Below, piece by piece: positions 1 to 64,000 of a DNA stretch of 64,000 nucleotides (position 1 is the first letter of the stretch; each line of letters starts with the position of its first letter). The translations under genes were made by a program, and so were the position numbers. The notes under the pieces were generated by a model. The model saw nothing but the letters and a program-made list of their open reading frames with translations, did not search any database and was not told the origin of the DNA. Source of the DNA: Aurantimonas endophytica (GTDB lineage: Bacteria; Pseudomonadota; Alphaproteobacteria; Rhizobiales; Rhizobiaceae); assembly GCF_014196845.1 (NCBI RefSeq), contig NZ_JACIEM010000004.1, forward strand, positions 310,001-374,000. The letters run 5' to 3'.

Positions 1-2
1 CC

Positions 3-638
3 GCCCGCGCCGCCGATACGAGCCTCGACCACGACAACCCGCTGGAGGAACTCTTCGAGGACCAGATCCGCGCCGCCGACCTGATCGTCCTCAACAAGGC
101 CGATCTCGTCGACGCCGAAACGCTGGAGCGGGTCCGCGCCGAAATCGCTGGGCAAGCCGCTGCCGGCGTCAAGATCGTCAGCGCCGAAGCCGGCAGCCTG
201 CCGGCCGACGTGCTGCTCGGCATCGCCGCCGGCACCGAGGATCTGATCGCCGGCCGCAAGTCGCATCACGAGATCGAGCACGAGGCGGACGGCGCCGAGC
301 ATGACCACGACGAGTTCGAGAGCTTCGTCGTCGACGCCGGCAGCGTCGCCGACCCAAAGGCCTTCGCGGACGGGCTCGCCGGCCTGATCGCCGCGCACGA
401 CATATTGCGCGTCAAGGGTTTCGCCGAGGTGCCGGGCAAGGCCATGCGCCTCGTCGTCCAGGCCGTCGGCCAGCGGATCGAGACCTATTTCGACCGGCCA
501 TGGAAGTTCGGCGAGACCCGCGCCACGCGCCTCGTCGTCATCGGCCTGCATGACGGGCTGGACGCGGCGACCTGCGCCACGATCACCGCGGCGATCCGCG
601 GCCTGACCGACGACGCGGCGCGGGACGCCGCCGAGTAG
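3..638 (+). CDS. cobW: CobW, GTP-dependent metal chaperone of cobalamin synthesis (5' end outside window)
   Basis: The reading frame is open from the first bases, so the N-terminal half with the Walker A motif lies upstream. What is visible starts near the end of the G3E GTPase domain: the guanine-recognition motif NKADLVD is seen at about bases 93-113, followed by a CobW C-terminal domain. A His/Asp/Glu-rich stretch (HHEIEHEADGAEHDHDEF) at about bases 264-317 is typical of COG0523 metallochaperones and fits cobalt handling. The stop codon TAG overlaps the ribosome-binding site of cobN, so the two are translationally linked. CobW is taken to supply cobalt to the CobNST chelatase. The COG0523 family also has zinc chaperones, but the cobN neighbour makes CobW the best call. 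Confidence 0.93.
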   Translation, partial: ARAADTSLDHDNPLEELFEDQIRAADLIVLNKADLVDAETLERVRAEIAGQAAAGVKIVSAEAGSLPADVLLGIAAGTEDLIAGRKSHHEIEHEADGAEHDHDEFESFVVDAGSVADPKAFADGLAGLIAAHDILRVKGFAEVPGKAMRLVVQAVGQRIETYFDRPWKFGETRATRLVVIGLHDGLDAATCATITAAIRGLTDDAARDAAE

Positions 639-647
639 GAGCAGCTT

Positions 648-3600
648 TTGCATCTTCTCCTCGCCCAGCAGGGCACGATCGACGACGGCGGCGAGGCCAT
701 CGATCTCGGCCAGTCGCCGGCGGACATCGTCGTCCTGTCGGCGGCCGACACCGAGATCGCCGGCCTCGCCTTCGCCGCAAGGCGCCTCGGCGCGGCGGCA
801 CCGTCGCTGCGCCTCGCCAATCTCCTGCGGCTGAAGCACCCGATGTCGGTCGACGTCTATGTCGAGCGCACGCTCCGCCACGCCAAGCTGGTGGTCGTGC
901 GCCTGCTCGGCGGCGCCGCCTACTGGCCCTACGGCCTCGACGCGCTGCTCGCCAACGCGCAAGCCTCGGGCGGCCAGCTCGTCGTGCTGCCCGGCGACGA
1001 CAAGCCCGATCCGGGCCTCGACCGCTATTCGACTGTGTCGCCCGAAATCCGCGACCGGCTCTGGGCCTATCTGGTCGAAGGCGGCGCCGCCAACGCCGAC
1101 AATTTCCTCCTGTCGCTGCGCTGGCTGCTGGACGGCGGCGACGCGCCGGCCGAAGCGCAGCCGCTGCTAAAGGCGGGCGTGCTGGAACTGGGGGGCGCTT
1201 CCGGCGTCGGCGATTGGCCGATCTCCCCCCTTGTGGGGGAGGTGTCCGGCAGGACAGAGGGGGGCAGGTCGCCCGCCGACCTCAGTTCAACGAAGGAAGT
1301 GATCGAGCGCACCGAGGGTGACACGCCAGCCAAACCGGCCAGCGAAGCCCACCCCCCTCTGCCTGCCGGCTTTGGGGACGAGCCACGCGTCTCGTCCCGT
1401 CCTGCGGACCCCGCCACAAGGGGGGAGATCGAAGGTGGCGAGGGCAGCGGGCTTGCCTCGACCGCCGAGCCTGAAGTCGAAGACGCCGAGGCCAGCGATG
1501 AGCCGATCTCCCCCCTTGTGGGGGAGATGTCCGGCAGGACAGAGGGGGGTACGCCTCCCGCCAGCCTACATCCGTCCGAGCAAGCGCTCGAAAGCGCCGG
1601 CTCTGGCAACCTGACCGCCCCAACCAAAGTGGCATCCGAAGCCCACCCCCCTCTGCCTGCCGGCATCTCCCCCACAAGGGGGGAGATCAATGGTGGCCCA
1701 GGCGGCGCGCTTGCCTCAACTGCCGAGCTTGAAGTCGAAGTCGCGGAGGCCAGCGACAAGCTGATCTCCCCCCTTGTGGGGGAGATGTCCGGCAGGACAG
1801 AGGGGGGTGAGTCCCCCAAAACCGCAGATAAACCCGAAAAACCCCTCGCCGCCATCGTCTGCTACCGGGCGCTGGCGCAGAGCGGGCAGACGGAGCCGGT
1901 GGAAGCGCTGGCGCGGGCGCTGGCGGAGCGCGGGCTGGGCGTGCTGCCGGTGTTCATCTCCAGCCTCAAGGACCCGGTTTCCGTCGAGACGGTGCGGGCG
2001 CTGTTCGCAAGACGCGCGCCGTCCGTCGTGATCAACCTCACCGGCTTTGCGGTCTCCTCGCCGGGCGGCGAGCGGGTGCCGACGGTGCTGGAGGAACAGG
2101 GCGCGGTGGTGCTGCAGGCGGTGCTCGCCAGCGGGGCGCGCGAGACCTGGGCTGCCTCGCCGCAGGGCCTGTCGGCGCGGGACCTCGCGATGAACGTCGC
2201 GCTCCCCGAAGTCGACGGCAGGGTGCTGAGCCGCGCCATCGCCTTCAAGTCGGCCGGCGACTGGGACGCCCTGACCGAGACCGACATCGTCGCCCACCGC
2301 GCGCTGCCGGACCGGGTTGCCTTCGTCGCCGAACTCGCTGCGCGCTGGGCAAGGCTTAGGGCCAAAACGCCGGCCGAGCGCCGCGTCGCGATCCTTCTTG
2401 CCAACTACCCCAACCGCGACGGACGGCTCGGCAACGGCGTCGGGCTGGATACGCCCGCCGGCATGATCGAGGTGCTGCGGGCCATGGCGGACGCCGGCTA
2501 CGCCGTCGCCGGCATCCCCGCGAACGGCGACGCGCTGATCGATCATCTGATGGCCGGCCCGACCAATGCCGGCACCGCGGCGCGGACGATCCGCGAGACC
2601 ATGTCGCTGGGTGCCTATCGCCTGTTCTTCGCTACGCTGCCGCAAGCCCTGCAGGACGCCGCAACGGCGCGCTGGGGCGATCCCGCCGACGATCCCTTCG
2701 TGGTCGAACGTCCCGAGGGCGCGGCCTTCGCGCTGCCGCTGGCGCGCTTCGGCGAGACGCTCGTCGGCATACAGCCGGCGCGCGGCTACAATATCGACCC
2801 GAAGGAGACCTACCACTCGCCCGACCTCGTGCCGCCGCATAATTATCTCGCCCTCTACGCCTTCCTGCGGACCGAATACGGCGCCGACGCCATCGTCCAC
2901 ATGGGCAAGCACGGCAACCTCGAATGGCTTCCCGGCAAGGCGCTGGCGCTGTCGGCCGAATGCTGGCCGGAGGCGGTGCTGGGCCCGCTGCCGCATCTCT
3001 ACCCGTTCATCGTCAACGATCCGGGCGAGGGGACGCAGGCCAAGCGCCGGGCCGCCGCGGTGATCATCGACCATCTGACGCCGCCGCTGACCCGTGCCGA
3101 AAGCTACGGCCCGCTGAAGGATCTCGAAGCCCTCGTCGACGAATATTACCAGGCCGCCGGCAGCGACCCGCGCCGCCTCGAACTCCTCAAGGGCCGCATC
3201 CTCGACCTCGTCCGGGACATCGGCCTCGACCACGACGCCGGCATCGGGATCGACGACGGCGCGGCCGCGGCGCTGGCCAAGCTCGACGCCTATCTCTGCG
3301 ACCTCAAGGAAATGCAGATCCGCGACGGGCTGCACGTCTTCGGCCTGGCGCCCGAGGGGCGGCTGCTGACCGACCTCGTCGTGGCGCTGGCCCGGCTGCC
3401 GCGGGGCATCGCGGCGGCGGATGCCTCGTTGCATCGCGCGTTGGCGGCGGATGTGTTGTCTCGTGCGACGTCAGAGCGCGGTGGTGCGCCTTACCCCCCT
3501 CTGCCTGCCGGCATCTCCCCCACAAGGGGGGAGATCGATGATGCTACCGACAGCAGCCTTGCTGTCTCGGCCGAGCAGATCGAAAGAGCCGAGGCCAGCG

Positions 3601-5516
3601 ACAAGCCGATCTCCCCCCTTGTGGGGGAGATGTCCGGCAGGACAGAGGGGGGTACGCGGCCCGCCACCCTCAGCCGATCCGAGGAACCCTCTAAAAGCGC
3701 GGCTCATGAACTGGCCACCCCGGCCGAGCAGGTCCCCGAAGCCCACCCCCCTCTGCCTACCGGCATCTCCCCCACAAGGGGGGAGATCGAAGCGAGCACC
3801 GGTGGCACGTCTGCCTTATCCGCCGAGCAGAAGAACGAAAGCGGCAAGCCTGGCGATTATCTGATCTCCCCCCTTGTGGGGGAGATGTCCGGCAGGACAG
3901 AGGGGGGTACGCCTCCCGCCAACCTCAGCCGGACCGAGCAACCGACCGGCAGGACAGAGGGGGGTACGCCACCCGCCGCACCCGCGAGCCCGAACACCCC
4001 CTTCGACCCGCTCGACTGCGACATGGCCGCCCCATGGGCCGGTCCGCGCCCACATCTCCTGCAATCCCTCTCCCCCGACCCATGGCGCACCAACGGCGAC
4101 ACGGTCGAGCGCCTCGAACTGCTGGCCGCAAGCCTCGTCGCCGGCGAAACCACACCCGACCCGGCCTGGACCGCCACCACCGCCGTCCTCGCCGAGATCG
4201 ACGCGCGCCTCCGCCCCGCCGTCACCAGCTCCGGCCCCGCCGAGATCGCCGGGCTGCTCGCGGGCCTTGCCGGTCGCTTCGTCGCGCCCGGGCCCTCCGG
4301 CGCGCCGACGCGGGGGCGGCCGGACGTGCTGCCGACGGGGCGCAACTTCTACTCTGTCGATACGCGCGCCGTGCCGACCGAGGCCGCGTGGGATCTCGGC
4401 CGGCGCTCGGCGGAGCTGCTGGTGACGCGGCACCTGCAGGACAATGGCGACTGGCCGGGTTCGATCGGCATCACCGCCTGGGGAACGTCCAACATGCGCA
4501 CCGGGGGTGACGACATCGCCCAGGCCTTCGCGCTGATCGGCGCGAGGCCGGTCTGGGACCGCGCATCGCGGCGGGTCACCGGCTACGAGATCATCACGCT
4601 GGCCGAACTCGGCCGGCCGCGCGTCGACGTCACGCTGCGCATCTCCGGCTTCTTCCGGGATGCCTTCCCCGACCAGATCGCGCTGTTCGACCGCGCGGCG
4701 CGGGCGGTCGGCGCGCTCGACGAGCCGGCCGAGGAAAATCCCGTCGCCGCCCGCATGGCGGAAGAGCGCGCGGCGCTGGTCGCCTCGGGCGTTCCGGAGG
4801 CGGAGGCCGCGCGGCGCGCCGGGTTTCGGGTCTTCGGCTCGATGCCCGGCGCCTACGGGGCCGGACTGCAGGCGCTGATCGACGAGAAGGGCTGGACCGA
4901 CAAAGCAGATCTTGCCGAGAGCTATCTCGTCTGGGGCTCTTACGCCTACGGCGCCGGCACGGAGGGCGAGGCGGACCGGCAGGGCTTCGAGGCGCGGCTT
5001 TCGACCGTCGAGGCGGTGGTGCAGAACCAGGACAACCGCGAGCACGACCTCCTCGATTCCGACGACTACTACCAGTTCGAGGGCGGCATGACGGCGGCGG
5101 TGGAGCATGTCTCCGGCCGGCGGCCGGTCGTCTACCACAACGACCATTCGCGGCCCGAGCGGCCAGTGGTGCGCACGCTGGAGGAGGAGATCGGCCGCGT
5201 CGTCAGGGCGCGGGTGGTCAATCCGAAATGGATTGCCGGCGTCATGCGCCACGGCTACAAGGGGGCCTTCGAGATCGCCGCCACCGTCGACTACATGTTC
5301 GCCTTCGCCGCCACCACCGGCGCCGTCCGCGACCATCATTTCGAGGCGGCCTATCGCGCCTTCGTCATCGACGAACGGGTGCGGGCATTCCTGATGGACC
5401 ATAATCCGCATGCCTTCCGCGACCTGTGCGACAGGTTGGCGGAAGCCATCGACCGAGGTCTGTGGAAACCGCGCTCGAACTCGGTGGCGGCGACGCTCCA
5501 GAGCGCTCCTTCGTGA
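648..5516 (+). CDS. cobN: Cobaltochelatase large subunit CobN with two in-frame palindromic-repeat insertions
   Basis: CobN is the ATP-dependent subunit that inserts cobalt into hydrogenobyrinic acid a,c-diamide with CobS and CobT. The start is TTG with AGGAG six bases upstream; no ATG is available. The product is 1622 residues, against about 1250-1290 for ordinary CobN. The excess sits in two blocks, at about residues 191-387 and 950-1106. Each is built of short elements read as ISPLVGEMSGRTEGG in one orientation and PPLPAGISPTRGEI in the other, separated by Ala/Glu- or Ser/Pro-rich spacers. Conserved CobN sequence resumes cleanly after each block (AAIVCYRAL after block 1, FDPLDC after block 2), and no frame is broken. 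The insertions fall in linkers, so the enzyme may stay functional; that is inference. Confidence 0.95.
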   Translation: MHLLLAQQGTIDDGGEAIDLGQSPADIVVLSAADTEIAGLAFAARRLGAAAPSLRLANLLRLKHPMSVDVYVERTLRHAKLVVVRLLGGAAYWPYGLDALLANAQASGGQLVVLPGDDKPDPGLDRYSTVSPEIRDRLWAYLVEGGAANADNFLLSLRWLLDGGDAPAEAQPLLKAGVLELGGASGVGDWPISPLVGEVSGRTEGGRSPADLSSTKEVIERTEGDTPAKPASEAHPPLPAGFGDEPRVSSRPADPATRGEIEGGEGSGLASTAEPEVEDAEASDEPISPLVGEMSGRTEGGTPPASLHPSEQALESAGSGNLTAPTKVASEAHPPLPAGISPTRGEINGGPGGALASTAELEVEVAEASDKLISPLVGEMSGRTEGGESPKTADKPEKPLAAIVCYRALAQSGQTEPVEALARALAERGLGVLPVFISSLKDPVSVETVRALFARRAPSVVINLTGFAVSSPGGERVPTVLEEQGAVVLQAVLASGARETWAASPQGLSARDLAMNVALPEVDGRVLSRAIAFKSAGDWDALTETDIVAHRALPDRVAFVAELAARWARLRAKTPAERRVAILLANYPNRDGRLGNGVGLDTPAGMIEVLRAMADAGYAVAGIPANGDALIDHLMAGPTNAGTAARTIRETMSLGAYRLFFATLPQALQDAATARWGDPADDPFVVERPEGAAFALPLARFGETLVGIQPARGYNIDPKETYHSPDLVPPHNYLALYAFLRTEYGADAIVHMGKHGNLEWLPGKALALSAECWPEAVLGPLPHLYPFIVNDPGEGTQAKRRAAAVIIDHLTPPLTRAESYGPLKDLEALVDEYYQAAGSDPRRLELLKGRILDLVRDIGLDHDAGIGIDDGAAAALAKLDAYLCDLKEMQIRDGLHVFGLAPEGRLLTDLVVALARLPRGIAAADASLHRALAADVLSRATSERGGAPYPPLPAGISPTRGEIDDATDSSLAVSAEQIERAEASDKPISPLVGEMSGRTEGGTRPATLSRSEEPSKSAAHELATPAEQVPEAHPPLPTGISPTRGEIEASTGGTSALSAEQKNESGKPGDYLISPLVGEMSGRTEGGTPPANLSRTEQPTGRTEGGTPPAAPASPNTPFDPLDCDMAAPWAGPRPHLLQSLSPDPWRTNGDTVERLELLAASLVAGETTPDPAWTATTAVLAEIDARLRPAVTSSGPAEIAGLLAGLAGRFVAPGPSGAPTRGRPDVLPTGRNFYSVDTRAVPTEAAWDLGRRSAELLVTRHLQDNGDWPGSIGITAWGTSNMRTGGDDIAQAFALIGARPVWDRASRRVTGYEIITLAELGRPRVDVTLRISGFFRDAFPDQIALFDRAARAVGALDEPAEENPVAARMAEERAALVASGVPEAEAARRAGFRVFGSMPGAYGAGLQALIDEKGWTDKADLAESYLVWGSYAYGAGTEGEADRQGFEARLSTVEAVVQNQDNREHDLLDSDDYYQFEGGMTAAVEHVSGRRPVVYHNDHSRPERPVVRTLEEEIGRVVRARVVNPKWIAGVMRHGYKGAFEIAATVDYMFAFAATTGAVRDHHFEAAYRAFVIDERVRAFLMDHNPHAFRDLCDRLAEAIDRGLWKPRSNSVAATLQSAPS
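1220..1807 (+). repeat. Array 1 of palindromic elements (family 1) inside cobN
   Basis: Three forward elements (1220-1264, 1505-1549, 1763-1807) alternate with two reverse elements (1352-1430, 1646-1688). The forward element is 45 bp: a hairpin with arms ATCTCCCCC and GGGGGAGAT, then TCCGGCAGGAC and a run of G. The first reverse element carries 36 extra bases. Forward elements are spaced 285 and 258 bp, multiples of three. The two 74-bp reverse-to-forward spacers resemble each other, both containing CTTGCCTC, GCCGAG and GAGGCCAGCGA, so whole composite units have been duplicated. All five copies are translated as part of CobN. Confidence 0.95.
3494..3964 (+). repeat. Array 2 of palindromic elements (family 1) inside cobN
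   Basis: Reverse elements lie at 3494-3536 and 3746-3788, forward elements at 3608-3652 and 3863-3907, and a truncated forward tail (CCGGCAGGAC onward) at 3946-3964. The forward-to-forward distance is 255 bp and reverse-to-reverse 252 bp, both multiples of three. Spacers between reverse and forward copies match those of array 1 (GCCGAGCAG, GAGGCCAGCGACAAG), so the two arrays share a composite unit of about 255 bp. The array splits CobN between its ASLHRALAADV segment and FDPLDC. Confidence 0.94.
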
Positions 5517-5534
5517 GCAGACAGGCTAATTCCC

Positions 5535-5963
5535 GTGACCGTACGCATCGAGCGGATCGAGGGGCTGGACGGCGACCGCCGCGCCGCGATCACCGCCCCC
5601 TTCGCGGAGGCCGCGACCGTCAAGCGCTTCGCCTTCTCGCCCCACCATTTGACGCTGGCCCTGACCGACGAGCATGGCATCGACGGCGGGCTGATCGCCC
5701 AGCTCTACTGGGACTGGATGCATGTCGAGATCCTCGCCGTGCCGGAGCGCTATCGCGGAAAGGGCCTCGGCCGGGCGCTGCTCGAACAGGCCGAATCCGT
5801 CGCGGCGGCGTCTGGCTGCACCGGCGCCTGGGTCGACACCTATTCCTTCCAGTCGCCGGGTTTTTACGAAAAGATGGGCTACAGCGTCTTCGGCCGCCTG
5901 CCGAACTATCCGAAGGGCGAAGAGCGGATCTTCTTCGCCAAGCAGCTCAAGGCTGCCGACTGA
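5535..5963 (+). CDS. GNAT family N-acetyltransferase
   Basis: This 142-residue protein has the GNAT fold signature. The acetyl-CoA-binding motif A is the stretch VEILAVPERYRGKGLGRALL (about residues 64-83), and the C-terminal FYEKMGYSVFGRLPNYPKG matches the usual end of the domain. It begins 18 bases after the cobN stop and ends 16 bases before cobO, so it is embedded in the cobalamin operon. The acceptor substrate is unknown and nothing in the sequence links it to corrinoid chemistry. It may simply be co-transcribed. Start ATG is not certain, since the frame is open slightly upstream, but length is normal for the family. Confidence 0.85.
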   Translation: MTVRIERIEGLDGDRRAAITAPFAEAATVKRFAFSPHHLTLALTDEHGIDGGLIAQLYWDWMHVEILAVPERYRGKGLGRALLEQAESVAAASGCTGAWVDTYSFQSPGFYEKMGYSVFGRLPNYPKGEERIFFAKQLKAAD

Positions 5964-5979
5964 ACAGGGGAGGGACTTC

Positions 5980-6624
5980 ATGAGCGAGAGCGAACGCACC
6001 CGCATCACCGACGGCATGAGCGAGGCCGAGCTCGACGCACGCCACGCCGAGAAGATGAAGAAGAAGAAGGCGGCGCGCGACAAGATCCTCGCCACCAAGA
6101 CGGTCGAGAAGGGCCTGCTGATCGTCCACACCGGCAAGGGCAAGGGCAAGTCCACCGCCGCCTTCGGCCTGGTCTTCCGGGCGCTCGGCAACGGCATGAA
6201 GGTCGCCATCGTGCAGTTCGTGAAGGGCAAGTGGGAGACCGGCGAGCGCAAGGTGCTGGAGAAGTTTCCCGGCGAGGTGACGATGACCGCGATGGGCGAC
6301 GGCTTCACCTGGGAGACCCAGGACCGCCAGCGCGACATCGCCGCCGCCCGTGCCGCCTGGGACCGCGCCAAGGCGCTGATCATGGACGACGAGCACGACC
6401 TGGTGCTGCTCGACGAGCTCAACATCGTCCTGCGCTACGACTATCTCGCCGTCGCCGAGGTCGTCGAGTTCCTCAAGGCCAAGCCGGCGATGAAGCACGT
6501 CGTCGTCACCGGCCGCAACGCCAAGGACGAGCTGATCGAGATCGCCGACCTCGTCACCGAGATGGAAATGATCAAGCACCCGTTCCGGTCGGGCGTGAAG
6601 GCGCAGCGGGGGATCGAGTTTTAG
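5980..6624 (+). CDS. cobO: Cob(I)yrinic acid a,c-diamide adenosyltransferase
   Basis: The enzyme transfers the 5'-deoxyadenosyl group of ATP to reduced corrinoid, making the adenosylated cobalamin precursor. The protein has 214 residues, normal for CobO/BtuR. The P-loop HTGKGKGKST lies at about residues 50-59 after a basic N-terminal helix (EKMKKKKAARDK), and VLLDELNIVLRYDY carries the acidic Walker B-like residues. The C-terminus ends in the familiar KHPFRSGVKAQRGIEF. The start at 5980 was chosen over an in-frame upstream ATG because GGGAGG precedes it and the upstream sequence overlaps the GNAT gene. It is the last recognisable gene of the cobalamin operon here. Confidence 0.96.
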   Translation: MSESERTRITDGMSEAELDARHAEKMKKKKAARDKILATKTVEKGLLIVHTGKGKGKSTAAFGLVFRALGNGMKVAIVQFVKGKWETGERKVLEKFPGEVTMTAMGDGFTWETQDRQRDIAAARAAWDRAKALIMDDEHDLVLLDELNIVLRYDYLAVAEVVEFLKAKPAMKHVVVTGRNAKDELIEIADLVTEMEMIKHPFRSGVKAQRGIEF

Positions 6625-6759
6625 GGGGCTTCGCGGATCGTCCGACGCCCGTAAAGGAAATCCCTCCCAATGCCTTCGCAATATTATTTGGCGGATGCTG
6701 GTTGCTTTCTTGTTTAGACTCAACTCCCATGGTCGCTGCGTTCAGCCTAGGGGGGTGCA

Positions 6760-7848
6760 ATGAGTATAGACGAAAAGCTAAGGGGGCTCGCCGATCGCGT
6801 CCGTAACCACTCCAGCGCGATGGTGACCGAGGAGGCAGTGAAGACCGCCGTCGTCCTGCCCTTCCTGGCCGCACTGGGCTACGACGTATTCGACCCTTCG
6901 GAAGTGATTCCGGAATTCACCGCCGACGCGGTCGGCAAAAAGGGCGAGAAGGTCGACTACGCGATCAAGATCGATGGCTCGATGCGCATTCTCGTCGAGT
7001 GCAAGCCGATCACCTGCAAGCTCGAGAAGCAGCACCTCGCGCAGTTGTATCGGTATTTCTCGGTCACGGACGCGAAGTTCGCCATTCTGACCAACGGCAG
7101 GACCTTCCATTTCCACACTGATCTGGAAGCGCCGAACAGACTCGACGACCGGCCGTTCCTGACATTCGATTTGGCGGAGTTGAATACCAATCTCCTTCCG
7201 GAATTGAAGAAGTTTGCGAGGGAAGGCTTTGACGTCGAGGGCGTCTTGCAGTCGGCGAACAGGCTCAAATACACCTCTGCGTTGAAGGCGGCTTTGACTA
7301 GCCTGATCGAGGACCCGAGTGAGGACTTCGTCCGCCTCGTCATCGCGGATGTGCATGACGGTAGGTTCACCGCTGCGGTCCGCGATCAGTTCACGCCGAT
7401 GGTCAAGACCGCTTTCCGCGAGTTGATCCGCGACATGGTCCAGAGCCGGATTTCGACGGCGCTGGAGAGCACCAGCGCGGTTGAAGCCGAACCGGAGGTA
7501 GAGGTGATCGATGAAGCCGAAGTCGTGACCACCGAGGAAGAAAAGGAGGGCTTCATGATCATCCGCGCGATCGCGCGCGAGGTCATCGCCCCCAAGCGCA
7601 TCCACATTCGCGATCAGAAGTCATATTGCGGCGTGCTGGTCGACAACAACAACCGCCGGCCGCTCGCCCGGCTATGGTTCAACAGAAGCGTAAAGTATCT
7701 CAGCCTCTTTGACGGCGACAAGGAAGAGAAAGTCAGGATCGAGACGCTCGATCATATCTACGATTACACCGACCGCATCCGGGCGACGGCGAAGCGCTAC
7801 GTGGACTCGGTGGCGCGAGAGGACGCGCCGGCGATGGTGGTGGAGTGA
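6760..7848 (+). CDS. Orphan type I restriction enzyme R N-terminal domain (HsdR_N-like) protein
   Basis: The 362-residue protein has a PD-(D/E)XK-type nuclease fold near its N-terminus. Visible elements are TEEAVKTAVVLPFLAALGYDVFDP, then KVDYAI and ILVECKP (about residues 66-86), which supply the D-X(n)-ExK active-site pattern. The C-terminal half (about residues 260-350) looks like a separate domain after an acidic linker rich in Glu/Val. No HsdM, HsdS or helicase motor is adjacent, so this is not a complete restriction system. Similar stand-alone proteins are common in bacteria and of unknown role. The start has a strong GGGGGG ribosome site. Composition is slightly less GC-rich than its neighbours, which may indicate acquisition. 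Confidence 0.8.
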   Translation: MSIDEKLRGLADRVRNHSSAMVTEEAVKTAVVLPFLAALGYDVFDPSEVIPEFTADAVGKKGEKVDYAIKIDGSMRILVECKPITCKLEKQHLAQLYRYFSVTDAKFAILTNGRTFHFHTDLEAPNRLDDRPFLTFDLAELNTNLLPELKKFAREGFDVEGVLQSANRLKYTSALKAALTSLIEDPSEDFVRLVIADVHDGRFTAAVRDQFTPMVKTAFRELIRDMVQSRISTALESTSAVEAEPEVEVIDEAEVVTTEEEKEGFMIIRAIAREVIAPKRIHIRDQKSYCGVLVDNNNRRPLARLWFNRSVKYLSLFDGDKEEKVRIETLDHIYDYTDRIRATAKRYVDSVAREDAPAMVVE

Positions 7849-8276
7849 CGTTGTCCGCTATCCCTTGGATGTAATTTTCATTCAAAAGACGCCGACCCTC
7901 CCGTTATTAGGCGGCTTCGCGGCTCCCCTCCACTGCAATGGGACGGCGCCGCGCCCTGCGTCGATGGCGACGGGCCGATCTCCCCCCTTGTGGGGGAGAT
8001 GCCTGGCAAGGCAGAGGGGGGTATTCCCGGCACCGACCCATCGGATGGTGCCGCAAAGCCACCCCCCTCTGGGCTGCCGCCCATCTCCCCCACAAGGGGG
8101 GAGATCGAAGCGCCACTGGCGTGCCGGTAGCTCGCCCGCCGCTGAGGCTTGGCCGCGACCATACGCGCCGCCCCCTCCCGCAGGAGCCCTCCTTCCGTAG
8201 CTGCCTCCAAGAATAACGCGCGCATTTCGGCAAGACGCGGTAGAAGCGATCCATTCCCCCTAAGAGCGATGCCGAC
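7849..8276. other. Intergenic region holding a family 1 repeat pair
   Basis: This 428-base stretch between the nuclease-like gene and the HWE kinase has no convincing gene. Its main content is an inverted pair of the same palindromic element found inside cobN. The rest shows no terminator, tRNA or promoter that I can support. Confidence 0.7.
7977..8106. repeat. Intergenic inverted pair of family 1 palindromic elements
   Basis: A forward copy (7977-8021) and a reverse copy (8062-8106), each 45 bp, are separated by 40 bases. Both keep the CTCCCCC...GGGGGAG hairpin and the CAGAGGGGGG tail but differ in the middle (GCCTGGCAAGG and GGGCGGCAGCC), so they belong to variants distinct from the cobN copies. 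Nothing translates through them, showing that the family is not confined to coding sequence. Confidence 0.92.
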
Positions 8277-9278
8277 ATGCCCTTCAGCGATCCGAACCAT
8301 CCGCTGTCCAAGCCCGAGAATCTGCGCCGCGCCATTCATGCGGCGGGGGTGGCGCTGTGGTCGTGGACGGTGGCCAGCGATCATTTCGCCATGGACAAGC
8401 GGGCCTTCGAACTGTGGGGGCTGGAGCCGAGCGGGGAGGTCAGCTTCGAGGATCTGTCGGCGCATATCCATCCGGCCGACCGCGACCGGGTGCGCGCCGC
8501 CTTCACCGCGACGCGCGGCATCGTCGGTCCCTACGAGATCGACTTCCGCATCATGGTCGGCGAGGAGATTCGCTGGATCTCGGCGCGCGGCCTCGGCGAC
8601 GACGAGGCGCTGCACAACGGCCAGATGTTCGGCATCTTCCTCGACGTCACCGGCCGCAAGCAGGCCGAGGAGGGCCATGAGCTGCTCGCCGGCGAGATGA
8701 GCCACCGGGTCAAGAACCTGCTCGCCATCGCCTCCGGCCTCACCACCATCACCTCGCGCTCGACGACCACGGCCGAGGAGATGGCGAAGGAACTGACCGG
8801 GCGGCTGGCGGCGCTCGGCCGCGCCCACGATCTGGTGCGCCCGCTGGCGAGCGGCCAGGGCACGGCGGCGCTGCTGGGCGACCTCTTGACGGTGCTGCTC
8901 GCCCCTTACGAGGATCTCGGCGCCTTCAGCGGCCGCATCCGTGTCGCGGTGCCGCGCATGGGCGTCGGCGAGAAGGCCGCGACGACGCTGTCGCTGATCA
9001 TCCACGAACTCGCCACCAACTCGCTGAAATACGGCGCGCTGTCGACCGATACCGGCATTCTCGACCTGTCGGGCTCCACCGACGAGGACGCGGTCACGCT
9101 GGTCTGGACCGAGCGCGGCGGCCCGTCGGTCGAGGCGCCGGAGAGCGCCGAGGGCTACGGCTCGAAGCTGGTGCGCCGCAGCGTCGCCGGCCAGCTCGGC
9201 GGCACGATCGACTACGACTGGTCCGACGAGGGCGTGGTCGTCAAGCTGGCGTTGAACGGCGACCGCTTGGCCATCTAG
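8277..9278 (+). CDS. PAS domain HWE-family sensor histidine kinase (copy 1)
   Basis: The 333-residue cytoplasmic kinase has a PAS domain at about residues 15-128 and an HWE kinase core. The phospho-acceptor is His143 in GEMSHRVKNLLAI. The N-box is HELATNSLKYGALS, and VWTERGG supplies the W-x-E signature that names the family. GYGSKLVRRSV is the G-box. No transmembrane segment is present. HWE kinases commonly act in light, general-stress or two-component signalling in alphaproteobacteria. No response regulator is adjacent, so its partner is unknown. It is closely similar along its whole length to the kinase at 19.7-20.7 kb. Confidence 0.92.
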   Translation: MPFSDPNHPLSKPENLRRAIHAAGVALWSWTVASDHFAMDKRAFELWGLEPSGEVSFEDLSAHIHPADRDRVRAAFTATRGIVGPYEIDFRIMVGEEIRWISARGLGDDEALHNGQMFGIFLDVTGRKQAEEGHELLAGEMSHRVKNLLAIASGLTTITSRSTTTAEEMAKELTGRLAALGRAHDLVRPLASGQGTAALLGDLLTVLLAPYEDLGAFSGRIRVAVPRMGVGEKAATTLSLIIHELATNSLKYGALSTDTGILDLSGSTDEDAVTLVWTERGGPSVEAPESAEGYGSKLVRRSVAGQLGGTIDYDWSDEGVVVKLALNGDRLAI

Positions 9279-9314
9279 GCGCCGCGCCGCCCGGGCAGCC
9301 GCGCGCGAAACTCC

Positions 9315-9369
9315 TCAACCGATCGGTTGACTTTTCCGCCGCCTCGCTCATACTCAACCACATGGTTGA
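9315..9369. promoter_or_regulatory. Two operator palindromes upstream of and across the ArsR start
   Basis: Two 16-bp inverted repeats share the half-sites TCAACC/GGTTGA: TCAACCGATCGGTTGA at 9315-9330 and TCAACCACATGGTTGA at 9354-9369. Their centres are 39 bp apart, close to four helical turns. The second spans the ATG of the downstream ArsR gene (9362). The likely reading is autoregulation by that repressor. Confidence 0.8.
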
Positions 9370-9679
9370 TCTTGACGCCACTTTCGTCGCCCTCTCCGAT
9401 CCGACGCGGCGGGCGATGCTCGCAGCCTTGTCGGACGGCGAGAAGTCCATCGGCGAGCTCGCCGCGCCGCACGCCATGAGCTTTGCCGGCGCGGCCAAGC
9501 ATGTCGCGGTGCTGACGAAGGCCGGGCTGGTGGCGCGCCGCAAGGTCGGGCGCCAGCAGCTCTGCCGGCTGCGCCCCGGCCCGCTGCGCGACGCCGATGC
9601 CTGGCTCCGGCAATGGGAGGGCTTCTGGACGACGCAGCTCGACGCGCTGGAAGAGGCCCTGAAGGAGAAGCCGCAATGA
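9362..9679 (+). CDS. ArsR family winged-helix repressor
   Basis: This 105-residue protein is a small ArsR-type regulator: FVALSDPTRRAMLAALSDGE opens the winged helix, the recognition helix is around FAGAAKHVAVLTKAGLV, and RRKVGRQQLCRL forms the wing. It lacks the Cys-rich metal site of the arsenic sensors, and this subclass is usually paired with an SRPBCC protein, as here. The next gene begins 13 bases after its stop. Palindromes upstream and across its start codon suggest it represses its own operon. The effector is not predictable. Confidence 0.9.
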   Translation: MVDLDATFVALSDPTRRAMLAALSDGEKSIGELAAPHAMSFAGAAKHVAVLTKAGLVARRKVGRQQLCRLRPGPLRDADAWLRQWEGFWTTQLDALEEALKEKPQ

Positions 9680-9692
9680 GGCAGGAACGGGA

Positions 9693-10232
9693 ATGAGCAA
9701 CACAGTCACCGACGTCATAACCCCGAACGAACTGGTCTTCGAACGCCGGCTCGACGCGCCGCTCGAGCGGGTCTGGCAGTTCGTCGTCGACCCGGATCTG
9801 CGCGCCCGCTGGTTCATGGCCGGCCCCGGCGATGTTCGCCCCGGCGGCACGCTCGGCCTCACCATGGACCACGACCGGCTCTCCGACGGTGAAGTGCCGA
9901 CGCCGGAGCGCTACCGCGCCTATGTCGGCCATGCCTGGAGCGAGCGCATCCTCGCCTTCGAGCCGCCGCACCGCATCGTCTTCACCTGGGAGGACGGCGC
10001 GGCCGGCGAGGTCGAGATCAGGCTGACGGCGGAAGGCGCGGCCACCCGCCTCGTCCTCACCCATACCGGCCTGCGCGGACCGGACGACACGATCAATTTC
10101 GGCGGCGGCTGGCACGCCCATCTGGCGGTGCTGGAACGGCGGGTGGCGGGCAAGGGCGTCGCCGACTTCTGGGCGCTCCACGCCGCCGCCGAGAAGGCGA
10201 TGGCCGAGGCGCTGGAGAAGCGGGAGGCGTAG
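9693..10232 (+). CDS. SRPBCC / AHSA1-type domain protein
   Basis: The 179-residue protein has the Bet v 1-like START fold of the AHSA1 family: FERRLDAPLERVWQFVVDPDLRARWF at the N-terminus, IVFTWEDG in the middle sheet, and the long C-terminal helix region starting around FGGGWHAHLAVLERRVAG. Members bind hydrophobic ligands. Those encoded next to an ArsR repressor form a recurrent two-gene unit in bacteria whose physiological role is poorly known. It follows the regulator by 13 bases and is very probably co-transcribed with it. Confidence 0.88.
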   Translation: MSNTVTDVITPNELVFERRLDAPLERVWQFVVDPDLRARWFMAGPGDVRPGGTLGLTMDHDRLSDGEVPTPERYRAYVGHAWSERILAFEPPHRIVFTWEDGAAGEVEIRLTAEGAATRLVLTHTGLRGPDDTINFGGGWHAHLAVLERRVAGKGVADFWALHAAAEKAMAEALEKREA

Positions 10233-10440
10233 GGGCGGGCGGCCCTTTCGGAAACACGAAGCGCAGATCGCCTTGTCGCCATCGCGAGTCTTGGATAGGT
10301 TTCGCGGACAGGCTCGCCCGCGCCTCCTCCCTCCGATCCGGGAAGTACCGCACGTACGGGGCAATTTTCGTCATCGAACCGTCCGTTCGAGCGTCCGCAT
10401 GAGGAGGGGTTGCGTTTCCGGCTCGCGATGGAGGTTTGCG

Positions 10441-11148
10441 ATGCGCCTTTCCGTGCCTGTCTACCAACTCAAGCGTCGGGCGAAGCTTCTCGCCCGCAGC
10501 GAGAAGATCGCCCTTCACGACGCGCTGGACCGCGTGGCGAGGGCGGAGGGCTTCGCCTCGTGGAGCCTGTTGGCGTCCCGCCTGGAGGCGAATCCGCCGG
10601 ACCGGACCATCCTCTCGCGGCTTGCGGCAGGCGACCTCCTGCTGCTCGGCGCGCGTCCGGGCCACGGCAAGACGCTGCTCGGGCTGCAGCTTCTGATCGA
10701 CGCCGCCCGGGAGGGCCGGCGGGCGGTGTTCTTCACGCTGGAATATTCCGAACGCGAGGCGCGGGAGCGGATCAGGTCGCTGGGCGGCGGCGATCGGGGT
10801 GACCGGCTGGAGATCGTCGCCGCCGACGACATCTGTGCGGACTCAATTGCCCGGCATCTCGCCGGTTCGCCGAGCGGCACCGTCGCCGTCGTCGACTATC
10901 TGCAGATCCTCGACCAGCAGCGCCACAAGCCGCCGCTGTCGGAGCAGGTTAGCAGCCTGGAAGCCTTCGCCCTGCGCAGCGGAGTCGTTCTGGCGTTCAT
11001 CACGCAGATCGACCGCTCCTACGATCCGCAGAGAACGCCCATGCCGGGGATTGGCGACATCCGCCTGCCGAACCCCGTCGACCTCGGGAGCTTCTCGAAA
11101 GCCTGCTTCCTGCACGAGGGCGCCGTGCGCTTCGAGGCGATCGCCTGA
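10441..11148 (+). CDS. RecA-fold DnaB/KaiC-like ATPase with an N-terminal helical domain
   Basis: The chosen start at 10441 has GGAGG ahead of it; the frame is open further upstream but that part does not look like protein. The 235-residue product opens with about 50 residues (YQLKRRAKLLARSEKIALHD..., ending in EGFASWSLLASRLE) resembling the short helical module catalogued in Pfam as Glyoxalase_8. A RecA-like core follows: Walker A GARPGHGKTLLG (about 70-81) and Walker B VAVVDYLQIL (about 149-158). A DnaB-like tail reads ITQIDRSYDP...LGSFSKACFLHEG. It is too short to be a replicative helicase, and its role is unknown. It stands alone in a stretch of unrelated genes. Confidence 0.8.
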   Translation: MRLSVPVYQLKRRAKLLARSEKIALHDALDRVARAEGFASWSLLASRLEANPPDRTILSRLAAGDLLLLGARPGHGKTLLGLQLLIDAAREGRRAVFFTLEYSEREARERIRSLGGGDRGDRLEIVAADDICADSIARHLAGSPSGTVAVVDYLQILDQQRHKPPLSEQVSSLEAFALRSGVVLAFITQIDRSYDPQRTPMPGIGDIRLPNPVDLGSFSKACFLHEGAVRFEAIA

Positions 11149-11392
11149 GCCTTAACGGCTTTCAGCGTTCCTCCTGCCGCAGCGGGCGGCGCAGGTCGCT
11201 GACCGTGCCGGTGAGGATGGCGCTCCGCATCGAGCGGGATCGCTTCGGCGGCATTCCGGCGGCTGGCGCAAACGGCCGCGACGGTCACCCGGATCATGTT
11301 CGATGCCGGCTGCCTGACGATGTCCGACGTCGCCCGGGAATGCCGCCGGCCCCGCACCTCTTCGGCCGGCGGCGCAGTGACGGGGCGGTCGT

Positions 11393-11779
11393 TCACAGCT
11401 GGGCCTCGATGGCCGCCTTGTCGATGACCGACCAGACGGAAACGATCTTCGATCCGGTAAATTCGTAGAAGACGTTCTCGGCAAAGCTCACGCGGCGGCC
11501 GTCGACGGCAAGGCCGAGGAAATCGCCCTTCGGCGTACAGTCGAAGGCGAGGCGCGCGGCAAGGCGCGGCGGCTCGCAGACCAGCATCGCCGCCGTGAAG
11601 CGCAGATCCGGAATGGCCGCGAAATCCTTGACCAGCATGTCGCGATAGCCGTCGAGGCCGAAGGGACGGCCATTGTGCTCGACCGCATCGTCGACATGCT
11701 GCCCGAGCGCCGCCCAGTCCTGGCGGTTGAGGCAATCGAGATAGGCGCGATACTGCGCGGTCAGTTGCTCGGAAGTCAT
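11393..11779 (-). CDS. SnoaL-like / NTF2-fold protein (putative ester cyclase type)
   Basis: This 128-residue protein has the NTF2-like cone fold of the SnoaL family: YRAYLDCLNRQDWAALGQHV at the start, FGLDGYRDMLVKDFAAIPDL in the middle, and FYEFTGSKIVSVWSVIDKAAI at the end. The start codon at 11779 has GGAGA ten bases upstream. It lies 26 bases downstream of an XRE regulator on the same strand and is likely co-transcribed. SnoaL proteins include polyketide cyclases and many of unknown activity, so no substrate is proposed. The 240 bases beyond its stop hold no supported gene. Confidence 0.85.
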   Translation of the reverse strand: MTSEQLTAQYRAYLDCLNRQDWAALGQHVDDAVEHNGRPFGLDGYRDMLVKDFAAIPDLRFTAAMLVCEPPRLAARLAFDCTPKGDFLGLAVDGRRVSFAENVFYEFTGSKIVSVWSVIDKAAIEAQL

Positions 11780-11805
11780 GGGGCAGGTCTCCTCGGAAAT
11801 TCTGG

Positions 11806-12591
11806 TCAGCGGCCGCCGGCGAGTGCCTCGCGGGTCGCCGGGTCGGCGGGCAGGAAGGCTTCCAGCGTCAGCTCGGCGAGCGCCACGTCGGTGGCGGTGC
11901 CGAACACGGTGGTCGTCGACAGGAACGACAGGGTCGTATCGCCGCGGCGGAGCACCAGCGGCACGGCAATCCCCGTGGCGTTTCGGTGCGGGGGCCGCAT
12001 CGAGGCGGCGACGGGGATGGCGCGCAATTCGTCGTGGAGCTCGATCAGCCGGCCGTCGCCGGACGAGGTGGCGTCGTGGCGCAGGCGCTCCAGCAGATGC
12101 TGGCGCCATTCGGCGAGGTTGACGATCGACGGCGCCAGACCCTCCGGCGAAAGGCTGAGGCGCAGCACGTTGACCGGCGGCTCCAGCAGATTCGGCGCGA
12201 CATCGGCGAGGAGGCCGTTCACCGCCCGGTTGGCGGCGACCAGCGTCCAGTGCCGGTCGACGGCGAGCGCCGGATAGGGGTCATGCGCGGCGAGGATCGC
12301 CTCGACGGCCTCCCGCGCCGCCGCCAGATCCGGCGCATCGAGCCCTCGCTCGGGGTAGAGCGGCGCGTAGCCGCCGGCGAGCAGCAGCCGGTTGCGCTCG
12401 CGTAGCGGCAGGGCGAGGGGCTCGGCAAGGCGCATCAGCATTTCGCGGCTGGGCGCGGCGCGGCCGCTTTCGACGAAGCTCAGATGCCGCGTCGAGATGT
12501 CGGCCTCGCCGGCGAGCGCCATCTGGCTGAGCCGCCGGCGCCGCCGCCAGTCGCGCAGCACGTCGCCGACCGTGTCGGATGTCGTTGTCAT
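11806..12591 (-). CDS. XRE family regulator with MmyB-like ligand-binding domain
   Basis: The 261-residue protein has an N-terminal helix-turn-helix (LRDWRRRRRLSQMALAGEAD, then STRHLSFVESGRAAPS) at about residues 10-55. A MmyB-type PAS-like domain occupies most of the rest (ILAAHDPYPALAVDRHWTLV, then NLAEWRQHLLERLRHDA). The start at 12591 is preceded by AGGA at normal spacing; an upstream in-frame codon is less likely. The same arrangement, XRE regulator followed by an NTF2-fold enzyme, is seen with the next gene downstream. A third NTF2-like gene lies divergently at 12699, so it may control both sides. Ligand unknown. Confidence 0.9.
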   Translation of the reverse strand: MTTTSDTVGDVLRDWRRRRRLSQMALAGEADISTRHLSFVESGRAAPSREMLMRLAEPLALPLRERNRLLLAGGYAPLYPERGLDAPDLAAAREAVEAILAAHDPYPALAVDRHWTLVAANRAVNGLLADVAPNLLEPPVNVLRLSLSPEGLAPSIVNLAEWRQHLLERLRHDATSSGDGRLIELHDELRAIPVAASMRPPHRNATGIAVPLVLRRGDTTLSFLSTTTVFGTATDVALAELTLEAFLPADPATREALAGGR

Positions 12592-12698
12592 GCCAGCGAT
12601 CCTACACGCGGCCGGCCCCTGCGCCATGACCTTCGAGGTAATCGCGCCGCCTCGCTTGTCCCGTCATCCTCGGTCTCGTCAACAGAAGGAAGACGACC

Positions 12699-13058
12699 AT
12701 GCCGACACCCCAGGACATCGCCGCCGACTATCTCGCCGTGTGGAACACCCCGGATGACGAAGAGCGCCGCCGGCGCCTCGAGCAATGGACGCCGGACGCC
12801 GAATATCGCGACCCGCTGATGCGCGGCAGGGGACGCGACGGCATCGCCGCGATGATCGCCGGGGCCCGGGCACAGTTTCCGGGCCACGAATTCCGGCCGC
12901 GCGGCACGCCGGACGGGCACGGCGCCTTCGCCCGCTTCTCCTGGACGCTGGCCCCGACGGGCGGGCCCGCGGTCGCCGGCGGCACCGACATCGTGCGGCT
13001 CGACGGAAGGGGACGGATCGCCGAAATCGTCGGCTTTCGCGACGGGGGCGGGACGTGA
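12699..13058 (+). CDS. NTF2-like / SnoaL-like domain protein
   Basis: The 119-residue protein shows the SnoaL-like_2 pattern: IAADYLAVWNTPDDEERRRR, WTPDAEYRDPLM, GRDGIAAMIAGARAQFPGHEF and a final sheet GGTDIVRLDGRGRIAEIVGF. A well-placed AGAAGGAAG precedes the start. It is read divergently from the XRE gene across about 107 bases, and its stop overlaps the start of the following monooxygenase-like gene by four bases (GTGA), which points to translational coupling. Function unassigned. Confidence 0.85.
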   Translation: MPTPQDIAADYLAVWNTPDDEERRRRLEQWTPDAEYRDPLMRGRGRDGIAAMIAGARAQFPGHEFRPRGTPDGHGAFARFSWTLAPTGGPAVAGGTDIVRLDGRGRIAEIVGFRDGGGT

Positions 13059-13393
13059 GCGTCGCCTACGTCATCGAGTTCGAGGTCCGGCCCGGGGAGC
13101 GGGGCCGCTTCCTGGCGCTCCTGACCGGCGTGCTGGAGGCGATGCGGCACGAGGCGAACTATCGCGGCGCCACGCTGCACGTCGATCCCGACGACCCGCT
13201 CCGCTTCCTGCTCCACGAGGTCTGGGCCGATCACGAGGAGGTGGTGAACGTCCAGCTCCGCCGGGATTATCGGAGGGAATGGCACGCAGCCCTACCGGAA
13301 CTGCTGGCGGTGGAGCGCCGGATCTCGGTCTGGCAACCGATCGAGCTGGAGAGCCCCGCGCAGCCAGTGGCGAGATATGCCTGTCGCCTCTAG
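13055..13393 (+). CDS. Antibiotic biosynthesis monooxygenase (ABM) fold protein
   Basis: The 112-residue protein is an ABM/YgiN-type ferredoxin-like domain: YVIEFEVRPGERGRFLALL, then CH-type sheets with LHVDPDDPLRFLLHEVWADH. The start is GTG overlapping the TGA of the preceding gene, which fixes the frame. Family members oxidise quinols or act as dimeric cofactor-free oxygenases. The usual pattern and length are kept, but no diagnostic catalytic residue can be singled out. Its stop overlaps the convergent transporter gene by three bases. Confidence 0.82.
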   Translation: MSVAYVIEFEVRPGERGRFLALLTGVLEAMRHEANYRGATLHVDPDDPLRFLLHEVWADHEEVVNVQLRRDYRREWHAALPELLAVERRISVWQPIELESPAQPVARYACRL

Positions 13394-14340
13394 GCGCCCT
13401 GCGTCCGCTCCGTCCGCTCTGGGGCAACAGGTTCAGCTCGTCGGGGCCCGGAGAGGACGAGGATCCCGGCGGCGATGATCAGCCCCATGCCGAGAAAGGC
13501 GAGCGCATCGAGGCGTTCGCCGAAGGCGAGGACGCCCCACAGGGCGGCGAAAAGCAGATAGGCGTAGTCGAACGTGCCGATGATCGCCGGTGGGGCGGAC
13601 TGGTAGGCCCGCGCCACGCCGATCGCGACGACCACCATGGCGCAGCCGAGGCCGAGCATCAGCGCCCAGTCGGCGCCCTGCATCGGCGCCCATGGGCCGA
13701 ACAGGAACTGGTTGGCGAGGGTCTCAGGGAGGAGCGAAGCGACGAGCGCGCCGGCAAGGCCCGCCGCCAAAAGGCAGCCATGAAGCGACAGCGCCAGTAC
13801 CCGCGCGCTTTCGTCGGCGCAGCGCATCCGGGTGACCACGGCGGCGAGCGCGTAGAACAGCGCCGCCAGGATCGGCAGCAGCATCCAGGCCGAGAAGTCG
13901 GCGCCGGTCGGGCGCAGGATGACGATGACGCCGAGAAAGCCGATGGCGATGGCGGCCATGCCCCGCCACCCGATCCGGTCCCCGGTCAGGAAGGCCGACA
14001 GCGCCGCGATGAACAGCGGCGTGGTGTAGAGCGCGGTCGCGGCGACCGAGAGGTCCATGTTGGGGAGGGCGGCATAATAGGCGACCCACATCGCCGTCAG
14101 CAGAAGACTGCGCAGAAGCGTCCAGGGCCGCAGCATCCCGGGCGCCCTGCCGATCCCGTCGGGAACGAGCAGCACCAGCAGGATCGGCACGGCGAAGAGC
14201 GAGCGGGCGATGTAGATCTGCCAGAGCGGGAAGTCGGCCGAGACGGCCTTGACCACCGCGTCGGCGCCGGACAGCAGGAACACCGACAGGAGGATGAGGC
14301 CGATCGCCAGACCAAGCTGGCTGGTTCGAATCATCCGCAT
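13390..14340 (-). CDS. DMT superfamily EamA-type transporter
   Basis: This 316-residue membrane protein has about ten hydrophobic segments arranged as two EamA repeats (about residues 10-145 and 150-295). The second repeat ends in ALWGVLAFGERLDALAFLGM, a typical EamA signature. AAGGAGA precedes the start at a good distance. Such proteins export or import amino acids, nucleosides or metabolites; substrate is not predictable here. The gene faces the ABM gene tail to tail and lies downstream of the desaturase gene on the same strand, separated by a strong stem-loop. Confidence 0.9.
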   Translation of the reverse strand: MRMIRTSQLGLAIGLILLSVFLLSGADAVVKAVSADFPLWQIYIARSLFAVPILLVLLVPDGIGRAPGMLRPWTLLRSLLLTAMWVAYYAALPNMDLSVAATALYTTPLFIAALSAFLTGDRIGWRGMAAIAIGFLGVIVILRPTGADFSAWMLLPILAALFYALAAVVTRMRCADESARVLALSLHGCLLAAGLAGALVASLLPETLANQFLFGPWAPMQGADWALMLGLGCAMVVVAIGVARAYQSAPPAIIGTFDYAYLLFAALWGVLAFGERLDALAFLGMGLIIAAGILVLSGPRRAEPVAPERTERTQGA

Positions 14341-14383
14341 GCGTCGTCTCCTTCCGTTTCCAGACGGAGACGTACCATGCGCA

Positions 14384-14420
14384 ACGCAGCGTCGGGGCTT
14401 CGACCGCCCCGACGCTGCGT
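14384..14420 (-). terminator. Strong stem-loop after the desaturase gene
   Basis: A perfect 14-bp stem (ACGCAGCGTCGGGG paired with CCCCGACGCTGCGT) closes a nine-base loop eight bases after the desaturase stop. No T-run follows on the minus strand, so it may act as an mRNA stabiliser or a factor-assisted terminator rather than a classic intrinsic terminator. Confidence 0.65.
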
Positions 14421-14428
14421 CTCCATTC

Positions 14429-15454
14429 TCAGGCGATGGCGGCTTCCCGGAAGGAGACCAGCCGCTTGGCTTTCTCGTCCCAGAGGACGAGCTTCACGCA
14501 GGCGAGGCTTTCCCAGAGCGTGATGCGGCCGATGTCGCGCAGTTCCGGGTGGTTCTTGAGGACTTCCGGCAGCCGGTAGAACGGCACCGTGCTCGACAGG
14601 TGATGCACATGGTGGATGCCGATATTGCCGGTGAACCAGCGCAGCACCGCCGGCAGGTCGTAATGCGACGAGCCGTGCAGGGCGGCGTGCTGGAAATTCC
14701 ACTCCTCGCCTTCCGACCAGTGCGTCTCCTCGAACTGGTGCTGCACGTAGAACAGCCAGACGCCCAGCGTCGCGGCCATCAGCGTGATCGGCAGCTGCAC
14801 GGCGAGGAACGGCACGAGGCCGACCGTCCAGATCAGCGACGCCGCGATGATCGCGATGCCGAGATTGGTCGCCAATGTCGACGTCCAGGGCTGGATGCCG
14901 CCGCGCATCAGGCCGATCGGCAGCCGGTACTGGCAGACGAACAGCCAGGCCGGGCCGATGCCGAACATTACCACCGGATGGCGATAGAGCCGGTAGCGCA
15001 CGCGGCCCCACCAGGAGAGCGCCTTGTACTCGCCGACGGTCAGCGTATCGACGTCGCCGATGCCGCGCTGGTCGAGATTGCCGGTCGTCGCGTGATGCAC
15101 CGCATGGGTGCGGCGCCAGTAGTCGTAGGGCGTCAGGGTGAAGACGCCGAGCACCCGGCCGGTCCAGTCGTTGGCGCTGCGGCGGGTGAACAGGGCGCCA
15201 TGGCCGCAATCATGCTGCAGCATGAACAGCCGCACCAGCAGGCCGGCGGCGGGCACCGTCAGAATCAGGCCCCAGTAATGGCCGTTGACGAAGGCCAGGG
15301 CGGCGAGGACCCACAGGACGGCGAACGGGATGACGGTGATCGCGATCTCGAACACGCTGCGGCGCGTGTCGGGCTTGCGGTAGCCGGCGAGGACGCGGGT
15401 CCACGGGGGGGATTTGGCGGCAGGAACTGCCCCGGAAGTTTCGATCGAGGGCAA
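14429..15454 (-). CDS. Membrane fatty acid desaturase (FADS family)
   Basis: The 341-residue protein carries the three His boxes of membrane desaturases in their usual order: HDCGH (81-85), HAVHH (117-121) and HHVHH (281-285), with hydrophobic segments between them. This layout matches acyl-lipid or omega-6/omega-3-type desaturases that use two iron atoms and O2 to introduce double bases in membrane fatty acyl chains. The start is TTG, since a stop codon lies four codons upstream and no ATG fits; no clear ribosome site was seen. The exact position of desaturation cannot be read from the sequence. Confidence 0.9.
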   Translation of the reverse strand: MPSIETSGAVPAAKSPPWTRVLAGYRKPDTRRSVFEIAITVIPFAVLWVLAALAFVNGHYWGLILTVPAAGLLVRLFMLQHDCGHGALFTRRSANDWTGRVLGVFTLTPYDYWRRTHAVHHATTGNLDQRGIGDVDTLTVGEYKALSWWGRVRYRLYRHPVVMFGIGPAWLFVCQYRLPIGLMRGGIQPWTSTLATNLGIAIIAASLIWTVGLVPFLAVQLPITLMAATLGVWLFYVQHQFEETHWSEGEEWNFQHAALHGSSHYDLPAVLRWFTGNIGIHHVHHLSSTVPFYRLPEVLKNHPELRDIGRITLWESLACVKLVLWDEKAKRLVSFREAAIA

Positions 15455-15979
15455 TGGATGTCCAAGCTAGGAGAGGGTGCTGCCGAGGCGAATAGCATCG
15501 CCTGCGCGGTGTCGATAGTCACAGTTTGGTAGGGAGCACCCTGAGCGTTGGCGCCTGACCGACGCTCGCCGTGCAGTAAGATAACCGCAGACGCAGCGCT
15601 ATGTTCCCGCAATTTATGCACTATCGACATGGCGCTTCCGTGAACGGGAACGGAAAGGCGCGAGCGGGCCCGCCGGCAGGGGATCGCTGCCGGCTCGCCT
15701 GGGATGATCGGGGAGCACTGCGGCCGCATGCCGCAGCGCCTTGGCCGTCGTTAACGCTCCCGCACCCCTCTCTTGCCATTTCTGCGACTTGGCCCTCGGC
15801 AAGCCTCGGGACCAAGACCGCGAAAAGGCTTTCTCTCCCTCAAGGGGAGAGAGGGTGCTTCCCCTCGGACGCCGCGCCCCTCTCCCCCCCTGAGGGGGAG
15901 AAAGCGATTTCATCGGATTAGTGCCGAAGGCGCTAAACGATAGAAATCGCAAGAGAGGGGGCCGCAACGCTCCTTCGGC
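15455..15979. other. Gene-free intergenic region with family 2 repeats
   Basis: The 525 bases between the desaturase and the PRISE-like reductase hold no supported gene. The right half has one full reverse family 2 palindromic element and, at 15770-15853, a related but divergent copy with CTCTCTTGCC and the hairpin CTCCCTCAAGGGGAG. The left half shows nothing recognisable. Confidence 0.7.
15877..15960 (-). repeat. Family 2 palindromic element, copy a
   Basis: An 84-bp element in reverse orientation. Its core is a long imperfect palindrome with outer arms GCGATTTC and GAAATCGC, an inner TTTAGCGCC/GGC.CTAA pair, and an adjacent CTCCCCC/GGGGGAG hairpin. Four further copies lie at 59.0-63.1 kb. 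Confidence 0.9.
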
Positions 15980-17041
15980 TTAAGGAATCAGCCGGTCGGC
16001 CCGCAGCCGCTCGAAGAGGTCGCAGAAGGCGTCGTCGGTCGGCTCGTAGGCGGTGAAGCCCATCCGCCGGCTCTTGCTCATGTCGGTGACGACCTCGATC
16101 GGCCGGCCGAGATCGGCGTCGGTGTGCCACGGCGAGGCAAGCCGCGACAGATCGGGTTCGGCAAGGTTCTCCCGCGCGGCGATCTCGCGCCAGACCTGAT
16201 CGTCGTCGCGCATCTGGTCCGCCAGCGGCACGATCGTGCCGTCGAACGGCGCCGGCTCGAGGTCGAACCACTCGGCGATCTGTCCCCACATCCATTTCCA
16301 GCGGAACACGTCGCCATTGACGACGTTGAAGTCCTCGTTCGCCGCCGCCGGCGTCGTCGCGGCCCAGAGGAGGTGCCGGGCGAGCTGGCTGGCGCTGGTC
16401 ATGTCGGTCAGGCCCTCCCACTGCGCCGCCGAACCCGGAAAGCGGAACGGCCGGCCGGTCTCGCGGCAGATCGTGGCGTAGACGGCCAGCGTCGTGCCCA
16501 TGTTCATGGCGTTGCCGACGGCCTTGCCGATCACCGTGTGCGGGCGGTGGACGCTCCAGGTAAAGCCGTCGCGTGCGGCGGCGGCGAAGACCTCGTCCTC
16601 CTGCGCATAGTAGAAATTCGCGACGTCGAGCCGGCCCTGTTCCTCGCGGAACGGCGTCTGCGGCAGCGCGCCTTTGCCATAGGCCTCGAAGGGCCCGAGA
16701 TAGTGCTTCAGGCCGGTGACCAGCGCGACGTGGCGAGCCTTGTCTGTGGGGCGGAGCCCGTCCAGCAGGTTCTTCACCATCGCCGAATTGACGCGGATGT
16801 TCTCCGCTTCGCTGTCCTGGCGCAGCCATGTCGTCAGGAACACCGCGTCCGGATCGACGTCCGCGAGGGCCTTCGCCGTCCCGGCCGCGTCCTGCAAATC
16901 GGCGACGACCGGCGTCACGCCGGCCTGCTCGACCGGGCGCCGGGCCAGGCCATGAATGGTCCAGCCCTCCTTGACGAGAAGCGTCGCCGTCGCGCTGCCG
17001 ATGATGCCGCTTGCACCCACTACCAGTGCCGTCTTGGCCAT
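15980..17041 (-). CDS. SDR family oxidoreductase, PRISE (iridoid synthase-like) type
   Basis: This 353-residue protein starts with an NADP-binding Rossmann motif GASGIIG (about 9-15) and follows the progesterone 5-beta-reductase/iridoid synthase pattern: a TTWL motif, the ALVTGLKHYLGPF segment, FYYAQEDEVF, and the VHRPHTVIG loop. Enzymes of this class reduce activated C=C bonds of enones. The bacterial members' substrates are mostly unknown. It is divergent from an HxlR regulator whose start is about 98 bases away, and that regulator is the obvious candidate to control it. Confidence 0.85.
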   Translation of the reverse strand: MAKTALVVGASGIIGSATATLLVKEGWTIHGLARRPVEQAGVTPVVADLQDAAGTAKALADVDPDAVFLTTWLRQDSEAENIRVNSAMVKNLLDGLRPTDKARHVALVTGLKHYLGPFEAYGKGALPQTPFREEQGRLDVANFYYAQEDEVFAAAARDGFTWSVHRPHTVIGKAVGNAMNMGTTLAVYATICRETGRPFRFPGSAAQWEGLTDMTSASQLARHLLWAATTPAAANEDFNVVNGDVFRWKWMWGQIAEWFDLEPAPFDGTIVPLADQMRDDDQVWREIAARENLAEPDLSRLASPWHTDADLGRPIEVVTDMSKSRRMGFTAYEPTDDAFCDLFERLRADRLIP

Positions 17042-17138
17042 GTCCGTCTCCTTGATCGCTTGACGACGGAGCTAGGCGGCGTCTCGTGCGTTCGCCAGAC
17101 GGCACCAAACAGGGACCTAGCCACCAGGAGGTAACCAC

Positions 17139-17519
17139 ATGCTGCCCGGATCACCCGAGGACGACTGGCGCGAGGACTGCGCGCCGCGCCGCGTCCTCGA
17201 GCTTTTTGCGACCAAATGGACCAGCATGGTACTGCACACGCTGCATGCCCGCCACGCCGGCCGCTCCCGCACCGGCGTCCTGCAGCGCAGCCTGCCGGGC
17301 ATCTCCAAGAAGATGCTGACCCAGACATTGCGCGAGATGGAATCCAGCGGCCTCGTGACGAGGCATGTCGGAAGCACCGTGCCGCCGGCGGTGGAGTACC
17401 GCCTGACCGAGCTCGGCAACCGTTTCGTCGAGCCGGTCGAGCTGCTCTACGGCTGGGGCCGCCAGAACGCCGATGCCCTCGACCAACTCGGCAGCCGCTC
17501 GACGGCGCGGCGGGTGTAG
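17139..17519 (+). CDS. HxlR family winged-helix regulator
   Basis: The 126-residue protein has the HxlR winged helix: VLELFATKWTSMVLHTL, then LQRSLPGISKKMLTQTLREM (recognition helix) and the wing ending in VEYRLTELG. Cys residues of redox-sensing HxlR relatives are not prominent; only one Cys, near the N-terminus (EDCAPRR), is present. AGGAGG precedes the ATG. It is transcribed away from the PRISE-like reductase and most likely controls that gene and itself in response to a small electrophile or aldehyde; this is inference from the arrangement. Confidence 0.88.
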   Translation: MLPGSPEDDWREDCAPRRVLELFATKWTSMVLHTLHARHAGRSRTGVLQRSLPGISKKMLTQTLREMESSGLVTRHVGSTVPPAVEYRLTELGNRFVEPVELLYGWGRQNADALDQLGSRSTARRV

Positions 17520-17574
17520 GATCGGCTTGTACCTATGGGAAGAAGAACAAGCTGAAGACGGTTTCGGCCTTCCG

Positions 17575-18474
17575 CTAGATGGACGCCTGACGCCGCTCGC
17601 CCCCCGACATATCGGTTCTGGTGTCCTTGACGGGCGGCAGGCCGAACAGCCGCCCGTATTCCCGCGTGAACTGCGGGACGCTTTCGTAGCCGACGGCAAA
17701 GGCCGCGGCGCTGGCGGACGCGCTTTCGGACATCATCAGGCGCCGCGCTTCGATCAGTCGGAGCTGCTTCTGGAACTGCAGAGGCGACAGCGAGGTCACG
17801 GCGCGAAAATGATGGTGGAAGGAGGAAGGTCCCATCATGGCCTCCGCCGCGAGTTGCCGGATCGACAGTTTCTGTGCGAAGGCCGAGCGGATGACGGCCA
17901 CGGCCCGGGCAATCCGGGCGACGTGACTGTCGGGCGTTCCAAGCTGGCGGATGGCCTGCCCGTGCCGGCCAGCCAGCAGCCAGTAGTGCATCTCGCGCAT
18001 GAGCTGGGCTTGCAGGATCGGCACCGAGCGCGGTCGGTCGAGCAGCCGCATCAACCGAAGCGCCGCGTCCGCCACCTCCGCATCGGTCGGATCGACGCGC
18101 ACCGGCGCGTTCTCGGACACGAGGACGGCCTTCATCTCCAGCGCAAGCTTTGCAATCACCGCCCTGTCGAGCTCCATGACGAGTGAATAATAAGGCGCCG
18201 CCGGGCTGGCACGGGTGATCTGGCTGACCGTCGGGACATCGGCCGTTATCAGCAGGGACTCGCCCGCGGAGAACGCGAACTGCCGTGTGCCCATGGTCAC
18301 CGCCTTGCTGCCTTGAACGACGAGACAGACAAGCGGCCGCGAGATGTCATGCACGAGGCCGCTGGGCGTCGTGGCCCAGACCGTCGACAGGCCGGCGATG
18401 GGCGTCGGAGCCATTCCGGTCGTGCTGCGATGGGTGTCGGCGTGATGCCGGATGGCGTCCAGGAGCGTGTTCAT
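17575..18474 (-). CDS. AraC family regulator with AraC_N domain
   Basis: The 299-residue protein has an N-terminal cupin-like AraC_N domain (RPLVCLVVQGSKAVTMG..., SLLITADVPT) and two C-terminal helix-turn-helix motifs at about residues 195-290. The first contains LSIRQLAAEAMMGPSSFHHH and the second AFAVGYESVPQFTREYGRLF. It is divergent from the short-chain dehydrogenase at 18635, with about 160 bases between them, so control of that gene is likely. Members of this group often respond to aromatic or reactive compounds. Confidence 0.9.
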   Translation of the reverse strand: MNTLLDAIRHHADTHRSTTGMAPTPIAGLSTVWATTPSGLVHDISRPLVCLVVQGSKAVTMGTRQFAFSAGESLLITADVPTVSQITRASPAAPYYSLVMELDRAVIAKLALEMKAVLVSENAPVRVDPTDAEVADAALRLMRLLDRPRSVPILQAQLMREMHYWLLAGRHGQAIRQLGTPDSHVARIARAVAVIRSAFAQKLSIRQLAAEAMMGPSSFHHHFRAVTSLSPLQFQKQLRLIEARRLMMSESASASAAAFAVGYESVPQFTREYGRLFGLPPVKDTRTDMSGGERRQASI

Positions 18475-18634
18475 GCCCCGGACGTTAGGCGGAAGCGCAT
18501 GTCGTTGCCTAGCCGTTTTGGAGTTTCAGGCAAGACTCCGCGAGCTTCAGGCAACAATGGCGAGGAGGCGGGGGCGATATCCGTCTCGGCACACAAGATG
18601 TGCCGATCCGGAAATTGCATCAGGGAAACCAGCC

Positions 18635-19390
18635 ATGGCAAAGATCACTCTCGTCACCGGCGGCAGCCGCGGCCTTGGCCGCAATACCGCCCTCAGCATC
18701 GCCCGTCGGGGCGGCGACGTCGTCATCACCTATCAGAGCCGTACGGAGGACGCCGCGGCCGCCGTCGCGGAAATCCGCGCCCTCGGCCGCAACGCCGCGG
18801 CGCTGCACCTCGATGCGGGAACGGTGTCCACCTTCCCGGCATTCGCCAAGAGCCTCGGGCAGGCATTGCGGGACACCTGGCAGCGCGACAGCTTCGACGC
18901 CCTCGTCAACAATGCCGGCCACGGCGACCATGCGCTTATCGCCGACACCACCGAAGAGCAGTTCGACAGGCTCGTCGACGTTCACTTCAAGGGCGTTTTC
19001 TTCCTGACCCAGACGCTGCTGCCGCTGCTGGCCGATGGCGGGCGCATCGTCAACCTGTCGTCCGGGCTCACCCGCGTCTCCGCCCCGGGTTGGGCGGCCT
19101 ACGCCGCCGTCAAGGGCGCCGTCGAGGTGCTGAGCCTCTACATGGCCAAGGAACTCGGCAGCCGGGGCATCGCCGTCAACACGGTGGCTCCGGGCGCGAT
19201 CGAGACCGACTTCTTCGGTGGCGCCGTCCGCGACACGCCGGACTTCAACAAGTACTTCGCCGAGCTGACGGCGCTCGGCCGCGTCGGCTTGCCGGATGAC
19301 ATCGGCCCGATGATCGCAAGCCTCCTCTCCGAGGACAATCGCTGGGTCAATGCGCAGCGGATCGAGGTCTCCGGCGGTCAGGGAATCTAG
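18635..19390 (+). CDS. Short-chain dehydrogenase/reductase (classical SDR)
   Basis: The 251-residue protein has all classical SDR landmarks: TGGSRGLG for NAD(P) binding (8-15), VNNAG (91-95), the catalytic Ser in NLSSG (near 142), Tyr156 and Lys160 in YAAVK, and a C-terminal WVNAQRIEVSGGQGI. Start 18635 was preferred to an in-frame upstream ATG because GGGA precedes it and homologous sequence begins exactly there. It is divergent from the AraC regulator. Substrate not predictable; the ALVNNAGHGDHA region and sheet order resemble 3-oxoacyl-ACP reductase-like SDRs. Confidence 0.92.
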   Translation: MAKITLVTGGSRGLGRNTALSIARRGGDVVITYQSRTEDAAAAVAEIRALGRNAAALHLDAGTVSTFPAFAKSLGQALRDTWQRDSFDALVNNAGHGDHALIADTTEEQFDRLVDVHFKGVFFLTQTLLPLLADGGRIVNLSSGLTRVSAPGWAAYAAVKGAVEVLSLYMAKELGSRGIAVNTVAPGAIETDFFGGAVRDTPDFNKYFAELTALGRVGLPDDIGPMIASLLSEDNRWVNAQRIEVSGGQGI

Positions 19391-19676
19391 GCCGCGCAGA
19401 TTGCCGGGCCGCATGGGCCGCCGGGCACCGTGCGGCCCCGCAATCCTCGTCGTCTGAAGCCGAAGCCCAGAGGAGTGCTAGCAAGAGCGTCCCCGCCATA
19501 ATTCAAGACAAAAGGCATGAGCGGAAGTGCCAAAGCAGGACGTCTGTCCTGCAATGGCAGGGGGAGCGCGAACGGCTGTGGCAACACTGGCAGTTGCAAC
19601 TTGGTAGCCGACTTGCGAAACAGCCGTCGTGAGGGACGCCTCTGCCTGCCGGGCCGCGCAGGAGCCTGGAGATCAG

Positions 19677-20687
19677 ATGACCACCACCGCCGAGAGCCTG
19701 AAGCCGCTTCTGTGGGAACCCAAGAACCTGGTGCGCGCCGTGCAGGCGGCCGGGGTGACGCTCTGGTCCTGGAACGTCGATACCGACGCGCTGGCGATGG
19801 ACGACCATGCCTACGATCTGTGGGGCATCCCGCAGGGCAAGGACGTCAAGTTCGAGGATCTGTCGGCGCATATCCACCCGGCTGACCGGGACCGGGTGCG
19901 GGCCGCCTTTAACGCCACGCGGGCGATCGTCGGGGCCTACGAGATCGACTTCCGCATCATGATCGGCGACGAGCTGAAATGGATCTCGGCGCGCGGGCAG
20001 GGCGACGATACCGGCATGGTCAGCCGGATCATGTTCGGCATCTTCATCGACGTGACCGGCCGCAAGCAGGCCGAGGAGGGGCGCGAGCTCCTCGCCGGCG
20101 AGATGAGCCACCGGGTCAAGAACCTGCTGGCCATCGCCTCCGGCCTCACCGCCATCACTTCGCGCTCGACCGAGACCACCGAGGACATGGCCCGCGAGCT
20201 GACGCAGCGGCTGACGGCGCTCGGCCGGGCCCACGATCTCGTCCGGCCGATCGCCGGGCAGACCGAGGCCGCCTCGGCACTGCTCGGCGACCTGCTCACC
20301 GTGCTGCTCGCGCCCTACGACGATCTCGGCGCCTTCAGCGGGCGGATCCGGGTCTCCGTGCCGCGGATGAGCGTCGGCGACTCGGCGACGACCATCCTCG
20401 CACTGATCGTCCATGAACTCGCCACCAACTCGTTGAAATACGGCGCGCTCTCCGTCGACACGGGCACGCTCGACGTCTCCTGCTCGGCGCATGACGAAGC
20501 CATCACGCTTGTCTGGACCGAGAGCGGCGGGCCGCCGGTCTCGCCGCGGACAGGCGTCGGCGGCTATGGCAGCAAGCTCATCGAGCGCAGCGTCATCGGC
20601 CATCTGCGCGGCAAGATCGACTATAACTGGGCGAACAGCGGCCTCGTGGTGACGCTCAAGGTCGACCCCGCCCGCCTCGCGGAGTAG
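19677..20687 (+). CDS. PAS domain HWE-family sensor histidine kinase (copy 2)
   Basis: The 336-residue kinase closely matches the one at 8.3-9.3 kb across PAS and kinase domains, with identical stretches such as EDLSAHIHPADRDRVRAAF and GEMSHRVKNLLAIASGL. The phospho-acceptor is His145. The N-box HELATNSLKYGALS and VWTESGGPP are present. The start at 19677 was chosen because GGAGA precedes it and the upstream extension is not shared with copy 1. No transmembrane region and no neighbouring response regulator. The two look like a within-genome duplication, diverged mostly at the ends. Confidence 0.92.
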   Translation: MTTTAESLKPLLWEPKNLVRAVQAAGVTLWSWNVDTDALAMDDHAYDLWGIPQGKDVKFEDLSAHIHPADRDRVRAAFNATRAIVGAYEIDFRIMIGDELKWISARGQGDDTGMVSRIMFGIFIDVTGRKQAEEGRELLAGEMSHRVKNLLAIASGLTAITSRSTETTEDMARELTQRLTALGRAHDLVRPIAGQTEAASALLGDLLTVLLAPYDDLGAFSGRIRVSVPRMSVGDSATTILALIVHELATNSLKYGALSVDTGTLDVSCSAHDEAITLVWTESGGPPVSPRTGVGGYGSKLIERSVIGHLRGKIDYNWANSGLVVTLKVDPARLAE

Positions 20688-20763
20688 CTTGAGGATGATC
20701 GGTCCCGGCGGCGGCAAGACGGTCGTCGGAGGGGCCGAGAACCGACCTTTTTGGCATCCCTCG

Positions 20764-21174
20764 ATGATCCAGACCCCGCCGAAACTGCTGTCCAGCGGCA
20801 ACCCGCAGATCCCCAAGGGCGACGGCAACGAACCCGTCCAGGCCTATATCGCCGCCATGCCCGGCTGGAAGAGCGACCTCGGGCGGCGCCTCGACCGGAT
20901 CGTCGAAACGGCCTTTCCTGCGGTGCGCAAGGCGGTGAAATGGAACACGCCGCTCTACGGCAAGGAAGACGGCTGGTTCTTCGCCATGTACTGCTACAAG
21001 AACCACGTCCAGCTGACCTTCATGCAGGGTGCGTCGCTCGATCCCGTGCCGCCGGTGGCCTCGAAGGTCGCCGGCACCCGCTATGTGAAGATCCGCGAGG
21101 GCGACGAGCTGGACGAGGCGCAGATCGCCGACTGGCTGCGCCAGGCCGTTCGGCTGCCGGGCGTCAGGCTGTAG
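20764..21174 (+). CDS. DUF1801 family protein
   Basis: This 136-residue protein has the DUF1801 (YdhG-like) pattern: NPQIPKGDGNEPVQAYIAAM, AFPAVRKAVKWNTPLYGKEDGWFF, and the final VKIREGDELDEAQIADWLRQA. The domain has an alpha/beta fold of unknown function. ATG 20764 gives the family's usual length; an in-frame ATG at 20695 has a better ribosome site (GAGG), so the true start may be there. It ends 10 bases before the LysE-type gene and is probably co-transcribed with it. Confidence 0.82.
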   Translation: MIQTPPKLLSSGNPQIPKGDGNEPVQAYIAAMPGWKSDLGRRLDRIVETAFPAVRKAVKWNTPLYGKEDGWFFAMYCYKNHVQLTFMQGASLDPVPPVASKVAGTRYVKIREGDELDEAQIADWLRQAVRLPGVRL

Positions 21175-21184
21175 GGAACCGACC

Positions 21185-21817
21185 ATGCCGAGCATCGAGA
21201 TCCTGGCAGCCTTCCTCGTGACGACGGCGGTGTTCGCCGTCATTCCGGGGCCGGCCATGCTCTATGCCGCCGCGCGGACGATGGCCGGTGGGCGCCGCTC
21301 GGGCCTGATGGCGGTGCTCGGCCTGCATCTTGGCTGCTATGTCCACATCGCCGCTGCGGCCGGCGGGCTGTCGGTGCTGTTCCACGCGGTGCCGACCCTC
21401 TATCTGGCGGTCAAGCTGGCGGGCGCCGCCTATCTCGTCTGGCTCGGCATCCAGCTGTTCCGACCGGACCGGGCGGCGAATGCCAACGCCATCCAAATGA
21501 AGCCCCGCTCGGGGCGCCGCGCCTTCGCCGAGAGCATGACGGTCGAGATCCTCAACCCGAAGACGGCGATCTTCTTCCTCGCCTTCCTGCCGCAATTCGT
21601 CGATGCGGCGGCAGCCTTCCCGATCTGGCTGCAGATGGCGCTGCTCGGCGTCGCGGTGAATGTCGTGTTCTCGCTGACGGACATCGTCTGCGTCGTGCTG
21701 GCCGGGCTGGCGGTCGAGCGGCTGAAACGCTCCGGCCGCGCCCAGCGCCTGGTCCGCCGGGCCGGCGGCGCGGTGCTCGTCGGTCTCGGCACCCATCTGG
21801 CGCTGCAGCGAGGCTGA
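21185..21817 (+). CDS. LysE/RhtB family amino acid exporter
   Basis: The 210-residue membrane protein has about six hydrophobic segments and the LysE signature VIPGPAMLYAAARTMAGGRRSG near the N-terminus (residues about 18-40). KLAGAAYLVWLGIQLF and NPKTAIFFLAFLPQFV are typical of RhtB/LysE exporters of amino acids or homoserine lactones. It follows the DUF1801 gene by 10 bases. Substrate not predictable. Confidence 0.92.
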   Translation: MPSIEILAAFLVTTAVFAVIPGPAMLYAAARTMAGGRRSGLMAVLGLHLGCYVHIAAAAGGLSVLFHAVPTLYLAVKLAGAAYLVWLGIQLFRPDRAANANAIQMKPRSGRRAFAESMTVEILNPKTAIFFLAFLPQFVDAAAAFPIWLQMALLGVAVNVVFSLTDIVCVVLAGLAVERLKRSGRAQRLVRRAGGAVLVGLGTHLALQRG

Positions 21818-21845
21818 ACCGGCAGGTCCGCGGCCGGGGCCGGGG

Positions 21846-23075
21846 TCAGGCCTTGGCCGGGGCGCCCGGCCCGTCGTGCTCGATTCGGGGCAGGAACCAG
21901 GCGAGCAGCCCGGCCAGCGGCAGGAACGAGCAGAAATGATAGACCGCCTCGATGCCGTAGCGGTCGGCGAGGCCCCCGAGGATCGCCGCGGCGATGCCGC
22001 CGAGACCGAAATTCAGCCCGTAGAACAGCCCGCCGATGAGGCCGATACGGTTGGGCAGCAGCTCCATCGCGTAGATCAGGATCGAGGCGAAGGCGCTCGC
22101 CATCACGAGGTTGATCGTCACCGTCAGGACACCTGTCCAGAACAGATCGGCATACGGCAGCATCAGGGTCAGCGGCAGCGGCCCGAGCACCGAGATCCAG
22201 ATGATCCGGTAGCGCCCGATCCGGTCGCCGACGATGCCGCCGATCAGCGCGCCGGCCGCCGAGGCCATCAGGAAGACGAACAGCATCATCTGCGAGGCGG
22301 GGATCGAGAGCCCGAAGCGCTCGATCAGATAGAAGGTGTAGAACGAGCGGAAGCTCTCGCCATAGGCGTTCTTGGAGAACATCAGCAGCGTCAGGACGAC
22401 GAGCCCGATGGCGATCGTCGACGTCGCGTGGCGCGGCAGGTTCGCCTGGTGGCCGGCGAGCGATTCCCGCACCTCGGCGAAATGCCGACTGATCGCCGCC
22501 TGCTGCCGGCCGATCCAGCCAAGCAGCAGCATCGCCGCGAGCGCCGCGGCGGTGAACCAGGCAAGGCTCGGCTGCCCCAGCGGCACGATGATCAGCGCCG
22601 CGCAGACCGGGCCGAGGGCGCCGCCCGCCTGGCCGCCGACCTGGAACATGCCCTGCGCCAGCCCCTGCCGGCCGCCCGCCGCATAGCGCGCCATGCGGGT
22701 GGCCTCGGGGTGGAATATCGACGAGCCGATGCCGATCAGCGCCACCGCGACGAGGATCGCCGTGTAGCTTCCCGCGAAGGCAAGGGCGATGAGGCCGGAC
22801 AGCGTGAACACCATGCCGATGACCGGCGAATACGGTGCCGGGCGCCGGTCCGTGTAGACGCCGACCAGCGGCTGCAGCAGCGAGCCGGCGATCTGGAAGG
22901 TGAGGGTGATCAGGCCGATCTGCGCGAAGTCGAGATCGTAGCTGCGCTGGATGATCGGATAGATCGCCGGGATCAGCGACTGCATCAGGTCGTTGAGGAA
23001 ATGCGCCACCCCGAGGACCGCCAGGACGGCCATATAGGTGCGCGGCTTCAGCGATAAAGCAGGGGCAGTGTTCAT
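21846..23075 (-). CDS. MFS transporter, fosmidomycin-resistance (Fsr) type
   Basis: The 409-residue protein has 12 hydrophobic segments. HFLNDLMQSLIPAIYPIIQ at the first helix, GIGSSIFHPEATRMAR, and FQVGGQAGGALGP are hallmarks of Fsr-like major facilitator proteins. Fsr members export drugs such as fosmidomycin; the native substrate is unknown. Start 23075 replaces a longer in-frame option because homology begins at MNTAPALSLKPRTYMAVL. It converges with the LysE gene, with 28 bases between stops. Confidence 0.9.
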   Translation of the reverse strand: MNTAPALSLKPRTYMAVLAVLGVAHFLNDLMQSLIPAIYPIIQRSYDLDFAQIGLITLTFQIAGSLLQPLVGVYTDRRPAPYSPVIGMVFTLSGLIALAFAGSYTAILVAVALIGIGSSIFHPEATRMARYAAGGRQGLAQGMFQVGGQAGGALGPVCAALIIVPLGQPSLAWFTAAALAAMLLLGWIGRQQAAISRHFAEVRESLAGHQANLPRHATSTIAIGLVVLTLLMFSKNAYGESFRSFYTFYLIERFGLSIPASQMMLFVFLMASAAGALIGGIVGDRIGRYRIIWISVLGPLPLTLMLPYADLFWTGVLTVTINLVMASAFASILIYAMELLPNRIGLIGGLFYGLNFGLGGIAAAILGGLADRYGIEAVYHFCSFLPLAGLLAWFLPRIEHDGPGAPAKA

Positions 23076-23293
23076 CTCGGACCGTCCGTCACGCCTCCCG
23101 GCACCGATGCCGGGCGACAAGCGGCGTACGCCGAAGCGGCGGCGACTGCAAACCCTATGGCGACCTTACCGGGGAAAGCAGGGCGAAGCGATCGCCGGCG
23201 CCGGGCGCGAGACAGGCCGCCGCCGGGCCCCACGCCTCCTGCAAGCTGCCGGACTTGCGTTCGCGCCCACTGCCGGGCGCCGTCGGCAGCGCC

Positions 23294-25057
23294 TCAGTAA
23301 TTGGCGAGGACCGCGTCGGACGCCGGCATGCGAAGGCGCTCGAGGCCGTAGGCCCGCTGCGCCACCGTGTGCGGGAAGGGCTGGGACGGATTGCCCATGG
23401 TCGGCGGCATCCGCATGATCGGCAGGATGCGGCGCAGGATCCGCCCGGCCGCCGGCACTGCGTTCCAGCCGGAGGTGCGGAAGCCGTGCGTGCCCTCGAC
23501 GGCCTTCGGTTCGTCGAGGATGACCAGGAACAGGTATTTCGGGTCGTTGGCCGGCAGGATGCCCATGAAGGACGTCATCACGCGGCTCTTGTCGTAGCGT
23601 CCGTTGACGACCTTCTCGGCGGTGCCGGTCTTGCCGCCGATATAGTAGCCTTCGATATTCGCGCCCTTGGCCGAGCCCGAGATGGCATTGAGGCGCATGA
23701 GGTAGCGCAACGCTTCGCCGGTTTCCGGCGTCACCGCCTGGTCGTGGATCGTCCGGGCGGCCGGGTCCGTCCCCTTGACGAAGGTCGGCCGGATCAGCCG
23801 GCCGCCGTTGACCAGCGCGCCGACCCCCATCGCCGCCTGCAGCGGCGTCACCGCCAGCCCGTGCCCGAAGGCGATGGTCGCCGTGTTCACCGCCTGCCAG
23901 TTGCGCGGCACGATCGGGCTGGCGCTTTCCGGCAGTTCGGTCGTCAGCCGGTCGAGCTGGCCGAGCTGGCGCAGGAAGCTCTTGTGCCCTTCGACGCCGA
24001 CGCCCATCGCCATACGGCCGAAGGCGATGTTCGAGGAGACGAGGAACGCCTCCGGCAGGTTCAGCGGCCGCTTCTCGCCGCGAAAATCGTTGATGCGGAA
24101 ACGTCCGAAGCTCAGCGGCTTGCTGGCGTCGAGGACGGAATGGATGTTGAAGACACCCGAATCGAGCGCCATCGCCGTGGTCATCGCCTTGAAGGTCGAC
24201 CCCATCTCGTAGACGCCGACATTGATCCGGTTGATGTTCTCGGGCTTCTGCGCCTGCGTCGCATCATTGGGATCGAAATCGGGGAGCGAGACCAGTGACA
24301 CGACCTCGCCGTTGGTCACGTCGAGGACGAGCCCCGCGCCGCCGACGGCCTTGTAGCGGTCGATCTCCCGGCGCAGCTCGTCGGTGAAGGCGTGCTGCAC
24401 CTTCAGGTCGATGCTCAGCTGCACCGGCTCCAGATCCTGCCGCTGCAGGTCCAGGCCGGCCATCTGCAGCACTTCGAGGCCGCTCTGGTCGATCCAACGC
24501 TCGATGCCGGCGATGCCCTTGTTGTCGATGTTGACGGCGCCGAGGACCTGCGCGGCCGCGGTGCCGTTCGGGTAGAGCCGCCGCGTCTCGCGCCGGAAGC
24601 CGACGCCGGGAATGCCCTGTTCCCAGAGCGCCTGCTGCTGGCGGGCGGTGATCGACCGCTTGATCCAGGTGAAGCCGCTGCGCCCGCTGAGGCGCTGGTA
24701 GAGGCTGCGGGCGTTGAGGTCGGGAAGCACCGCGAGGATCTTCTCGACGGCCTCGTCGGTGTCGACGATGCGGCGCGGCTCGGCGAAGGCCGAGAAGGAG
24801 GGGATGTCCCGCGCCAGGAGATCGCCGTTCCGGTCGAGAATGTCCGGCCGCGCGATCGAGGGGGGAGCGGGACTGCGGCTCGCGTCCGCCATGTCGATCG
24901 AGCCGAACCATGCCAGCCGCAGGACGAGCGTCGCGTAGATCCCTGCGAACGCAACGATGGTGATCGCCGTGCGAACCCGGTTGCGCCCCGGTTCGATGAC
25001 GCGGCGACGGCGTGTCGATGGCGTCGGCGCAGCCGGAGCGGGGTCGAGTTCGGTCAT
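23294..25057 (-). CDS. FtsI-type peptidoglycan D,D-transpeptidase (class B PBP)
   Basis: The 587-residue protein has one N-terminal membrane anchor (about residues 27-48, after a basic stretch), a PBP dimerisation domain, and the transpeptidase domain. Active-site motifs are Ser287 in GSTFK, the SSN triad around FLVSSNIAF, and KTGTAEKV. These match FtsI/PBP3, which cross-links septal peptidoglycan. Unlike usual ftsI genes it is not flanked by mraZ, ftsL or murE; an MFS gene and a small Cys-rich protein are the neighbours. It could be the sole ftsI or a paralogue. A perfect CtrA box lies 79-93 bases before the start. Confidence 0.9.
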   Translation of the reverse strand: MTELDPAPAAPTPSTRRRRVIEPGRNRVRTAITIVAFAGIYATLVLRLAWFGSIDMADASRSPAPPSIARPDILDRNGDLLARDIPSFSAFAEPRRIVDTDEAVEKILAVLPDLNARSLYQRLSGRSGFTWIKRSITARQQQALWEQGIPGVGFRRETRRLYPNGTAAAQVLGAVNIDNKGIAGIERWIDQSGLEVLQMAGLDLQRQDLEPVQLSIDLKVQHAFTDELRREIDRYKAVGGAGLVLDVTNGEVVSLVSLPDFDPNDATQAQKPENINRINVGVYEMGSTFKAMTTAMALDSGVFNIHSVLDASKPLSFGRFRINDFRGEKRPLNLPEAFLVSSNIAFGRMAMGVGVEGHKSFLRQLGQLDRLTTELPESASPIVPRNWQAVNTATIAFGHGLAVTPLQAAMGVGALVNGGRLIRPTFVKGTDPAARTIHDQAVTPETGEALRYLMRLNAISGSAKGANIEGYYIGGKTGTAEKVVNGRYDKSRVMTSFMGILPANDPKYLFLVILDEPKAVEGTHGFRTSGWNAVPAAGRILRRILPIMRMPPTMGNPSQPFPHTVAQRAYGLERLRMPASDAVLANY

Positions 25058-25370
25058 GCATTCTCGCAAAGGTCGGACGGGGCGACGCCCGCCTGTTGCG
25101 GCCGGCGCTGGCCCCCATCCTTCGCTTCAGGACGGTTAAGGCGGGTTTAACGTCCCGGATGATCCGCCCGGCTGGACGCAGCGGACCGCTCCAGTTTTCC
25201 GGCGAGGCGGCGGTCCGGGTTCGGGCAGCGGGGGCAAGCGGGGCTCGCCATCCCGCCGATCCCGGCGCAGGCCGCCGTCATGCCGTCGACGATCTGCCGG
25301 ATCTGGCGCATCGGCTGGCCGCGGTCGCCGCCCGCGACTTCCGGGCGTGCCGGCCCATGGCCGCCGGGCG
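25058..25370. other. Intergenic region carrying a CtrA box
   Basis: This 313-base gap holds no gene that I can support. It contains the CtrA box at 25136-25150. The remainder is GC-rich without a recognisable terminator. Confidence 0.6.
25136..25150. promoter_or_regulatory. CtrA box upstream of the FtsI-type gene
   Basis: TTAAGGCGGGTTTAA is an exact TTAA-N7-TTAA, the consensus site for the alphaproteobacterial cell-cycle regulator CtrA. Its right end is 93 bases and its left end 79 bases before the start codon of the minus-strand transpeptidase gene at 25057, a plausible promoter position. Confidence 0.65.
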
Positions 25371-25763
25371 TCAGCCCTCGTGGCGGCTGTCGGACAAGCG
25401 GTCGCGCTCGTATTGCCGCGCGCCCGGCACCGGCGGCAGCCAGGCCTCTCGGCGGATGGTCCAGAGCTCGTAGGTCGGCGTCAGCTGGCTCGGCTCGTCC
25501 AGCGCGCCGAGGCTCACCTCGACCTCGTCCTCGCTCCGCCCGAACACCCACGCGCCGCAGCGCGGGCAGAAGCTCCGCCCGGCGAACTCGCGCGTCTCGC
25601 CGCTGATCGTCACCGCCACCTCGGGAAAGATCGCCACCGCCTGGAACACCGACCCGCTCAGCTTCCGGCAATCGAGACAATGGCAGAGCCCGACCCGATA
25701 GGGCGCGCCGGCGGCGGTGATGCGGACATCGCCACAAAGGCAGCCGCCGGTGAGTGGGGTCAT
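25371..25763 (-). CDS. GFA family (glutathione-dependent formaldehyde-activating-like) zinc protein
   Basis: The 130-residue protein carries the Cys pattern of the GFA fold: GGCLCGDVRI (residues about 6-15), CHCLDCRKLSGS (about 27-38) and FCPRCGAWVF (about 66-75). These bind two zinc ions in GFA enzymes. The family was named for S-hydroxymethylglutathione formation, but most members are uncharacterised, so the name should not be read as a function. The start is preceded by AAGGA. Confidence 0.9.
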   Translation of the reverse strand: MTPLTGGCLCGDVRITAAGAPYRVGLCHCLDCRKLSGSVFQAVAIFPEVAVTISGETREFAGRSFCPRCGAWVFGRSEDEVEVSLGALDEPSQLTPTYELWTIRREAWLPPVPGARQYERDRLSDSRHEG

Positions 25764-26014
25764 GGGGGTCCTTTGAGTTGGGTGTCCAAGGCGTTGTGCG
25801 CTCGTCAGTCTGTCGCGGCTTCGCTGGTTATCTGCTTAGTGAACAAGTTTGACATGAGGCCGCCGGCCAGCTTGCGCCCATTCCGGACAGTGAAGCGACA
25901 GATTCCGTTCCCCGTAACCTATTGTTGGCCGCTATCTGCACAGATGCCGCTGAAGCGGTCAAAGCAGTATTTCGTGGCCCCAACGACCATTGAACCTGAA
26001 CGGCAGTCGGCCTT

Positions 26015-26146
26015 CTATAGTTTCTCGCCAGTATTTTCTTCATACCAGTCGCGAATGTGGATGCAGAGAAGTCCGACGAGTGGTGCTTGAAGCGTGGGGA
26101 CTGTCCCGCCATCAGGCGCAAACGAAGGCGCGTCATACTGATCCAT
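26015..26146 (-). CDS. Putative 43-residue small protein
   Basis: A short frame reads MDQYDAPSFAPDGG... and ends in IRDWYEENTGEKL. The in-frame stop lies 12 codons upstream of the ATG. Its composition (acidic, aromatic C-terminus) looks protein-like, unlike its surroundings. It starts 30 bases after the stop of the orphan gene on the same strand, so it could be a second gene of that unit. Alternatively it is the surviving C-terminus of a decayed gene. GGGGA lies immediately before the ATG, too close for ideal initiation. Confidence 0.3.
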   Translation of the reverse strand: MDQYDAPSFAPDGGTVPTLQAPLVGLLCIHIRDWYEENTGEKL

Positions 26147-26176
26147 TCCCCATGTGCCAATGCTCCCGGCACCAGT

Positions 26177-26839
26177 CTATTCTCTGACTGCGTACACCTT
26201 CCGCGTTCCCGCCAACTGACCATCCTTATCCGTATATCCGTCGCGGGTGTATCGGACTTCATCCTCCAAGAATGCGTCGAAGATGCCAGCGACCTCGGGC
26301 CGTGTGAAATGAAAGAGCTGCGTTTTGCTCTGAGTATCCGATGCGATCAGCAACCCGTCCGGCAAATACGCACTTTCCGAAAGAACGCCGATCACACGCG
26401 CGTGCAGCATCCTGTCGGAAATCGCTTTTGGCGTTCTTTTTTCGAGATGCCTTGCCGTCATGTCATAGTTGTTGAAGATTTCGCTTGCGGTACGGCTTAT
26501 GAATGGCTCCCGCCATTCCACGTTCTTCTTGACGTCGATTTCATGAACCGGAAGGGACGTCTCGCGAAAGCGATCTGTCACCAGACGGCACTCGATTAAG
26601 CGTCTCATGCACACCGCGGCAACTCCAATCGCCCTCTCCAGCATGTGATAGGGGTCGTGCTCGGTGCCTGCCTCCTCCAGCACCTCGCCGACACAATGCA
26701 AAATTCTGCGGCGCTGCTCCGCGAGCTCGTTCTTCCACGTGTAGGACTGCCACTCCGACGAACCTACGGTTCCCAATTTACGGGCTTCCTCAATCCGAGC
26801 TTCTAGGTCTTGGTCCGACATCAGCTTTTCGTCATGCAT
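26177..26839 (-). CDS. Hypothetical protein of the low-GC islet
   Basis: The 220-residue protein is not recognised. The N-terminal half is helical and charged (DQDLEARIEEARKLG...) with HDPYHMLERAIGVAAVCMRRLIE. The C-terminal half reads as alternating sheets and helices (IGVLSESAYLPDGLLIASD, QLFHFTRPEVAGIFDAFL). No signal peptide or membrane segment is visible. The ATG at 26839 has GGAAAG upstream; a GTG four codons earlier is the alternative. Base composition is distinctly less GC-rich than the chromosome around it, and no relative sits nearby, so it is likely a recent acquisition. Confidence 0.7.
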   Translation of the reverse strand: MHDEKLMSDQDLEARIEEARKLGTVGSSEWQSYTWKNELAEQRRRILHCVGEVLEEAGTEHDPYHMLERAIGVAAVCMRRLIECRLVTDRFRETSLPVHEIDVKKNVEWREPFISRTASEIFNNYDMTARHLEKRTPKAISDRMLHARVIGVLSESAYLPDGLLIASDTQSKTQLFHFTRPEVAGIFDAFLEDEVRYTRDGYTDKDGQLAGTRKVYAVRE

Positions 26840-27021
26840 GGCTCTTTCCACCCTACATTAGTCGGCAAAAAAGGTATGCCGAGCAGCCGGTAAGTTTCGA
26901 AGTCTAGCGCACTTGTTGGTGTCCGCTTTGGCCGAAAAATTGCCGGGAGCTGTCGTTCCGAATACGACCCAAGGCAGTCAGTGGCATGCAAGCGAGCGCT
27001 CTGTCCCTCTGCAGCGTCCCC

Positions 27022-27654
27022 CTACCCATTCCCCACCACCACGTCCGCCTTCACGCTCTCCCCCAGCACCAGCCGCATGTTCGGCAGGTCGTTGCCCTCG
27101 AGCTTGTCGGTCAGCGCATGGCCGGTGAGGCCGAGGCCGAGCCAGCGGTCGGTGAGGCGCTGGCGCAGCGTCGGTTCGGGGACGTCGAGCATCACGGTGA
27201 GGTCGAAGCGGGTGCGCAGGGCGGCCCAGTCCGGGTGGTCGAGGAGCAGGTAGTTGCCCTCGACGAGGATGATCCGGGCGGCGGGTTCGATGATGCGGGC
27301 GCCGGCTCTGGCGATCTCGATGGCGCGGTCGAAGACCGGCACGGCGACGGCGCGGCCGTCGTCGGCCCTGAGGCGATCCAGCATGACGGCGAGCCCGTCG
27401 ACGTCGAACGTGTGCGGGGCGCCCTTGCGGGGGCGGTGGCCGCGGGCTTCCAGCACCAGGTCGTCATAGTGAAAGCCGTCCATCGGCAATATGTCGGCAA
27501 CGCCCGGCGACGCAGCGTTCAGCCGGTCGGCGAGCGTCTCGGCGGTGGTGCTCTTGCCGGAGCCGGGCGAGCCGGCGATGGCGACGACGAGGCGGCCGGT
27601 GCCCCGGCGGGCGAGGATCAGCTCGGCGAGGCCGGGAAGCGTCAGGCGGGTCAT
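27022..27654 (-). CDS. P-loop nucleoside/sugar kinase of the uridine kinase-like (FrcK/YggC) group
   Basis: The 210-residue protein has Walker A GSPGSGKST (28-36), a DILPMDGFHYDDLVLEARG segment with the acidic Walker B-like residues, the RKGAPHTFDVDGL substrate loop, and the lid region LRQRLTDRWLGLGLT. This pattern is shared with panK/uridine kinase relatives and the kinase FrcK that accompanies fructose import in rhizobia. No sugar importer lies nearby, so substrate is undecided. The start at 27654 has GAGGG ahead of it; the long in-frame extension upstream is Pro/Ala-rich non-protein sequence. Confidence 0.88.
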   Translation of the reverse strand: MTRLTLPGLAELILARRGTGRLVVAIAGSPGSGKSTTAETLADRLNAASPGVADILPMDGFHYDDLVLEARGHRPRKGAPHTFDVDGLAVMLDRLRADDGRAVAVPVFDRAIEIARAGARIIEPAARIILVEGNYLLLDHPDWAALRTRFDLTVMLDVPEPTLRQRLTDRWLGLGLTGHALTDKLEGNDLPNMRLVLGESVKADVVVGNG

Positions 27655-27969
27655 CGAGCGGCCCTCGGGTGCAGGGCGGGACGGCGCCGGAGGGCCGTCG
27701 GAGAGCGGCGGAAGGGAAGGCCGGCGGCCGGCAGGGAAGGGCTCAAACGGCGCCGGGGCAGGGCGACAGCCGGCCGGGCCGCCCGCGCAGGGCGTCCGGG
27801 CAGGGCGCGCGCCGGATAGCGTCGCGACCGGCGGGGACGCGCTGGCTGGGTCGGTTCGAGACAACGGCCGTTCACCAAACGAAGACGATTCGTCACGCGC
27901 CGTGCCCTTTCAATCGGTGCCGCGAGCCCGCTTATCTGGGGCCAGCAATCGAACGCAACGGAGACAGCC
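27655..27969. other. Intergenic region between the kinase and the dioxygenase genes
   Basis: This 315-base divergent gap is very GC-rich. Near the dioxygenase gene there is a less GC-rich stretch (27865-27905) where a promoter could sit. I see no repeat, terminator or RNA gene. Confidence 0.4.
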
Positions 27970-28917
27970 ATGTCCCTCGCCCTCAAAGGCATCCATCATC
28001 TGACCGCCATCACCGCCGACGCGCCGGGCAATCTGCGCTTCTACACGCAGCTGCTCGGGCTGCGGCTGGTCAAGAAGACCGTCAACCAGGACGATACGAG
28101 CGCATACCATCTGTTCTACGCCGACGGGAAGGCGACGCCCGGCACCGACATCACCTTCTTCGACTGGCCGGCCCCGCGCGAGCGGCGCGGCACCCACGCC
28201 ATCTCGCGGACGTCGCTGCGGGTCGCCGGGGCGGAAAGCCTTGCCTACTGGCGCGAGCGGCTGGCCGAGGCCGGCACCAGCGTCGGCGAGATCCGCGATC
28301 TCGACGGCCGCGCCTCGCTCGATTTCGAGGATCCGGAGGGCCAGCGCCTGCGGCTGGTCGACGACGGCGGCGCCGGCGAGGCCAATCCCTGGGACGCCAG
28401 CACCGTGCCGGCCGAGCACCAGATCCGCGGCCTCGGGCCGATCACCATCTCGGTGCCCGACCTGTCGCGCACCGCGCCGATCCTGACGACGCTGATGAAC
28501 ATGCGCGAGGCCCGGACCTACGAGGACGGCGGCGCGACGGTCCACGTCTTCGAGATGGGCGAGGGCGGCCCGGCGGCGGAACTGCACGTCGCGGTCGAGC
28601 CGGGCCTGCCGCAGGCCGGCCAGGGCGCCGGCGGCGTCCACCACGTCGCCTTCCGGGCCGCCGACGTCGAGGAGCTGCACCAGTGGACCGAGCGGCTGAA
28701 GGGTTTCCGCCTGCCGTCGAGCGGCGAGGTGGAGCGCTACTACTTCCGCTCGCTGTATTTCCGCGAGCCGAACGGCATCCTGTTCGAGATCGCCACCGAC
28801 GGGCCGGGCTTTGCCGTCGACGAGCCGATGGAGAGCCTCGGCGAGAGCCTGTCGCTGCCGCCGTTCCTCGAAGGCAAGCGGGCGGCGATCGAGGCCAATC
28901 TGAAGCCGCTGAAATAA
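27970..28917 (+). CDS. VOC-family ring-cleaving dioxygenase, MhqO-like
   Basis: The 315-residue protein has two vicinal-oxygen-chelate modules. The first begins [20 protein letters not shown] with a metal His, the second has GGVHHVAFR, and [18 protein letters not shown] carries the last metal-ligand Glu. It matches the family of Bacillus MhqO/MhqE, Fe-dependent dioxygenases induced by catechols and quinones. The next gene, starting 8 bases downstream, matches MhqD; together they resemble the mhqDO module for hydroquinone resistance. The actual substrate here is inferred only from that similarity. Confidence 0.88.
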
Positions 28918-28924
28918 GGGGACG

Positions 28925-29572
28925 ATGATGACCAACGACATGTTCGCCGCCCGTCTCCGCCTGTTGTCGGCGGGGGCACCGCTCGCCACCGCGAAACTAG
29001 CCGTGGTCTGCCTGCACGGGCGCGGCGGCTCGGCCGAGGACATTCTCGGCCTCGGCCAGGCGCTCGGCGAGGATGGCATCGCCTATTTCGCGCCGCAGGC
29101 GGACGGCGGCGCCTGGTACCCGCGGCCGTTCATGGAGCCACTTGCCGCCAACGAGCCGGCGCTGTCGGCGGCGCTCGGGCGGATCGGCGAGATCCTCGAC
29201 GGTCTCGCCGCGCAGGGGTTCGAGCGCGACCGCGTCGTCCTGGCGGGCTTCTCGCAGGGCGCCTGCCTGTCGGCAGAATATCTCGCCCGCAATCCGGACC
29301 GGGTCGGCGCGCTGCTCGGCTTCTCGGGCGGGCTGATCGGCCCGTCGGTGGCGGACCGCGAGACGCCGGTGGACCTGACCGGCGTGCCGGTGTTCCTCGG
29401 CTGCTCGGAGCGCGATCCGTTCATCCCCGCCATGCGGGTCCGCGAGACGGCGGAGCATTTGCAGAAGCGCGGGGCGAGCGTGACGGCGAAGCTCTATCCG
29501 GGCAACGCCCACACGATCAACCAGGACCAGATCGACGAAGGCCGCGCGCTGCTGGCCGGCCTCGCCGGCTGA
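28925..29572 (+). CDS. Alpha/beta hydrolase, carboxylesterase (MhqD/YpfH-like)
   Basis: The 215-residue hydrolase has the phospholipase/carboxylesterase layout: VVCLHGRGGSAEDIL for the oxyanion loop, nucleophile Ser110 in GFSQG, the acid Asp in CSERDPFIP and His in GNAHTIN. It is 8 bases after the dioxygenase gene, an arrangement like mhqO-mhqD, where the hydrolase is thought to process ring-cleavage products. A GC-rich stem-loop follows 25 bases after the stop. Confidence 0.9.
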   Translation: MMTNDMFAARLRLLSAGAPLATAKLAVVCLHGRGGSAEDILGLGQALGEDGIAYFAPQADGGAWYPRPFMEPLAANEPALSAALGRIGEILDGLAAQGFERDRVVLAGFSQGACLSAEYLARNPDRVGALLGFSGGLIGPSVADRETPVDLTGVPVFLGCSERDPFIPAMRVRETAEHLQKRGASVTAKLYPGNAHTINQDQIDEGRALLAGLAG

Positions 29573-29596
29573 GGCTTTCGCGCCCGGCATGATCGT

Positions 29597-29622
29597 CCGC
29601 CCGCCGGCATTTCGGCGGGCGG
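29597..29622 (+). terminator. Stem-loop after the MhqD-like gene
   Basis: A 10-bp perfect stem, CCGCCCGCCG with CGGCGGGCGG, encloses GCATTT. It lies 25 bases after the hydrolase stop. No T-run follows, so this may act as a factor-assisted terminator or 3' end stabiliser. Confidence 0.6.
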
Positions 29623-29715
29623 CAGAGGGCACGCGGCGGCGCGGATTCCGGCTGGCGCATGACAGCGGGCCGGCATAATCTTCCCCTAGGGATGTGTCCC
29701 GGCGGGAGATCAGGC

Positions 29716-32700
29716 ATGCGCGTCATCGGCACTCTGTCAGCGGCGCTGGCCGCGCTCGTCCTTGCCTTCCTCATGGCACCGCCCGCAGGGGCGCAGGTGG
29801 CCGAGCGGCGCATCGTCACCACCGAGGGCGCCGACTATTTCGGCCGCGACTACGACATCCTCAAGGACGTCGACCTCGACCTCTGCAGCGCCGCCTGTCT
29901 CGGCGACCGCCGGTGCAAGGCCTTCACCCTCAACACCAGCAGCCAGTGGTGCTTTCTCAAGGAGGAGGTCGGCGAGCTGCGCACCGTGGCCGGCGCCGTC
30001 TCCGGCAAGGTGGTGGTCGCGGCGGCCGTCGACGACGATTCGATCGCGGCCCGCGAGGCGGACCTCGACTTCCTGCCGCGCGCCACGCTCGACGAGGCAC
30101 GGCGCCTGCGGCTCGAACTCGCCGGCGCGGACCGCGACAGCCAGTTCGGCGAGGTCACCGCCGACAGTCTCGCCGCCCGCGCAGCCGCGGCCCTGTCGCT
30201 GCCGGAGGCGATCCGCGCCTGGCGCGAGGCGCTGCAGCGCGACCCGCTCGACCACCGCGCCTGGCTGGGGCTCTCGGACGCGGCGCTGAACTACACCCCG
30301 GAGCAATATTCCGAGCGGCCGCAGAACGACCGGTTCCGCGAACTGGGCGCCGTCAACGCCTATCTGGTCGCCGGCGCCGACGACGAGCGGGCGGAGGCGT
30401 TGCGGGCGCTCGGCGCCAGCTTCGAGGCGAAGCAGGACTGGAAGATGGCGATCCGCACCTATCGGCGGAGCCTCGCCATCGCCGATGTCGGGTCGGTGCA
30501 GGCGCAACTCGACGCCGTCGTCGCCGAGCACGGCTTCCGGATCATCGAGCACACGGTCGACAACAACGCCGCCAACCCGCGCATCTGCCTCAATTTCTCC
30601 GACACGCTGTCGGGGACGCTCACCAGCTCGGAGAATGCCGGCGACTATGTCAGCGTCGAGGGCGGCGACAATCTGCCGGTGACGGCGAGCGGCACGCAGA
30701 TCTGCGTCGACGGCGTCACCCATGGCGAGCGCTACCGCATCGTCGCGCGAGCGGGCATCACGGCGATCGACGGCGAGATGCTGGGCAAGCCGGCCGAGCT
30801 CAGCGTCTATGTCCGCGACCGCGACCCGTCGGTGCGCTTTGCCACCAACGCCTATGTGCTGCCGGCCGGCGGCGAGGCGACGATCCCGGTCACGACGATC
30901 AACACCGACCAGATCGAGGCGCGGCTGCAGCGCATCGGCGACCGTGCCCTGTCCCGCACGATCGGCGACGCGCGGTTCCTTCGCGGCCTGTCGCAATGGC
31001 AGATCGACGAGGTGGCGAGCGACAGCGGCGAGGACGTCTGGACGGGCACGGTCGACGTCGCCCGCGAGACCAATGAGGAGGTGACGACGGCGATCCCGGT
31101 CTCGGCCATCGCCGAGACGATCGAGCCCGGCGTCTACATCCTGTCCGCCAAGGCGAAGAACGGCCCGCAATACCAGGACACGCTGGCGACGCAGTGGTTC
31201 GTCGTCAGCGACATCGGCCTGACCAGCTTCGCCGCCGAGGACGGCTTCCACGTCCTCGCCCGCTCGCTCGGCACCGCCGGGCCGATCGAGGGCGCGGCAC
31301 TCGAGCTTGTCGCCGTCAACAACCAAATTCTGGGCACCGCCACCACCGACGCGGCGGGCCATGCGCGCTTTCCCGCCGGCCTGCTGCGCGGCACCGGCGG
31401 CGACCGGCCCTCGGTGCTGACGGCGGACAAAGGCGGCAGCGATTTCGTCTTTCTCGACATGACGCAGGCGCCGTTCGACCTCACCGACCGCGGCGTCGGC
31501 GGAAGGGCGCCGGCCGGGCCGCTCGACATCTTCCTCACCGCCGAGCGCGGCATCTACCGCACCGGCGACACGGCCTATTTTACCGGCACGGTCCGCAACG
31601 CCACGGGCGCGGCGGTGGAGGGGCTGACGCTGACCGGCATCGTCACGCGGCCGGACGGCGTCGAGTTCGCCCGCCGGCAGATTGCCGATGAAGGCGCCGG
31701 TGGCTTCGTCTGGGAGCTCGGCCTGCCGGACAACGCCATGCGCGGCGTCTGGAAAGTGGCGCTGCACACCGATCCCAAGCAGCCGGCGCTCGCCGAAAAA
31801 ACCGTGATCGTCGAGGATTTCGAGCCGGAGACGATCGATTTCGATCTCAGTGCCTCGGCCGAGACGCTCGACCCGGCCTCGCCGCCGACGATCGATGTCG
31901 CGGCCCGCTATCTGTTCGGCGCACCGGCCGGCGAACTGGAAGTCGGCGGCGAAGCGGTGCTGACCGCCTCCGACACCATCGAGGCCTTTCCCGGCTATCG
32001 CTTCGGCCTCGCCGGCGACGACACGACGGCAACCCGCCAGCCCTTCGAGAGCGCGACGACGGATGCGGACGGCAACGCCACGCTGGCGATGACGCCGTTC
32101 GACGCCCCTGCGACGACCAAGCCTGTGACGGCCTCGCTGCAGGTCCGGGTGATGGATGCGTCCGGCCGACCGGTGGAGCGGACGATGACGCTGCCGCTCG
32201 CCGGGTCGCAGCCGCGGCTCGGCATGAGGCCGCGCTTCGACGGCGCCGTGGCCGAAGGCGCCGAGGCCGGCTTCGACCTGATCGCCATCGATGCCGACGG
32301 GGAGCGACAGTCGCTCGGCGGCGTCGAGTGGCGGCTGGAGAAGATCACCACCCAGTTCCAGTGGTATTCGACCGCCGGCAGCTGGAACTACGAGCCGGTG
32401 CGCAGCGGCGAGCGCGTCGCCAGCGGCACGATCGACATCGCAGCGGATGCGCCGGCCTCCCTGTCGCTGCCGGTGGAATGGGGCGAGTACGAGCTGTCGC
32501 TGACCGCCCCGGGTGACGCGGCGCTGCCGGCGAGCGCCGGCTTCGATGCCGGCTGGTACGTCGCGACCGGGTCGATGGACACGCCCGACATGGCACGGGT
32601 GTCGCTCGACAAGCCGCGCTACGCGGTCGGCGACACGGCGACCGTCCATATCGAGCCGCGCTTCGCCGGCACGGCGGAAGTGCTGGTGATGGGCGAGAGC

Positions 32701-35196
32701 GTGATCGCGTCCAAGACAGCCGAGATCGGTGCGGACGGCGGCGAGGTGACGTTGGACGTGACCCCCGAATGGGGCGCCGGCGCCTATATCGCCGCCATCA
32801 TTTACCGGCCGATGGATCTGGACGCGCGGCGCATGCCGGGCCGGGCGATTGGCCTGGCCCATGCGAGCGTCGATCCGGGCGAGCGGCAGCTCGACGTTTC
32901 GATCGCGGCGCCGGAACAGATCGAGCCGCGCCGAAGCGTCGATGTTGCGGTCACCGTCGACGGCGTTTCGCCGGGCGAGACCGCCTATCTGACGCTGGCG
33001 GCGGTGGACGAGGGCATCCTCAACATCACCTCGTTCGAGCCGCCCTCGCTCTCGGGCTATTATTTCGGCCAGCGCCGGCTGGGCGTCGAGATCCGCGACC
33101 TCTATTCCAGGCTGATCGACCGCATGCAGGGCGCGCCCGGGACGGTGCGCTCGGGCGGCGACGCCAGCGGCAATTACGAGAGCCCGCCGCCGATGGACGA
33201 GCTGGTGGCGCTGTTCTCCGGCATCGTCACGGTCGGCGCCGACGGGCGGGCGAGCGTGCCGCTCGACATTCCGGACTTCAACGGCTCGCTCAAGCTGATG
33301 GCGCTCGCCTGGAGCAAGACCGGCATCGGCGAGGCCAACGCCGACATGCTGGTGCGCGATCCGGTGGTGATCGCCGTCAGCCGGCCGCGCTTCCTGGCGC
33401 CGGGCGACAGCTCGCGGATCGCCATCGACGTCACCCATGTCGAGGGCCCGACCGGCGAGATCGGCCTGTCGCTGACCGGCGGTACCGGCATCGTCTCGCT
33501 GGGCGGCGAGGCCGAAACGCGCCTCGACCTTGGCGAAGGGGCGCGCGAGCGCTTCATGCTGCCGGTGACGGCGGAGGCGATCGGCGACGCCGCCTTCGAG
33601 GTGGCCTTTACGCTGCCGGACGGCGAGGTTCTGACCAAGGCCTTCTCGGTGCCGGTGCGCTCCATCGCGCCGGAGACGGTGGAGCGGAGCCGCGTCGTGC
33701 TGGCGGCGAATGGCGGCCGGCTCGCGCTCGATCCGGACATCTTCGCCGATCTCGTTCCCGGTACCGGTGCGGCGACGCTGACCATCACCGGCGCCGCCGA
33801 GTTCGACGTCGCGGGCGTCGTGCGGGCGCTCGACCGCTATCCCTATGGCTGCACCGAGCAGATCACCAGCCGGGCGATGCCGCTGGTCTATCTCGACCCA
33901 ACCATCCTTGCCGCCGGGCTCGGCCGCACCGACGACGTGCGCCAGCGGGTCGACGAAGCGATCGCCGGGGTCCTCGCCAACCAGTCGTCGAATGGCAGTT
34001 TCGGCCTCTGGCAGCCGGATTACGGCGACCTCTGGCTGGATGCCTATGTCACCGACTTCCTGACCCGCGCCAAAGAGGCCGGCTACACGGTGCCGGAGAC
34101 CTCCTTCACGCTGGCGATCGACAATCTGCGCAACAGCCTCGCCTATCTGCCGGAGAAGCCGGATTTCGGCCCGGTCGCCTATGCCTATTACGTTCTCGCC
34201 CGCAACGGCCGGGCCGCGATCGGCGACCTGCGTTACTTCGCCGACAACGAGCTGGATAATTTCAAGACGCCGCTGGCCAAGGCGCAGATCGCCGCGGCGC
34301 TGGCGCTCTATGGCGACCGGGTGCGGGCGGAGCGGATATTCCGCACGGCGATCGATGCGTCCGCCGGCCCCATGACGCCGATCCCCGGCCGTACCGATTT
34401 CGGCACGCCGCTGCGCGACGACGCCGCGATCCTGACGCTGGGGCTGGAGACGGATGTCGACGGGCTCTCCTTCGACGGGCTGGTGCAGCGGGTCAACGCC
34501 GCGCGGCAGGAAATGCGCCATACCAGCACGCAGGAGGACGCCTGGTCGCTGCTGGCCGCCCACGCGCTGCTCGGCCGCAACCCGCCGCAGCTGACCGTCG
34601 GGGGCGAGGACATCGACGGCGTCTATTCGCGGGCCTTCGATGCGGCGGGGCTCGCCAGCGGGCTGGATGTCGCCAACCGGGCGGCGAACCCGGTGACGGC
34701 CGAGGTGACGCTGCGTGGCGTGCCCGAGATCGCGCCGCCGGCCTCCGTCGACGGCTACGCGATCAGCCGCAGCTACTACACGCTGGAGGGCGAGCTCGCC
34801 GACCCGTCCGCGATCGGCCAGGGCGACCGGCTGGTGGCGGTGGTCGAGATGACCCCGGTCGATGCCGGGCCGGCGCGGCTGATCATCGACGACCCGCTGC
34901 CGGCGGGATTCGAGATCGACAATCCGGCGATCCTGCGCGGCGGCGACGTCGCGGCGCTCGACTGGCTGGAACTGAACGGCGAGGCGGCGCATACCGAGTT
35001 CCGCGCCGACCGCTTCCTCGCCGCCATCGACCAGGGCGCGGACGACACCGCGACGCGGCGCTTCGCCTATATCGTGCGGGCCGTCTCGCCGGGCGAATTC
35101 GTGCATCCCGCGGCGCTGGTCGAGAACATGTACGACCCGACCCGGCGCGGCCGCACCGCCGAGAGCCGCGTCAGCGTCGTCGGCCCGCTGCGGTGA
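29716..35196 (+). CDS. Alpha-2-macroglobulin family protein with N-terminal PAN domain
   Basis: The 1826-residue protein starts with a signal peptide (about residues 1-26, ending PPAGA before QVA). A Cys-rich PAN/Apple-like domain follows (CSAACLGDRRCKAF and QWCFLK, about 55-90). The body is the bacterial A2M layout: MG domains, the A2M signature region (DIPDFNGSLKLMALAWSKTGIGEA), and a thioester motif YGCTEQ at about Cys1379 followed by the alpha-alpha toroid. The protein is thought to trap proteases in the periplasm and to guard the envelope. It is followed 19 bases later by the PBP1C gene, the classic pairing. An ATG at 29716 with GGGAG was chosen over an upstream one. Confidence 0.94.
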   Translation: MRVIGTLSAALAALVLAFLMAPPAGAQVAERRIVTTEGADYFGRDYDILKDVDLDLCSAACLGDRRCKAFTLNTSSQWCFLKEEVGELRTVAGAVSGKVVVAAAVDDDSIAAREADLDFLPRATLDEARRLRLELAGADRDSQFGEVTADSLAARAAAALSLPEAIRAWREALQRDPLDHRAWLGLSDAALNYTPEQYSERPQNDRFRELGAVNAYLVAGADDERAEALRALGASFEAKQDWKMAIRTYRRSLAIADVGSVQAQLDAVVAEHGFRIIEHTVDNNAANPRICLNFSDTLSGTLTSSENAGDYVSVEGGDNLPVTASGTQICVDGVTHGERYRIVARAGITAIDGEMLGKPAELSVYVRDRDPSVRFATNAYVLPAGGEATIPVTTINTDQIEARLQRIGDRALSRTIGDARFLRGLSQWQIDEVASDSGEDVWTGTVDVARETNEEVTTAIPVSAIAETIEPGVYILSAKAKNGPQYQDTLATQWFVVSDIGLTSFAAEDGFHVLARSLGTAGPIEGAALELVAVNNQILGTATTDAAGHARFPAGLLRGTGGDRPSVLTADKGGSDFVFLDMTQAPFDLTDRGVGGRAPAGPLDIFLTAERGIYRTGDTAYFTGTVRNATGAAVEGLTLTGIVTRPDGVEFARRQIADEGAGGFVWELGLPDNAMRGVWKVALHTDPKQPALAEKTVIVEDFEPETIDFDLSASAETLDPASPPTIDVAARYLFGAPAGELEVGGEAVLTASDTIEAFPGYRFGLAGDDTTATRQPFESATTDADGNATLAMTPFDAPATTKPVTASLQVRVMDASGRPVERTMTLPLAGSQPRLGMRPRFDGAVAEGAEAGFDLIAIDADGERQSLGGVEWRLEKITTQFQWYSTAGSWNYEPVRSGERVASGTIDIAADAPASLSLPVEWGEYELSLTAPGDAALPASAGFDAGWYVATGSMDTPDMARVSLDKPRYAVGDTATVHIEPRFAGTAEVLVMGESVIASKTAEIGADGGEVTLDVTPEWGAGAYIAAIIYRPMDLDARRMPGRAIGLAHASVDPGERQLDVSIAAPEQIEPRRSVDVAVTVDGVSPGETAYLTLAAVDEGILNITSFEPPSLSGYYFGQRRLGVEIRDLYSRLIDRMQGAPGTVRSGGDASGNYESPPPMDELVALFSGIVTVGADGRASVPLDIPDFNGSLKLMALAWSKTGIGEANADMLVRDPVVIAVSRPRFLAPGDSSRIAIDVTHVEGPTGEIGLSLTGGTGIVSLGGEAETRLDLGEGARERFMLPVTAEAIGDAAFEVAFTLPDGEVLTKAFSVPVRSIAPETVERSRVVLAANGGRLALDPDIFADLVPGTGAATLTITGAAEFDVAGVVRALDRYPYGCTEQITSRAMPLVYLDPTILAAGLGRTDDVRQRVDEAIAGVLANQSSNGSFGLWQPDYGDLWLDAYVTDFLTRAKEAGYTVPETSFTLAIDNLRNSLAYLPEKPDFGPVAYAYYVLARNGRAAIGDLRYFADNELDNFKTPLAKAQIAAALALYGDRVRAERIFRTAIDASAGPMTPIPGRTDFGTPLRDDAAILTLGLETDVDGLSFDGLVQRVNAARQEMRHTSTQEDAWSLLAAHALLGRNPPQLTVGGEDIDGVYSRAFDAAGLASGLDVANRAANPVTAEVTLRGVPEIAPPASVDGYAISRSYYTLEGELADPSAIGQGDRLVAVVEMTPVDAGPARLIIDDPLPAGFEIDNPAILRGGDVAALDWLELNGEAAHTEFRADRFLAAIDQGADDTATRRFAYIVRAVSPGEFVHPAALVENMYDPTRRGRTAESRVSVVGPLR

Positions 35197-35215
35197 CGGG
35201 CAGGGAGCGTTCGCG

Positions 35216-37291
35216 GTGTCACGGCTGAGGCGGCTGGCGCAGGGCGGGCTGCTGCTCCTGCTCCTCGCCATCGTGGCGATCGGAAGCGGCTATTCCGCCT
35301 TCGAGCGCGCCGTCACCGAGCGCATCGCCGGCTTCGCGGCGCCGGTGACCGGGGTCGAGGTCCGCGACCGGAACGGAGCGCTGCTCAGGGCTTTCGCCAA
35401 CGACGACGGCGGCTGGCGGCTGGCCGCCGGGGCCGAGGACGTCGACCCGCGCTACCTCGCCATGCTGCTCGCCTGGGAGGACAAGCGCTTCGCCGAGCAT
35501 CCGGGCGTCGATCCCGTGGCCTTCGGCCGGGCGCTCTGGCAATCGGCGCGGCACGGGCGGATCGTCTCCGGCGGCTCGACGCTGACCATGCAGGTGGCCC
35601 GGATGCTCGGCCGGCTGCCGACCGGCAGCTTTGCGGCCAAGGCCGAGCAAATCCTCTCCGCCATCGCGCTGGAGCGCAGCCAGGACAAGGCGGCGATCCT
35701 GTCGCTCTATCTCGAACTCGCTCCTTATGGCGGCAATCTGGAGGGCGTGCGGGCGGCGAGCCTCAGCTTCTTCGGCAAGGAGCCGCGGCGGCTGACGGCG
35801 GCGGAGGCGGCGCTCCTCGTCGCGCTGCCGCAAGCGCCCGAGCGCTACCGCCCCGACCGTTTTCCCGAACGCGCCAAAGCGGCGCGCGACCGGGTGCTCG
35901 ACCGGATGGAAGCGCTTGGCATCCTCGACGCCGACGAGGCGGCGCGGGCCCGCCGCGAGGCGATGCCGCCGGCACGGCGGCCGCTGCCGATGCTGGCGGC
36001 GCATGCGGCGGACCGGCTTCGGGCGGCGGACCCAAGCCGCAGGATCATCGACCTCACCATCGACAAGTCCGTGCAGGCGCGGCTCGAGGCTTATGCGAAG
36101 GAGAAGGCCGCGACGCTGAAGAAGCCGGTGAGCCTCGCCATCGTCGTCGCCGATCACGCGACCGGCGAGATCGTCGCCGATATCGGCTCGCCGGATCTGT
36201 TCGACCGCGAGCGGCAGGGCTTCGTCGACCTGACGCGGGCGTCGCGCTCGCCGGGATCGACGCTGAAGCCGCTGATCTACGGCCTCGCCTTCGAGCGCGG
36301 CGTCGCGCATCCCGAAAGCCTCGTCGACGATTCGCCGGGCGGCTTTTCCGGCTACACGCCGCAGAATTTCGACCGCGACTTCCAGGGCATCATCACCGCG
36401 CGGCGGGCGCTGCAGCTGTCGCGCAACCTGCCGGCCGTGGAACTCCTCAGCGCCGTCGGCCCGGCGCGGCTGGTCTACCGCATGCGGCGGGCGGGGGCGA
36501 AGCCGGAACTCGGCGACCGCTCGCTGCCGGGCCTTGCCATCGGGCTCGGCGGCATCGGCCTGACGCTGGAGGACCTCGTCGCGATCTATGGCGGCCTCGC
36601 CAATGGCGGCGTCGCCATGCCCCTGCACATCGAGCCGGGGGCGGCGGCGCCCGGCAAGCGCATCCTGTCGCCGCAGGCGGCCTGGTACGTCACCTCGATC
36701 CTCGCCGGCGCGACCACCACGGCCAAGGGCTCCCCCGGCACGATCGCCCACAAGACCGGCACGTCCTACGGCTACCGCGACGCCTGGACTATCGGCTACG
36801 ACGGCCGCCACGTCGTCGGCGTCTGGCTCGGGCGGCCGGATGGCGCGCCGGTGGAAGGCCTCGTCGGCGAGGCGACGGCGGTGCCGGTAATGCAGGACGT
36901 CTTCGCCCGGCTCGGGTCCCCGGCGCGCCTGGCCGGCCCGCCGCCCGGCATCCTCGCCTCGGCCGGGTCCGGCCTGCCGCCGCCGCTCCGCCGCATGGGC
37001 CGCGCCGCCGAGCGCGCGGAGGCCGGGCTGAAGCCGGAGATCGTCTTTCCGCCCAACGCCGCGCGGGTCGAAATCGGCTTCGGCGAGGGCGGAAGCGCCG
37101 GGACGGGCACGCTGCCGCTAAAAGTCCGCAACGGCCGCCCGCCTTTCACCTGGTATGTCGACGGCCGCCCGGTCACCCTCGGCACGCTCGACCGCCAGTC
37201 GAGCTGGCAGCCGGCCGAGCCGGGGTTCCTCAGCATTTCGGTAGTGGATGCCACCGGCGCGGCGGCGGCGACGCGGGTGTTCGTGGAGTAG
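35216..37291 (+). CDS. pbpC: Penicillin-binding protein 1C (class A, glycosyltransferase/transpeptidase)
   Basis: The 691-residue protein has an N-terminal membrane anchor (residues about 9-26), a GT51 glycosyltransferase domain with catalytic Glu88 in AWEDKRF, a transpeptidase domain with Ser348 in PGSTLK, SRN and HKTGTSYG, and a C-terminal BiPBP_C domain (about 605-690). It polymerises and cross-links glycan strands. GTG is the start, with a GGGAG site. The gene follows the A2M gene by 19 bases; the pair is thought to couple wall repair with defence against host or predator proteases. Confidence 0.95.
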   Translation: MSRLRRLAQGGLLLLLLAIVAIGSGYSAFERAVTERIAGFAAPVTGVEVRDRNGALLRAFANDDGGWRLAAGAEDVDPRYLAMLLAWEDKRFAEHPGVDPVAFGRALWQSARHGRIVSGGSTLTMQVARMLGRLPTGSFAAKAEQILSAIALERSQDKAAILSLYLELAPYGGNLEGVRAASLSFFGKEPRRLTAAEAALLVALPQAPERYRPDRFPERAKAARDRVLDRMEALGILDADEAARARREAMPPARRPLPMLAAHAADRLRAADPSRRIIDLTIDKSVQARLEAYAKEKAATLKKPVSLAIVVADHATGEIVADIGSPDLFDRERQGFVDLTRASRSPGSTLKPLIYGLAFERGVAHPESLVDDSPGGFSGYTPQNFDRDFQGIITARRALQLSRNLPAVELLSAVGPARLVYRMRRAGAKPELGDRSLPGLAIGLGGIGLTLEDLVAIYGGLANGGVAMPLHIEPGAAAPGKRILSPQAAWYVTSILAGATTTAKGSPGTIAHKTGTSYGYRDAWTIGYDGRHVVGVWLGRPDGAPVEGLVGEATAVPVMQDVFARLGSPARLAGPPPGILASAGSGLPPPLRRMGRAAERAEAGLKPEIVFPPNAARVEIGFGEGGSAGTGTLPLKVRNGRPPFTWYVDGRPVTLGTLDRQSSWQPAEPGFLSISVVDATGAAAATRVFVE

Positions 37292-37595
37292 GGTTGGGCG
37301 GCAGGAACCAATCGAACTCGGCGCCTGGTGCGAAGCCGGGCATTGAACAGCTGGGTCGGGTGGCAAGCGGAAATATTCGCTTCCTACAGGCACCAAGGCC
37401 GTCAGATATCCGACTCAGAAGCACCGGGAGCATTCCCGATATCGGCAGTTTCTAGCTGGTCTGCTTTCTAGCGACGGAACCTGCTTCTGATGGTGCGCTG
37501 CCGTCTTTCCGCAAAGGATGATTGTCCCGGGAATGCTGGGAGGTCCGAAACCTTCTTCAGCTTGGGGTGGCCCAGCGTCCACTGCGCCCGAGTCT
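37292..37595. other. Intergenic region between PBP1C and an NmrA-like gene
   Basis: These 304 bases separate two converging genes. I see no gene, repeat or strong terminator. The centre is less GC-rich than average, without a recognisable signal. Confidence 0.4.
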
Positions 37596-38534
37596 CTACC
37601 GCGCGTTCCACGTCAGGAAGGTCTCGGGCTCGTCCCCTCGGCTGAGCGCCTCAAGGTATAGGGACTTCCAAACCGTCCGAATGAAAGTTTCCATCGTGGT
37701 CGGTAGAGGGGGGCGGACTCCGTCGCCGCCGTGGAAGCGGACGACACCATGGTTCAACGCGTCGCTCGATCGGTCGTCGTCGAGCCATTGCTCAGGCCCG
37801 CCGAACCTCCTGAGGAATTCTTCTTCAATGTCTTTCTGCGTCCGATCGACGAACCTGTACTCCACCGGCTTGCCGATCTCACGACCCATGATATCGGCGA
37901 TCTCACGCATCGTGAGGTCCTGCGAGCCGACCTCGCGTATCACGCGATGCTCGCCTGTCGGGTTCGTCAGCTCCTTCGCCGCCAGTTCGGCGATGTCGTC
38001 CGTCGCGACCCACGGCATCTTCAGGTCCGGCTCGTAGAACCAGGCGAGACGCCCGTACTTCGCCACAGACCCCGTCCAGGCAAGCGTGTTCTCCATGAAC
38101 CAAGCCGCCCGCAAATGCACCAGGTCGATATGGGCCAACTCGTTGAGTTTCTGATCGAGGCGGTGGAACACCTCGAAGTGGCCAGTCTTCCCGTCGACTT
38201 CCGATCCCATCGACGTCAAGCTCACGGCGTGTTTCACAGGGGAGCCGCGAAGTGCGTCCACGAAGCGCTGTGCGACCGCCGGGTAGTGGCCCTCGATGTT
38301 GTTCCAGTCAGTCTTCACCATCAGGAAAGCAGCCTCGACATCCTGGAAAAAGCTGCCGAGGTCTCCCGTGCCGGTGTCGAAGCTGCCGAGAAACGGTTCG
38401 GCACCATCGTGGGCCAGGGCGTCGAGAGCCGGACCGCCCCTTGATAACGCCTTCACCTGATGTCCGGCACCGAGCAGGTTCCGGGTAAGTTTGGCAACGA
38501 TCCTTCCGGTCGCGCCGACGACAGCAATGCGCAT
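37596..38534 (-). CDS. NmrA-like NAD(P)-binding protein
   Basis: This 312-residue protein has a Rossmann motif GATGRIV at residues 8-14, where the third glycine of the GxxGxxG pattern is replaced by valine. The order of segments (VKALSRGGPALDAL, AFLMVKTDW, HAVSLTSMGSEV, HLRAAWFMENTLAW) matches NmrA-like quinone reductase/redox-sensor SDRs. Active-site Tyr-Lys of classical SDRs is not evident, which is normal for this group. It is divergent from an AraC regulator, with about 75 bases between starts. Role probably redox sensing or enone reduction; uncertain. Confidence 0.87.
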   Translation of the reverse strand: MRIAVVGATGRIVAKLTRNLLGAGHQVKALSRGGPALDALAHDGAEPFLGSFDTGTGDLGSFFQDVEAAFLMVKTDWNNIEGHYPAVAQRFVDALRGSPVKHAVSLTSMGSEVDGKTGHFEVFHRLDQKLNELAHIDLVHLRAAWFMENTLAWTGSVAKYGRLAWFYEPDLKMPWVATDDIAELAAKELTNPTGEHRVIREVGSQDLTMREIADIMGREIGKPVEYRFVDRTQKDIEEEFLRRFGGPEQWLDDDRSSDALNHGVVRFHGGDGVRPPLPTTMETFIRTVWKSLYLEALSRGDEPETFLTWNAR

Positions 38535-38608
38535 GGCAATCTCCGTTGGTGATGTTGATTGCCAACGGTAGCGGATTGCGGTTCGCCGGGATTTAGAGAT
38601 AGTGCCAT

Positions 38609-39418
38609 ATGATCCTCAAATCAGGCCAATCTGCCGTGGTTCCTCGCCCGTGTAGCGGCGACTTCGACCTTGATCGTTCGGATGGCCCTGCGGTCGCCTT
38701 GCGCGTCGACTTCGCCGATTATGAAAATGAAGTGCCCCAGCATCGACATCGGCCGGGACAGCTCATCCTGGCGCTGCATGGCGCCGTCATCTGTACGGCG
38801 GCGAACGGCCTGTGGATCATCCCGCCAGGCTTTGCGGTATGGATCCCAGGTGGGGTACCCCACAGCAATCAGGTGACGCCGAATGCGCGTCTTTCATATC
38901 TGTTCGTCGAGCCCGGCGCTGTGGCGATGCCTCAGAGCTGCTGCGCACTGTCTGTGTCGCCGATGCTCCGCGAGATGATCCTCCGCCTGGCGGATGTGCC
39001 AGACCGCTACGCTTCGGACGACCATATTGGCCGTCTGGTGCGGGTCTTGCTCGATGAGCTGGCGCTCATGCCGAGCGGGGGGCTCGAGCTGCCCGTGTCC
39101 GATCATCCCAAGATCGCCGTTATCGGCGCCGCCCTTGCGGCGGATCCGAGCGACCGTCGCACACTTCGCGAATGGGCTATGCATGTCGCCATGAGCGAAC
39201 GGTCCTTGAAGCGGTTGATCCGCCAAGAGACCGGGCTGACCTTCGGCCAATGGAGGCAACGACTCCATCTGATTGTCGCGCTGCGCGAACTCGCCAGCGG
39301 CGCCACGGTACAGAAAGTGTCGGGCGATCTCGGATATGAGTCCGCGACCGCCTTCATCGTCATGTTCAAAAAGGCGCTCGGAACGACACCGGGCCGCTAC
39401 TTCGCTTCACAGTTCTAG
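38609..39418 (+). CDS. AraC family regulator with cupin domain
   Basis: The 269-residue protein has an N-terminal cupin-like sensor (QHRHRPGQLILALHGAVIC, WIIPPGFAVWIPGGVPHS) and a C-terminal AraC pair of helix-turn-helix motifs at about residues 180-268. It contains LREWAMHVAMSERSLKRLI and LGYESATAFIVMFKKALGTTPG. It is divergent from the NmrA-like gene and probably controls it. Ligand unknown. Confidence 0.9.
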   Translation: MILKSGQSAVVPRPCSGDFDLDRSDGPAVALRVDFADYENEVPQHRHRPGQLILALHGAVICTAANGLWIIPPGFAVWIPGGVPHSNQVTPNARLSYLFVEPGAVAMPQSCCALSVSPMLREMILRLADVPDRYASDDHIGRLVRVLLDELALMPSGGLELPVSDHPKIAVIGAALAADPSDRRTLREWAMHVAMSERSLKRLIRQETGLTFGQWRQRLHLIVALRELASGATVQKVSGDLGYESATAFIVMFKKALGTTPGRYFASQF

Positions 39419-39658
39419 CGTAACCGATCACTGGCTGGACGACGAAAATCGGGGCGGTTTTCTCGCCAGACTCTCTCGATCGCTTTTCCGAAGGTTGCTT
39501 GGTGGTCTCGCTACCTGACGAGCTGGCCCTGGCCCGCACGACCCGCCCGCTCCCCGGCCGCGACGGGCCGGACGCACCCCCCCCACACCCTTACCGGTTG
39601 TGACGCCGCCGCCGCCGCGATATGGCAGGCCGGGACGAATTTTGCGGCAGAGGCCTTC

Positions 39659-41131
39659 ATGACGTTTACCGAGCGGCTTTACCGTCGGTCGCTGGTCGCT
39701 GCGATCACCGCCGGCTTTGCCCTGCTCATCGTGCTCGGCCTCGCCGTCGCCTGGCTGGTGGTGCGGACCCAGGAGAGCAGCCAGACCGTCACGCACACCT
39801 ATGAGGTGGAGGTGACGCTGTCGCAGATCCGGGTCCTCGTCGAGCGCGCGGAAGCGGCGCGGCGCGGCTTCCTGCTGGAGCCGCGCGAGGGCTTCCGCCG
39901 GGTCTTCGAGGAAACCGTGGAGCAGATCCCGCCGCTCCTCGACCAGATGGCAGGGATGGTCGCCGACAATCCGCCGCAGCTCGAGCGCGTCCGGCAACTG
40001 ACGTCGCTGACCAACGAGCATCTGGCGGTGCTGCGCGAATCGATCACCGAACGCGAGGCCGAGGGCCTGCGGCCGGAGGATGTCGGCCGCGTCGGTGCCG
40101 AGGACATCGCGCTGATCGTCGGTATCCGCGACGTGGCGCGGGCGATGTCCCAGGCCGAGTCCGATCTCCTGCGCGAGCGCACCGATTCCCAGCAGGCCTT
40201 CGTCGCCACTTCCTACGCGTTCATGATCGTCGCCTTCGTGCTGCTGCTGCTCGTCGCGCTCGGGACGATCTGGGCGGCACGGCAGAACGTTCGCGAGCTG
40301 CGCCAGTCGCGCGACAAGCTGCGCTTCCTCAACGACGACCTGGAATCGGTCGTGCAGACGCGGACCGCCGACCTGCAGCGCGCCAATGACGAGATCCAGC
40401 GCTTCGCCTACATCGTCTCGCACGACCTGCGCTCGCCGCTGGTGAACGTCATGGGCTTCACCAGCGAGCTCGACGCGGCGACGAAGCAGCTTGCCGAGAT
40501 GCTCGACAAGGCGGAGGCGGAAGCCCCGGACGTGATCACCGAGGACGCAAGGCTTGCGGTGCGCGAGGATCTGCCGGAGGCGATCGGCTTCATCCGCTCC
40601 TCCACCGAGAAGATGGACCGGCTGATCAACGCCATCCTGCGCCTGTCGCGCGAGGGCCGCCGCGTCATCACGCCGGAACGGATCGACATGAATGCGATGG
40701 TTCGCGGCATCGTCGACAGCCTGCAGCACCGGCTGACCGAGATGGGCGCCGAGGTGAAGGTCGAGCCGCTGCCTGACCTCGTCAGCGACCGGGTGGCGAT
40801 CGAGCAGATCTTCTCCAACCTGATCGAGAACGCGGTCAAGTACCTGAAGCCCGGGCGGCCGGGCGTCATCAAGGTCCGCGGCAAGCGGCAGAACGACCGG
40901 GTGATCTTCGAGGTCGAGGACAACGGGCGCGGCATCGATCCGAAGGACCACGACCGGGTTTTCGACCTGTTCCGCCGTTCCGGCCAGCAAGATCAGCCGG
41001 GCGAGGGAATCGGGCTGGCACATGTGCGCGCGCTGGCTTATCGACTTGGCGGAATGGTCGGCTGCGACTCGGCGCTTGACCAAGGGGCGACTTTCCGCCT
41101 TTCAATGACAGCCAAGCTGCATGAGACATGA
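39659..41131 (+). CDS. Membrane sensor histidine kinase with CHASE3 domain
   Basis: The 490-residue kinase has two membrane segments (about 13-35 and 185-206) enclosing a helical CHASE3 sensor domain. A coiled-coil linker follows, then a HisKA domain with His255 in YIVSHDLRSPL and a HATPase domain (N-box FSNLIENAVKYLKPG, G-boxes EDNGRGIDPKD and GEGIGLAHV). The final residues overlap an alternative start for the receiver gene. This class with DHp of the SHDLRSP type resembles cyanobacterial phytochrome-type kinases. Together with the two following genes it forms a phosphorelay unit; the signal is unknown. Confidence 0.92.
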   Translation: MTFTERLYRRSLVAAITAGFALLIVLGLAVAWLVVRTQESSQTVTHTYEVEVTLSQIRVLVERAEAARRGFLLEPREGFRRVFEETVEQIPPLLDQMAGMVADNPPQLERVRQLTSLTNEHLAVLRESITEREAEGLRPEDVGRVGAEDIALIVGIRDVARAMSQAESDLLRERTDSQQAFVATSYAFMIVAFVLLLLVALGTIWAARQNVRELRQSRDKLRFLNDDLESVVQTRTADLQRANDEIQRFAYIVSHDLRSPLVNVMGFTSELDAATKQLAEMLDKAEAEAPDVITEDARLAVREDLPEAIGFIRSSTEKMDRLINAILRLSREGRRVITPERIDMNAMVRGIVDSLQHRLTEMGAEVKVEPLPDLVSDRVAIEQIFSNLIENAVKYLKPGRPGVIKVRGKRQNDRVIFEVEDNGRGIDPKDHDRVFDLFRRSGQQDQPGEGIGLAHVRALAYRLGGMVGCDSALDQGATFRLSMTAKLHET

Positions 41132-41138
41132 GGACAAA

Positions 41139-41585
41139 GTGAACGCTCATCTCCCCGTGAATATCGTGATGATCGAGGACGATGAGGGCCACGCGCGCCT
41201 GATCGAGAAGAACATCCGCCGCGCCGGCGTGACCAATCCTGTCCGCCACTTCACCGACGGCACCTCGGCGCTGCAGTTCCTCTACGACGCCCCGGACGGT
41301 CCGGCCCACAACGGCCCGGCGCTGGTGCTGCTCGACCTCAACCTGCCGGACATGAGCGGCACGGACATCCTCGCCCGGATGAAGTCCGATGGGCCGCTGA
41401 AGCGCACGCCCGTCGTCGTCCTGACCACCACCGACGACAAGGTGGAGATCCAGCGCTGTTACGATCTCGGCGCCAACGTCTACATCACCAAGCCGGTGAA
41501 CTACGAAGCCTTCTCCCAGGCGATCCGCCAACTGGGCCTGTTCCTGTCGGTGATCCAGCTTCCCGACCCCGAGGCAGGCGGCTGA
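41139..41585 (+). CDS. Single-domain response regulator (Rcp1-like receiver)
   Basis: The 148-residue protein is one receiver domain: acidic pair in MIEDDEGHARLIEK, phospho-acceptor Asp66 in LVLLDLNLPDMSG, Thr in VVLTTTDD and conserved Lys in YITKPVNY. The insertion HNGP before the Asp strand and the extended C-terminus are those of cyanobacterial Rcp1-type regulators. GTG at 41139 follows AGGA at good spacing; ATG 41121 within the kinase gene is the alternative. It lies between a CHASE3 kinase and a REC-kinase fusion, so it may shuttle phosphate between them. Confidence 0.88.
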   Translation: MNAHLPVNIVMIEDDEGHARLIEKNIRRAGVTNPVRHFTDGTSALQFLYDAPDGPAHNGPALVLLDLNLPDMSGTDILARMKSDGPLKRTPVVVLTTTDDKVEIQRCYDLGANVYITKPVNYEAFSQAIRQLGLFLSVIQLPDPEAGG

Positions 41586-41592
41586 GCATCCC

Positions 41593-42612
41593 TTGCCCCG
41601 TGTTCTGTATATCGACGACGACGAGGGACTGAGACTTCTGACGCAGCGCGCCCTCCGGCGCCGCGGCTACGAGGTCGCGACGGCGGGCAGCGGCGACGAG
41701 GGCCTCGCGCGCCTGCGGGCCGAATCGTTCGATCTCCTCGCTATCGACCACTACATGCCCGGCATGGACGGGCTGGAGACGCTGGCGCAGGTGCGGGCCC
41801 TGCCGTCGCCCCCGCCGGTCGTCTACGTCACCGGGTCGGAGGAGAGCCGCGTCGCGGTCGCCGCGCTCAAGGCCGGCGCCGCCGACTACGTGGTGAAGAC
41901 CATCGGCGAGGATTTCTTCGACCTTCTCGCCTCGACCTTCGAGCAGACGCTGGCGCACGCTCGTCTCGTCGCCGCCAAGACCGATGCCGATGCCGCCTTG
42001 AAGGCGAGCAACGACCGGTTGGCGGCGCTCCTCAAGGAAGCCAACCACCGGGTCGCCAACAGCCTGCAGCTGGTCTCCGCCTTCGTGCAGATGCAGGCTT
42101 CCAGCCTCGACAACGAGGAAGCGCGCGTCGCGCTGAAGGACACGCAGCAGCGCATCAGGGCGATCGGTCAGGTGCACCGCCGGCTCTACACCTCCGACGA
42201 GATCGCCACGGTCGACATGGCCGACTATCTCAAGGTGCTGGTGGAGGAGCTGGAGGAGACCTGGTCGACCCCGTCCTCGCCGCGCCGCGTGGTGCTCGAC
42301 GTCGAGGCGATCCGGCTGAACACCGACAAGGCCGTCTCGGTCGGCGTGGTGGTCAACGAGCTCGTCAGCAACGCCTGCAAATACGCCTATGAAGAGGGCG
42401 AGAGCGGCGAGATCCGGGTGTCTCTCGCGCGCCTCGCGGAGCGTTTCCTGCTGGTCGTCGAGGACGACGGCAAGGGCACGGTCAAGCCGCCGCAGGCCAA
42501 GAGCACCGGGCTCGGCACCAAGCTGATCCGCGCCATGGCCCAGAGCCTCAACGCCGCGATCGAATATGGCGACGGCCCGAATGTCCGGGTGATGCTGCAG
42601 GCGCCGCTCTGA
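41593..42612 (+). CDS. Receiver-HisKA_2 hybrid protein (response regulator with kinase domain)
   Basis: The 339-residue protein has an N-terminal receiver (Asp52 in LLAIDHYMPGMDG; Lys102 in VVKTIGED), a short helix, and a HisKA_2-type kinase domain with His152 in KEANHRVANSLQLVSAF, then a HATPase with VVNELVSNACKYAYEEG and STGLGTKLIRAM. TTG is the start, 8 bases after the preceding stop. A kinase with an N-terminal receiver is a plausible sink or relay for the upstream phosphorelay. A HisKA_2 kinase without a PAS sensor suggests that its input is phosphorylation of its own receiver. Confidence 0.88.
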   Translation: MPRVLYIDDDEGLRLLTQRALRRRGYEVATAGSGDEGLARLRAESFDLLAIDHYMPGMDGLETLAQVRALPSPPPVVYVTGSEESRVAVAALKAGAADYVVKTIGEDFFDLLASTFEQTLAHARLVAAKTDADAALKASNDRLAALLKEANHRVANSLQLVSAFVQMQASSLDNEEARVALKDTQQRIRAIGQVHRRLYTSDEIATVDMADYLKVLVEELEETWSTPSSPRRVVLDVEAIRLNTDKAVSVGVVVNELVSNACKYAYEEGESGEIRVSLARLAERFLLVVEDDGKGTVKPPQAKSTGLGTKLIRAMAQSLNAAIEYGDGPNVRVMLQAPL

Positions 42613-42636
42613 TGCCTGCCGGCGCGGCTTCGGCCG

Positions 42637-43635
42637 CTACCGCTTCATCAGCCGGATCGCCTCGCCGACGATGCCGCGGCGGAACAGCAGCACGCACAGG
42701 ACGAAGATGACGCCGATGATCACCGTCACCGGGATGTCGGACGTCGCGAAATAGTTCTGCATGGTCACGACCAGGGCGGCGCCGACGGCGGGGCCGAAGA
42801 TCGTGCCCATGCCGCCCAGAAGCGTCATCAGCACCACTTCGCCGGACATCTGCCAGGCAACGTCGGTAAGCGTCGCGATCTGGAAGACCAGCGCCTTGGT
42901 GGACCCGGCGAGGCCGGCGATCGTCGCCGACATGACGAAGGCGCCGAGCTTGTAGCGCTCCACCCGGTAGCCGAGCGAGATGGCGCGGTTCTCGTTCTCG
43001 CGGATCGCCTTGAGGACGTGGCCGAAGGGCGAGTTGACGATGCGCCAGACGGCGAAGAAGCCGGCGACGAACACCGCCAGCACGAAATAGTACATGTTCA
43101 GCGTCGGGCCGAGGTCGATCAGCCCGAGCAGATGGCCGCGCGGCACGCCCTGGATGCCGTCCTCGCCATGGGTGAAGGGCGCCTGCAGGAAGATGAAGAA
43201 CACCATCTGCGACAGCGCCAGCGTCACCATGGCGAAATAGATGCCCTGCCGGCGGATGGCCAGCGCCCCGATGACGAGGCCCATCAGGCCGGCGCCGGCG
43301 GCACCCAAGAGGATCGCCGAGAGCGGCTCCCAGCCCCAGACCTTGGCGGCGTGGGCGGTGAAATAGGCGGCGCCGCCGAAGAAGGCGGCGTGGCCGAAGG
43401 ACAGGAGCCCGACATAGCCGAGCAAGAGGTTGAAGGCGACGGCGAACAGCGCGAAGCACAGCACCTTCATGATGAACACGGGATAGACGAAGAACGGTAC
43501 CGCCAGCAGCCCGGCCAGCGCGATCACGGCGATCGCGACGCCGAGCCAGCCGAGCCGGCGCTGGGCCGAGAGCTTGCGCGCCGGTGCTTCCGGTTTGCTC
43601 GCCATGATCGCGCCGGTTTCGTCGAGGCTGGTCAT
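42637..43635 (-). CDS. livM: Branched-chain amino acid ABC transporter permease, LivM type
   Basis: The 332-residue membrane protein has about nine hydrophobic helices and the LivM signature: NLLLGYVGLLSFGHAAFFGGAAYF near the middle of the first half, and SLGYRVERYKLGAFVMSATIAGLAGSTKAL. The C-terminal GGMGTIFGPAVGAALV is the coupling-loop region. A near-perfect AAGGAGG precedes its start inside the LivH stop region. It is the last gene of the five-gene importer operon, 1 base from LivH. Confidence 0.93.
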   Translation of the reverse strand: MTSLDETGAIMASKPEAPARKLSAQRRLGWLGVAIAVIALAGLLAVPFFVYPVFIMKVLCFALFAVAFNLLLGYVGLLSFGHAAFFGGAAYFTAHAAKVWGWEPLSAILLGAAGAGLMGLVIGALAIRRQGIYFAMVTLALSQMVFFIFLQAPFTHGEDGIQGVPRGHLLGLIDLGPTLNMYYFVLAVFVAGFFAVWRIVNSPFGHVLKAIRENENRAISLGYRVERYKLGAFVMSATIAGLAGSTKALVFQIATLTDVAWQMSGEVVLMTLLGGMGTIFGPAVGAALVVTMQNYFATSDIPVTVIIGVIFVLCVLLFRRGIVGEAIRLMKR

Positions 43636-43636
43636 G

Positions 43637-44524
43637 TCAGGCCTCCTTTCCGAACAGGCCCGCCGGACGGACCATGAGCACGATCGCCATGATGACGAAG
43701 ACGACGATGTTGGACGCTTCCGGGTAGAACACCTTGGTCAGGCCCTCGAGGATCCCGAGCGCGTAGCCTGAGACGATCGCCCCGAGGATCGAGCCCATGC
43801 CGCCGATCACCACCACGGCGAAGACGATGATGATGATGTTCGTGCCCATCAGCGGGCTGACCTGGTAGATCGGCGCGGCAAGCACGCCGGCGAGCGCGGC
43901 GAGCCCGGCGCCGAGCGCGTAGGTCAGCGTCAGCAGCATCGGCACGTTGACGCCGAAGGCCTGCACCAGCTGCGGGTTCTCGGTGGCGGCGCGCAGATAG
44001 GCGCCGAGGCGGGTCTTCTCGATCAGCAGCCACGTGGCGAGGCACACGGCGAGCGAGGCGACGACGACGAAGCCGCGATAGTTCGGCAGGAACATGAAGC
44101 CGAGATTGGTGCCGCCGGCGAGCAGCGGCGGCGTCGGGTAGGGCTGCCCGGCGGCGCCGAAATAATAGCGGAACGTGCCCTCGATGATCAGCGCCAGGCC
44201 GAAGGTGAAGAGCAGGCCGTAGAGATGGTCGAGATCGTAGAGCCGCGACAGCATCGTGCGCTCGATCACCGCCGACAGGAGCCCGACGATCACCGGCGCG
44301 AGGATCAGCGTCGGCCAGAAGCCGAGCCCGGCATAGTGCAGGATCAGATAGGCGGTGAATGCGCCGAGCATGTACTGGGCGCCGTGGGCGAAGTTGATCA
44401 CCCGCAGCAGCCCGAAAATGACCGCGAGGCCGAGGCTGAGCAGCGCGTAGAACGAGCCGTTGATGAAGCCGATCAGCAACTGGCCGAGCAGCGCCGGGAG
44501 CGGAATGCCGAAGATCATGGTCAT
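43637..44524 (-). CDS. livH: Branched-chain amino acid ABC transporter permease, LivH type
   Basis: The 295-residue protein shows the LivH pattern: LLIGFINGSFYALLSLGLAVIFGLLRVINFAHGA at the N-terminus and FAVVVIGGMGSILGAIVSGY near the C-terminus, with about eight hydrophobic helices. It lies six bases downstream of the LivF stop. The usual partner of LivM in the heterodimeric membrane pore. Confidence 0.94.
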   Translation of the reverse strand: MTMIFGIPLPALLGQLLIGFINGSFYALLSLGLAVIFGLLRVINFAHGAQYMLGAFTAYLILHYAGLGFWPTLILAPVIVGLLSAVIERTMLSRLYDLDHLYGLLFTFGLALIIEGTFRYYFGAAGQPYPTPPLLAGGTNLGFMFLPNYRGFVVVASLAVCLATWLLIEKTRLGAYLRAATENPQLVQAFGVNVPMLLTLTYALGAGLAALAGVLAAPIYQVSPLMGTNIIIIVFAVVVIGGMGSILGAIVSGYALGILEGLTKVFYPEASNIVVFVIMAIVLMVRPAGLFGKEA

Positions 44525-44530
44525 CGCGGG

Positions 44531-45250
44531 TTACACTCCCACCACTTCGTGCAGCCGATCCATCTTCGCATCGAGCTCTGATGTCGGGAAGCTTTCGAGG
44601 ATGTGGCCATCCTCCATCAGGAAGAACCGGTCGGCGACGCGGCGGGCGAAGCGGAAGTTCTGCTCGACCAGCAGCAGCGTCATGCCCTGCTTCTTCAGTT
44701 CGGTCAGCACGTCGCCGATGCGCTGGATGATCACCGGGGCGAGCCCCTCGGTCGGCTCGTCGAGCAGGATGATCTTCACCCCGGTGCGCAGGATGCGGGC
44801 GATCGCCAGCATCTGTTGTTCGCCGCCCGAAAGCTTGGTGCCCGGCGAATTGCGCCGCTCGGCAAGGTTCGGGAAGAGCTCGTAGATCTCCTCGACGCTC
44901 ATGCCGCCCTCGGCGACCTTCGGCGGGAGCGTCAGGTTTTCCGATACCGAGAGCGTCGCGAAGATGCCGCGCTCCTCCGGCACGTAGCCGATGCCGGAAT
45001 AGGCGCTGCGGTGCACCGGCACCTTCATCATGTCGTTGCCGGCGATGCGGATCGTGCCCTCACGCCGCGGCAGGAGATTCATGATCGCCCGCAGCGTCGT
45101 CGTCTTGCCGGCGCCGTTGCGCCCCAGCAGCGTGATCGTCTCGCCCTCGTGGATATCCAGCGATACGCCGTGGAGGACATGGCTTTCGCCGTACCAGCCA
45201 TGCAGGTCGCGGACCTCGAGAAGGGGGCTCGCCGCCCGGGTCTCACTCAT
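44531..45250 (-). CDS. livF: Branched-chain amino acid ABC transporter ATPase, LivF type
   Basis: The 239-residue protein carries Walker A GRNGAGKTT, the ABC signature LSGGEQQ, Walker B IILLDEP and the LivF marker PEERGIFATLSV. It starts at 45250, overlapping the LivG stop by eight bases. With LivG it powers the importer. Typical LivF length. Confidence 0.95.
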   Translation of the reverse strand: MSETRAASPLLEVRDLHGWYGESHVLHGVSLDIHEGETITLLGRNGAGKTTTLRAIMNLLPRREGTIRIAGNDMMKVPVHRSAYSGIGYVPEERGIFATLSVSENLTLPPKVAEGGMSVEEIYELFPNLAERRNSPGTKLSGGEQQMLAIARILRTGVKIILLDEPTEGLAPVIIQRIGDVLTELKKQGMTLLLVEQNFRFARRVADRFFLMEDGHILESFPTSELDAKMDRLHEVVGV

Positions 45251-46007
45251 GCTCGGTTCCCATGTAGGCTTCGCGCACCTTCGGGTTGGCGCTGACCTCG
45301 GCATAGTCGCCCTCGGCGAGGATTTCGCCGCGGGCGAGCACCGTGACCCGGTCGCAGAGATCGGCGACGACGTTGAGATTGTGCTCGACCATGACGACGG
45401 TGCGGTCCCTGGCGATCTGCCGGATCAGGTCGGAGATCCGGCCGATGTCCTCGACGCCCATGCCGGCCATCGGCTCGTCGAAGAGCAGCACCGGCGGGTC
45501 GAGGGCGAGGGTCGTGGCGAGCTCGAGGGCGCGCTTGCGGCCATAGGGCAGCTCGGCGGCGTCGAGATCGGCATAGGCTGTGAGGCCGACGGCCTCGATC
45601 AGCTCGCCGGCGCGCGTATCCAGCCGGTCGAGGACGCGGCTGGAGCGCCAGAACTGCGTGCCGAGATGCGCCTTGCGCTGCAGGGCGACGCGGACATTGT
45701 CGAGCACCGTCAGATGCGGGAAGACGGCGGAGATCTGGAACGAGCGCACGAGCCCGAGCCGCGCCACGTCAGCCGGCTTCAGTTTCGTGATGTCCTGGCC
45801 GCGAAAGCTGATCGTGCCGGCCGTCGGGTTCAGGAACTTGGTCAGCAGGTTGAACACGGTGGTCTTGCCGGCGCCGTTCGGGCCGATCAGAGCGTGGATC
45901 GTGTTCTCTCTGATGTCGAGATCGACATTGCTGACGGCCTTGAAGCCGAAGAACTCCTTGGTGAGGCCGCGGGCAGAGAGGATGACCTCCTGCGATGATG
46001 CGCTCAT
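45243..46007 (-). CDS. livG: Branched-chain amino acid ABC transporter ATPase, LivG type
   Basis: The 254-residue protein has Walker A GPNGAGKTT, the LivG-typical signature YGRKRALELATTLALDP in place of LSGGQ, Walker B VLLFDEPMAGM and DLIRQIARDRTVVMVEHNL. It overlaps LivF by eight bases and lies downstream of the binding-protein gene. Confidence 0.95.
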   Translation of the reverse strand: MSASSQEVILSARGLTKEFFGFKAVSNVDLDIRENTIHALIGPNGAGKTTVFNLLTKFLNPTAGTISFRGQDITKLKPADVARLGLVRSFQISAVFPHLTVLDNVRVALQRKAHLGTQFWRSSRVLDRLDTRAGELIEAVGLTAYADLDAAELPYGRKRALELATTLALDPPVLLFDEPMAGMGVEDIGRISDLIRQIARDRTVVMVEHNLNVVADLCDRVTVLARGEILAEGDYAEVSANPKVREAYMGTEHE

Positions 46008-46133
46008 GGGCGAATGCCACTCCCGTCCAGCTCAAGATGAGGCTTGGTTAAATTCCGGCAGATCATGCGGCAGAGTTCGGCTCAGACTGCGGCCCGGACG
46101 GCTGGCTGTCCAGTCTGTGCGCCGAACCTGCGA

Positions 46134-46160
46134 GGCGGGACGGCAGCGTGCCGCCCCGCC
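46134..46160 (-). terminator. Stem-loop between binding-protein gene and LivG
   Basis: A 12-bp near-perfect stem, GGCGGGACGGCA with TGCCGCCCCGCC (one mismatch), closes a GCG loop 12 bases after the stop of the binding-protein gene. No T-run follows. It could stabilise the binding-protein mRNA or lower read-through to the permease genes, as often seen in ABC importer operons. Confidence 0.6.
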
Positions 46161-46172
46161 GATTCCGCAGGA

Positions 46173-47390
46173 TCAGTTGGCAAAGCTCGCGACGTCGCAG
46201 CCGGAGTTCTCGACGGTGAGGAAGGCCTCGCCGCCCGGAACCTTGGCGACCTCGGTGTAGTAGTCCCACGGACCCTCGGAATCGCCCGGCGCCTTCACCT
46301 GGAACAGGTACATGTCGTAGACCATGCGACCGTTCTCCTGCACCGTACCGCTCTTGGCGAAGACGTCCTCGACCGGCAGTTCGTGCAGCTTGGCGGCGAC
46401 TTCCGCGGTGGCGTCGGTACCGGCGGCCTCGATGGCCTTCAGATACTGCAGGACCGCCGAATAGGTACCGGCCTGGATCATGTTCGGCTTGCGCTGCGTG
46501 GCTTCCTCGAACTTGGCGGCGAACTCGCGATTCTCGTCGCTCTGGTCCCAGTACCAGCCTTCGGTGAGGTTCAGGCCCTGTGCCGCCTCGAGGCCAAGGC
46601 CGTGGACCTCGGCGAGCGTGAACAGGAGGCCGGCAAGCTGCTGGCCGGCCTGGACGATGCCGAACTCCGCCGCGCCCTTGATGGCGTTGGCGGTGTCGAG
46701 GCCGGCATTGGCGAGGCCGATGACCTTGGCGCCGGAGCTCTGTGCCTGCAGCAGGAAGGACGAGAAGTCGGTGGTGCCGAGCGGGTGGCGCACGGCGCCG
46801 AGCACCTCACCGCCATTCTCCTTGACGAAATTGCCGGTCTGCTCTTCCAGCGAATAGCCGAAGGCGTAGTCGGCGGTGAGGAAGAACCAGCTGTCGCCGC
46901 CGGCCTTCACCAGCGCGCCGCCGGTGCCGACGGCGAGCGCATGCGTGTCGTAGACCCAGTGGAAGCCGTAGGGGCTGCACTGCGCGCCGGTCAGCTCGGT
47001 GGTCGCCGCGCCGGTGGTGATGGTGATCTTCTCCTTCTCGCGCGACAGGCCCTGCACGGCAAGGGCGACGGACGAGGTGGTCAGCTCCATGATCGCGTCG
47101 ACATTCTGCACGTCGTACCATTCGCGCGCGATGTTGGAGGCGATGTCGGCCTTGTTCTGGTGGTCGGCCGAGACGATCTCGATCGGCTTGCCGAGAACGG
47201 TGCCGCCATAGTCCTCGACCGCCATCCGGGCGGCCTGGACCGACCATTGGCCGCCGAAATCGGCGTAGACGCCCGACTGGTCGTTGAGGATGCCGATCTT
47301 GACGACATCGTTGGAGACTTCCTGCGCGTGGGCGGCGCCGGCAGCGAGGGCGAGCGACGAGGCGGCAAGAAGCAGGGTCTTGAAGCGCAT
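46173..47390 (-). CDS. ABC transporter substrate-binding protein (LivK-like)
   Basis: The 405-residue protein has a signal peptide (about residues 1-23, LLLAASSLALAAGAAHA) followed by a type I periplasmic binding fold: VVKIGILNDQSGVYADFGG, IVSADHQNKADIASNIAREW, GYSLEEQTGNFVKENG. GGGAGG lies nine bases before the ATG. It is the first gene of the liv operon. Ligands in this family include branched-chain amino acids, amides and aromatic acids, so ligand identity is uncertain. Confidence 0.93.
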   Translation of the reverse strand: MRFKTLLLAASSLALAAGAAHAQEVSNDVVKIGILNDQSGVYADFGGQWSVQAARMAVEDYGGTVLGKPIEIVSADHQNKADIASNIAREWYDVQNVDAIMELTTSSVALAVQGLSREKEKITITTGAATTELTGAQCSPYGFHWVYDTHALAVGTGGALVKAGGDSWFFLTADYAFGYSLEEQTGNFVKENGGEVLGAVRHPLGTTDFSSFLLQAQSSGAKVIGLANAGLDTANAIKGAAEFGIVQAGQQLAGLLFTLAEVHGLGLEAAQGLNLTEGWYWDQSDENREFAAKFEEATQRKPNMIQAGTYSAVLQYLKAIEAAGTDATAEVAAKLHELPVEDVFAKSGTVQENGRMVYDMYLFQVKAPGDSEGPWDYYTEVAKVPGGEAFLTVENSGCDVASFAN

Positions 47391-47556
47391 GATGGTGATC
47401 CTCCCAGATCGATTGGCCGGCTGGTTGGTCGTGGCGTCTCCCAAGGCGAGACCGAACCGGCGTCGGGCAAGTTGTGACGCGGCGCAGCGAAGCGTGTCAA
47501 GCGTGCTGCGCTGCCCATAGGCCGTTGGATTTGCAGCCGGGAGGGGCAGAACGGGC

Positions 47557-48003
47557 TCAGGCCTGCCGCCGGCGGAGTTTCGCCGCAGAGGCATGATGCC
47601 GGACAAAGCGGGCGTTGAGCACGCGGCCGGCGGTCCGTTCGTCGGCCTCTTCGGCGGGCCTCTCGTCATGGCCTTCCAGCCAGTTGGCGAGGCGCCTGAC
47701 GGCGATGTGGCGGTTGATGTCGTAGCGCGGATGGGCGCCGCGGGCCATGCGCGTCAGGCGCTGGAGTTCGACCGTCACCCGCTCGCGGAGCCAGATCCCC
47801 AGTGCCGCCGGGAGCTGGGTGGCCCGCTCGACAGCGATCGCCTGACGCACCGCAGCGTCGTCGAGGCCGAGACGCCGCAGCAGCACTGCTTTCTCCAGGC
47901 GTTGCAGGTCGCGCGCGACGGATCGCCGCTGCCGCTCGGCGTGGCAGCGGATGGCGGCCGCAAGCGCGGCGTCGAGGGAGGTGGTATCGAGACTTCCGGC
48001 CAT
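47557..48003 (-). CDS. Hypothetical protein, helical
   Basis: A 148-residue frame preceded by GGAGCAGAAG at a normal distance from ATG. The product is basic, almost wholly helical and Arg/Ala-rich (RQRRSVARDLQRLEKAVLLRR, LQRLTRMARGAHPRYDINRH), with no membrane segment. No family recognised. It is divergent from the DnaA-domain protein gene with 208 bases between them, and an overlapping plus-strand frame is less protein-like. Moderate confidence that it is a gene. Confidence 0.55.
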   Translation of the reverse strand: MAGSLDTTSLDAALAAAIRCHAERQRRSVARDLQRLEKAVLLRRLGLDDAAVRQAIAVERATQLPAALGIWLRERVTVELQRLTRMARGAHPRYDINRHIAVRRLANWLEGHDERPAEEADERTAGRVLNARFVRHHASAAKLRRRQA

Positions 48004-48122
48004 CTTCTGCTCCAGGCGAGAACCGCCGCAGCGTCGCCCTGTTGGGAGCAGATGGGGATAAATACCTTGGTTAGCCGGGGTGCATATAAGCGGACACTGC
48101 TGAGGGAAGGGCGCAGCGCAAC

Positions 48123-48167
48123 CATGGCGCCAATTTCATGAATAGGAAATTATTCACACATGGCGCC
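48123..48167. promoter_or_regulatory. DnaA box with flanking repeats upstream of the DnaA-domain-IV protein
   Basis: TTATTCACA (48150-48158) fits the DnaA-box consensus TTATNCACA. It is enclosed by two direct copies of CATGGCGCC (48123-48131 and 48159-48167), and AATTTC-N8-GAAATT (48132-48151) forms an inverted repeat. This AT-richer cluster is 45-89 bases before the ATG at 48212. Confidence 0.6.
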
Positions 48168-48211
48168 GAGGCCGCTATAGACGATGCATGTGGTGCGAAT
48201 GGAGGTTTCCC

Positions 48212-48637
48212 ATGCAATCCCTCGACGGCGATGTTTCCGGTGCGGCGGCCGGCCGGCATGCCGGAATGTTTCTCCCGAACGCCGAGACCCTGGCAGGCCG
48301 GAGGGCCTGCCGTCTGGCACGCGAGATCGCCAGCGCCTTCTTCGCCGTCCCGGTTCCGGCGATCGTCAGCCCCAGCCGGGCGATCGCCCCGGTCTGCGAG
48401 GCACGTCACGTGGCGATGTATCTCGCCCATGTCGTCTTCCAGGTGTCCCTGTCGTCCATCGCCGGAGCGTTCGGGCGGGACCGCACCAGCGTGGCGCATG
48501 CGGTGCGGCGCATCGAGGATCGGCGCGACGACAAGGGCTTCGACGCCATGCTGACGCGGCTCGAGGCGCTGTCGCATGCGGTCAGGACCGCGCTGGAACA
48601 GGACGAGCCGCGCGACGGCGAGGCGGGCGTGCGATGA
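48212..48637 (+). CDS. DnaA domain IV-like DNA-binding protein without AAA+ domain
   Basis: The 141-residue protein ends in a helix-turn-helix domain (about residues 61-115) that follows DnaA domain IV: EARHVAMYLAHVVFQVSL then IAGAFGRDRTSVAHAVRRIE. The signature GRDRTSVAHAVRRIE parallels GRDHTTVLHA-type DnaA signature sequences, with Arg for His. The ATPase and loader domains of DnaA are absent, so it cannot open an origin. It may bind DnaA boxes as a regulator. GGAGG is 7 bases before the ATG, and the stop overlaps the next gene by four bases. Confidence 0.85.
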   Translation: MQSLDGDVSGAAAGRHAGMFLPNAETLAGRRACRLAREIASAFFAVPVPAIVSPSRAIAPVCEARHVAMYLAHVVFQVSLSSIAGAFGRDRTSVAHAVRRIEDRRDDKGFDAMLTRLEALSHAVRTALEQDEPRDGEAGVR

Positions 48638-49143
48638 CGGCGCGCGCGGGCTTCAACCCGGACGAATCGCCGCTGGCGCGGCTGGCGAGCCGCGGCGGCC
48701 GTGGCGGCGGCGCGTTTCTCGATGCGAGCGAGACGATCGCCGGCGAGCGGCTGCGCGCCGATTTCACGCGCGGCCAGCTGATGCCCGGCATCACCCAGCG
48801 CTGGGACAGCCAGCCACGGCAGGCGCGCGGCAGCGCCGGCAGCCGCGACCTGTCCGACAGCGCCATCGACGCACGACGGCGGGTGGACGCTGCAGTCGTG
48901 GCGGTGGGGCCGGAACTGTCCGGCGTGCTGCTCGACGTCTGCTGCTTCCTGAAGGGGCTGGAGGTCGTCGAGCGGGAACGGCAGTGGCCGGCGCGTTCGG
49001 CCAAGCTGATGCTCAAGGCGGGGCTGGGCGTGCTGGCACGGCATTACGGCATCGACGCCGCGCGGCAGAGCGGGCGCCCGACGATCCGGCGCTGGGGCAC
49101 GGCAGACTACCGCCCGACGATCGGCGGCGGGCTGGAGGGATAG
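48634..49143 (+). CDS. DUF6456 domain protein
   Basis: The 169-residue protein overlaps the DnaA-domain-IV gene by ATGA, so the two are translationally coupled. Its C-terminal half (SGVLLDVCCFLKGLEVVERE, then PARSAKLMLKAGLGVLARHYG) fits DUF6456, a domain often found in alphaproteobacterial helix-turn-helix proteins. The N-terminal half is low in structure and Gly/Arg-rich. Role unknown; coupling with a DnaA-box-type binder suggests a shared regulatory function. Confidence 0.75.
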   Translation: MTARAGFNPDESPLARLASRGGRGGGAFLDASETIAGERLRADFTRGQLMPGITQRWDSQPRQARGSAGSRDLSDSAIDARRRVDAAVVAVGPELSGVLLDVCCFLKGLEVVERERQWPARSAKLMLKAGLGVLARHYGIDAARQSGRPTIRRWGTADYRPTIGGGLEG

Positions 49144-49186
49144 CGCGTGCTGCTGCTGCTGTCGGGCGGACCCGACCGGGCGCCCG

Positions 49187-49609
49187 TCACGCCGGGGCGA
49201 GCGCCTCTTTGGCGTCGTTCCTGATGCGGTTGACCATCGAGCGCAGGCCGTTGGAGCGCTGCGGCGTCAGATGGTCCTGCAGGCCGAGCCGCCCGAACAC
49301 GGCCTCGGCATCGATGTCGAGGATTTCAGGCGCCGTCTTGCCCGAGTAGAGCGCCAGCGCGATGGCGACGAGGCCGCGCACGATATGCGCGTCGGACTCG
49401 CCGCGGAAGGTCAGATGCGGCGGGGTGGCATTGTCGGCTTCGCTGGTGAGCCAGACCTGGCTGACGCAGCCCCGCACCTTGTTCTCGTCGTTCACCGCGT
49501 CTTCCGGCATCGGCGGCAGCGTACGGCCGAGCTCGATCAGATAGCGGTAGCGATCTTCCCAGTCGTCGAGATACTCGAAGTCCGTGGTGATCTCTTCGAT
49601 CGTCTGCAT
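49187..49609 (-). CDS. sufE: SufE family sulfur acceptor/Fe-S cluster assembly protein
   Basis: The 140-residue protein matches SufE: TTDFEYLDDWEDRYRYLIELG, then the catalytic Cys48 in VRGCVSQVWL and the FGRLGLQDHLTPQRSNGLRSM segment. It accepts persulfide from SufS for Fe-S cluster building. No suf operon is adjacent, as is common in alphaproteobacteria. The start at 49609 was chosen because the in-frame upstream sequence is not protein-like. Confidence 0.94.
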   Translation of the reverse strand: MQTIEEITTDFEYLDDWEDRYRYLIELGRTLPPMPEDAVNDENKVRGCVSQVWLTSEADNATPPHLTFRGESDAHIVRGLVAIALALYSGKTAPEILDIDAEAVFGRLGLQDHLTPQRSNGLRSMVNRIRNDAKEALAPA

Positions 49610-49628
49610 CCTGTCTCCCGCACTGTCA

Positions 49629-49651
49629 GGAACCGCCGCGTCGGCGGTTCC
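49629..49651 (-). terminator. Stem-loop after the DUF5330 gene
   Basis: A perfect 9-bp stem GGAACCGCC/GGCGGTTCC with loop GCGTC, 28 bases after the stop of the DUF5330 gene on the minus strand. No T-run. Confidence 0.55.
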
Positions 49652-49679
49652 ACGCATATAGGCGCGGGGACCGGCGATG

Positions 49680-50180
49680 TCAGGCCCGGGGGGCGGGGCG
49701 CGGGATCGGCAGGGACTGGGCGGCGGTGCCGATCTCGGCCGCGGGAACCGGCAGCGGACGCTGCGCCGAGATCCGCTCGATCGCCGGCATGGCCAGCGGC
49801 GCGTCGCGACGGATGGCGCCGGTGGCGACCGGATCGCGAGGGGCGGGGGCATTGGTCGAGGCAAGCGTAACGCCGGTTTCCTCGATCTCGAAGACGTCGG
49901 GGCGGCGGGTCTCGCCTTCGACGAAGCTGTAGGCGAGGGCGATACCGTCCCCGATGCGCTCCCCGGCGAATTGGGCGATGGCGCCGCCGGCGGAGCAGGC
50001 GGCGGGGGCGCGGTCGCAGAACCCGGCGAGGTCGGCGATCGCCGCCTGGGCGCCCATCATCGCGGTGAAAACGTCGAACTGCGGTGCGGTGTCCGCCGCC
50101 GTCGTGCCGTCGTCGGTCTTCGGCAGAAGCAGCGCGACAAGTCCCAGAAAGAAGCCTGCCTTCAAGATGAACCTGATCAT
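49680..50180 (-). CDS. DUF5330 domain protein
   Basis: The 166-residue protein has an N-terminal hydrophobic segment (residues about 3-20) and then a short periplasmic-looking domain (FTAMMGAQAAIADLAGFCDRAPAACSAGGAI), the pattern of DUF5330. The tail is Pro/Ala-rich. GGGGG precedes the start. The function of the family is unknown; the N-terminal segment suggests membrane anchoring. Confidence 0.75.
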   Translation of the reverse strand: MIRFILKAGFFLGLVALLLPKTDDGTTAADTAPQFDVFTAMMGAQAAIADLAGFCDRAPAACSAGGAIAQFAGERIGDGIALAYSFVEGETRRPDVFEIEETGVTLASTNAPAPRDPVATGAIRRDAPLAMPAIERISAQRPLPVPAAEIGTAAQSLPIPRPAPRA

Positions 50181-50592
50181 GGGATACCCCCGGATGTCGT
50201 CCCCGGCCGGCATGATCTTCCGGCCTTTGTCTGTGCTCTCAGAAGCCACAATGCACGAGGGGCGAGAAGGTCCCGTTGAAACTCATCGACAAGTTTGTCT
50301 CAAATGCCGCGGATCGGGCAGGAAGGTCGTCGCCTCGGACCGTCGGCCGTGAAACCCCAGGAAAGCCAGGCTTTTGAGGCAGATTCGCCGTGCTATCGAT
50401 GCGTTAACCATATCCGCATTCGATCCCACCGGAATCAAGGACTTGGCTCCCCGGCGGGCCGTGGCGGGCGGATGTTCGCCCCGGTTTTATGGCTTCCTTA
50501 AACCGTCCCTACCATGATCGCCTTCGAAGCCGGGACAGCAAGCCTTGCCAAGATCCGGCTCCCCACGCAGTGAATTGAGTACGAGTAGGCGA
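50181..50592. other. Intergenic region with CtrA-like and GANTC sites
   Basis: This 412-base gap precedes the PAS kinase. It includes GATTC (50382-50386), TTAACCAT (50404-50411) and GAATC (50432-50436). No gene is supported. Confidence 0.5.
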
Positions 50593-52395
50593 ATGATCGA
50601 AGCGTCGGGAGCGAGACGGGATGGGTATGCGGCGAATGCCGTGGCTCGTCTTCTTCGCGAGCGCCTGGACGAGCTCGTGGCACCCGGCGTCAGGGAGCCC
50701 GGCGAACGTCGGCTGCATGCCTGGTCGATCGGGGTCCTCATCGCCACGGGTCTGGCCGCGACCGTGGCATCGCCGATCCTCGCGGCGCTGGGCACGGACG
50801 TCACCATCGTCGTCGCGCCGCTGGTGCTGGCAGGGCTGCTGCTGGCCGCCGCCGCCTATCTCTCGAATCGCCGCAGCATCGATGCCGCGGCCTGGCTCTA
50901 TGGCACGCTGGCGGTCGGCGCGGCGGGCGCCGCGATCTTCTGGCTCGAAGCCGGCTCGCCGAGCTGGCTGCTGGTCCTCGCGGCCCTGCCGGTCGAGGCG
51001 CTGCTGGCACGGCGCCGGCAGCTGGCCCTCGCCCTGGCGGGCTCGCTGGTCGCTATGGCGGTCGCCGGGACGCTTTTCGGCGGAATCCCGGCGGTTTCCT
51101 TCGGGATCGGCGACGTCATCGCCATCGCTCTGGTTCTTGCCCATGCCGGATTTGCCGTACGCCGTCTGCTGGCACGCCGGCAGGCGCGGCTTGCCGCAAC
51201 CCGTGCCGCGGATAGCCCGGACCTTGCGGCAGCGGCAGAGTTCTTCGATGCGGCATGGCTGCGCGTCGACCGCGACGGCAGCATCCTCGCCGTCTCTGCC
51301 GCGGCCCGCGTTCTGGTCGCGATGGACGAGACGGAGACGGCCGGCGGGTTGTTCGCCCGGATCCACCCGGCGGATCAGGCAGGGCTTGCCGAAGCGCTCG
51401 ACGCGGCCGGCCGCGAGAGCGGAAAGCGGCGTGTCGAACTCCGGCTGCGCCGGCGCGACGGCACCTGGCGGCCGAGCGTCGCGACGCTCGCCGCGGTGCC
51501 GGGCGGCGCGGCGATCGACGTCGCGATCAACGCGCTGGTCGAGGATCGCCCGGATGCCCGCGCCTTGCAGACGGCGCTCGAGACGGCCAACCAGTCGTCG
51601 GCGGCCAAGAGCCATTTCCTCGCCGCCGTCAGCCACGAACTGCGCACGCCGCTCAACGCCATCATCGGCTTCTCCGACATTCTCCACCAGGAGTTCTTCG
51701 GCGGCTTCGAGAGCGAGCGGCAGAAGGAATATGTCGGCCTGATCCGCCAGTCCGGGCAGCATCTGTTGTCGGTGGTCAACAGCCTGCTCGATGTCTCCAA
51801 GATCGAGGCCGGCCGCTACGAGCTGGTGCCCGAATCGTTCTCGCCGTCCGAGGCGATGGCGGCGGCGGCGGACCTTGTGCGGGACGAGGCGCAGCAGAAG
51901 GGCTTGCGGCTGGACCTGCGGCCCTGCAGCGTCGAGACCATCGTCGCCGATCGCCGGGCCTGCCACCAGATCCTCCTCAACCTTCTGTCGAACGCGGTGA
52001 AGTTCACCGACAGCGGCGTCGTCACGCTGGAAGCCCGCTCCGATGCCGATTCGATCGAGATCTGCGTCAGCGATACCGGCATTGGCATCGCCGAGGCCGA
52101 TATCGACATGCTGGGCCGGCCCTTCGTGCAGGTTTCCTGCGGTACTGCCCGGCGCTATCAGGGCACCGGTCTCGGCCTGTCGCTGGTGAAGGGCCTGGCC
52201 GAGCTGCATGGCGGGAGTTTTGCGATGACAAGCCAGCCGGCGATCGGCACGATGGTGACGATCCGCCTGCCGCGCGATTGCACGAAGATCGAAGAACCGT
52301 CATCTCTTCCTAAGGAAAACATCGTAGCTCTGAGTGATGCCCGCACCAAAACGAACCCCATCCCGAAGCTCGAAGAAGCACGTCGCTCGGCGTAG
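50593..52395 (+). CDS. PAS domain membrane sensor histidine kinase
   Basis: The 600-residue kinase has a membrane domain of about five hydrophobic segments (residues about 45-190), a PAS-like domain (about 214-315), and a HisKA/HATPase core with His348 in AAVSHELRTPLNAII, LLNLLSNAVKFTDSG and GTGLGLSLVKGL. This format resembles cell-cycle or development-linked alphaproteobacterial kinases such as PdhS or PleC relatives, but a specific orthologue cannot be named. The last 59 bases overlap the next gene in another frame. ATG at 50593 follows an AGG site. Confidence 0.88.
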   Translation: MIEASGARRDGYAANAVARLLRERLDELVAPGVREPGERRLHAWSIGVLIATGLAATVASPILAALGTDVTIVVAPLVLAGLLLAAAAYLSNRRSIDAAAWLYGTLAVGAAGAAIFWLEAGSPSWLLVLAALPVEALLARRRQLALALAGSLVAMAVAGTLFGGIPAVSFGIGDVIAIALVLAHAGFAVRRLLARRQARLAATRAADSPDLAAAAEFFDAAWLRVDRDGSILAVSAAARVLVAMDETETAGGLFARIHPADQAGLAEALDAAGRESGKRRVELRLRRRDGTWRPSVATLAAVPGGAAIDVAINALVEDRPDARALQTALETANQSSAAKSHFLAAVSHELRTPLNAIIGFSDILHQEFFGGFESERQKEYVGLIRQSGQHLLSVVNSLLDVSKIEAGRYELVPESFSPSEAMAAAADLVRDEAQQKGLRLDLRPCSVETIVADRRACHQILLNLLSNAVKFTDSGVVTLEARSDADSIEICVSDTGIGIAEADIDMLGRPFVQVSCGTARRYQGTGLGLSLVKGLAELHGGSFAMTSQPAIGTMVTIRLPRDCTKIEEPSSLPKENIVALSDARTKTNPIPKLEEARRSA

Positions 52396-53167
52396 CCTCG
52401 GCGGCCGGTTGCTGCCGGTTGCCGGAGGGCTGCTGTCGCTCGGCGGCCGTGGCGCCCGGGCCGGCGGTGCCGTGCTGGCGCGCCGCCCGGCGCTGTCGGC
52501 CGGCCTTGCCGCCTTCGGCCTCCTGTTCGGCTCGATGGCCGCCAACGCGATCTATGGGCAGCCCGGCAAGCATCCGCAGCCGCTGCTGGCGACCCGGGGC
52601 GATTCGCCCGGCGTCGTGACGGCAACGCTCGGCAACGACAGCCGCCTGATGCCGGTGCCGCTGGTCGAGGAGGTCCAGTCGGCGCTTTCGTCGGCCGGCT
52701 ACTATCAGGCGACAATCGACGGCAGGCCGGGACCGGCCACCGAGGCGGCCGTGAAGGCCTTCCAGAAGGCGCATGGACTGCCCGTTGACGGTGCGGCGAC
52801 GCCGCAGCTGCTGGCGAATGTGCGTAAGCTGGGCGCGTCCGAACCGGGCGTGCCGGACGCGATGGCCGTCGCCAGTCTCGAGGAGCGCATGGGCCGGACC
52901 AGCCGGCCGCTGGTGCAGGACGAGACCACCGAGGTCGCGGAAGACCCGCTGTCGACGCTGTCGACGCTCAGCGAGGACGAACTGGTGCGGCGGATCCAGG
53001 CGGGGCTGAACGCCGCGCAGGTCGCCGAACTGTCGGCCGACGGCATCGTCGGCGAGCGCACCCGGGCGGCGATCCGAACCTTCGAAGCCCTGGAGGGCCT
53101 GGAGGTCACCGGTACCCCCGACCCGAAGATCCTCGAGCGACTGATCGAGATCGGCGCCATCCAGTGA
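52337..53167 (+). CDS. Peptidoglycan-binding domain protein, membrane-anchored
   Basis: The 276-residue protein has a basic N-terminus, a hydrophobic anchor (about residues 45-73) and a peptidoglycan-binding_1 domain (VEEVQSALSSAGYYQATIDG...AVKAFQKAHGLPVDG, about 108-160). A weaker second repeat near the C-terminus contains RTRAAIRTFEALEGL. It overlaps the kinase gene by 59 bases, so its translation is probably coupled. Likely a periplasmic or septal wall-binding protein; enzymatic domains are absent. Confidence 0.8.
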   Translation: MPAPKRTPSRSSKKHVARRSLGGRLLPVAGGLLSLGGRGARAGGAVLARRPALSAGLAAFGLLFGSMAANAIYGQPGKHPQPLLATRGDSPGVVTATLGNDSRLMPVPLVEEVQSALSSAGYYQATIDGRPGPATEAAVKAFQKAHGLPVDGAATPQLLANVRKLGASEPGVPDAMAVASLEERMGRTSRPLVQDETTEVAEDPLSTLSTLSEDELVRRIQAGLNAAQVAELSADGIVGERTRAAIRTFEALEGLEVTGTPDPKILERLIEIGAIQ

Positions 53168-53177
53168 CGCCGGCGCG

Positions 53178-53510
53178 ATGCGCGTAACCAGCGATCTCTT
53201 CGTCGCCCAGCTGCTGCGCCGGCTGTTCGCCGACGGGGCCTTCGCCGCCGTGGTGCGACGCGGCGCGGAGGCGGCCGGGGCGATCTTCGTCATTGCGCGC
53301 GGGCGCTCGGGCGATGTGCGGCTCTACGGGCCGGCGCCGCAGAGCTTCGGCGAGGAGGACGGCTCGCGCCGCTTCATGGCGGAGCCGGCCATGGACGATG
53401 CGGCGATGGAGCAGCGGCTCGCCCGCGAGGCGCGCTTCGATCCCGATTACTGGGTGGTGGAGATCGAGACCGACGACGTCGCCACCTATCTCGACATCGT
53501 CGAGGAATGA
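53178..53510 (+). CDS. DUF1491 family protein
   Basis: The 110-residue protein matches DUF1491: VTSDLFVAQLLRRLFADGAFAAVVRRG, then GAIFVIARGRSGDVRLYGPAPQ and DYWVVEIETDDV. The domain has no known function and is restricted mainly to alphaproteobacteria. It follows the peptidoglycan-binding gene by 10 bases, so it is likely in the same transcript. Confidence 0.85.
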   Translation: MRVTSDLFVAQLLRRLFADGAFAAVVRRGAEAAGAIFVIARGRSGDVRLYGPAPQSFGEEDGSRRFMAEPAMDDAAMEQRLAREARFDPDYWVVEIETDDVATYLDIVEE

Positions 53511-53538
53511 CCGGGATCGCCGGAGGCGATGACGCCGT

Positions 53539-54555
53539 CTAGCGGGTGCCGGACGTCGCAGTGGCCGTCGGGGCCGAGCGGCGCCGGCCGAAGGCGGCAC
53601 GCGGCGCGGCGGTGCGCAGCCGCGGCTCGAGCTCGGCGGCCCGAGGCTGCAGCGCGGGAGAGGCTGTACGCATCGGCCGCGGCGCCGCCATGCGCAGACG
53701 CATGCGGCAGATATCGGCGTCGAGGTCGCGGTAACGGCCCTTCATCGCCTGGAAGGCGTGGACGTCGAGCCCGATGCGCGGCTTCAGCAGCATGATGATC
53801 GTCAGCGCGTCGCCGCTGCCGATGCGCATCGCCTTCAGCGCCGATGCAAGCATGTCGCCCTCGGGCTCTGCGACGAGTTCCGTCATCGTTTCCGGCCCAA
53901 GGTCCAGAAGCTGTGCCAGTCCGCGATAGGCGCGGCCGATTTCGCCGGCGCGCGCAGCAGCGATGATCTCCTTGACGGTGCCGGGCGTGGTCGAGGTCCT
54001 CGGCGCGGCGCCGGGCTGGACGAGCATGCGAAGCGTCGCGCGGGCCTCGGCGGCGGACGCCGGGATTGCGGCGGGAAGGGGGGCGGCGGCGGCTCGTGGA
54101 GCCATCGCGCTCACGGCGGCCAGCGGCGCGGTCTCGACGCGGGGCTCGCGCGGCCGGGTTTCGGCGGCCGGTTGCGCGTCGCCTCGTGCTGCGGCGATCT
54201 GGCGGAGAAGCGGGTCGGGCGAGCCTGCCAGCGTCGCGATGTCCTCGGCGGTGAGGCAGCGGCTGGCGCGCAGGAACGGCTCGGCGATGGGGGCGGGCGC
54301 GGCGAGCAGGCATTCGACGACGGCGCGCGGCAGCGACGGGGCGGCGGCGAGAGTGAAGGCGATGCCCGACTGGGTCTCGAGGGTGAGCTTGCCCCAGACC
54401 GGCACGAGCAGCCGTCCGAGGCTGCGGGCCTGGTGCTCGCTCGGGCTGCGGAGCGCGGCGTAGCTCGCCACGGCGGCGCGCACGACCGTATCGAACCCGC
54501 CGCGCCCGGCTTCCTTCTCGAGCGAGCGAAAGATGCGCGGCGCCTCGTCCTTCAT
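53539..54555 (-). CDS. DUF2336 domain protein
   Basis: The 338-residue protein has the helical, HEAT-like DUF2336 domain in its N-terminal third (SLGRLLVPVWGKLTLETQSGIAFTLAA, LTAEDIATLAGSPDPLLRQIA), then an Ala/Pro-rich linker and a helical C-terminal part (AAARAGEIGRAYRGLAQLL, AFQAMKGRYRDLDADICRMR). DUF2336 proteins are typical of alphaproteobacteria and unknown in function. The gene converges with DUF1491 (28 bases). The intergenic side toward the 58-residue microprotein carries a CtrA-like box. Confidence 0.8.
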   Translation of the reverse strand: MKDEAPRIFRSLEKEAGRGGFDTVVRAAVASYAALRSPSEHQARSLGRLLVPVWGKLTLETQSGIAFTLAAAPSLPRAVVECLLAAPAPIAEPFLRASRCLTAEDIATLAGSPDPLLRQIAAARGDAQPAAETRPREPRVETAPLAAVSAMAPRAAAAPLPAAIPASAAEARATLRMLVQPGAAPRTSTTPGTVKEIIAAARAGEIGRAYRGLAQLLDLGPETMTELVAEPEGDMLASALKAMRIGSGDALTIIMLLKPRIGLDVHAFQAMKGRYRDLDADICRMRLRMAAPRPMRTASPALQPRAAELEPRLRTAAPRAAFGRRRSAPTATATSGTR

Positions 54556-54613
54556 CGAATTCCCGGATAGTTGATCGTTCGTTTCCCCGGTCGAAAGGAT
54601 TATGCAAGATATA

Positions 54614-54628
54614 TTAGCAAGCTGTTAA
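54614..54628. promoter_or_regulatory. CtrA-like box between DUF2336 and a 58-residue gene
   Basis: TTAGCAAGCTGTTAA fits TTAA-N7-TTAA with one mismatch (TTAG). It lies 59-73 bases before the DUF2336 start (minus) and 77-91 before the microprotein start (plus), in an AT-richer stretch. Confidence 0.5.
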
Positions 54629-54704
54629 CTCCGCGCCGGTCTTCTGAAGCCGGATTGCTTACCCAGCGGCAGGAGCCGGGCGCAGACGAGAGGAGGACAC
54701 GATC

Positions 54705-54881
54705 GTGGGAGAGATCGTCGCTTTGCAGACCGCGCGGCCGCGAGCCAAGCTGGGCGAGAGACGGGCCGCAAACGCCGAGCGTTCGGGCAAGATCGTCTTC
54801 CTGCCCTGCATCAGGCGGGAACGGCTGGTGCCGCCGACGGACGCCACCAAGCCGATCCAGGGCAGCCAGATGACGATGTGA
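54705..54881 (+). CDS. 58-residue putative small protein
   Basis: GTG start at 54705 is preceded by AGGAGG at eight bases, a strong site. The product reads MGEIVALQTARPRAKL..., continues through KIVFLPCIRRERLVPP and ends QGSQMTM. It is basic, with no membrane segment and a single Cys. An overlapping minus-strand frame is not protein-like. Not recognised as a family; the divergent DUF2336 gene and the CtrA-like box between them suggest shared control. Confidence 0.65.
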   Translation: MGEIVALQTARPRAKLGERRAANAERSGKIVFLPCIRRERLVPPTDATKPIQGSQMTM

Positions 54882-54896
54882 CCTGCAGCCTGGGCG

Positions 54897-55520
54897 TCAG
54901 CCGCCCTGGCTGGACGGGATGTTGGCGGCGACCGGCTCGTTGGGGACGCAGGCCAGGGACTGCACGAAGGCATCGATCGACGGGCGCTTGCTCTCCTCGT
55001 CGACGAGGACGCGGATCGTCATGTAGCCCTCCACGAGACTCACCTCGACGGGGATGGAAGTCGACTCGCGGTCCATGCCGAGTTCGTCCGCCGCATCGAT
55101 GATCTGCTGCGGCGTGCCGACCAGAAGGTCGAACGTGCCGGCGACGGCCGAGCGGTCGTTGATGCTGTAGAGATTGTCGCCGCGGCGATCGTAGATCGAT
55201 GCCGACCAGAACGGCGCGTCGCTCTGGGCGGCGAACATCCGGACCGGCCCCTCGGCGAGCGAGAAGCGGCAGCTGGCGGCGATGAAGGCCGGATCGACGA
55301 AGGCAAAATCGTGCCGCTGCGAGCCTGCCGGCGGGGCGATCTGATCGGGACCCTCGACCCGCAGCGGCTCGACGCGGACGACCTCGTACATGTCGCCCAG
55401 CCCGGACAACCGGCCCCAGGCATTGTTCTCGGCGACCGTCGGCATGATGAAGATCACCGCGATGTGGACGAGAACGGCGCCGACCAGCCCGACCGCGATT
55501 ACCAGGAGCAGCTTACCCAT
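54897..55520 (-). CDS. DUF1254-type domain protein, short form
   Basis: The 207-residue protein has an N-terminal membrane segment (about 4-26) and a domain resembling DUF1254 (DMYEVVRVEPLRVEGPDQIA, then FVDPAFIAASCRFSLAEGPVRM, and SIYDRRGDNLYSINDRSA). Its start overlaps the end of the DUF1214-type gene by eight bases. In larger bacterial proteins the DUF1254 and DUF1214 domains occur fused; here they are separate adjacent genes. Function unknown, likely periplasmic. Confidence 0.75.
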   Translation of the reverse strand: MGKLLLVIAVGLVGAVLVHIAVIFIMPTVAENNAWGRLSGLGDMYEVVRVEPLRVEGPDQIAPPAGSQRHDFAFVDPAFIAASCRFSLAEGPVRMFAAQSDAPFWSASIYDRRGDNLYSINDRSAVAGTFDLLVGTPQQIIDAADELGMDRESTSIPVEVSLVEGYMTIRVLVDEESKRPSIDAFVQSLACVPNEPVAANIPSSQGG

Positions 55521-56097
55521 CGAGGCACTTCTCCAGCGTCAGTTCCGGCAGGACGACATTGGCGACGCCGCTGGCGGCACTGACCGGCGTGTCGTAGAGC
55601 GACAGGGCGAGGACCAGAGGACCCGTGCCCGACGTCGCCAGCCAGTTGCCGGCTCTTGCAAGCGGCCCGACGGCGATCGCGAAGGAATTGTCCTCGGCAC
55701 GCATCAGATTGTTCGAGGTCAGCCAGGCGACCCGGCCGGAGCCCGGCTGGAGCAGCCTTCCCTCCTGCGAGTACGGCGCGATCGTCCAGACACGGGCGGC
55801 CGGGGCCTCGCCGACAACCTTGTACTGGCATTCGCGCCGGAGCGGCCGCCCCGAAGCGTCGCGGTCGGCGGTGAACTGCACGCCCTCGCCGAGGCCGAGC
55901 GTCAGATTGCCGACCTTGGCCAGCCGCGCCTTCGAATAGGGATCGGCGTCGGGTGCGCCGGCGGTCGGGTTGGCGAACCACGGGCCGACCGCCACCGTGC
56001 CGATCTCGGCCGACTGGTCGAGCGCCCAGCGGGCGGACCAGCCACCGAGGCCGAGCGCGATGGCAAGCGCCATGATGACGAAGAGGGTGAAGCGCAT
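55513..56097 (-). CDS. DUF1214-type domain protein
   Basis: The 194-residue protein has an N-terminal hydrophobic segment (about 4-22) and a DUF1214-like beta-rich domain: YKVVGEAPAARVWTIAPYSQ, then NNLMRAEDNSFAIAVGPLARAGNWLATSG and LVLALSLYDTPV. It is upstream of the DUF1254-type gene, overlaps it by eight bases, and follows the PBP1A gene by 41 bases on the same strand. Confidence 0.8.
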   Translation of the reverse strand: MRFTLFVIMALAIALGLGGWSARWALDQSAEIGTVAVGPWFANPTAGAPDADPYSKARLAKVGNLTLGLGEGVQFTADRDASGRPLRRECQYKVVGEAPAARVWTIAPYSQEGRLLQPGSGRVAWLTSNNLMRAEDNSFAIAVGPLARAGNWLATSGTGPLVLALSLYDTPVSAASGVANVVLPELTLEKCLDG

Positions 56098-56138
56098 GCG
56101 CCGAAAAATCCCGATCCGGTAACCCGCTGGCGGACGAC

Positions 56139-58337
56139 CTATTGCTGTGCGTCGTCGCCTGTCGCGCGCGCGGAGGCAAGCTTTTCGGGTTCGAGCGGCG
56201 GCAATTCGTCGAAGGCCGTGGCGATACCGGACAGGACGTCCTGCGCCGCGCCGGTCAGCGTCTCGAGGCGCGGCGGCGGCTCGGCGCCTTCGGCGACGGC
56301 AACCTCGGCCTTCGCCTCCGGGAACGGGTTCTCGAGATAGGGGATCGGCTTCAGGTCGATGTTCTGGTGCGCCGTCTCCATGAAACGCTGCCACGTCATC
56401 GCCGGCAGCGTGCCGCCGGTCATGTTCCGGGTCGGGCGGTAATTGTCGTTCCCAAACCAGACGGCGCCGATGTAGTTGCCGGTGAAGCCGACGAACCACG
56501 CGTCGCGGTAGCTCTGCGTCGTGCCGGTCTTGCCGCCGACGCGGGTCATCGACAGCTGCGCGCGCCGCGCCGTGCCCTGCTCGGTGACCCCGACGAGCAT
56601 CTCGTTCATCGATTTCGCCGCGTCCTCGGTGAGCACGCGGTGGCGCTCCGGCATGTCGCGCCGCGCGTCCCACAGGACCTTGCCGGACGCGTCGGTGAGC
56701 TGGATCACCGCATGGCGATGGGCATCCATGCCGCCATTGGCGAAGACGCCGTAGGCCGTCGCCTGGTCGAGGACGGTGACCTCGCTGGTGCCGAGCGGCA
56801 TCGTCTTGTCGCTGCGCAGCGGCGAGGCGATGCCCATCTCGTGGGCGAGGTTGGTGACATTCTCCAGCCCGACCTTCTGGCCGAGCTTGACCGCCGGAAT
56901 GTTCAGCGATCGAGCGAGGGCGTTGCTGAGGGATACCGTGCCCGCAAAGGAGCGGCCGTAATTCTGCGGCGACCAGTTGCCGATGGTGATCGGGCTGTCG
57001 ACGATCGTGTCGGTCGGCTTCATGCCCTGCTGCATGGCCGCGGCATAGACATAGACCTTGAAGGAAGACCCCGGCTGGCGCTGCGCCCGCGTCGCACGGT
57101 TGAACTGCGAGACGCCGTAATCCCTGCCGCCGACCATCGCCCGCACGCCGCCGTCCTCGCCGATGATGACCATGGCGCCTTCGTCGACGGCGTAGTTCTT
57201 GCCGAACTGCAGGAGGTGATACTCGACCGATTCGTCGGCAAGCTTCTGCAGGCCCATGTCGAGCGTCGTGCGCGCCACGAAGGTGCGCTCCGGCAGGCCG
57301 GCCTCGTTGGCGAGGCGCTGGACCTCGTCGAAGGCGAAATCCAGGAAGTAGTCCGGCGACTGGATGGCGGAGCGATCGACGGCAACCGCCGGCTGGCGAC
57401 GCGCCGCGACGACCTGGCCCTCGGTCATGAAATTCGCCTGGACCATGTTGGTCAGGACGACGTTGGCGCGGGCACGGGCGGCGGGGAGGTTGATGTGCGG
57501 GGCGTAGCGGGCCGGCGCCTTGAACAGGCCGGCGAGCATCGCCGACTCGGCCAGCGAGACGTCCCTGATGTCCTTGTCGAAATAGAACTCGGCCGCCGCT
57601 GCGGCGCCGAAGGTGCCGCCGCCCATATAGGCGCGGTCGAGATACATCGCGAGGATCTCGCGCTTGGTGAGGTTCGCCTCCAGCCACAGCGACAGGAAGG
57701 CTTCCTTGATCTTGCGGTCGATCGTGCGCTCGTTGGTCAGGAAGACGTTCTTGGCGAGCTGCTGGGTCAGCGTCGAGCCGCCTTGGACGACGCCGCCGGC
57801 GCGGGCATTCTCGGTCAGGGCCCGCAGGAGACCGAAGAAGTCGATGCCGATATGATCGAAGAAGCGGCGATCCTCGGTGGCGAGCAGTGCCTTGATGAAC
57901 TGGTCCGGCAGTTCGTCGATCGGCACCGCGTCGGAACGCAGCACGCCGCGCCGGCCGATCTCGTTGCCGTGGCGGTCGAGGAACATCACCGCGTAGTCGA
58001 CATTCTGCGGCAGGCCGTTGGCGGTGACCTTCATCGCCGGCTGCGCCAGCGCCAGCAGCATGACGAAGCCGACGAGGCCGAGCGTCAGTCCCTCGCAGGC
58101 GAGCTCGACCGCGACGCGGTTGATGCCGCGGGCGCGGAACTTGCGCGAGAAGATGGTGACCCCTTCCCACCAGGCGGCGAAAGAATGGAAGAATCGCCAC
58201 AGGCTCGAGTCGATCCACGCGTCGATCTCGATCAGCCCCGACGGCTGCCGGCGTTTCCGGGTCGGTTTGGACGGTTCCTGCAACGTCAACCTGTCACTCT
58301 TGGTCGAATTCTGCGGCGAACTGCCCCGCCAGCGCAT
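56139..58337 (-). CDS. Penicillin-binding protein 1A-type transglycosylase/transpeptidase
   Basis: The 732-residue class A PBP has a cytoplasmic basic N-terminus, one membrane anchor (about residues 78-100), a GT51 domain with catalytic Glu155 in ATEDRRFF and [12 protein letters not shown], and a transpeptidase domain with Ser424 in PGSSFK, SLN and KTGTT. The C-terminal 60 residues are Ala/Glu-rich. It is the second class A PBP in the window, besides PBP1C. Two DUF1254/DUF1214 genes lie downstream on the same strand. Confidence 0.94.
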
Positions 58338-58428
58338 GCGACCACCAATGCCCCTTCAGGTGTCACCGCTTCTCCCATATACGTCGGGAAACAGAAAATG
58401 TCCTGAACGATCGGCTCACATTTCCAAG

Positions 58429-58905
58429 ATGGGTGAATCAAGCAACATGCCGTTCTGGCGGGCCAAATCGCTCGAGGCGATGAGCGGGCCGGAATGGGAG
58501 TCGCTGTGCGACGGCTGCGGGCGCTGCTGCCTGAACAAGCTGGAGGACTGGGACACCGGCGAGATCGCCTGGACCAATCTCGCCTGCCAGCTGCTGGACG
58601 GGCAGAGCTGCCGCTGCAGCGACTATGAAAACCGCCATGCGACGGTGCCGGACTGCGTGCAGCTCGACCCGGCGACGGTGCGCCAGCTCTCCTGGCTGCC
58701 GGCGACCTGCGCCTACCGGCTCGTCGCCGAGGGTCGGGACCTCTATTGGTGGCATCATCTCGTCTCCGGCGACCCCGACACGGTGCACCAGGCCGGCATC
58801 TCGGCGCGTGGCCGCACGATCAGCGAGCTCGGCAAGGACGTGGAGGACTACGAGGATCACATCGTCGAATGGCCGGGCGAGAACCCGTTCGAGGACGCGG
58901 CGTGA
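58429..58905 (+). CDS. YcgN-type cysteine cluster protein (UPF0260)
   Basis: The 158-residue protein follows Ycg[14 protein letters not shown], then [19 protein letters not shown] with four Cys, further Cys in [10 protein letters not shown] and VPDCVQLDP, and LPATCAYR. The Cys pattern probably binds metal or an Fe-S cluster. Role unknown. ATG 58429 and 58447 are both possible; the earlier was chosen. It is divergent from PBP1A. Confidence 0.88.
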
Positions 58906-59032
58906 GGGGGTTGCGGTAAGGCGCCCTCTCAAATTGAGGGAGAGAGGCTTTGCCGAGGACCCAAGTCGCAGAAAAGGCAGGAGAGGGGTGCGGGAGCATC
59001 GATGGCGGGCGGGGGGCGTCGCGGCGAAGATA

Positions 59033-59115
59033 CCCCTCTCTTGCGATTTCTATCGTTTAGCGCCTTCGGCACTAAGCCGATGAAATCGCTTTCTCCCCCT
59101 CAAGGGGGGAGAGGG
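59033..59115 (+). repeat. Family 2 palindromic element, copy b
   Basis: Full copy in forward orientation: CCCCTCTCTTGCGATTTC start, GAAATCGC inner arm and the final CTCCCCC/GGGGGAG hairpin. Located between the YcgN-like and FkbM-like genes. Confidence 0.92.
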
Positions 59116-59145
59116 GAGCCTGCCCATAAAACGGGTCGACGCCGC

Positions 59146-59916
59146 CTAGAGCGTCGTCACGTCGACCACCGGCAGGTGCCCGATCTCTTGCCAGATCTGC
59201 GAAGGCCGCTTGCCGTCAGGGAAGGATTTCTCGCGAAACGCGGTTGTCGCCGACAATTCCAGATCGTCCTCCGTCAGCAGGTCGCGGCGGACGAAGAAGG
59301 CGTTGATGCCGCTGTTGCCGACCTCGATCAGCGCGTAACCGTGCCTTCCCGTCAGGTGGCACAGCGCGGCCAGCGAGGCGCCGTAATACTTGCCGCTCGG
59401 GTGCTTGCGGTGGCGGTCGAAATCCGGGTCGTAGGGCACCGTGACGGGGCGATGCCCGAATGAGGAGTTGTATTCGGCGATGATGATCGCCGGACGCAGT
59501 CCGATCAGGTCCTCGAGAAACCAGTAGTCGTTGCCGTCGACGTCGATCGACAGGATGCCGAGGGGTTCGGCCTCGACGAAGGCGCGCACCACCGGCGCGA
59601 GGTTCTCCCGCGTGATCCAGAGGCGCTTCGCGGTGATGCGATCCGGCAGGACGGCCCGGGCCACGCGGACATTGTAGTCGCCGCCGTCGAGAAGCAGGCC
59701 CTTCCAGCCGGCGGCGAGCGGCGCGCAGTTGAACTCCCAGGCCGAGAAGCCGAACTCGACGAAGGTCTCCGGCACATCGTAGCGTGTGAGCAGCCGCTTC
59801 AGCACGACGGCCTCGTCGTTCTGGGTGCGAAGCCCCTGCAGCCGGTATTTCAGGTGGATGTAGGGAAGGGCGAGCGGCCCGCGCTTCACGAAGGATTTTA
59901 CGCGGGTCATGGACAT
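59146..59916 (-). CDS. FkbM-like protein (methyltransferase fold), hypothetical
   Basis: The 256-residue protein has a weak Rossmann-like pattern: VPETFVEFGFSAWEFNCAPL, WKGLLLDGGDYNVRVARAVL, and LGILSIDVDGNDYWFLEDLIGLRPAIIIAEYN. The order resembles FkbM-type SAM methyltransferases, with the usual glycine-rich motif I changed. The C-terminal part is not recognised (SATTAFREKSFPDGKRPSQIW). Activity uncertain. It lies between two family 2 repeats. Confidence 0.65.
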   Translation of the reverse strand: MSMTRVKSFVKRGPLALPYIHLKYRLQGLRTQNDEAVVLKRLLTRYDVPETFVEFGFSAWEFNCAPLAAGWKGLLLDGGDYNVRVARAVLPDRITAKRLWITRENLAPVVRAFVEAEPLGILSIDVDGNDYWFLEDLIGLRPAIIIAEYNSSFGHRPVTVPYDPDFDRHRKHPSGKYYGASLAALCHLTGRHGYALIEVGNSGINAFFVRRDLLTEDDLELSATTAFREKSFPDGKRPSQIWQEIGHLPVVDVTTL

Positions 59917-60016
59917 GAGGCCATCTCGTAGCGGGGATCGAGGGTCGAGGGGGGACCTTAGCGTTTTCCGGGGTGGCGAACACGCTGGTTTCCGGCGAGG
60001 TCTGCGCGGGAGAATA

Positions 60017-60097
60017 CCCCTCTCTTGCGATTTCTATCGTATAGCTCCTTCGGCGCTAAGCCGATGAAATCGTTTTCTCCCACTCAAGGGGAGAGAG
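60017..60097 (+). repeat. Family 2 palindromic element, copy c
   Basis: Forward copy with small changes (ATAGCTCC and TTTTCTCC). It ends about 40 bases before the promoter of the packaging cluster. Confidence 0.9.
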
Positions 60098-60137
60098 TAG
60101 GGCAATGTTCATCTGTTCAGTCATAGGAAAATATCCC

Positions 60138-60166
60138 TTGACACCGTGACGGTGGTCGCGTAGGGT
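60138..60166 (+). promoter_or_regulatory. Sigma70-type promoter with operator-like palindrome
   Basis: TTGACA at 60138-60143 and TAGGGT at 60161-60166 are 17 bases apart. The spacer holds CACCGTGACGGTG (60142-60154), a perfect palindrome about one central base and a likely repressor or activator site. The first packaging gene starts about 100 bases downstream. Confidence 0.65.
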
Positions 60167-60268
60167 TCTGGCACAGTCGGAAATTTGCGGGCGGCGGAAC
60201 GAGGGTTTCGGCCGCCTTTTGCGTTTCCGGGTGGCGGTTTCTTTCAGGAGGGGCAGGGAGTGTGGTCG

Positions 60269-60910
60269 ATGGCGCTGGCGTCGGAGCGGCTTCTGGCCTT
60301 GCTGGTTCGCGAGATCGCGGCGTTCGAGGCTGATGTCGCGAGCGGTGAGGATGATAATCCCAGAGATCACCTGGCAACCCCGGTAGCGGGTGCCGGGCCG
60401 GGGGCTGCGGACGTGGCGGCGGATGGGGCGCAGCCCGGTACGAGGCGGCGGGTGGCCGCGGTACCGGCAGCGGCCAAGCGCGGCCCGGCGAAGCGCGTCG
60501 GGGCGACGGCGGCTTCCGGCGCGGCGGTCGGCGCGAAGCGGATGGGCCCCAAGGAGCGCATCGAGCATATCGGCCAGATGGCGAAGGTGCTGGAGAAGCT
60601 CTTGGAGCTGCGGCGGCTAGAGACGCTGGCGGCGGCGGGTGGGCCGCAGGACGACGCCGAGGCGGCGCGGCTCGGCGCCGAGCTCCTGTCGCGGCTGCGC
60701 AGCCTCGATGCGAGGCGCCGGCACGGCGAATTGCTGTTCGGGCCGGACGCTTCGGCGGGAGGGACGGGAGCGGCGGGCGCGGCGGGCGCAGTCGGGGATG
60801 GCGCGGTGGCCGCCAATGCGGGCGATCGAGCGCTGGGGACCGAGCGCGTGGACAGCGCGGACAGGGCGAATGCAGCCGGTTCTGCCGACGCAACCGGTGG
60901 AGGCCGGTGA
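60269..60910 (+). CDS. Putative GTA/phage small terminase-like protein
   Basis: The 213-residue protein lies immediately before the large terminase and overlaps it (GTGA), the position of small terminase genes in GTA clusters. Residues about 90-135 form a helical segment (KERIEHIGQMAKVLEKLLELRRLETLAAAGG) compatible with a small-terminase helix pair. The flanks are Ala/Gly-rich, low in complexity. ATG 60269 has GGGAG at a good distance; GTG 60260 with AGGAGG is the alternative. Assignment rests on position and the helical core. Confidence 0.6.
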   Translation: MALASERLLALLVREIAAFEADVASGEDDNPRDHLATPVAGAGPGAADVAADGAQPGTRRRVAAVPAAAKRGPAKRVGATAASGAAVGAKRMGPKERIEHIGQMAKVLEKLLELRRLETLAAAGGPQDDAEAARLGAELLSRLRSLDARRRHGELLFGPDASAGGTGAAGAAGAVGDGAVAANAGDRALGTERVDSADRANAAGSADATGGGR

Positions 60911-62577
60911 GCCTGCCGGCCGAGCGCGCCGAGGCCACGGGCGTGTCAGACACATTCGAGACGGCGGACGGCGCCGCGCCGGGCGGGCCGGCGCAGGATG
61001 ATCGGCAAGCCGGGGTGGCGGACCCTTCGCCAGGAGACAGACAAGACGGCTCCACGGCTGTCGAGGCTGCCACCGACTCCTCACTGGGCGAGGCCGTCAC
61101 CGCCGGGCATACCGTCCGCCCGCCCGTCGGTGACGGGCTTTTCAGCGGCGGGACGGCCGGCGTGCAAGGGGACGCGAAGTTTGCCTGTGGGACGGCGGCG
61201 GCGGATGCGCCGAGGCCGCCGGGCGACGGGCCGACCGGCGAGGCTCCGCTCGGCGGCGCAGCGGCGGCGAATGATGGCCCGCTGACCGCGGCGCAGCACG
61301 ACGTCGAGCGGGTCGAGTTGATCCGGCGAGCGTCCGTATGCGCCCTCCGCGGCGCGATGATCCCCTGGCACGAGGTCGGCCGGCCGGCGCAATTGCCGCC
61401 CAAGGGCGACTGGCGGCAGTGGCTGCTGATCGGCGGGCGCGGCTCGGGCAAGACGCGGGCGGGGGCGGAATGGGTGAATGCGCTGGCGGCGGGGACGCCG
61501 CCCTTCGCGTCGCGGCCGCATGGGCGGATCGCGCTGATCGCCGAGACGCTGGGCGACGCGCGCGAGGTGATGGTCGAGGGCGAGAGTGGGCTGATGCGCG
61601 CGGCGCTGGGGGCGCGGCCGGTGCTGGAGGTGACCCGGCGCCGGCTGGTCTACGCCAATGGCGCGGTGGCGCAGATCTTTTCCTCGGAGGACCCGGACGC
61701 GCTGCGCGGCTACCAGTTCGACGCCGCCTGGGGCGACGAGCTGGCGAAATGGGTGCATGGCGAGGCGTGTTTCGACAATCTGCAATTCGCGCTGCGGCTG
61801 GGCGAGCGGCCGCGGGCGCTGTTCACCACGACGCCGCGGCCGATCCCGCTGCTGAAGCGGCTGATCACTGATGCCGGCACGGCGACGACGCACATGCGCA
61901 CCGCCGAGAACGCGGTGCACCTGGCGCCCGGGTTCATGGCGGCGATGCAGGCGCGCTATGGCGGCTCGCGGCTCGGGCGGCAGGAGCTGGACGGGCTCCT
62001 CCTGGAAGTGCGCGAGGACGCGCTGTTCGACGTCGCGGCGATCGAGCGGCTCAGGGTGCGGGCAGCGCCGGCGCTGCGGCGCATCGTCGTCGGCGTTGAT
62101 CCGCCGGCGTCGTCGACGACGCGCTCGGACGCCTGCGGCATCGTCGCGGCGGGGCTGGCCGCGGACGGCACGATCTACATCCTCGCCGACGCGTCGGTGC
62201 AGGGGGCGAAGCCGCATGTCTGGGCGAGCGCGGCGGTGACGCTGTTCGAGCGGCTGGAGGCCGACCGGATCGTCGCCGAGGTGAACCAGGGCGGCGACAT
62301 GGTCGAGGCGGTGATCCGGGCGAGCGCACCGAACGTGCCGTTCCGCGCTGTCAGGGCGAGCCGCGGCAAATGGGTGCGCGCCGAGCCGGTGGCGGCGTTG
62401 TACGAGCAGGGGCGGGTGCGGCACGCCGGGCGGTTCGCCGCACTCGAGGACGAGATGGCGGATTTCGGGCCGGATGGTCTGACGGGAGGGCGATCGCCGG
62501 ACCGGCTGGACGCGCTCGTCTGGGCGGTGACGGCGCTGATGGGGCCGGTGCGCGAGCCGCGGGTGAGGGGGTTGTGA
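60907..62577 (+). CDS. Large terminase subunit of GTA/prophage packaging cluster
   Basis: The 556-residue protein has Walker A GGRGSGKTRAG (about 176-186), Walker B/coupling residues in FDAAWGDELAKW, FTTTPRPIPLLKRL after it, and nuclease motifs in VVGVDPPAS and SPDRLDALVWAVTAL. This order is that of GTA gp2-type terminases. About 130 residues at the N-terminus, rich in Ala, Gly, Pro and Asp, precede the normal start and are unusual for the family. An internal ATG (61357) would give the usual length. GTG overlaps the TGA of the previous gene. Confidence 0.88.
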   Translation: MSLPAERAEATGVSDTFETADGAAPGGPAQDDRQAGVADPSPGDRQDGSTAVEAATDSSLGEAVTAGHTVRPPVGDGLFSGGTAGVQGDAKFACGTAAADAPRPPGDGPTGEAPLGGAAAANDGPLTAAQHDVERVELIRRASVCALRGAMIPWHEVGRPAQLPPKGDWRQWLLIGGRGSGKTRAGAEWVNALAAGTPPFASRPHGRIALIAETLGDAREVMVEGESGLMRAALGARPVLEVTRRRLVYANGAVAQIFSSEDPDALRGYQFDAAWGDELAKWVHGEACFDNLQFALRLGERPRALFTTTPRPIPLLKRLITDAGTATTHMRTAENAVHLAPGFMAAMQARYGGSRLGRQELDGLLLEVREDALFDVAAIERLRVRAAPALRRIVVGVDPPASSTTRSDACGIVAAGLAADGTIYILADASVQGAKPHVWASAAVTLFERLEADRIVAEVNQGGDMVEAVIRASAPNVPFRAVRASRGKWVRAEPVAALYEQGRVRHAGRFAALEDEMADFGPDGLTGGRSPDRLDALVWAVTALMGPVREPRVRGL

Positions 62578-62625
62578 GGGAGGCGCGGACCGAAGGCTTG
62601 CACGGCCTTGTTCGCGGGCTTCCGA

Positions 62626-62724
62626 TCAGAAGAAGCCGAACACGAACAGCAGCACGAGCGTGATCAGCACCGAGACGACGATCGAGCCGAGACAGCCGAG
62701 GCCGTTGGAAAAGAAGAAGAACAT
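62626..62724 (-). CDS. 32-residue hydrophobic microprotein
   Basis: The frame reads MFFFFSNGLGCLGSIVVSVL and ends in LLFVFGFF, one transmembrane helix. The Phe-rich start, N-G-L-G-C-L-G-S and following helix recall small single-pass proteins of Hyphomicrobiales that I know only loosely. No clear ribosome site lies before the ATG on the minus strand, so support is protein composition only. Confidence 0.5.
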   Translation of the reverse strand: MFFFFSNGLGCLGSIVVSVLITLVLLFVFGFF

Positions 62725-62801
62725 CGGCTGGGATCCGGGAGGAGTGACGAGCCGCTAACGGCGCGGCCGGCGGGTCGTTCCGTCGGGCGGCGGCGATCGT
62801 A

Positions 62802-62883
62802 CCCCTCTCTTGCGATTTCTATCGTTTAGCACCTGCGGCGCTAAGCCGATGAAATCGCTTTCTCTCCCTCAAGGGGAGAGAGG
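62802..62883 (+). repeat. Family 2 palindromic element, copy d
   Basis: Forward copy, followed at about 62925-62938 by the CAAGAGAGGGGTG end of a divergent reverse copy. Lies between large terminase and portal. Confidence 0.9.
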
Positions 62884-62978
62884 GAGCAAATCCGGGAAGC
62901 GAAGCAGAGGCGTCGGCGGCAGGCAAGAGAGGGGTGTGAGCGCTGCTGTCGGGCGCTGAGCTGCGCGGAAGCCGGGTA

Positions 62979-63061
62979 CCCCTCTCTTGCGATTTCTATC
63001 GTTTAGCGCCTGCGGCGCCAAGCCGATGAAATCGCTTTCTCCCCCTCAAGGGGGGAGAGGG
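62979..63061 (+). repeat. Family 2 palindromic element, copy e
   Basis: Forward copy, almost identical in its core to copies b and d. It ends about 90 bases before the intrinsic terminator. Confidence 0.92.
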
Positions 63062-63152
63062 CGCGCCGGGTCGGCGGTGATCTGTCGACATCCTGGCCAA
63101 GGCGCCTGAGCGCCGGCCGGGCTGCCGCAGATCCATCTGAGACCATCACCAA

Positions 63153-63174
63153 CCTCGCTGCGGCGGGGTTTTTT
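63153..63174 (+). terminator. Intrinsic terminator upstream of portal
   Basis: CCTCGC pairs with GCGGGG around a TGCG loop (with one T-G pair), followed at once by six T. This is a classic intrinsic terminator shape, located 44 bases before the portal start. It implies that the terminase transcript stops here or is attenuated. Confidence 0.8.
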
Positions 63175-63217
63175 GTTACCCCCATGACGCCGCGTCGGCG
63201 AGCCATCGGAGATCCTC

Positions 63218-64000
63218 ATGCGCCTGAAGACGACGATCGCCGGGTGGTTCGGCGGCGGGAGCGACGACGTGCGGCCGGCGGGGCCCCACGAGCAGAAGGC
63301 GGTGGCGGTGGCGGGGGGCACGCTGGTGTTTTCGGGCGTTGGGGAGGAGGGGGCGTGGCGGGAGAAGGGGTATGCGGCGCTGGCGCGGTCGGGGTTCATG
63401 CAGAACCCGGTCGTGTATCGCTCGGTGCGGCTGATCGCCGAGAGCGCGGCGGCGATCCCGACGGTGCTCTATGACGGAGGGGAGGAGGTGGCGGGCCATC
63501 CGATCATCGAGCTCTTGCGCCGGCCGAATGCGTCGAGCGACGGGGCGGCGCTGATCGAGGCGCTGTGCGGGCATCTGCTTTTGTCGGGCAATGCGTATCT
63601 GGAGGCGGCGGGACTGGAGGGCGAGGTTCAGGCGCTGCATGCGCTGCGGCCGGACCGGATCCGCATCGTCGAGGGCCAGGACGGCTGGCCGGAGGCCTAC
63701 GAATACCGCGCCGGGGCGGCACTGCGGCGGATCGCGGCGGAGACGGGGAGCGAGCGGCCGTCGCGGCTGTTGCATTTGCGGCTGTTCCATCCGCTGGCGG
63801 ATCTGACCGGCTACGCGCCGCTGGCGGCGGCGCAGGCGGCGCTGGAGCTGCATAATGCGGCATCGCGCTGGAACAAGTCGCTGCTCGACAATTCCGCGCG
63901 GCCCTCCGGCGCGCTGGTCTACCAGCCGGGCGATGGCGGCAATCTGTCGCCGGAGCAGTTCGAGCGGCTGAAGGCCGAGCTCGACAGCGGCTATTCCGGG
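63218..64000 (+). CDS. HK97-type phage portal protein of GTA/prophage cluster (3' truncated)
   Basis: The frame runs off the window end after about 261 residues. VVYRSVRLIAESAAAIPTVLYD, ELLRRPNASSDGAALIEAL and LLLSGNAYLEAAG are portal hallmarks, and FHPLADLTGYAPLAAAQAALEL matches the wing region of HK97 portals. GGAGA precedes the ATG at five bases. It is expected to form the dodecameric DNA channel of the capsid. Further head and tail genes should follow. Confidence 0.9.
   Translation, partial: MRLKTTIAGWFGGGSDDVRPAGPHEQKAVAVAGGTLVFSGVGEEGAWREKGYAALARSGFMQNPVVYRSVRLIAESAAAIPTVLYDGGEEVAGHPIIELLRRPNASSDGAALIEALCGHLLLSGNAYLEAAGLEGEVQALHALRPDRIRIVEGQDGWPEAYEYRAGAALRRIAAETGSERPSRLLHLRLFHPLADLTGYAPLAAAQAALELHNAASRWNKSLLDNSARPSGALVYQPGDGGNLSPEQFERLKAELDSGYSG

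Follow-up and report, generated by a model that had tools for sequence, protein, structure and literature searches.

In-frame palindromic elements recur in two linkers of the cobaltochelatase subunit CobN across the Rhizobiaceae

Introduction

Rhizobium intergenic mosaic elements (RIME) are alphaproteobacterial repeats described as intergenic. E. litoralis and S. alaskensis are alphaproteobacteria as well. Intragenic REPs occur in several species, including in tRNA synthetase genes of these two; the stretches they encode are 43–82 aa, the units often lie close together in opposite orientation, and an intragenic REP site is shared in recB of two Xanthomonas species (PMC3733652). According to PMC2229807, Rickettsia palindromic elements (RPE) are dispersed, both between genes and in frame in conserved genes, and one element-bearing protein is reported to be translated and active. 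The same source presents Correia/NEMIS and ERIC as MITE-type repeats, some of them fused in frame to ORFs, and the Caulobacter/Brucella CIR as intergenic alphaproteobacterial repeats of ~110 bp with two hairpin arms; for Wolbachia, in-frame palindromes are indicated by the title of a reference.

The window analysed here is a stretch of 64,000 nucleotides from Aurantimonas endophytica, in which cobN, encoding a cobaltochelatase subunit, carries a palindromic element in two linkers. This is a protein-coding palindromic element that is RPE-like in its behaviour, as a first-pass annotation of the window had proposed: it is a dispersed palindrome found both between genes and in frame in conserved genes, and CobN orthologues without the insert exist whose cores still align. 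The host family differs from that of the RPE, and the likeness is one of behaviour. Unlike the RPE, the unit is a two-hairpin element of 44–48 bp, often an inverted dimer; the inserts reach ~200 residues, and the element recurs at two fixed sites of one enzyme across many genera, where unrelated repeats occur too. With the GTAG/CGTC REPs it shares short palindromes paired in opposite orientation, some in a tRNA synthetase gene, but it has two hairpins per unit and no GTAG/CGTC tag, and no RAYT was found in the A. endophytica genome; moreover, the shared site is in recB of two Xanthomonas species there and in cobN of many genera here. Like MITE-type repeats it is non-autonomous, with an inverted-repeat structure and some ORF fusions, although its dimer spacers are mostly unlike and no transposase or target duplication was identified. 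RIME and CIR are set apart by their description as intergenic. The element is classed with the RPE-like elements because of its behaviour and because the tests for a GTAG/CGTC tag and for RAYT were negative.

To the first-pass annotation, a palindromic element that codes for protein in an alphaproteobacterial chelatase looked new; novelty in kind is not supported, since intragenic REPs have already been reported (PMC3733652). In-frame palindromes as such are known; new here is the family-wide recurrence at identical linkers, unrelated elements included. No paper on palindromes or insertions in cobN was found in the literature searched, whose coverage mostly excludes subscription papers.

The cobN gene and its insertions

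The features of the window are listed in Table 1. The cobN frame contains no stop codon, and its product matches the CobN profile TIGR02257 in three stretches with 1631 bits (cut-off 822), placing it in this family. The solved CobN 9uk9 (1263 aa) aligns with residues 1–182, 396–936 and 1116–1618. Because this alignment leaves the stretches in between uncovered, the excess length is assigned to two linkers between conserved parts, as the first-pass annotation had described; its predicted insertion borders, residues ~190–390 and 950–1110, also match the alignment to relatives, those of the same genus lacking this element there. Open cobN frames of 1286–1297 codons are found in the same-genus genomes G001 and G004–G007, all without the element of the A. 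endophytica genome (G000). Insertions between the conserved anchors are missing from G004, G005 and G007, and the linkers of G001 and G006 hold other inserts (a contig start truncates cobN of G006). A. manganoxydans (L089) belongs to the same genus, and Aurantimonas aggregata KCTC 52919 (L122) has the nearest CobN, with 96% core identity. The genome also encodes a BchH-type magnesium chelatase H subunit (L312, G000:C1 ~1004–1008 kb) without elements, the one CobN paralogue among the matches listed.

Table 1. Coordinates of cobN, its neighbours and the palindromic repeats in the window
Feature	Position	Strand	Evidence or remark
cobW 3' end, gene upstream of cobN, cut at window start	1..639	+	
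cobN, cobaltochelatase subunit, single open frame of 1622 codons	648..5516	+	frame, profile and structure matches
Linker 1 with insertion, PLLKAG... to ...KPLAAIV	1194..1833	+	net ~202 aa more than reference CobN G031
Element copy (ISPLVGEVSGRTEGG)	1219..1266	+	74.8 bits
Interrupted element copy, nested insertion with inverted repeat in hairpin 1	1350..1431	-	26.3 bits
Element copy (ISPLVGEMSGRTEGG)	1504..1551	+	80.3 bits
Element copy (PPLPAGISPTRGEI), shorter hairpin 2	1644..1689	-	66.2 bits
Element copy	1762..1809	+	78.8 bits
Linker 2 with insertion, ...HRALAADV to FDPLDCD	3456..3992	+	net ~173 aa more than reference CobN G031
Element copy	3492..3537	-	67.7 bits
Element copy	3607..3654	+	80.3 bits
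Element copy (PPLPTGISPTRGEI)	3744..3789	-	64 bits
Element copy	3862..3909	+	79.1 bits
Truncated element copy, GRTEGG end	~3946..3966	+	22.4 bits (model match 3935-3966)
GNAT acetyltransferase gene, downstream of cobN	5535..5963	+	
cobO, cob(I)yrinic acid a,c-diamide adenosyltransferase	5980..6624	+	
Intergenic element copy, inverted pair member 1	7976..8023	+	
Intergenic element copy, inverted pair member 2	8060..8107	-	
Second palindromic family copies	15874..15960 (reverse), 59021..59115, 60005..60099, 62790..62884, 62967..63061		

Within cobN, eight copies are intact, one is interrupted and one is truncated. The truncated copy had been recognised by the first-pass annotation, whose nine full copies are here corrected to the eight intact ones and the interrupted one. 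The nested insertion in the latter brings a perfect 8 bp inverted repeat into hairpin 1; a similar interrupted copy is located in linker 2 in G002 / A. aggregata (L054), compared with linker 1 in A. endophytica.

An enzyme gene filled with repeat arrays resembles one in decay, and among 80 named orthologues (the best 80 of at least 585, a set biased to insert carriers) the frame is broken within an insert in two, in linker 1 of L102 and linker 2 of L141, while a third, L151, has a stop in the core; either errors in sequencing or genuine decay may account for these breaks. That the A. endophytica gene is itself decayed to a pseudogene, or wrongly modelled, is nevertheless extremely unlikely, given a core dN/dS of 0.08 and 0.10 against its two nearest relatives, a profile match above the cut-off, the adjoining cobW and cobO, and a paralogue among the matches listed that is an element-free chelatase of the BchH type.

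Structure and genomic distribution of the element

The unit consists of two adjacent hairpins and a G-run, hairpin 1 being ATCTCCCCC...GGGGGAGAT and hairpin 2 enclosing a GGCA loop. In an alignment of 22 copies (14 distinct), pairing holds in 98.4% of the cells. Compensatory changes are seen in hairpin 2, where both sides are altered at three pairs (12 cells versus 3.1 in shuffles). Pairs with both sides changed exceed the shuffles weakly, with 23 of 500 shuffles reaching the observed value, and further pair types show no excess in the 22-copy alignment (375 of 500 reach it). The consensus is free of stops in all six frames.

A covariance model identified at least 41 matches of at least 50 bits in the A. 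endophytica genome; copy numbers from this model are lower bounds, as 150 first-look candidates were scored per genome. With the reversed pattern 0 matches were obtained, compared with 22 for the true pattern. The genome-wide comparison of coding and intergenic copies suggested along with the first-pass annotation gives 8 copies in cobN, 2 in glyS and 28 between genes, in line with its description of one element in both orientations inside and outside cobN. One further, doubtful copy lies near the start of an FG-GAP ORF and may precede the true start, and two (C3:324855 and C6:419319) are unclassified for coding. These coding calls were made with a simple codon-usage script, with Pfam backing for CobN, GlyS and the FG-GAP ORF; at a laxer cut-off, two of the 28 intergenic copies fall inside weak short ORFs. 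Genome G003 has 35 matches of at least 50 bits, namely 4 in cobN, 2 in glyS, 1 in a UvrB frame and 28 intergenic, two of which touch the edge of a predicted gene. Its UvrB-frame copy (L168:1641–1688) sits past the UVR motif. For G009, three of the five genome matches are inside cobN.

Neighbouring copies tend to be inverted. Among 43 such pairs at chosen loci of four genomes, 30 are ordered minus then plus, with spacers of 45–149 bp, 12 plus then minus and one plus-plus, and in occupied CobN linkers the first order is found in 66 of 92 cases and the second in 8. The resulting inverted dimers of ~165 bp have inverted ends of 44–48 bp, terminal inverted repeats being a feature of MITEs. Their spacers, however, are mostly dissimilar to one another: identities are 67–78% among those at C4:256k, C4:257k and G003:12680 and 57–85% among CobN spacers, against a shuffled level of 58%. 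A MITE with a conserved core is rejected, the paired units having mostly unlike spacers and the low-end CobN identities being at the shuffled level.

No constant GTAG or CGTC end was detected in the 22-copy alignment or its flanks. RAYT (PF01797) was not found in G000, G002, G003, G010 or G011, and of 30 genomes 6 have a PF01797 match (5 above the cut-off), as do 5 of 14 controls; a RAYT as mover of the element is rejected, since none was found in the A. endophytica genome. Empty and filled sites, compared by eye only, revealed no target duplication, and a transposase search restricted to PF01797 identified no mobilising enzyme. Element matches of exactly 40 bases are present in ten IMG/VR viral-contig stretches (L302–L311), and similar DNA is present in 181 of 72,556 plasmid records, 73 of them from Rhizobium and 69 from Sinorhizobium. 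Fourteen of the 15 plasmid records listed have no annotated gene under the match, in a gene table that is incomplete, and one is unannotated.

Recurrence across the Rhizobiaceae

In a draw of 141 genomes from the family, CobN was retrieved from 73 at 1e-140, and 71 are full-length (G117 and G125 were left out). Insertion frequencies are taken from this draw because the named set is biased to carriers. At least 25 extra residues are found in linker 1 of 17, linker 2 of 16, either linker of 20 and both linkers of 13 of the 71 proteins, and only one insertion of at least 15 residues, in G099, lies outside the two linkers. In the biased named set, of which 73 of 80 are full-length (L082, L102, L116, L124, L126, L141 and L151 being left out), the corresponding numbers are 43, 49, 54 and 38. 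The element is carried by Rhizobium, Sinorhizobium, Ensifer, Shinella, Ciceribacter, Phyllobacterium and Jiella, among others. Four of the 80 named loci have a contig start at linker 1, as would be expected of repeats; CobN gene models, alignments and assemblies can break there, which should serve as a warning.

After merging identical CobN, 135 frames remained, with 191 element matches: 178 in the linkers, 11 before the conserved start and 2 past the conserved end (L133). A tree was built on the cores without the linkers, in a single run of FastTree in which three long branches were flagged. Insertion in linker 1 (55 of 135) requires 26 state changes on this tree, insertion in linker 2 (59) requires 25 and element presence in the linkers (60) requires 24, compared with means of 42.6, 43.4 and 44.3 for shuffled labels (n=50 each). 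As the changes are many and yet fewer than in the shuffles, a linker insertion is heritable over short spans but often gained or lost, gain and loss being inseparable on the tree. Linker 2 of Shinella-like CobN illustrates this variation, holding the element in L117 and being empty in L154, G105, L131 and L140.

Other repeats use the same sites. Linker 1 of G001 has a clean in-frame insertion of 108 bp with inverted ends, which belongs to a dispersed repeat (10 matches in G001 including itself), and linker 2 of G006 has a clean in-frame insertion of 153 bp that matches 11 places in G006 including itself, most of them partial, at 72–85% identity. Neither is present in the sister genome G004. 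At least three element families use the CobN linkers, and one of the two other than the present element is also found in glyS, matches to the 153 bp insert being located at the glyS coordinates of G006 and G004. Some empty linkers encode a GEGFEPPT-like peptide, for which a tRNA-arm origin was considered and rejected: the DNA word expected of such an origin is missing from these linkers and turned up only in L101 and G072.

The second gene, glyS (L073:2214–4586, G000:C2), is expected to be essential. In A. endophytica its protein contains an in-frame inverted pair of the element between the tRNA_synt_2f and DALR_1 domains. Among 30 genomes inspected, the pair occupies one site in A. endophytica, G002, G003, G027 and G034; different sequences are found there in G004, G006 and G055, and the site is empty in G005 and G007.

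That distant genera share one element family at both sites would also be expected if the segments were an old CobN linker domain, ancestral in the Rhizobiaceae, not mobile and repeatedly lost. We hold this to be very unlikely, because the element is dispersed, with most copies lying between genes in the two genomes classified; its spacers are mostly dissimilar except in orthologous or exchanged units; clean insertions of unrelated repeats at these sites separate sister species; and very frequent, precise in-frame loss would be needed. The first-pass annotation had named the same segments in CobN of distant genera as evidence against insertion. Such segments do exist, but insertion is not refuted by them, because of the at least 24 changes on the tree and the clean insertions between sister species. 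The copies are so similar across genera that no single case can be assigned to repeated gain, to loss after presence in an ancestor, or to conversion.

Of the 71 draw loci, 12 have the element in linker 1, 13 in linker 2 and 5 in the flanks (180 kb), and none has it in the core (252 kb), so that the density of element-bearing loci per kb is ~60 times higher in the linkers than in the flanks. Because the flanks are intergenic only in part, the excess over intergenic DNA is smaller, perhaps several-fold by estimate. The two linkers also gain or lose inserts jointly: over 19 independent pairs, 9.2 differ in the same way, 0.5 in the other way and 9.3 show no difference (median p 0.008, range 0.001–0.109).

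Reading frame, selection and predicted structure

Among the 191 matches in the 135 frames, plus copies are read in the ISPLVGEM frame 96 times and in the two other frames 7 times, and minus copies as PPSVLPDISPTRGEI 64 times, as PPLSCRTSPPQGGRS 21 times and in the third frame 3 times; these counts are inflated by shared descent. The observation that each orientation keeps one frame is correct within the window, but across the 135 frames it is reduced to a strong bias, each of the six frames being seen at least once within a linker. With all six occurring in linkers across genera, the element as a coding module of fixed frame is rejected.

Over 20 chosen species pairs, dN/dS is 0.05–0.19 in the core and 0.31–1.23 in the linkers; the pairs were hand-picked, overlap in species and are based on pairwise alignments of variable linkers. 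From this difference, cobN is under strong selection and the insert sequence under far less. Compared with the mid-core, the inserts are enriched in G, P, S and E and depleted in L, F and Y. The AlphaFold model (residues 1–1150) gives a pLDDT below 50 for residues 184–229 and 231–391 and near 90 for the flanking blocks, so linker 1 is predicted to be disordered. Residues 889–1150 are poor throughout, and the model speaks to linker 1 only, because the modelled fragment ends within the C-terminal part.

The open frames suggest that the palindromes are translated as part of CobN, with candidate peptides such as PISPLVGEMSGR. Inserted peptides or RNA might instead be removed after synthesis, by protein cleavage or RNA excision, and the strong hairpins could serve as processing sites, although nothing direct points to this. 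Segments excised from RNA should gather stops and frameshifts, yet the frames are mostly open: 73 of the 80 named CobN are full-length and four of the seven others are cut by contig ends, an argument that is partly circular because the best open frames had been chosen. Removal is thus scarcely credible.

A role for the inserts deserves somewhat more weight, although it too is unlikely. They could be kept for function, for example if an mRNA hairpin between folding units slowed the ribosome or if the loop tuned subunit contacts. One linker 1 dimer folds as RNA with -130.7 kcal/mol (z -11.2), two Pfam domains (catalytic and anticodon-binding) flank the GlyS pair as the blocks aligned with 9uk9 flank the CobN inserts, and both the density in the linkers and their joint change are in keeping with such a role. 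However, 51 of the 71 full-length draw CobN have no insert of at least 25 residues, the linker sequence is weakly constrained, and either order within a pair is accepted, as are single copies and unrelated families. Moreover, inserts between folding units are equally expected from tolerance alone, and co-occurrence may just reflect element activity or exchange from linker to linker. Equally doubtful is a reading of the CobN and GlyS linkers as preferred or selected landing pads, in which unrelated palindromes are repeatedly recruited because a stable mRNA hairpin, or a disordered loop of some length, between folding units would aid ribosome pausing, folding or subunit assembly. If this were true, selfish palindromes would have been domesticated convergently to serve as linkers in proteins of a whole bacterial family.

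Array growth and proposed origin

Successive plus copies in cobN are spaced 285, 258, 1845 and 255 bp apart. The linker 1 spacer of G003 is 81% identical to the first linker 2 spacer of A. endophytica, versus 65–69% to its linker 1 spacers, and the noncoding locus C4:439434–439855 is 78% identical to an A. endophytica linker 1 spacer (shuffled 58%). This locus holds a disturbed copy, and its spacing of 256 bp breaks the frame. Since these spacer identities show exchange between the linkers and a noncoding locus, we infer that recombination took place between identical repeats.

Taken together, it is likely that stop-free mobile palindromes were tolerated in CobN as disordered loops and multiplied via recombination. 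Non-autonomous palindromic repeats of a Rhizobiaceae-wide family, often as inverted dimers of ~165 bp, would insert at many sites; in the CobN linkers, inserts whose length is divisible by three would be translated as disordered loops, which the enzyme presumably tolerates. Selection on the enzyme core would preserve the open frame, whereas the sequence of the loop would be left to drift. In the Aurantimonas lineage of the window, recombination of near-identical copies may then have multiplied the unit, with a spacing of 252–285 bp, and copied it among the two linkers and a noncoding locus. Tolerance accounts for the survival of inserts in the linkers but not obviously for their high frequency there.

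The Rhizobiaceae are a large family with many cultivable members. The phenomenon is wider than first annotated, extending over many genera and to glyS and involving no fewer than three element families, and the system is a natural laboratory for selfish DNA turning into protein in soil and plant-associated bacteria. One enzyme offers many contrasts of presence and absence, clean insertions between sister species and several unrelated families, with glyS as a second case. It becomes testable in rhizobia whether the inserts are neutral or used, what moves the element and how repeats add disordered segments to proteins.

Further repeats in the window

A second palindromic family of ~85–95 bp in the window has a similar hairpin 1, and most of its copies are weak matches to the element model. 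Two gene-sized stretches, 8304–9156 and 19710–20565, share 77–86% DNA identity and are probably paralogous genes.
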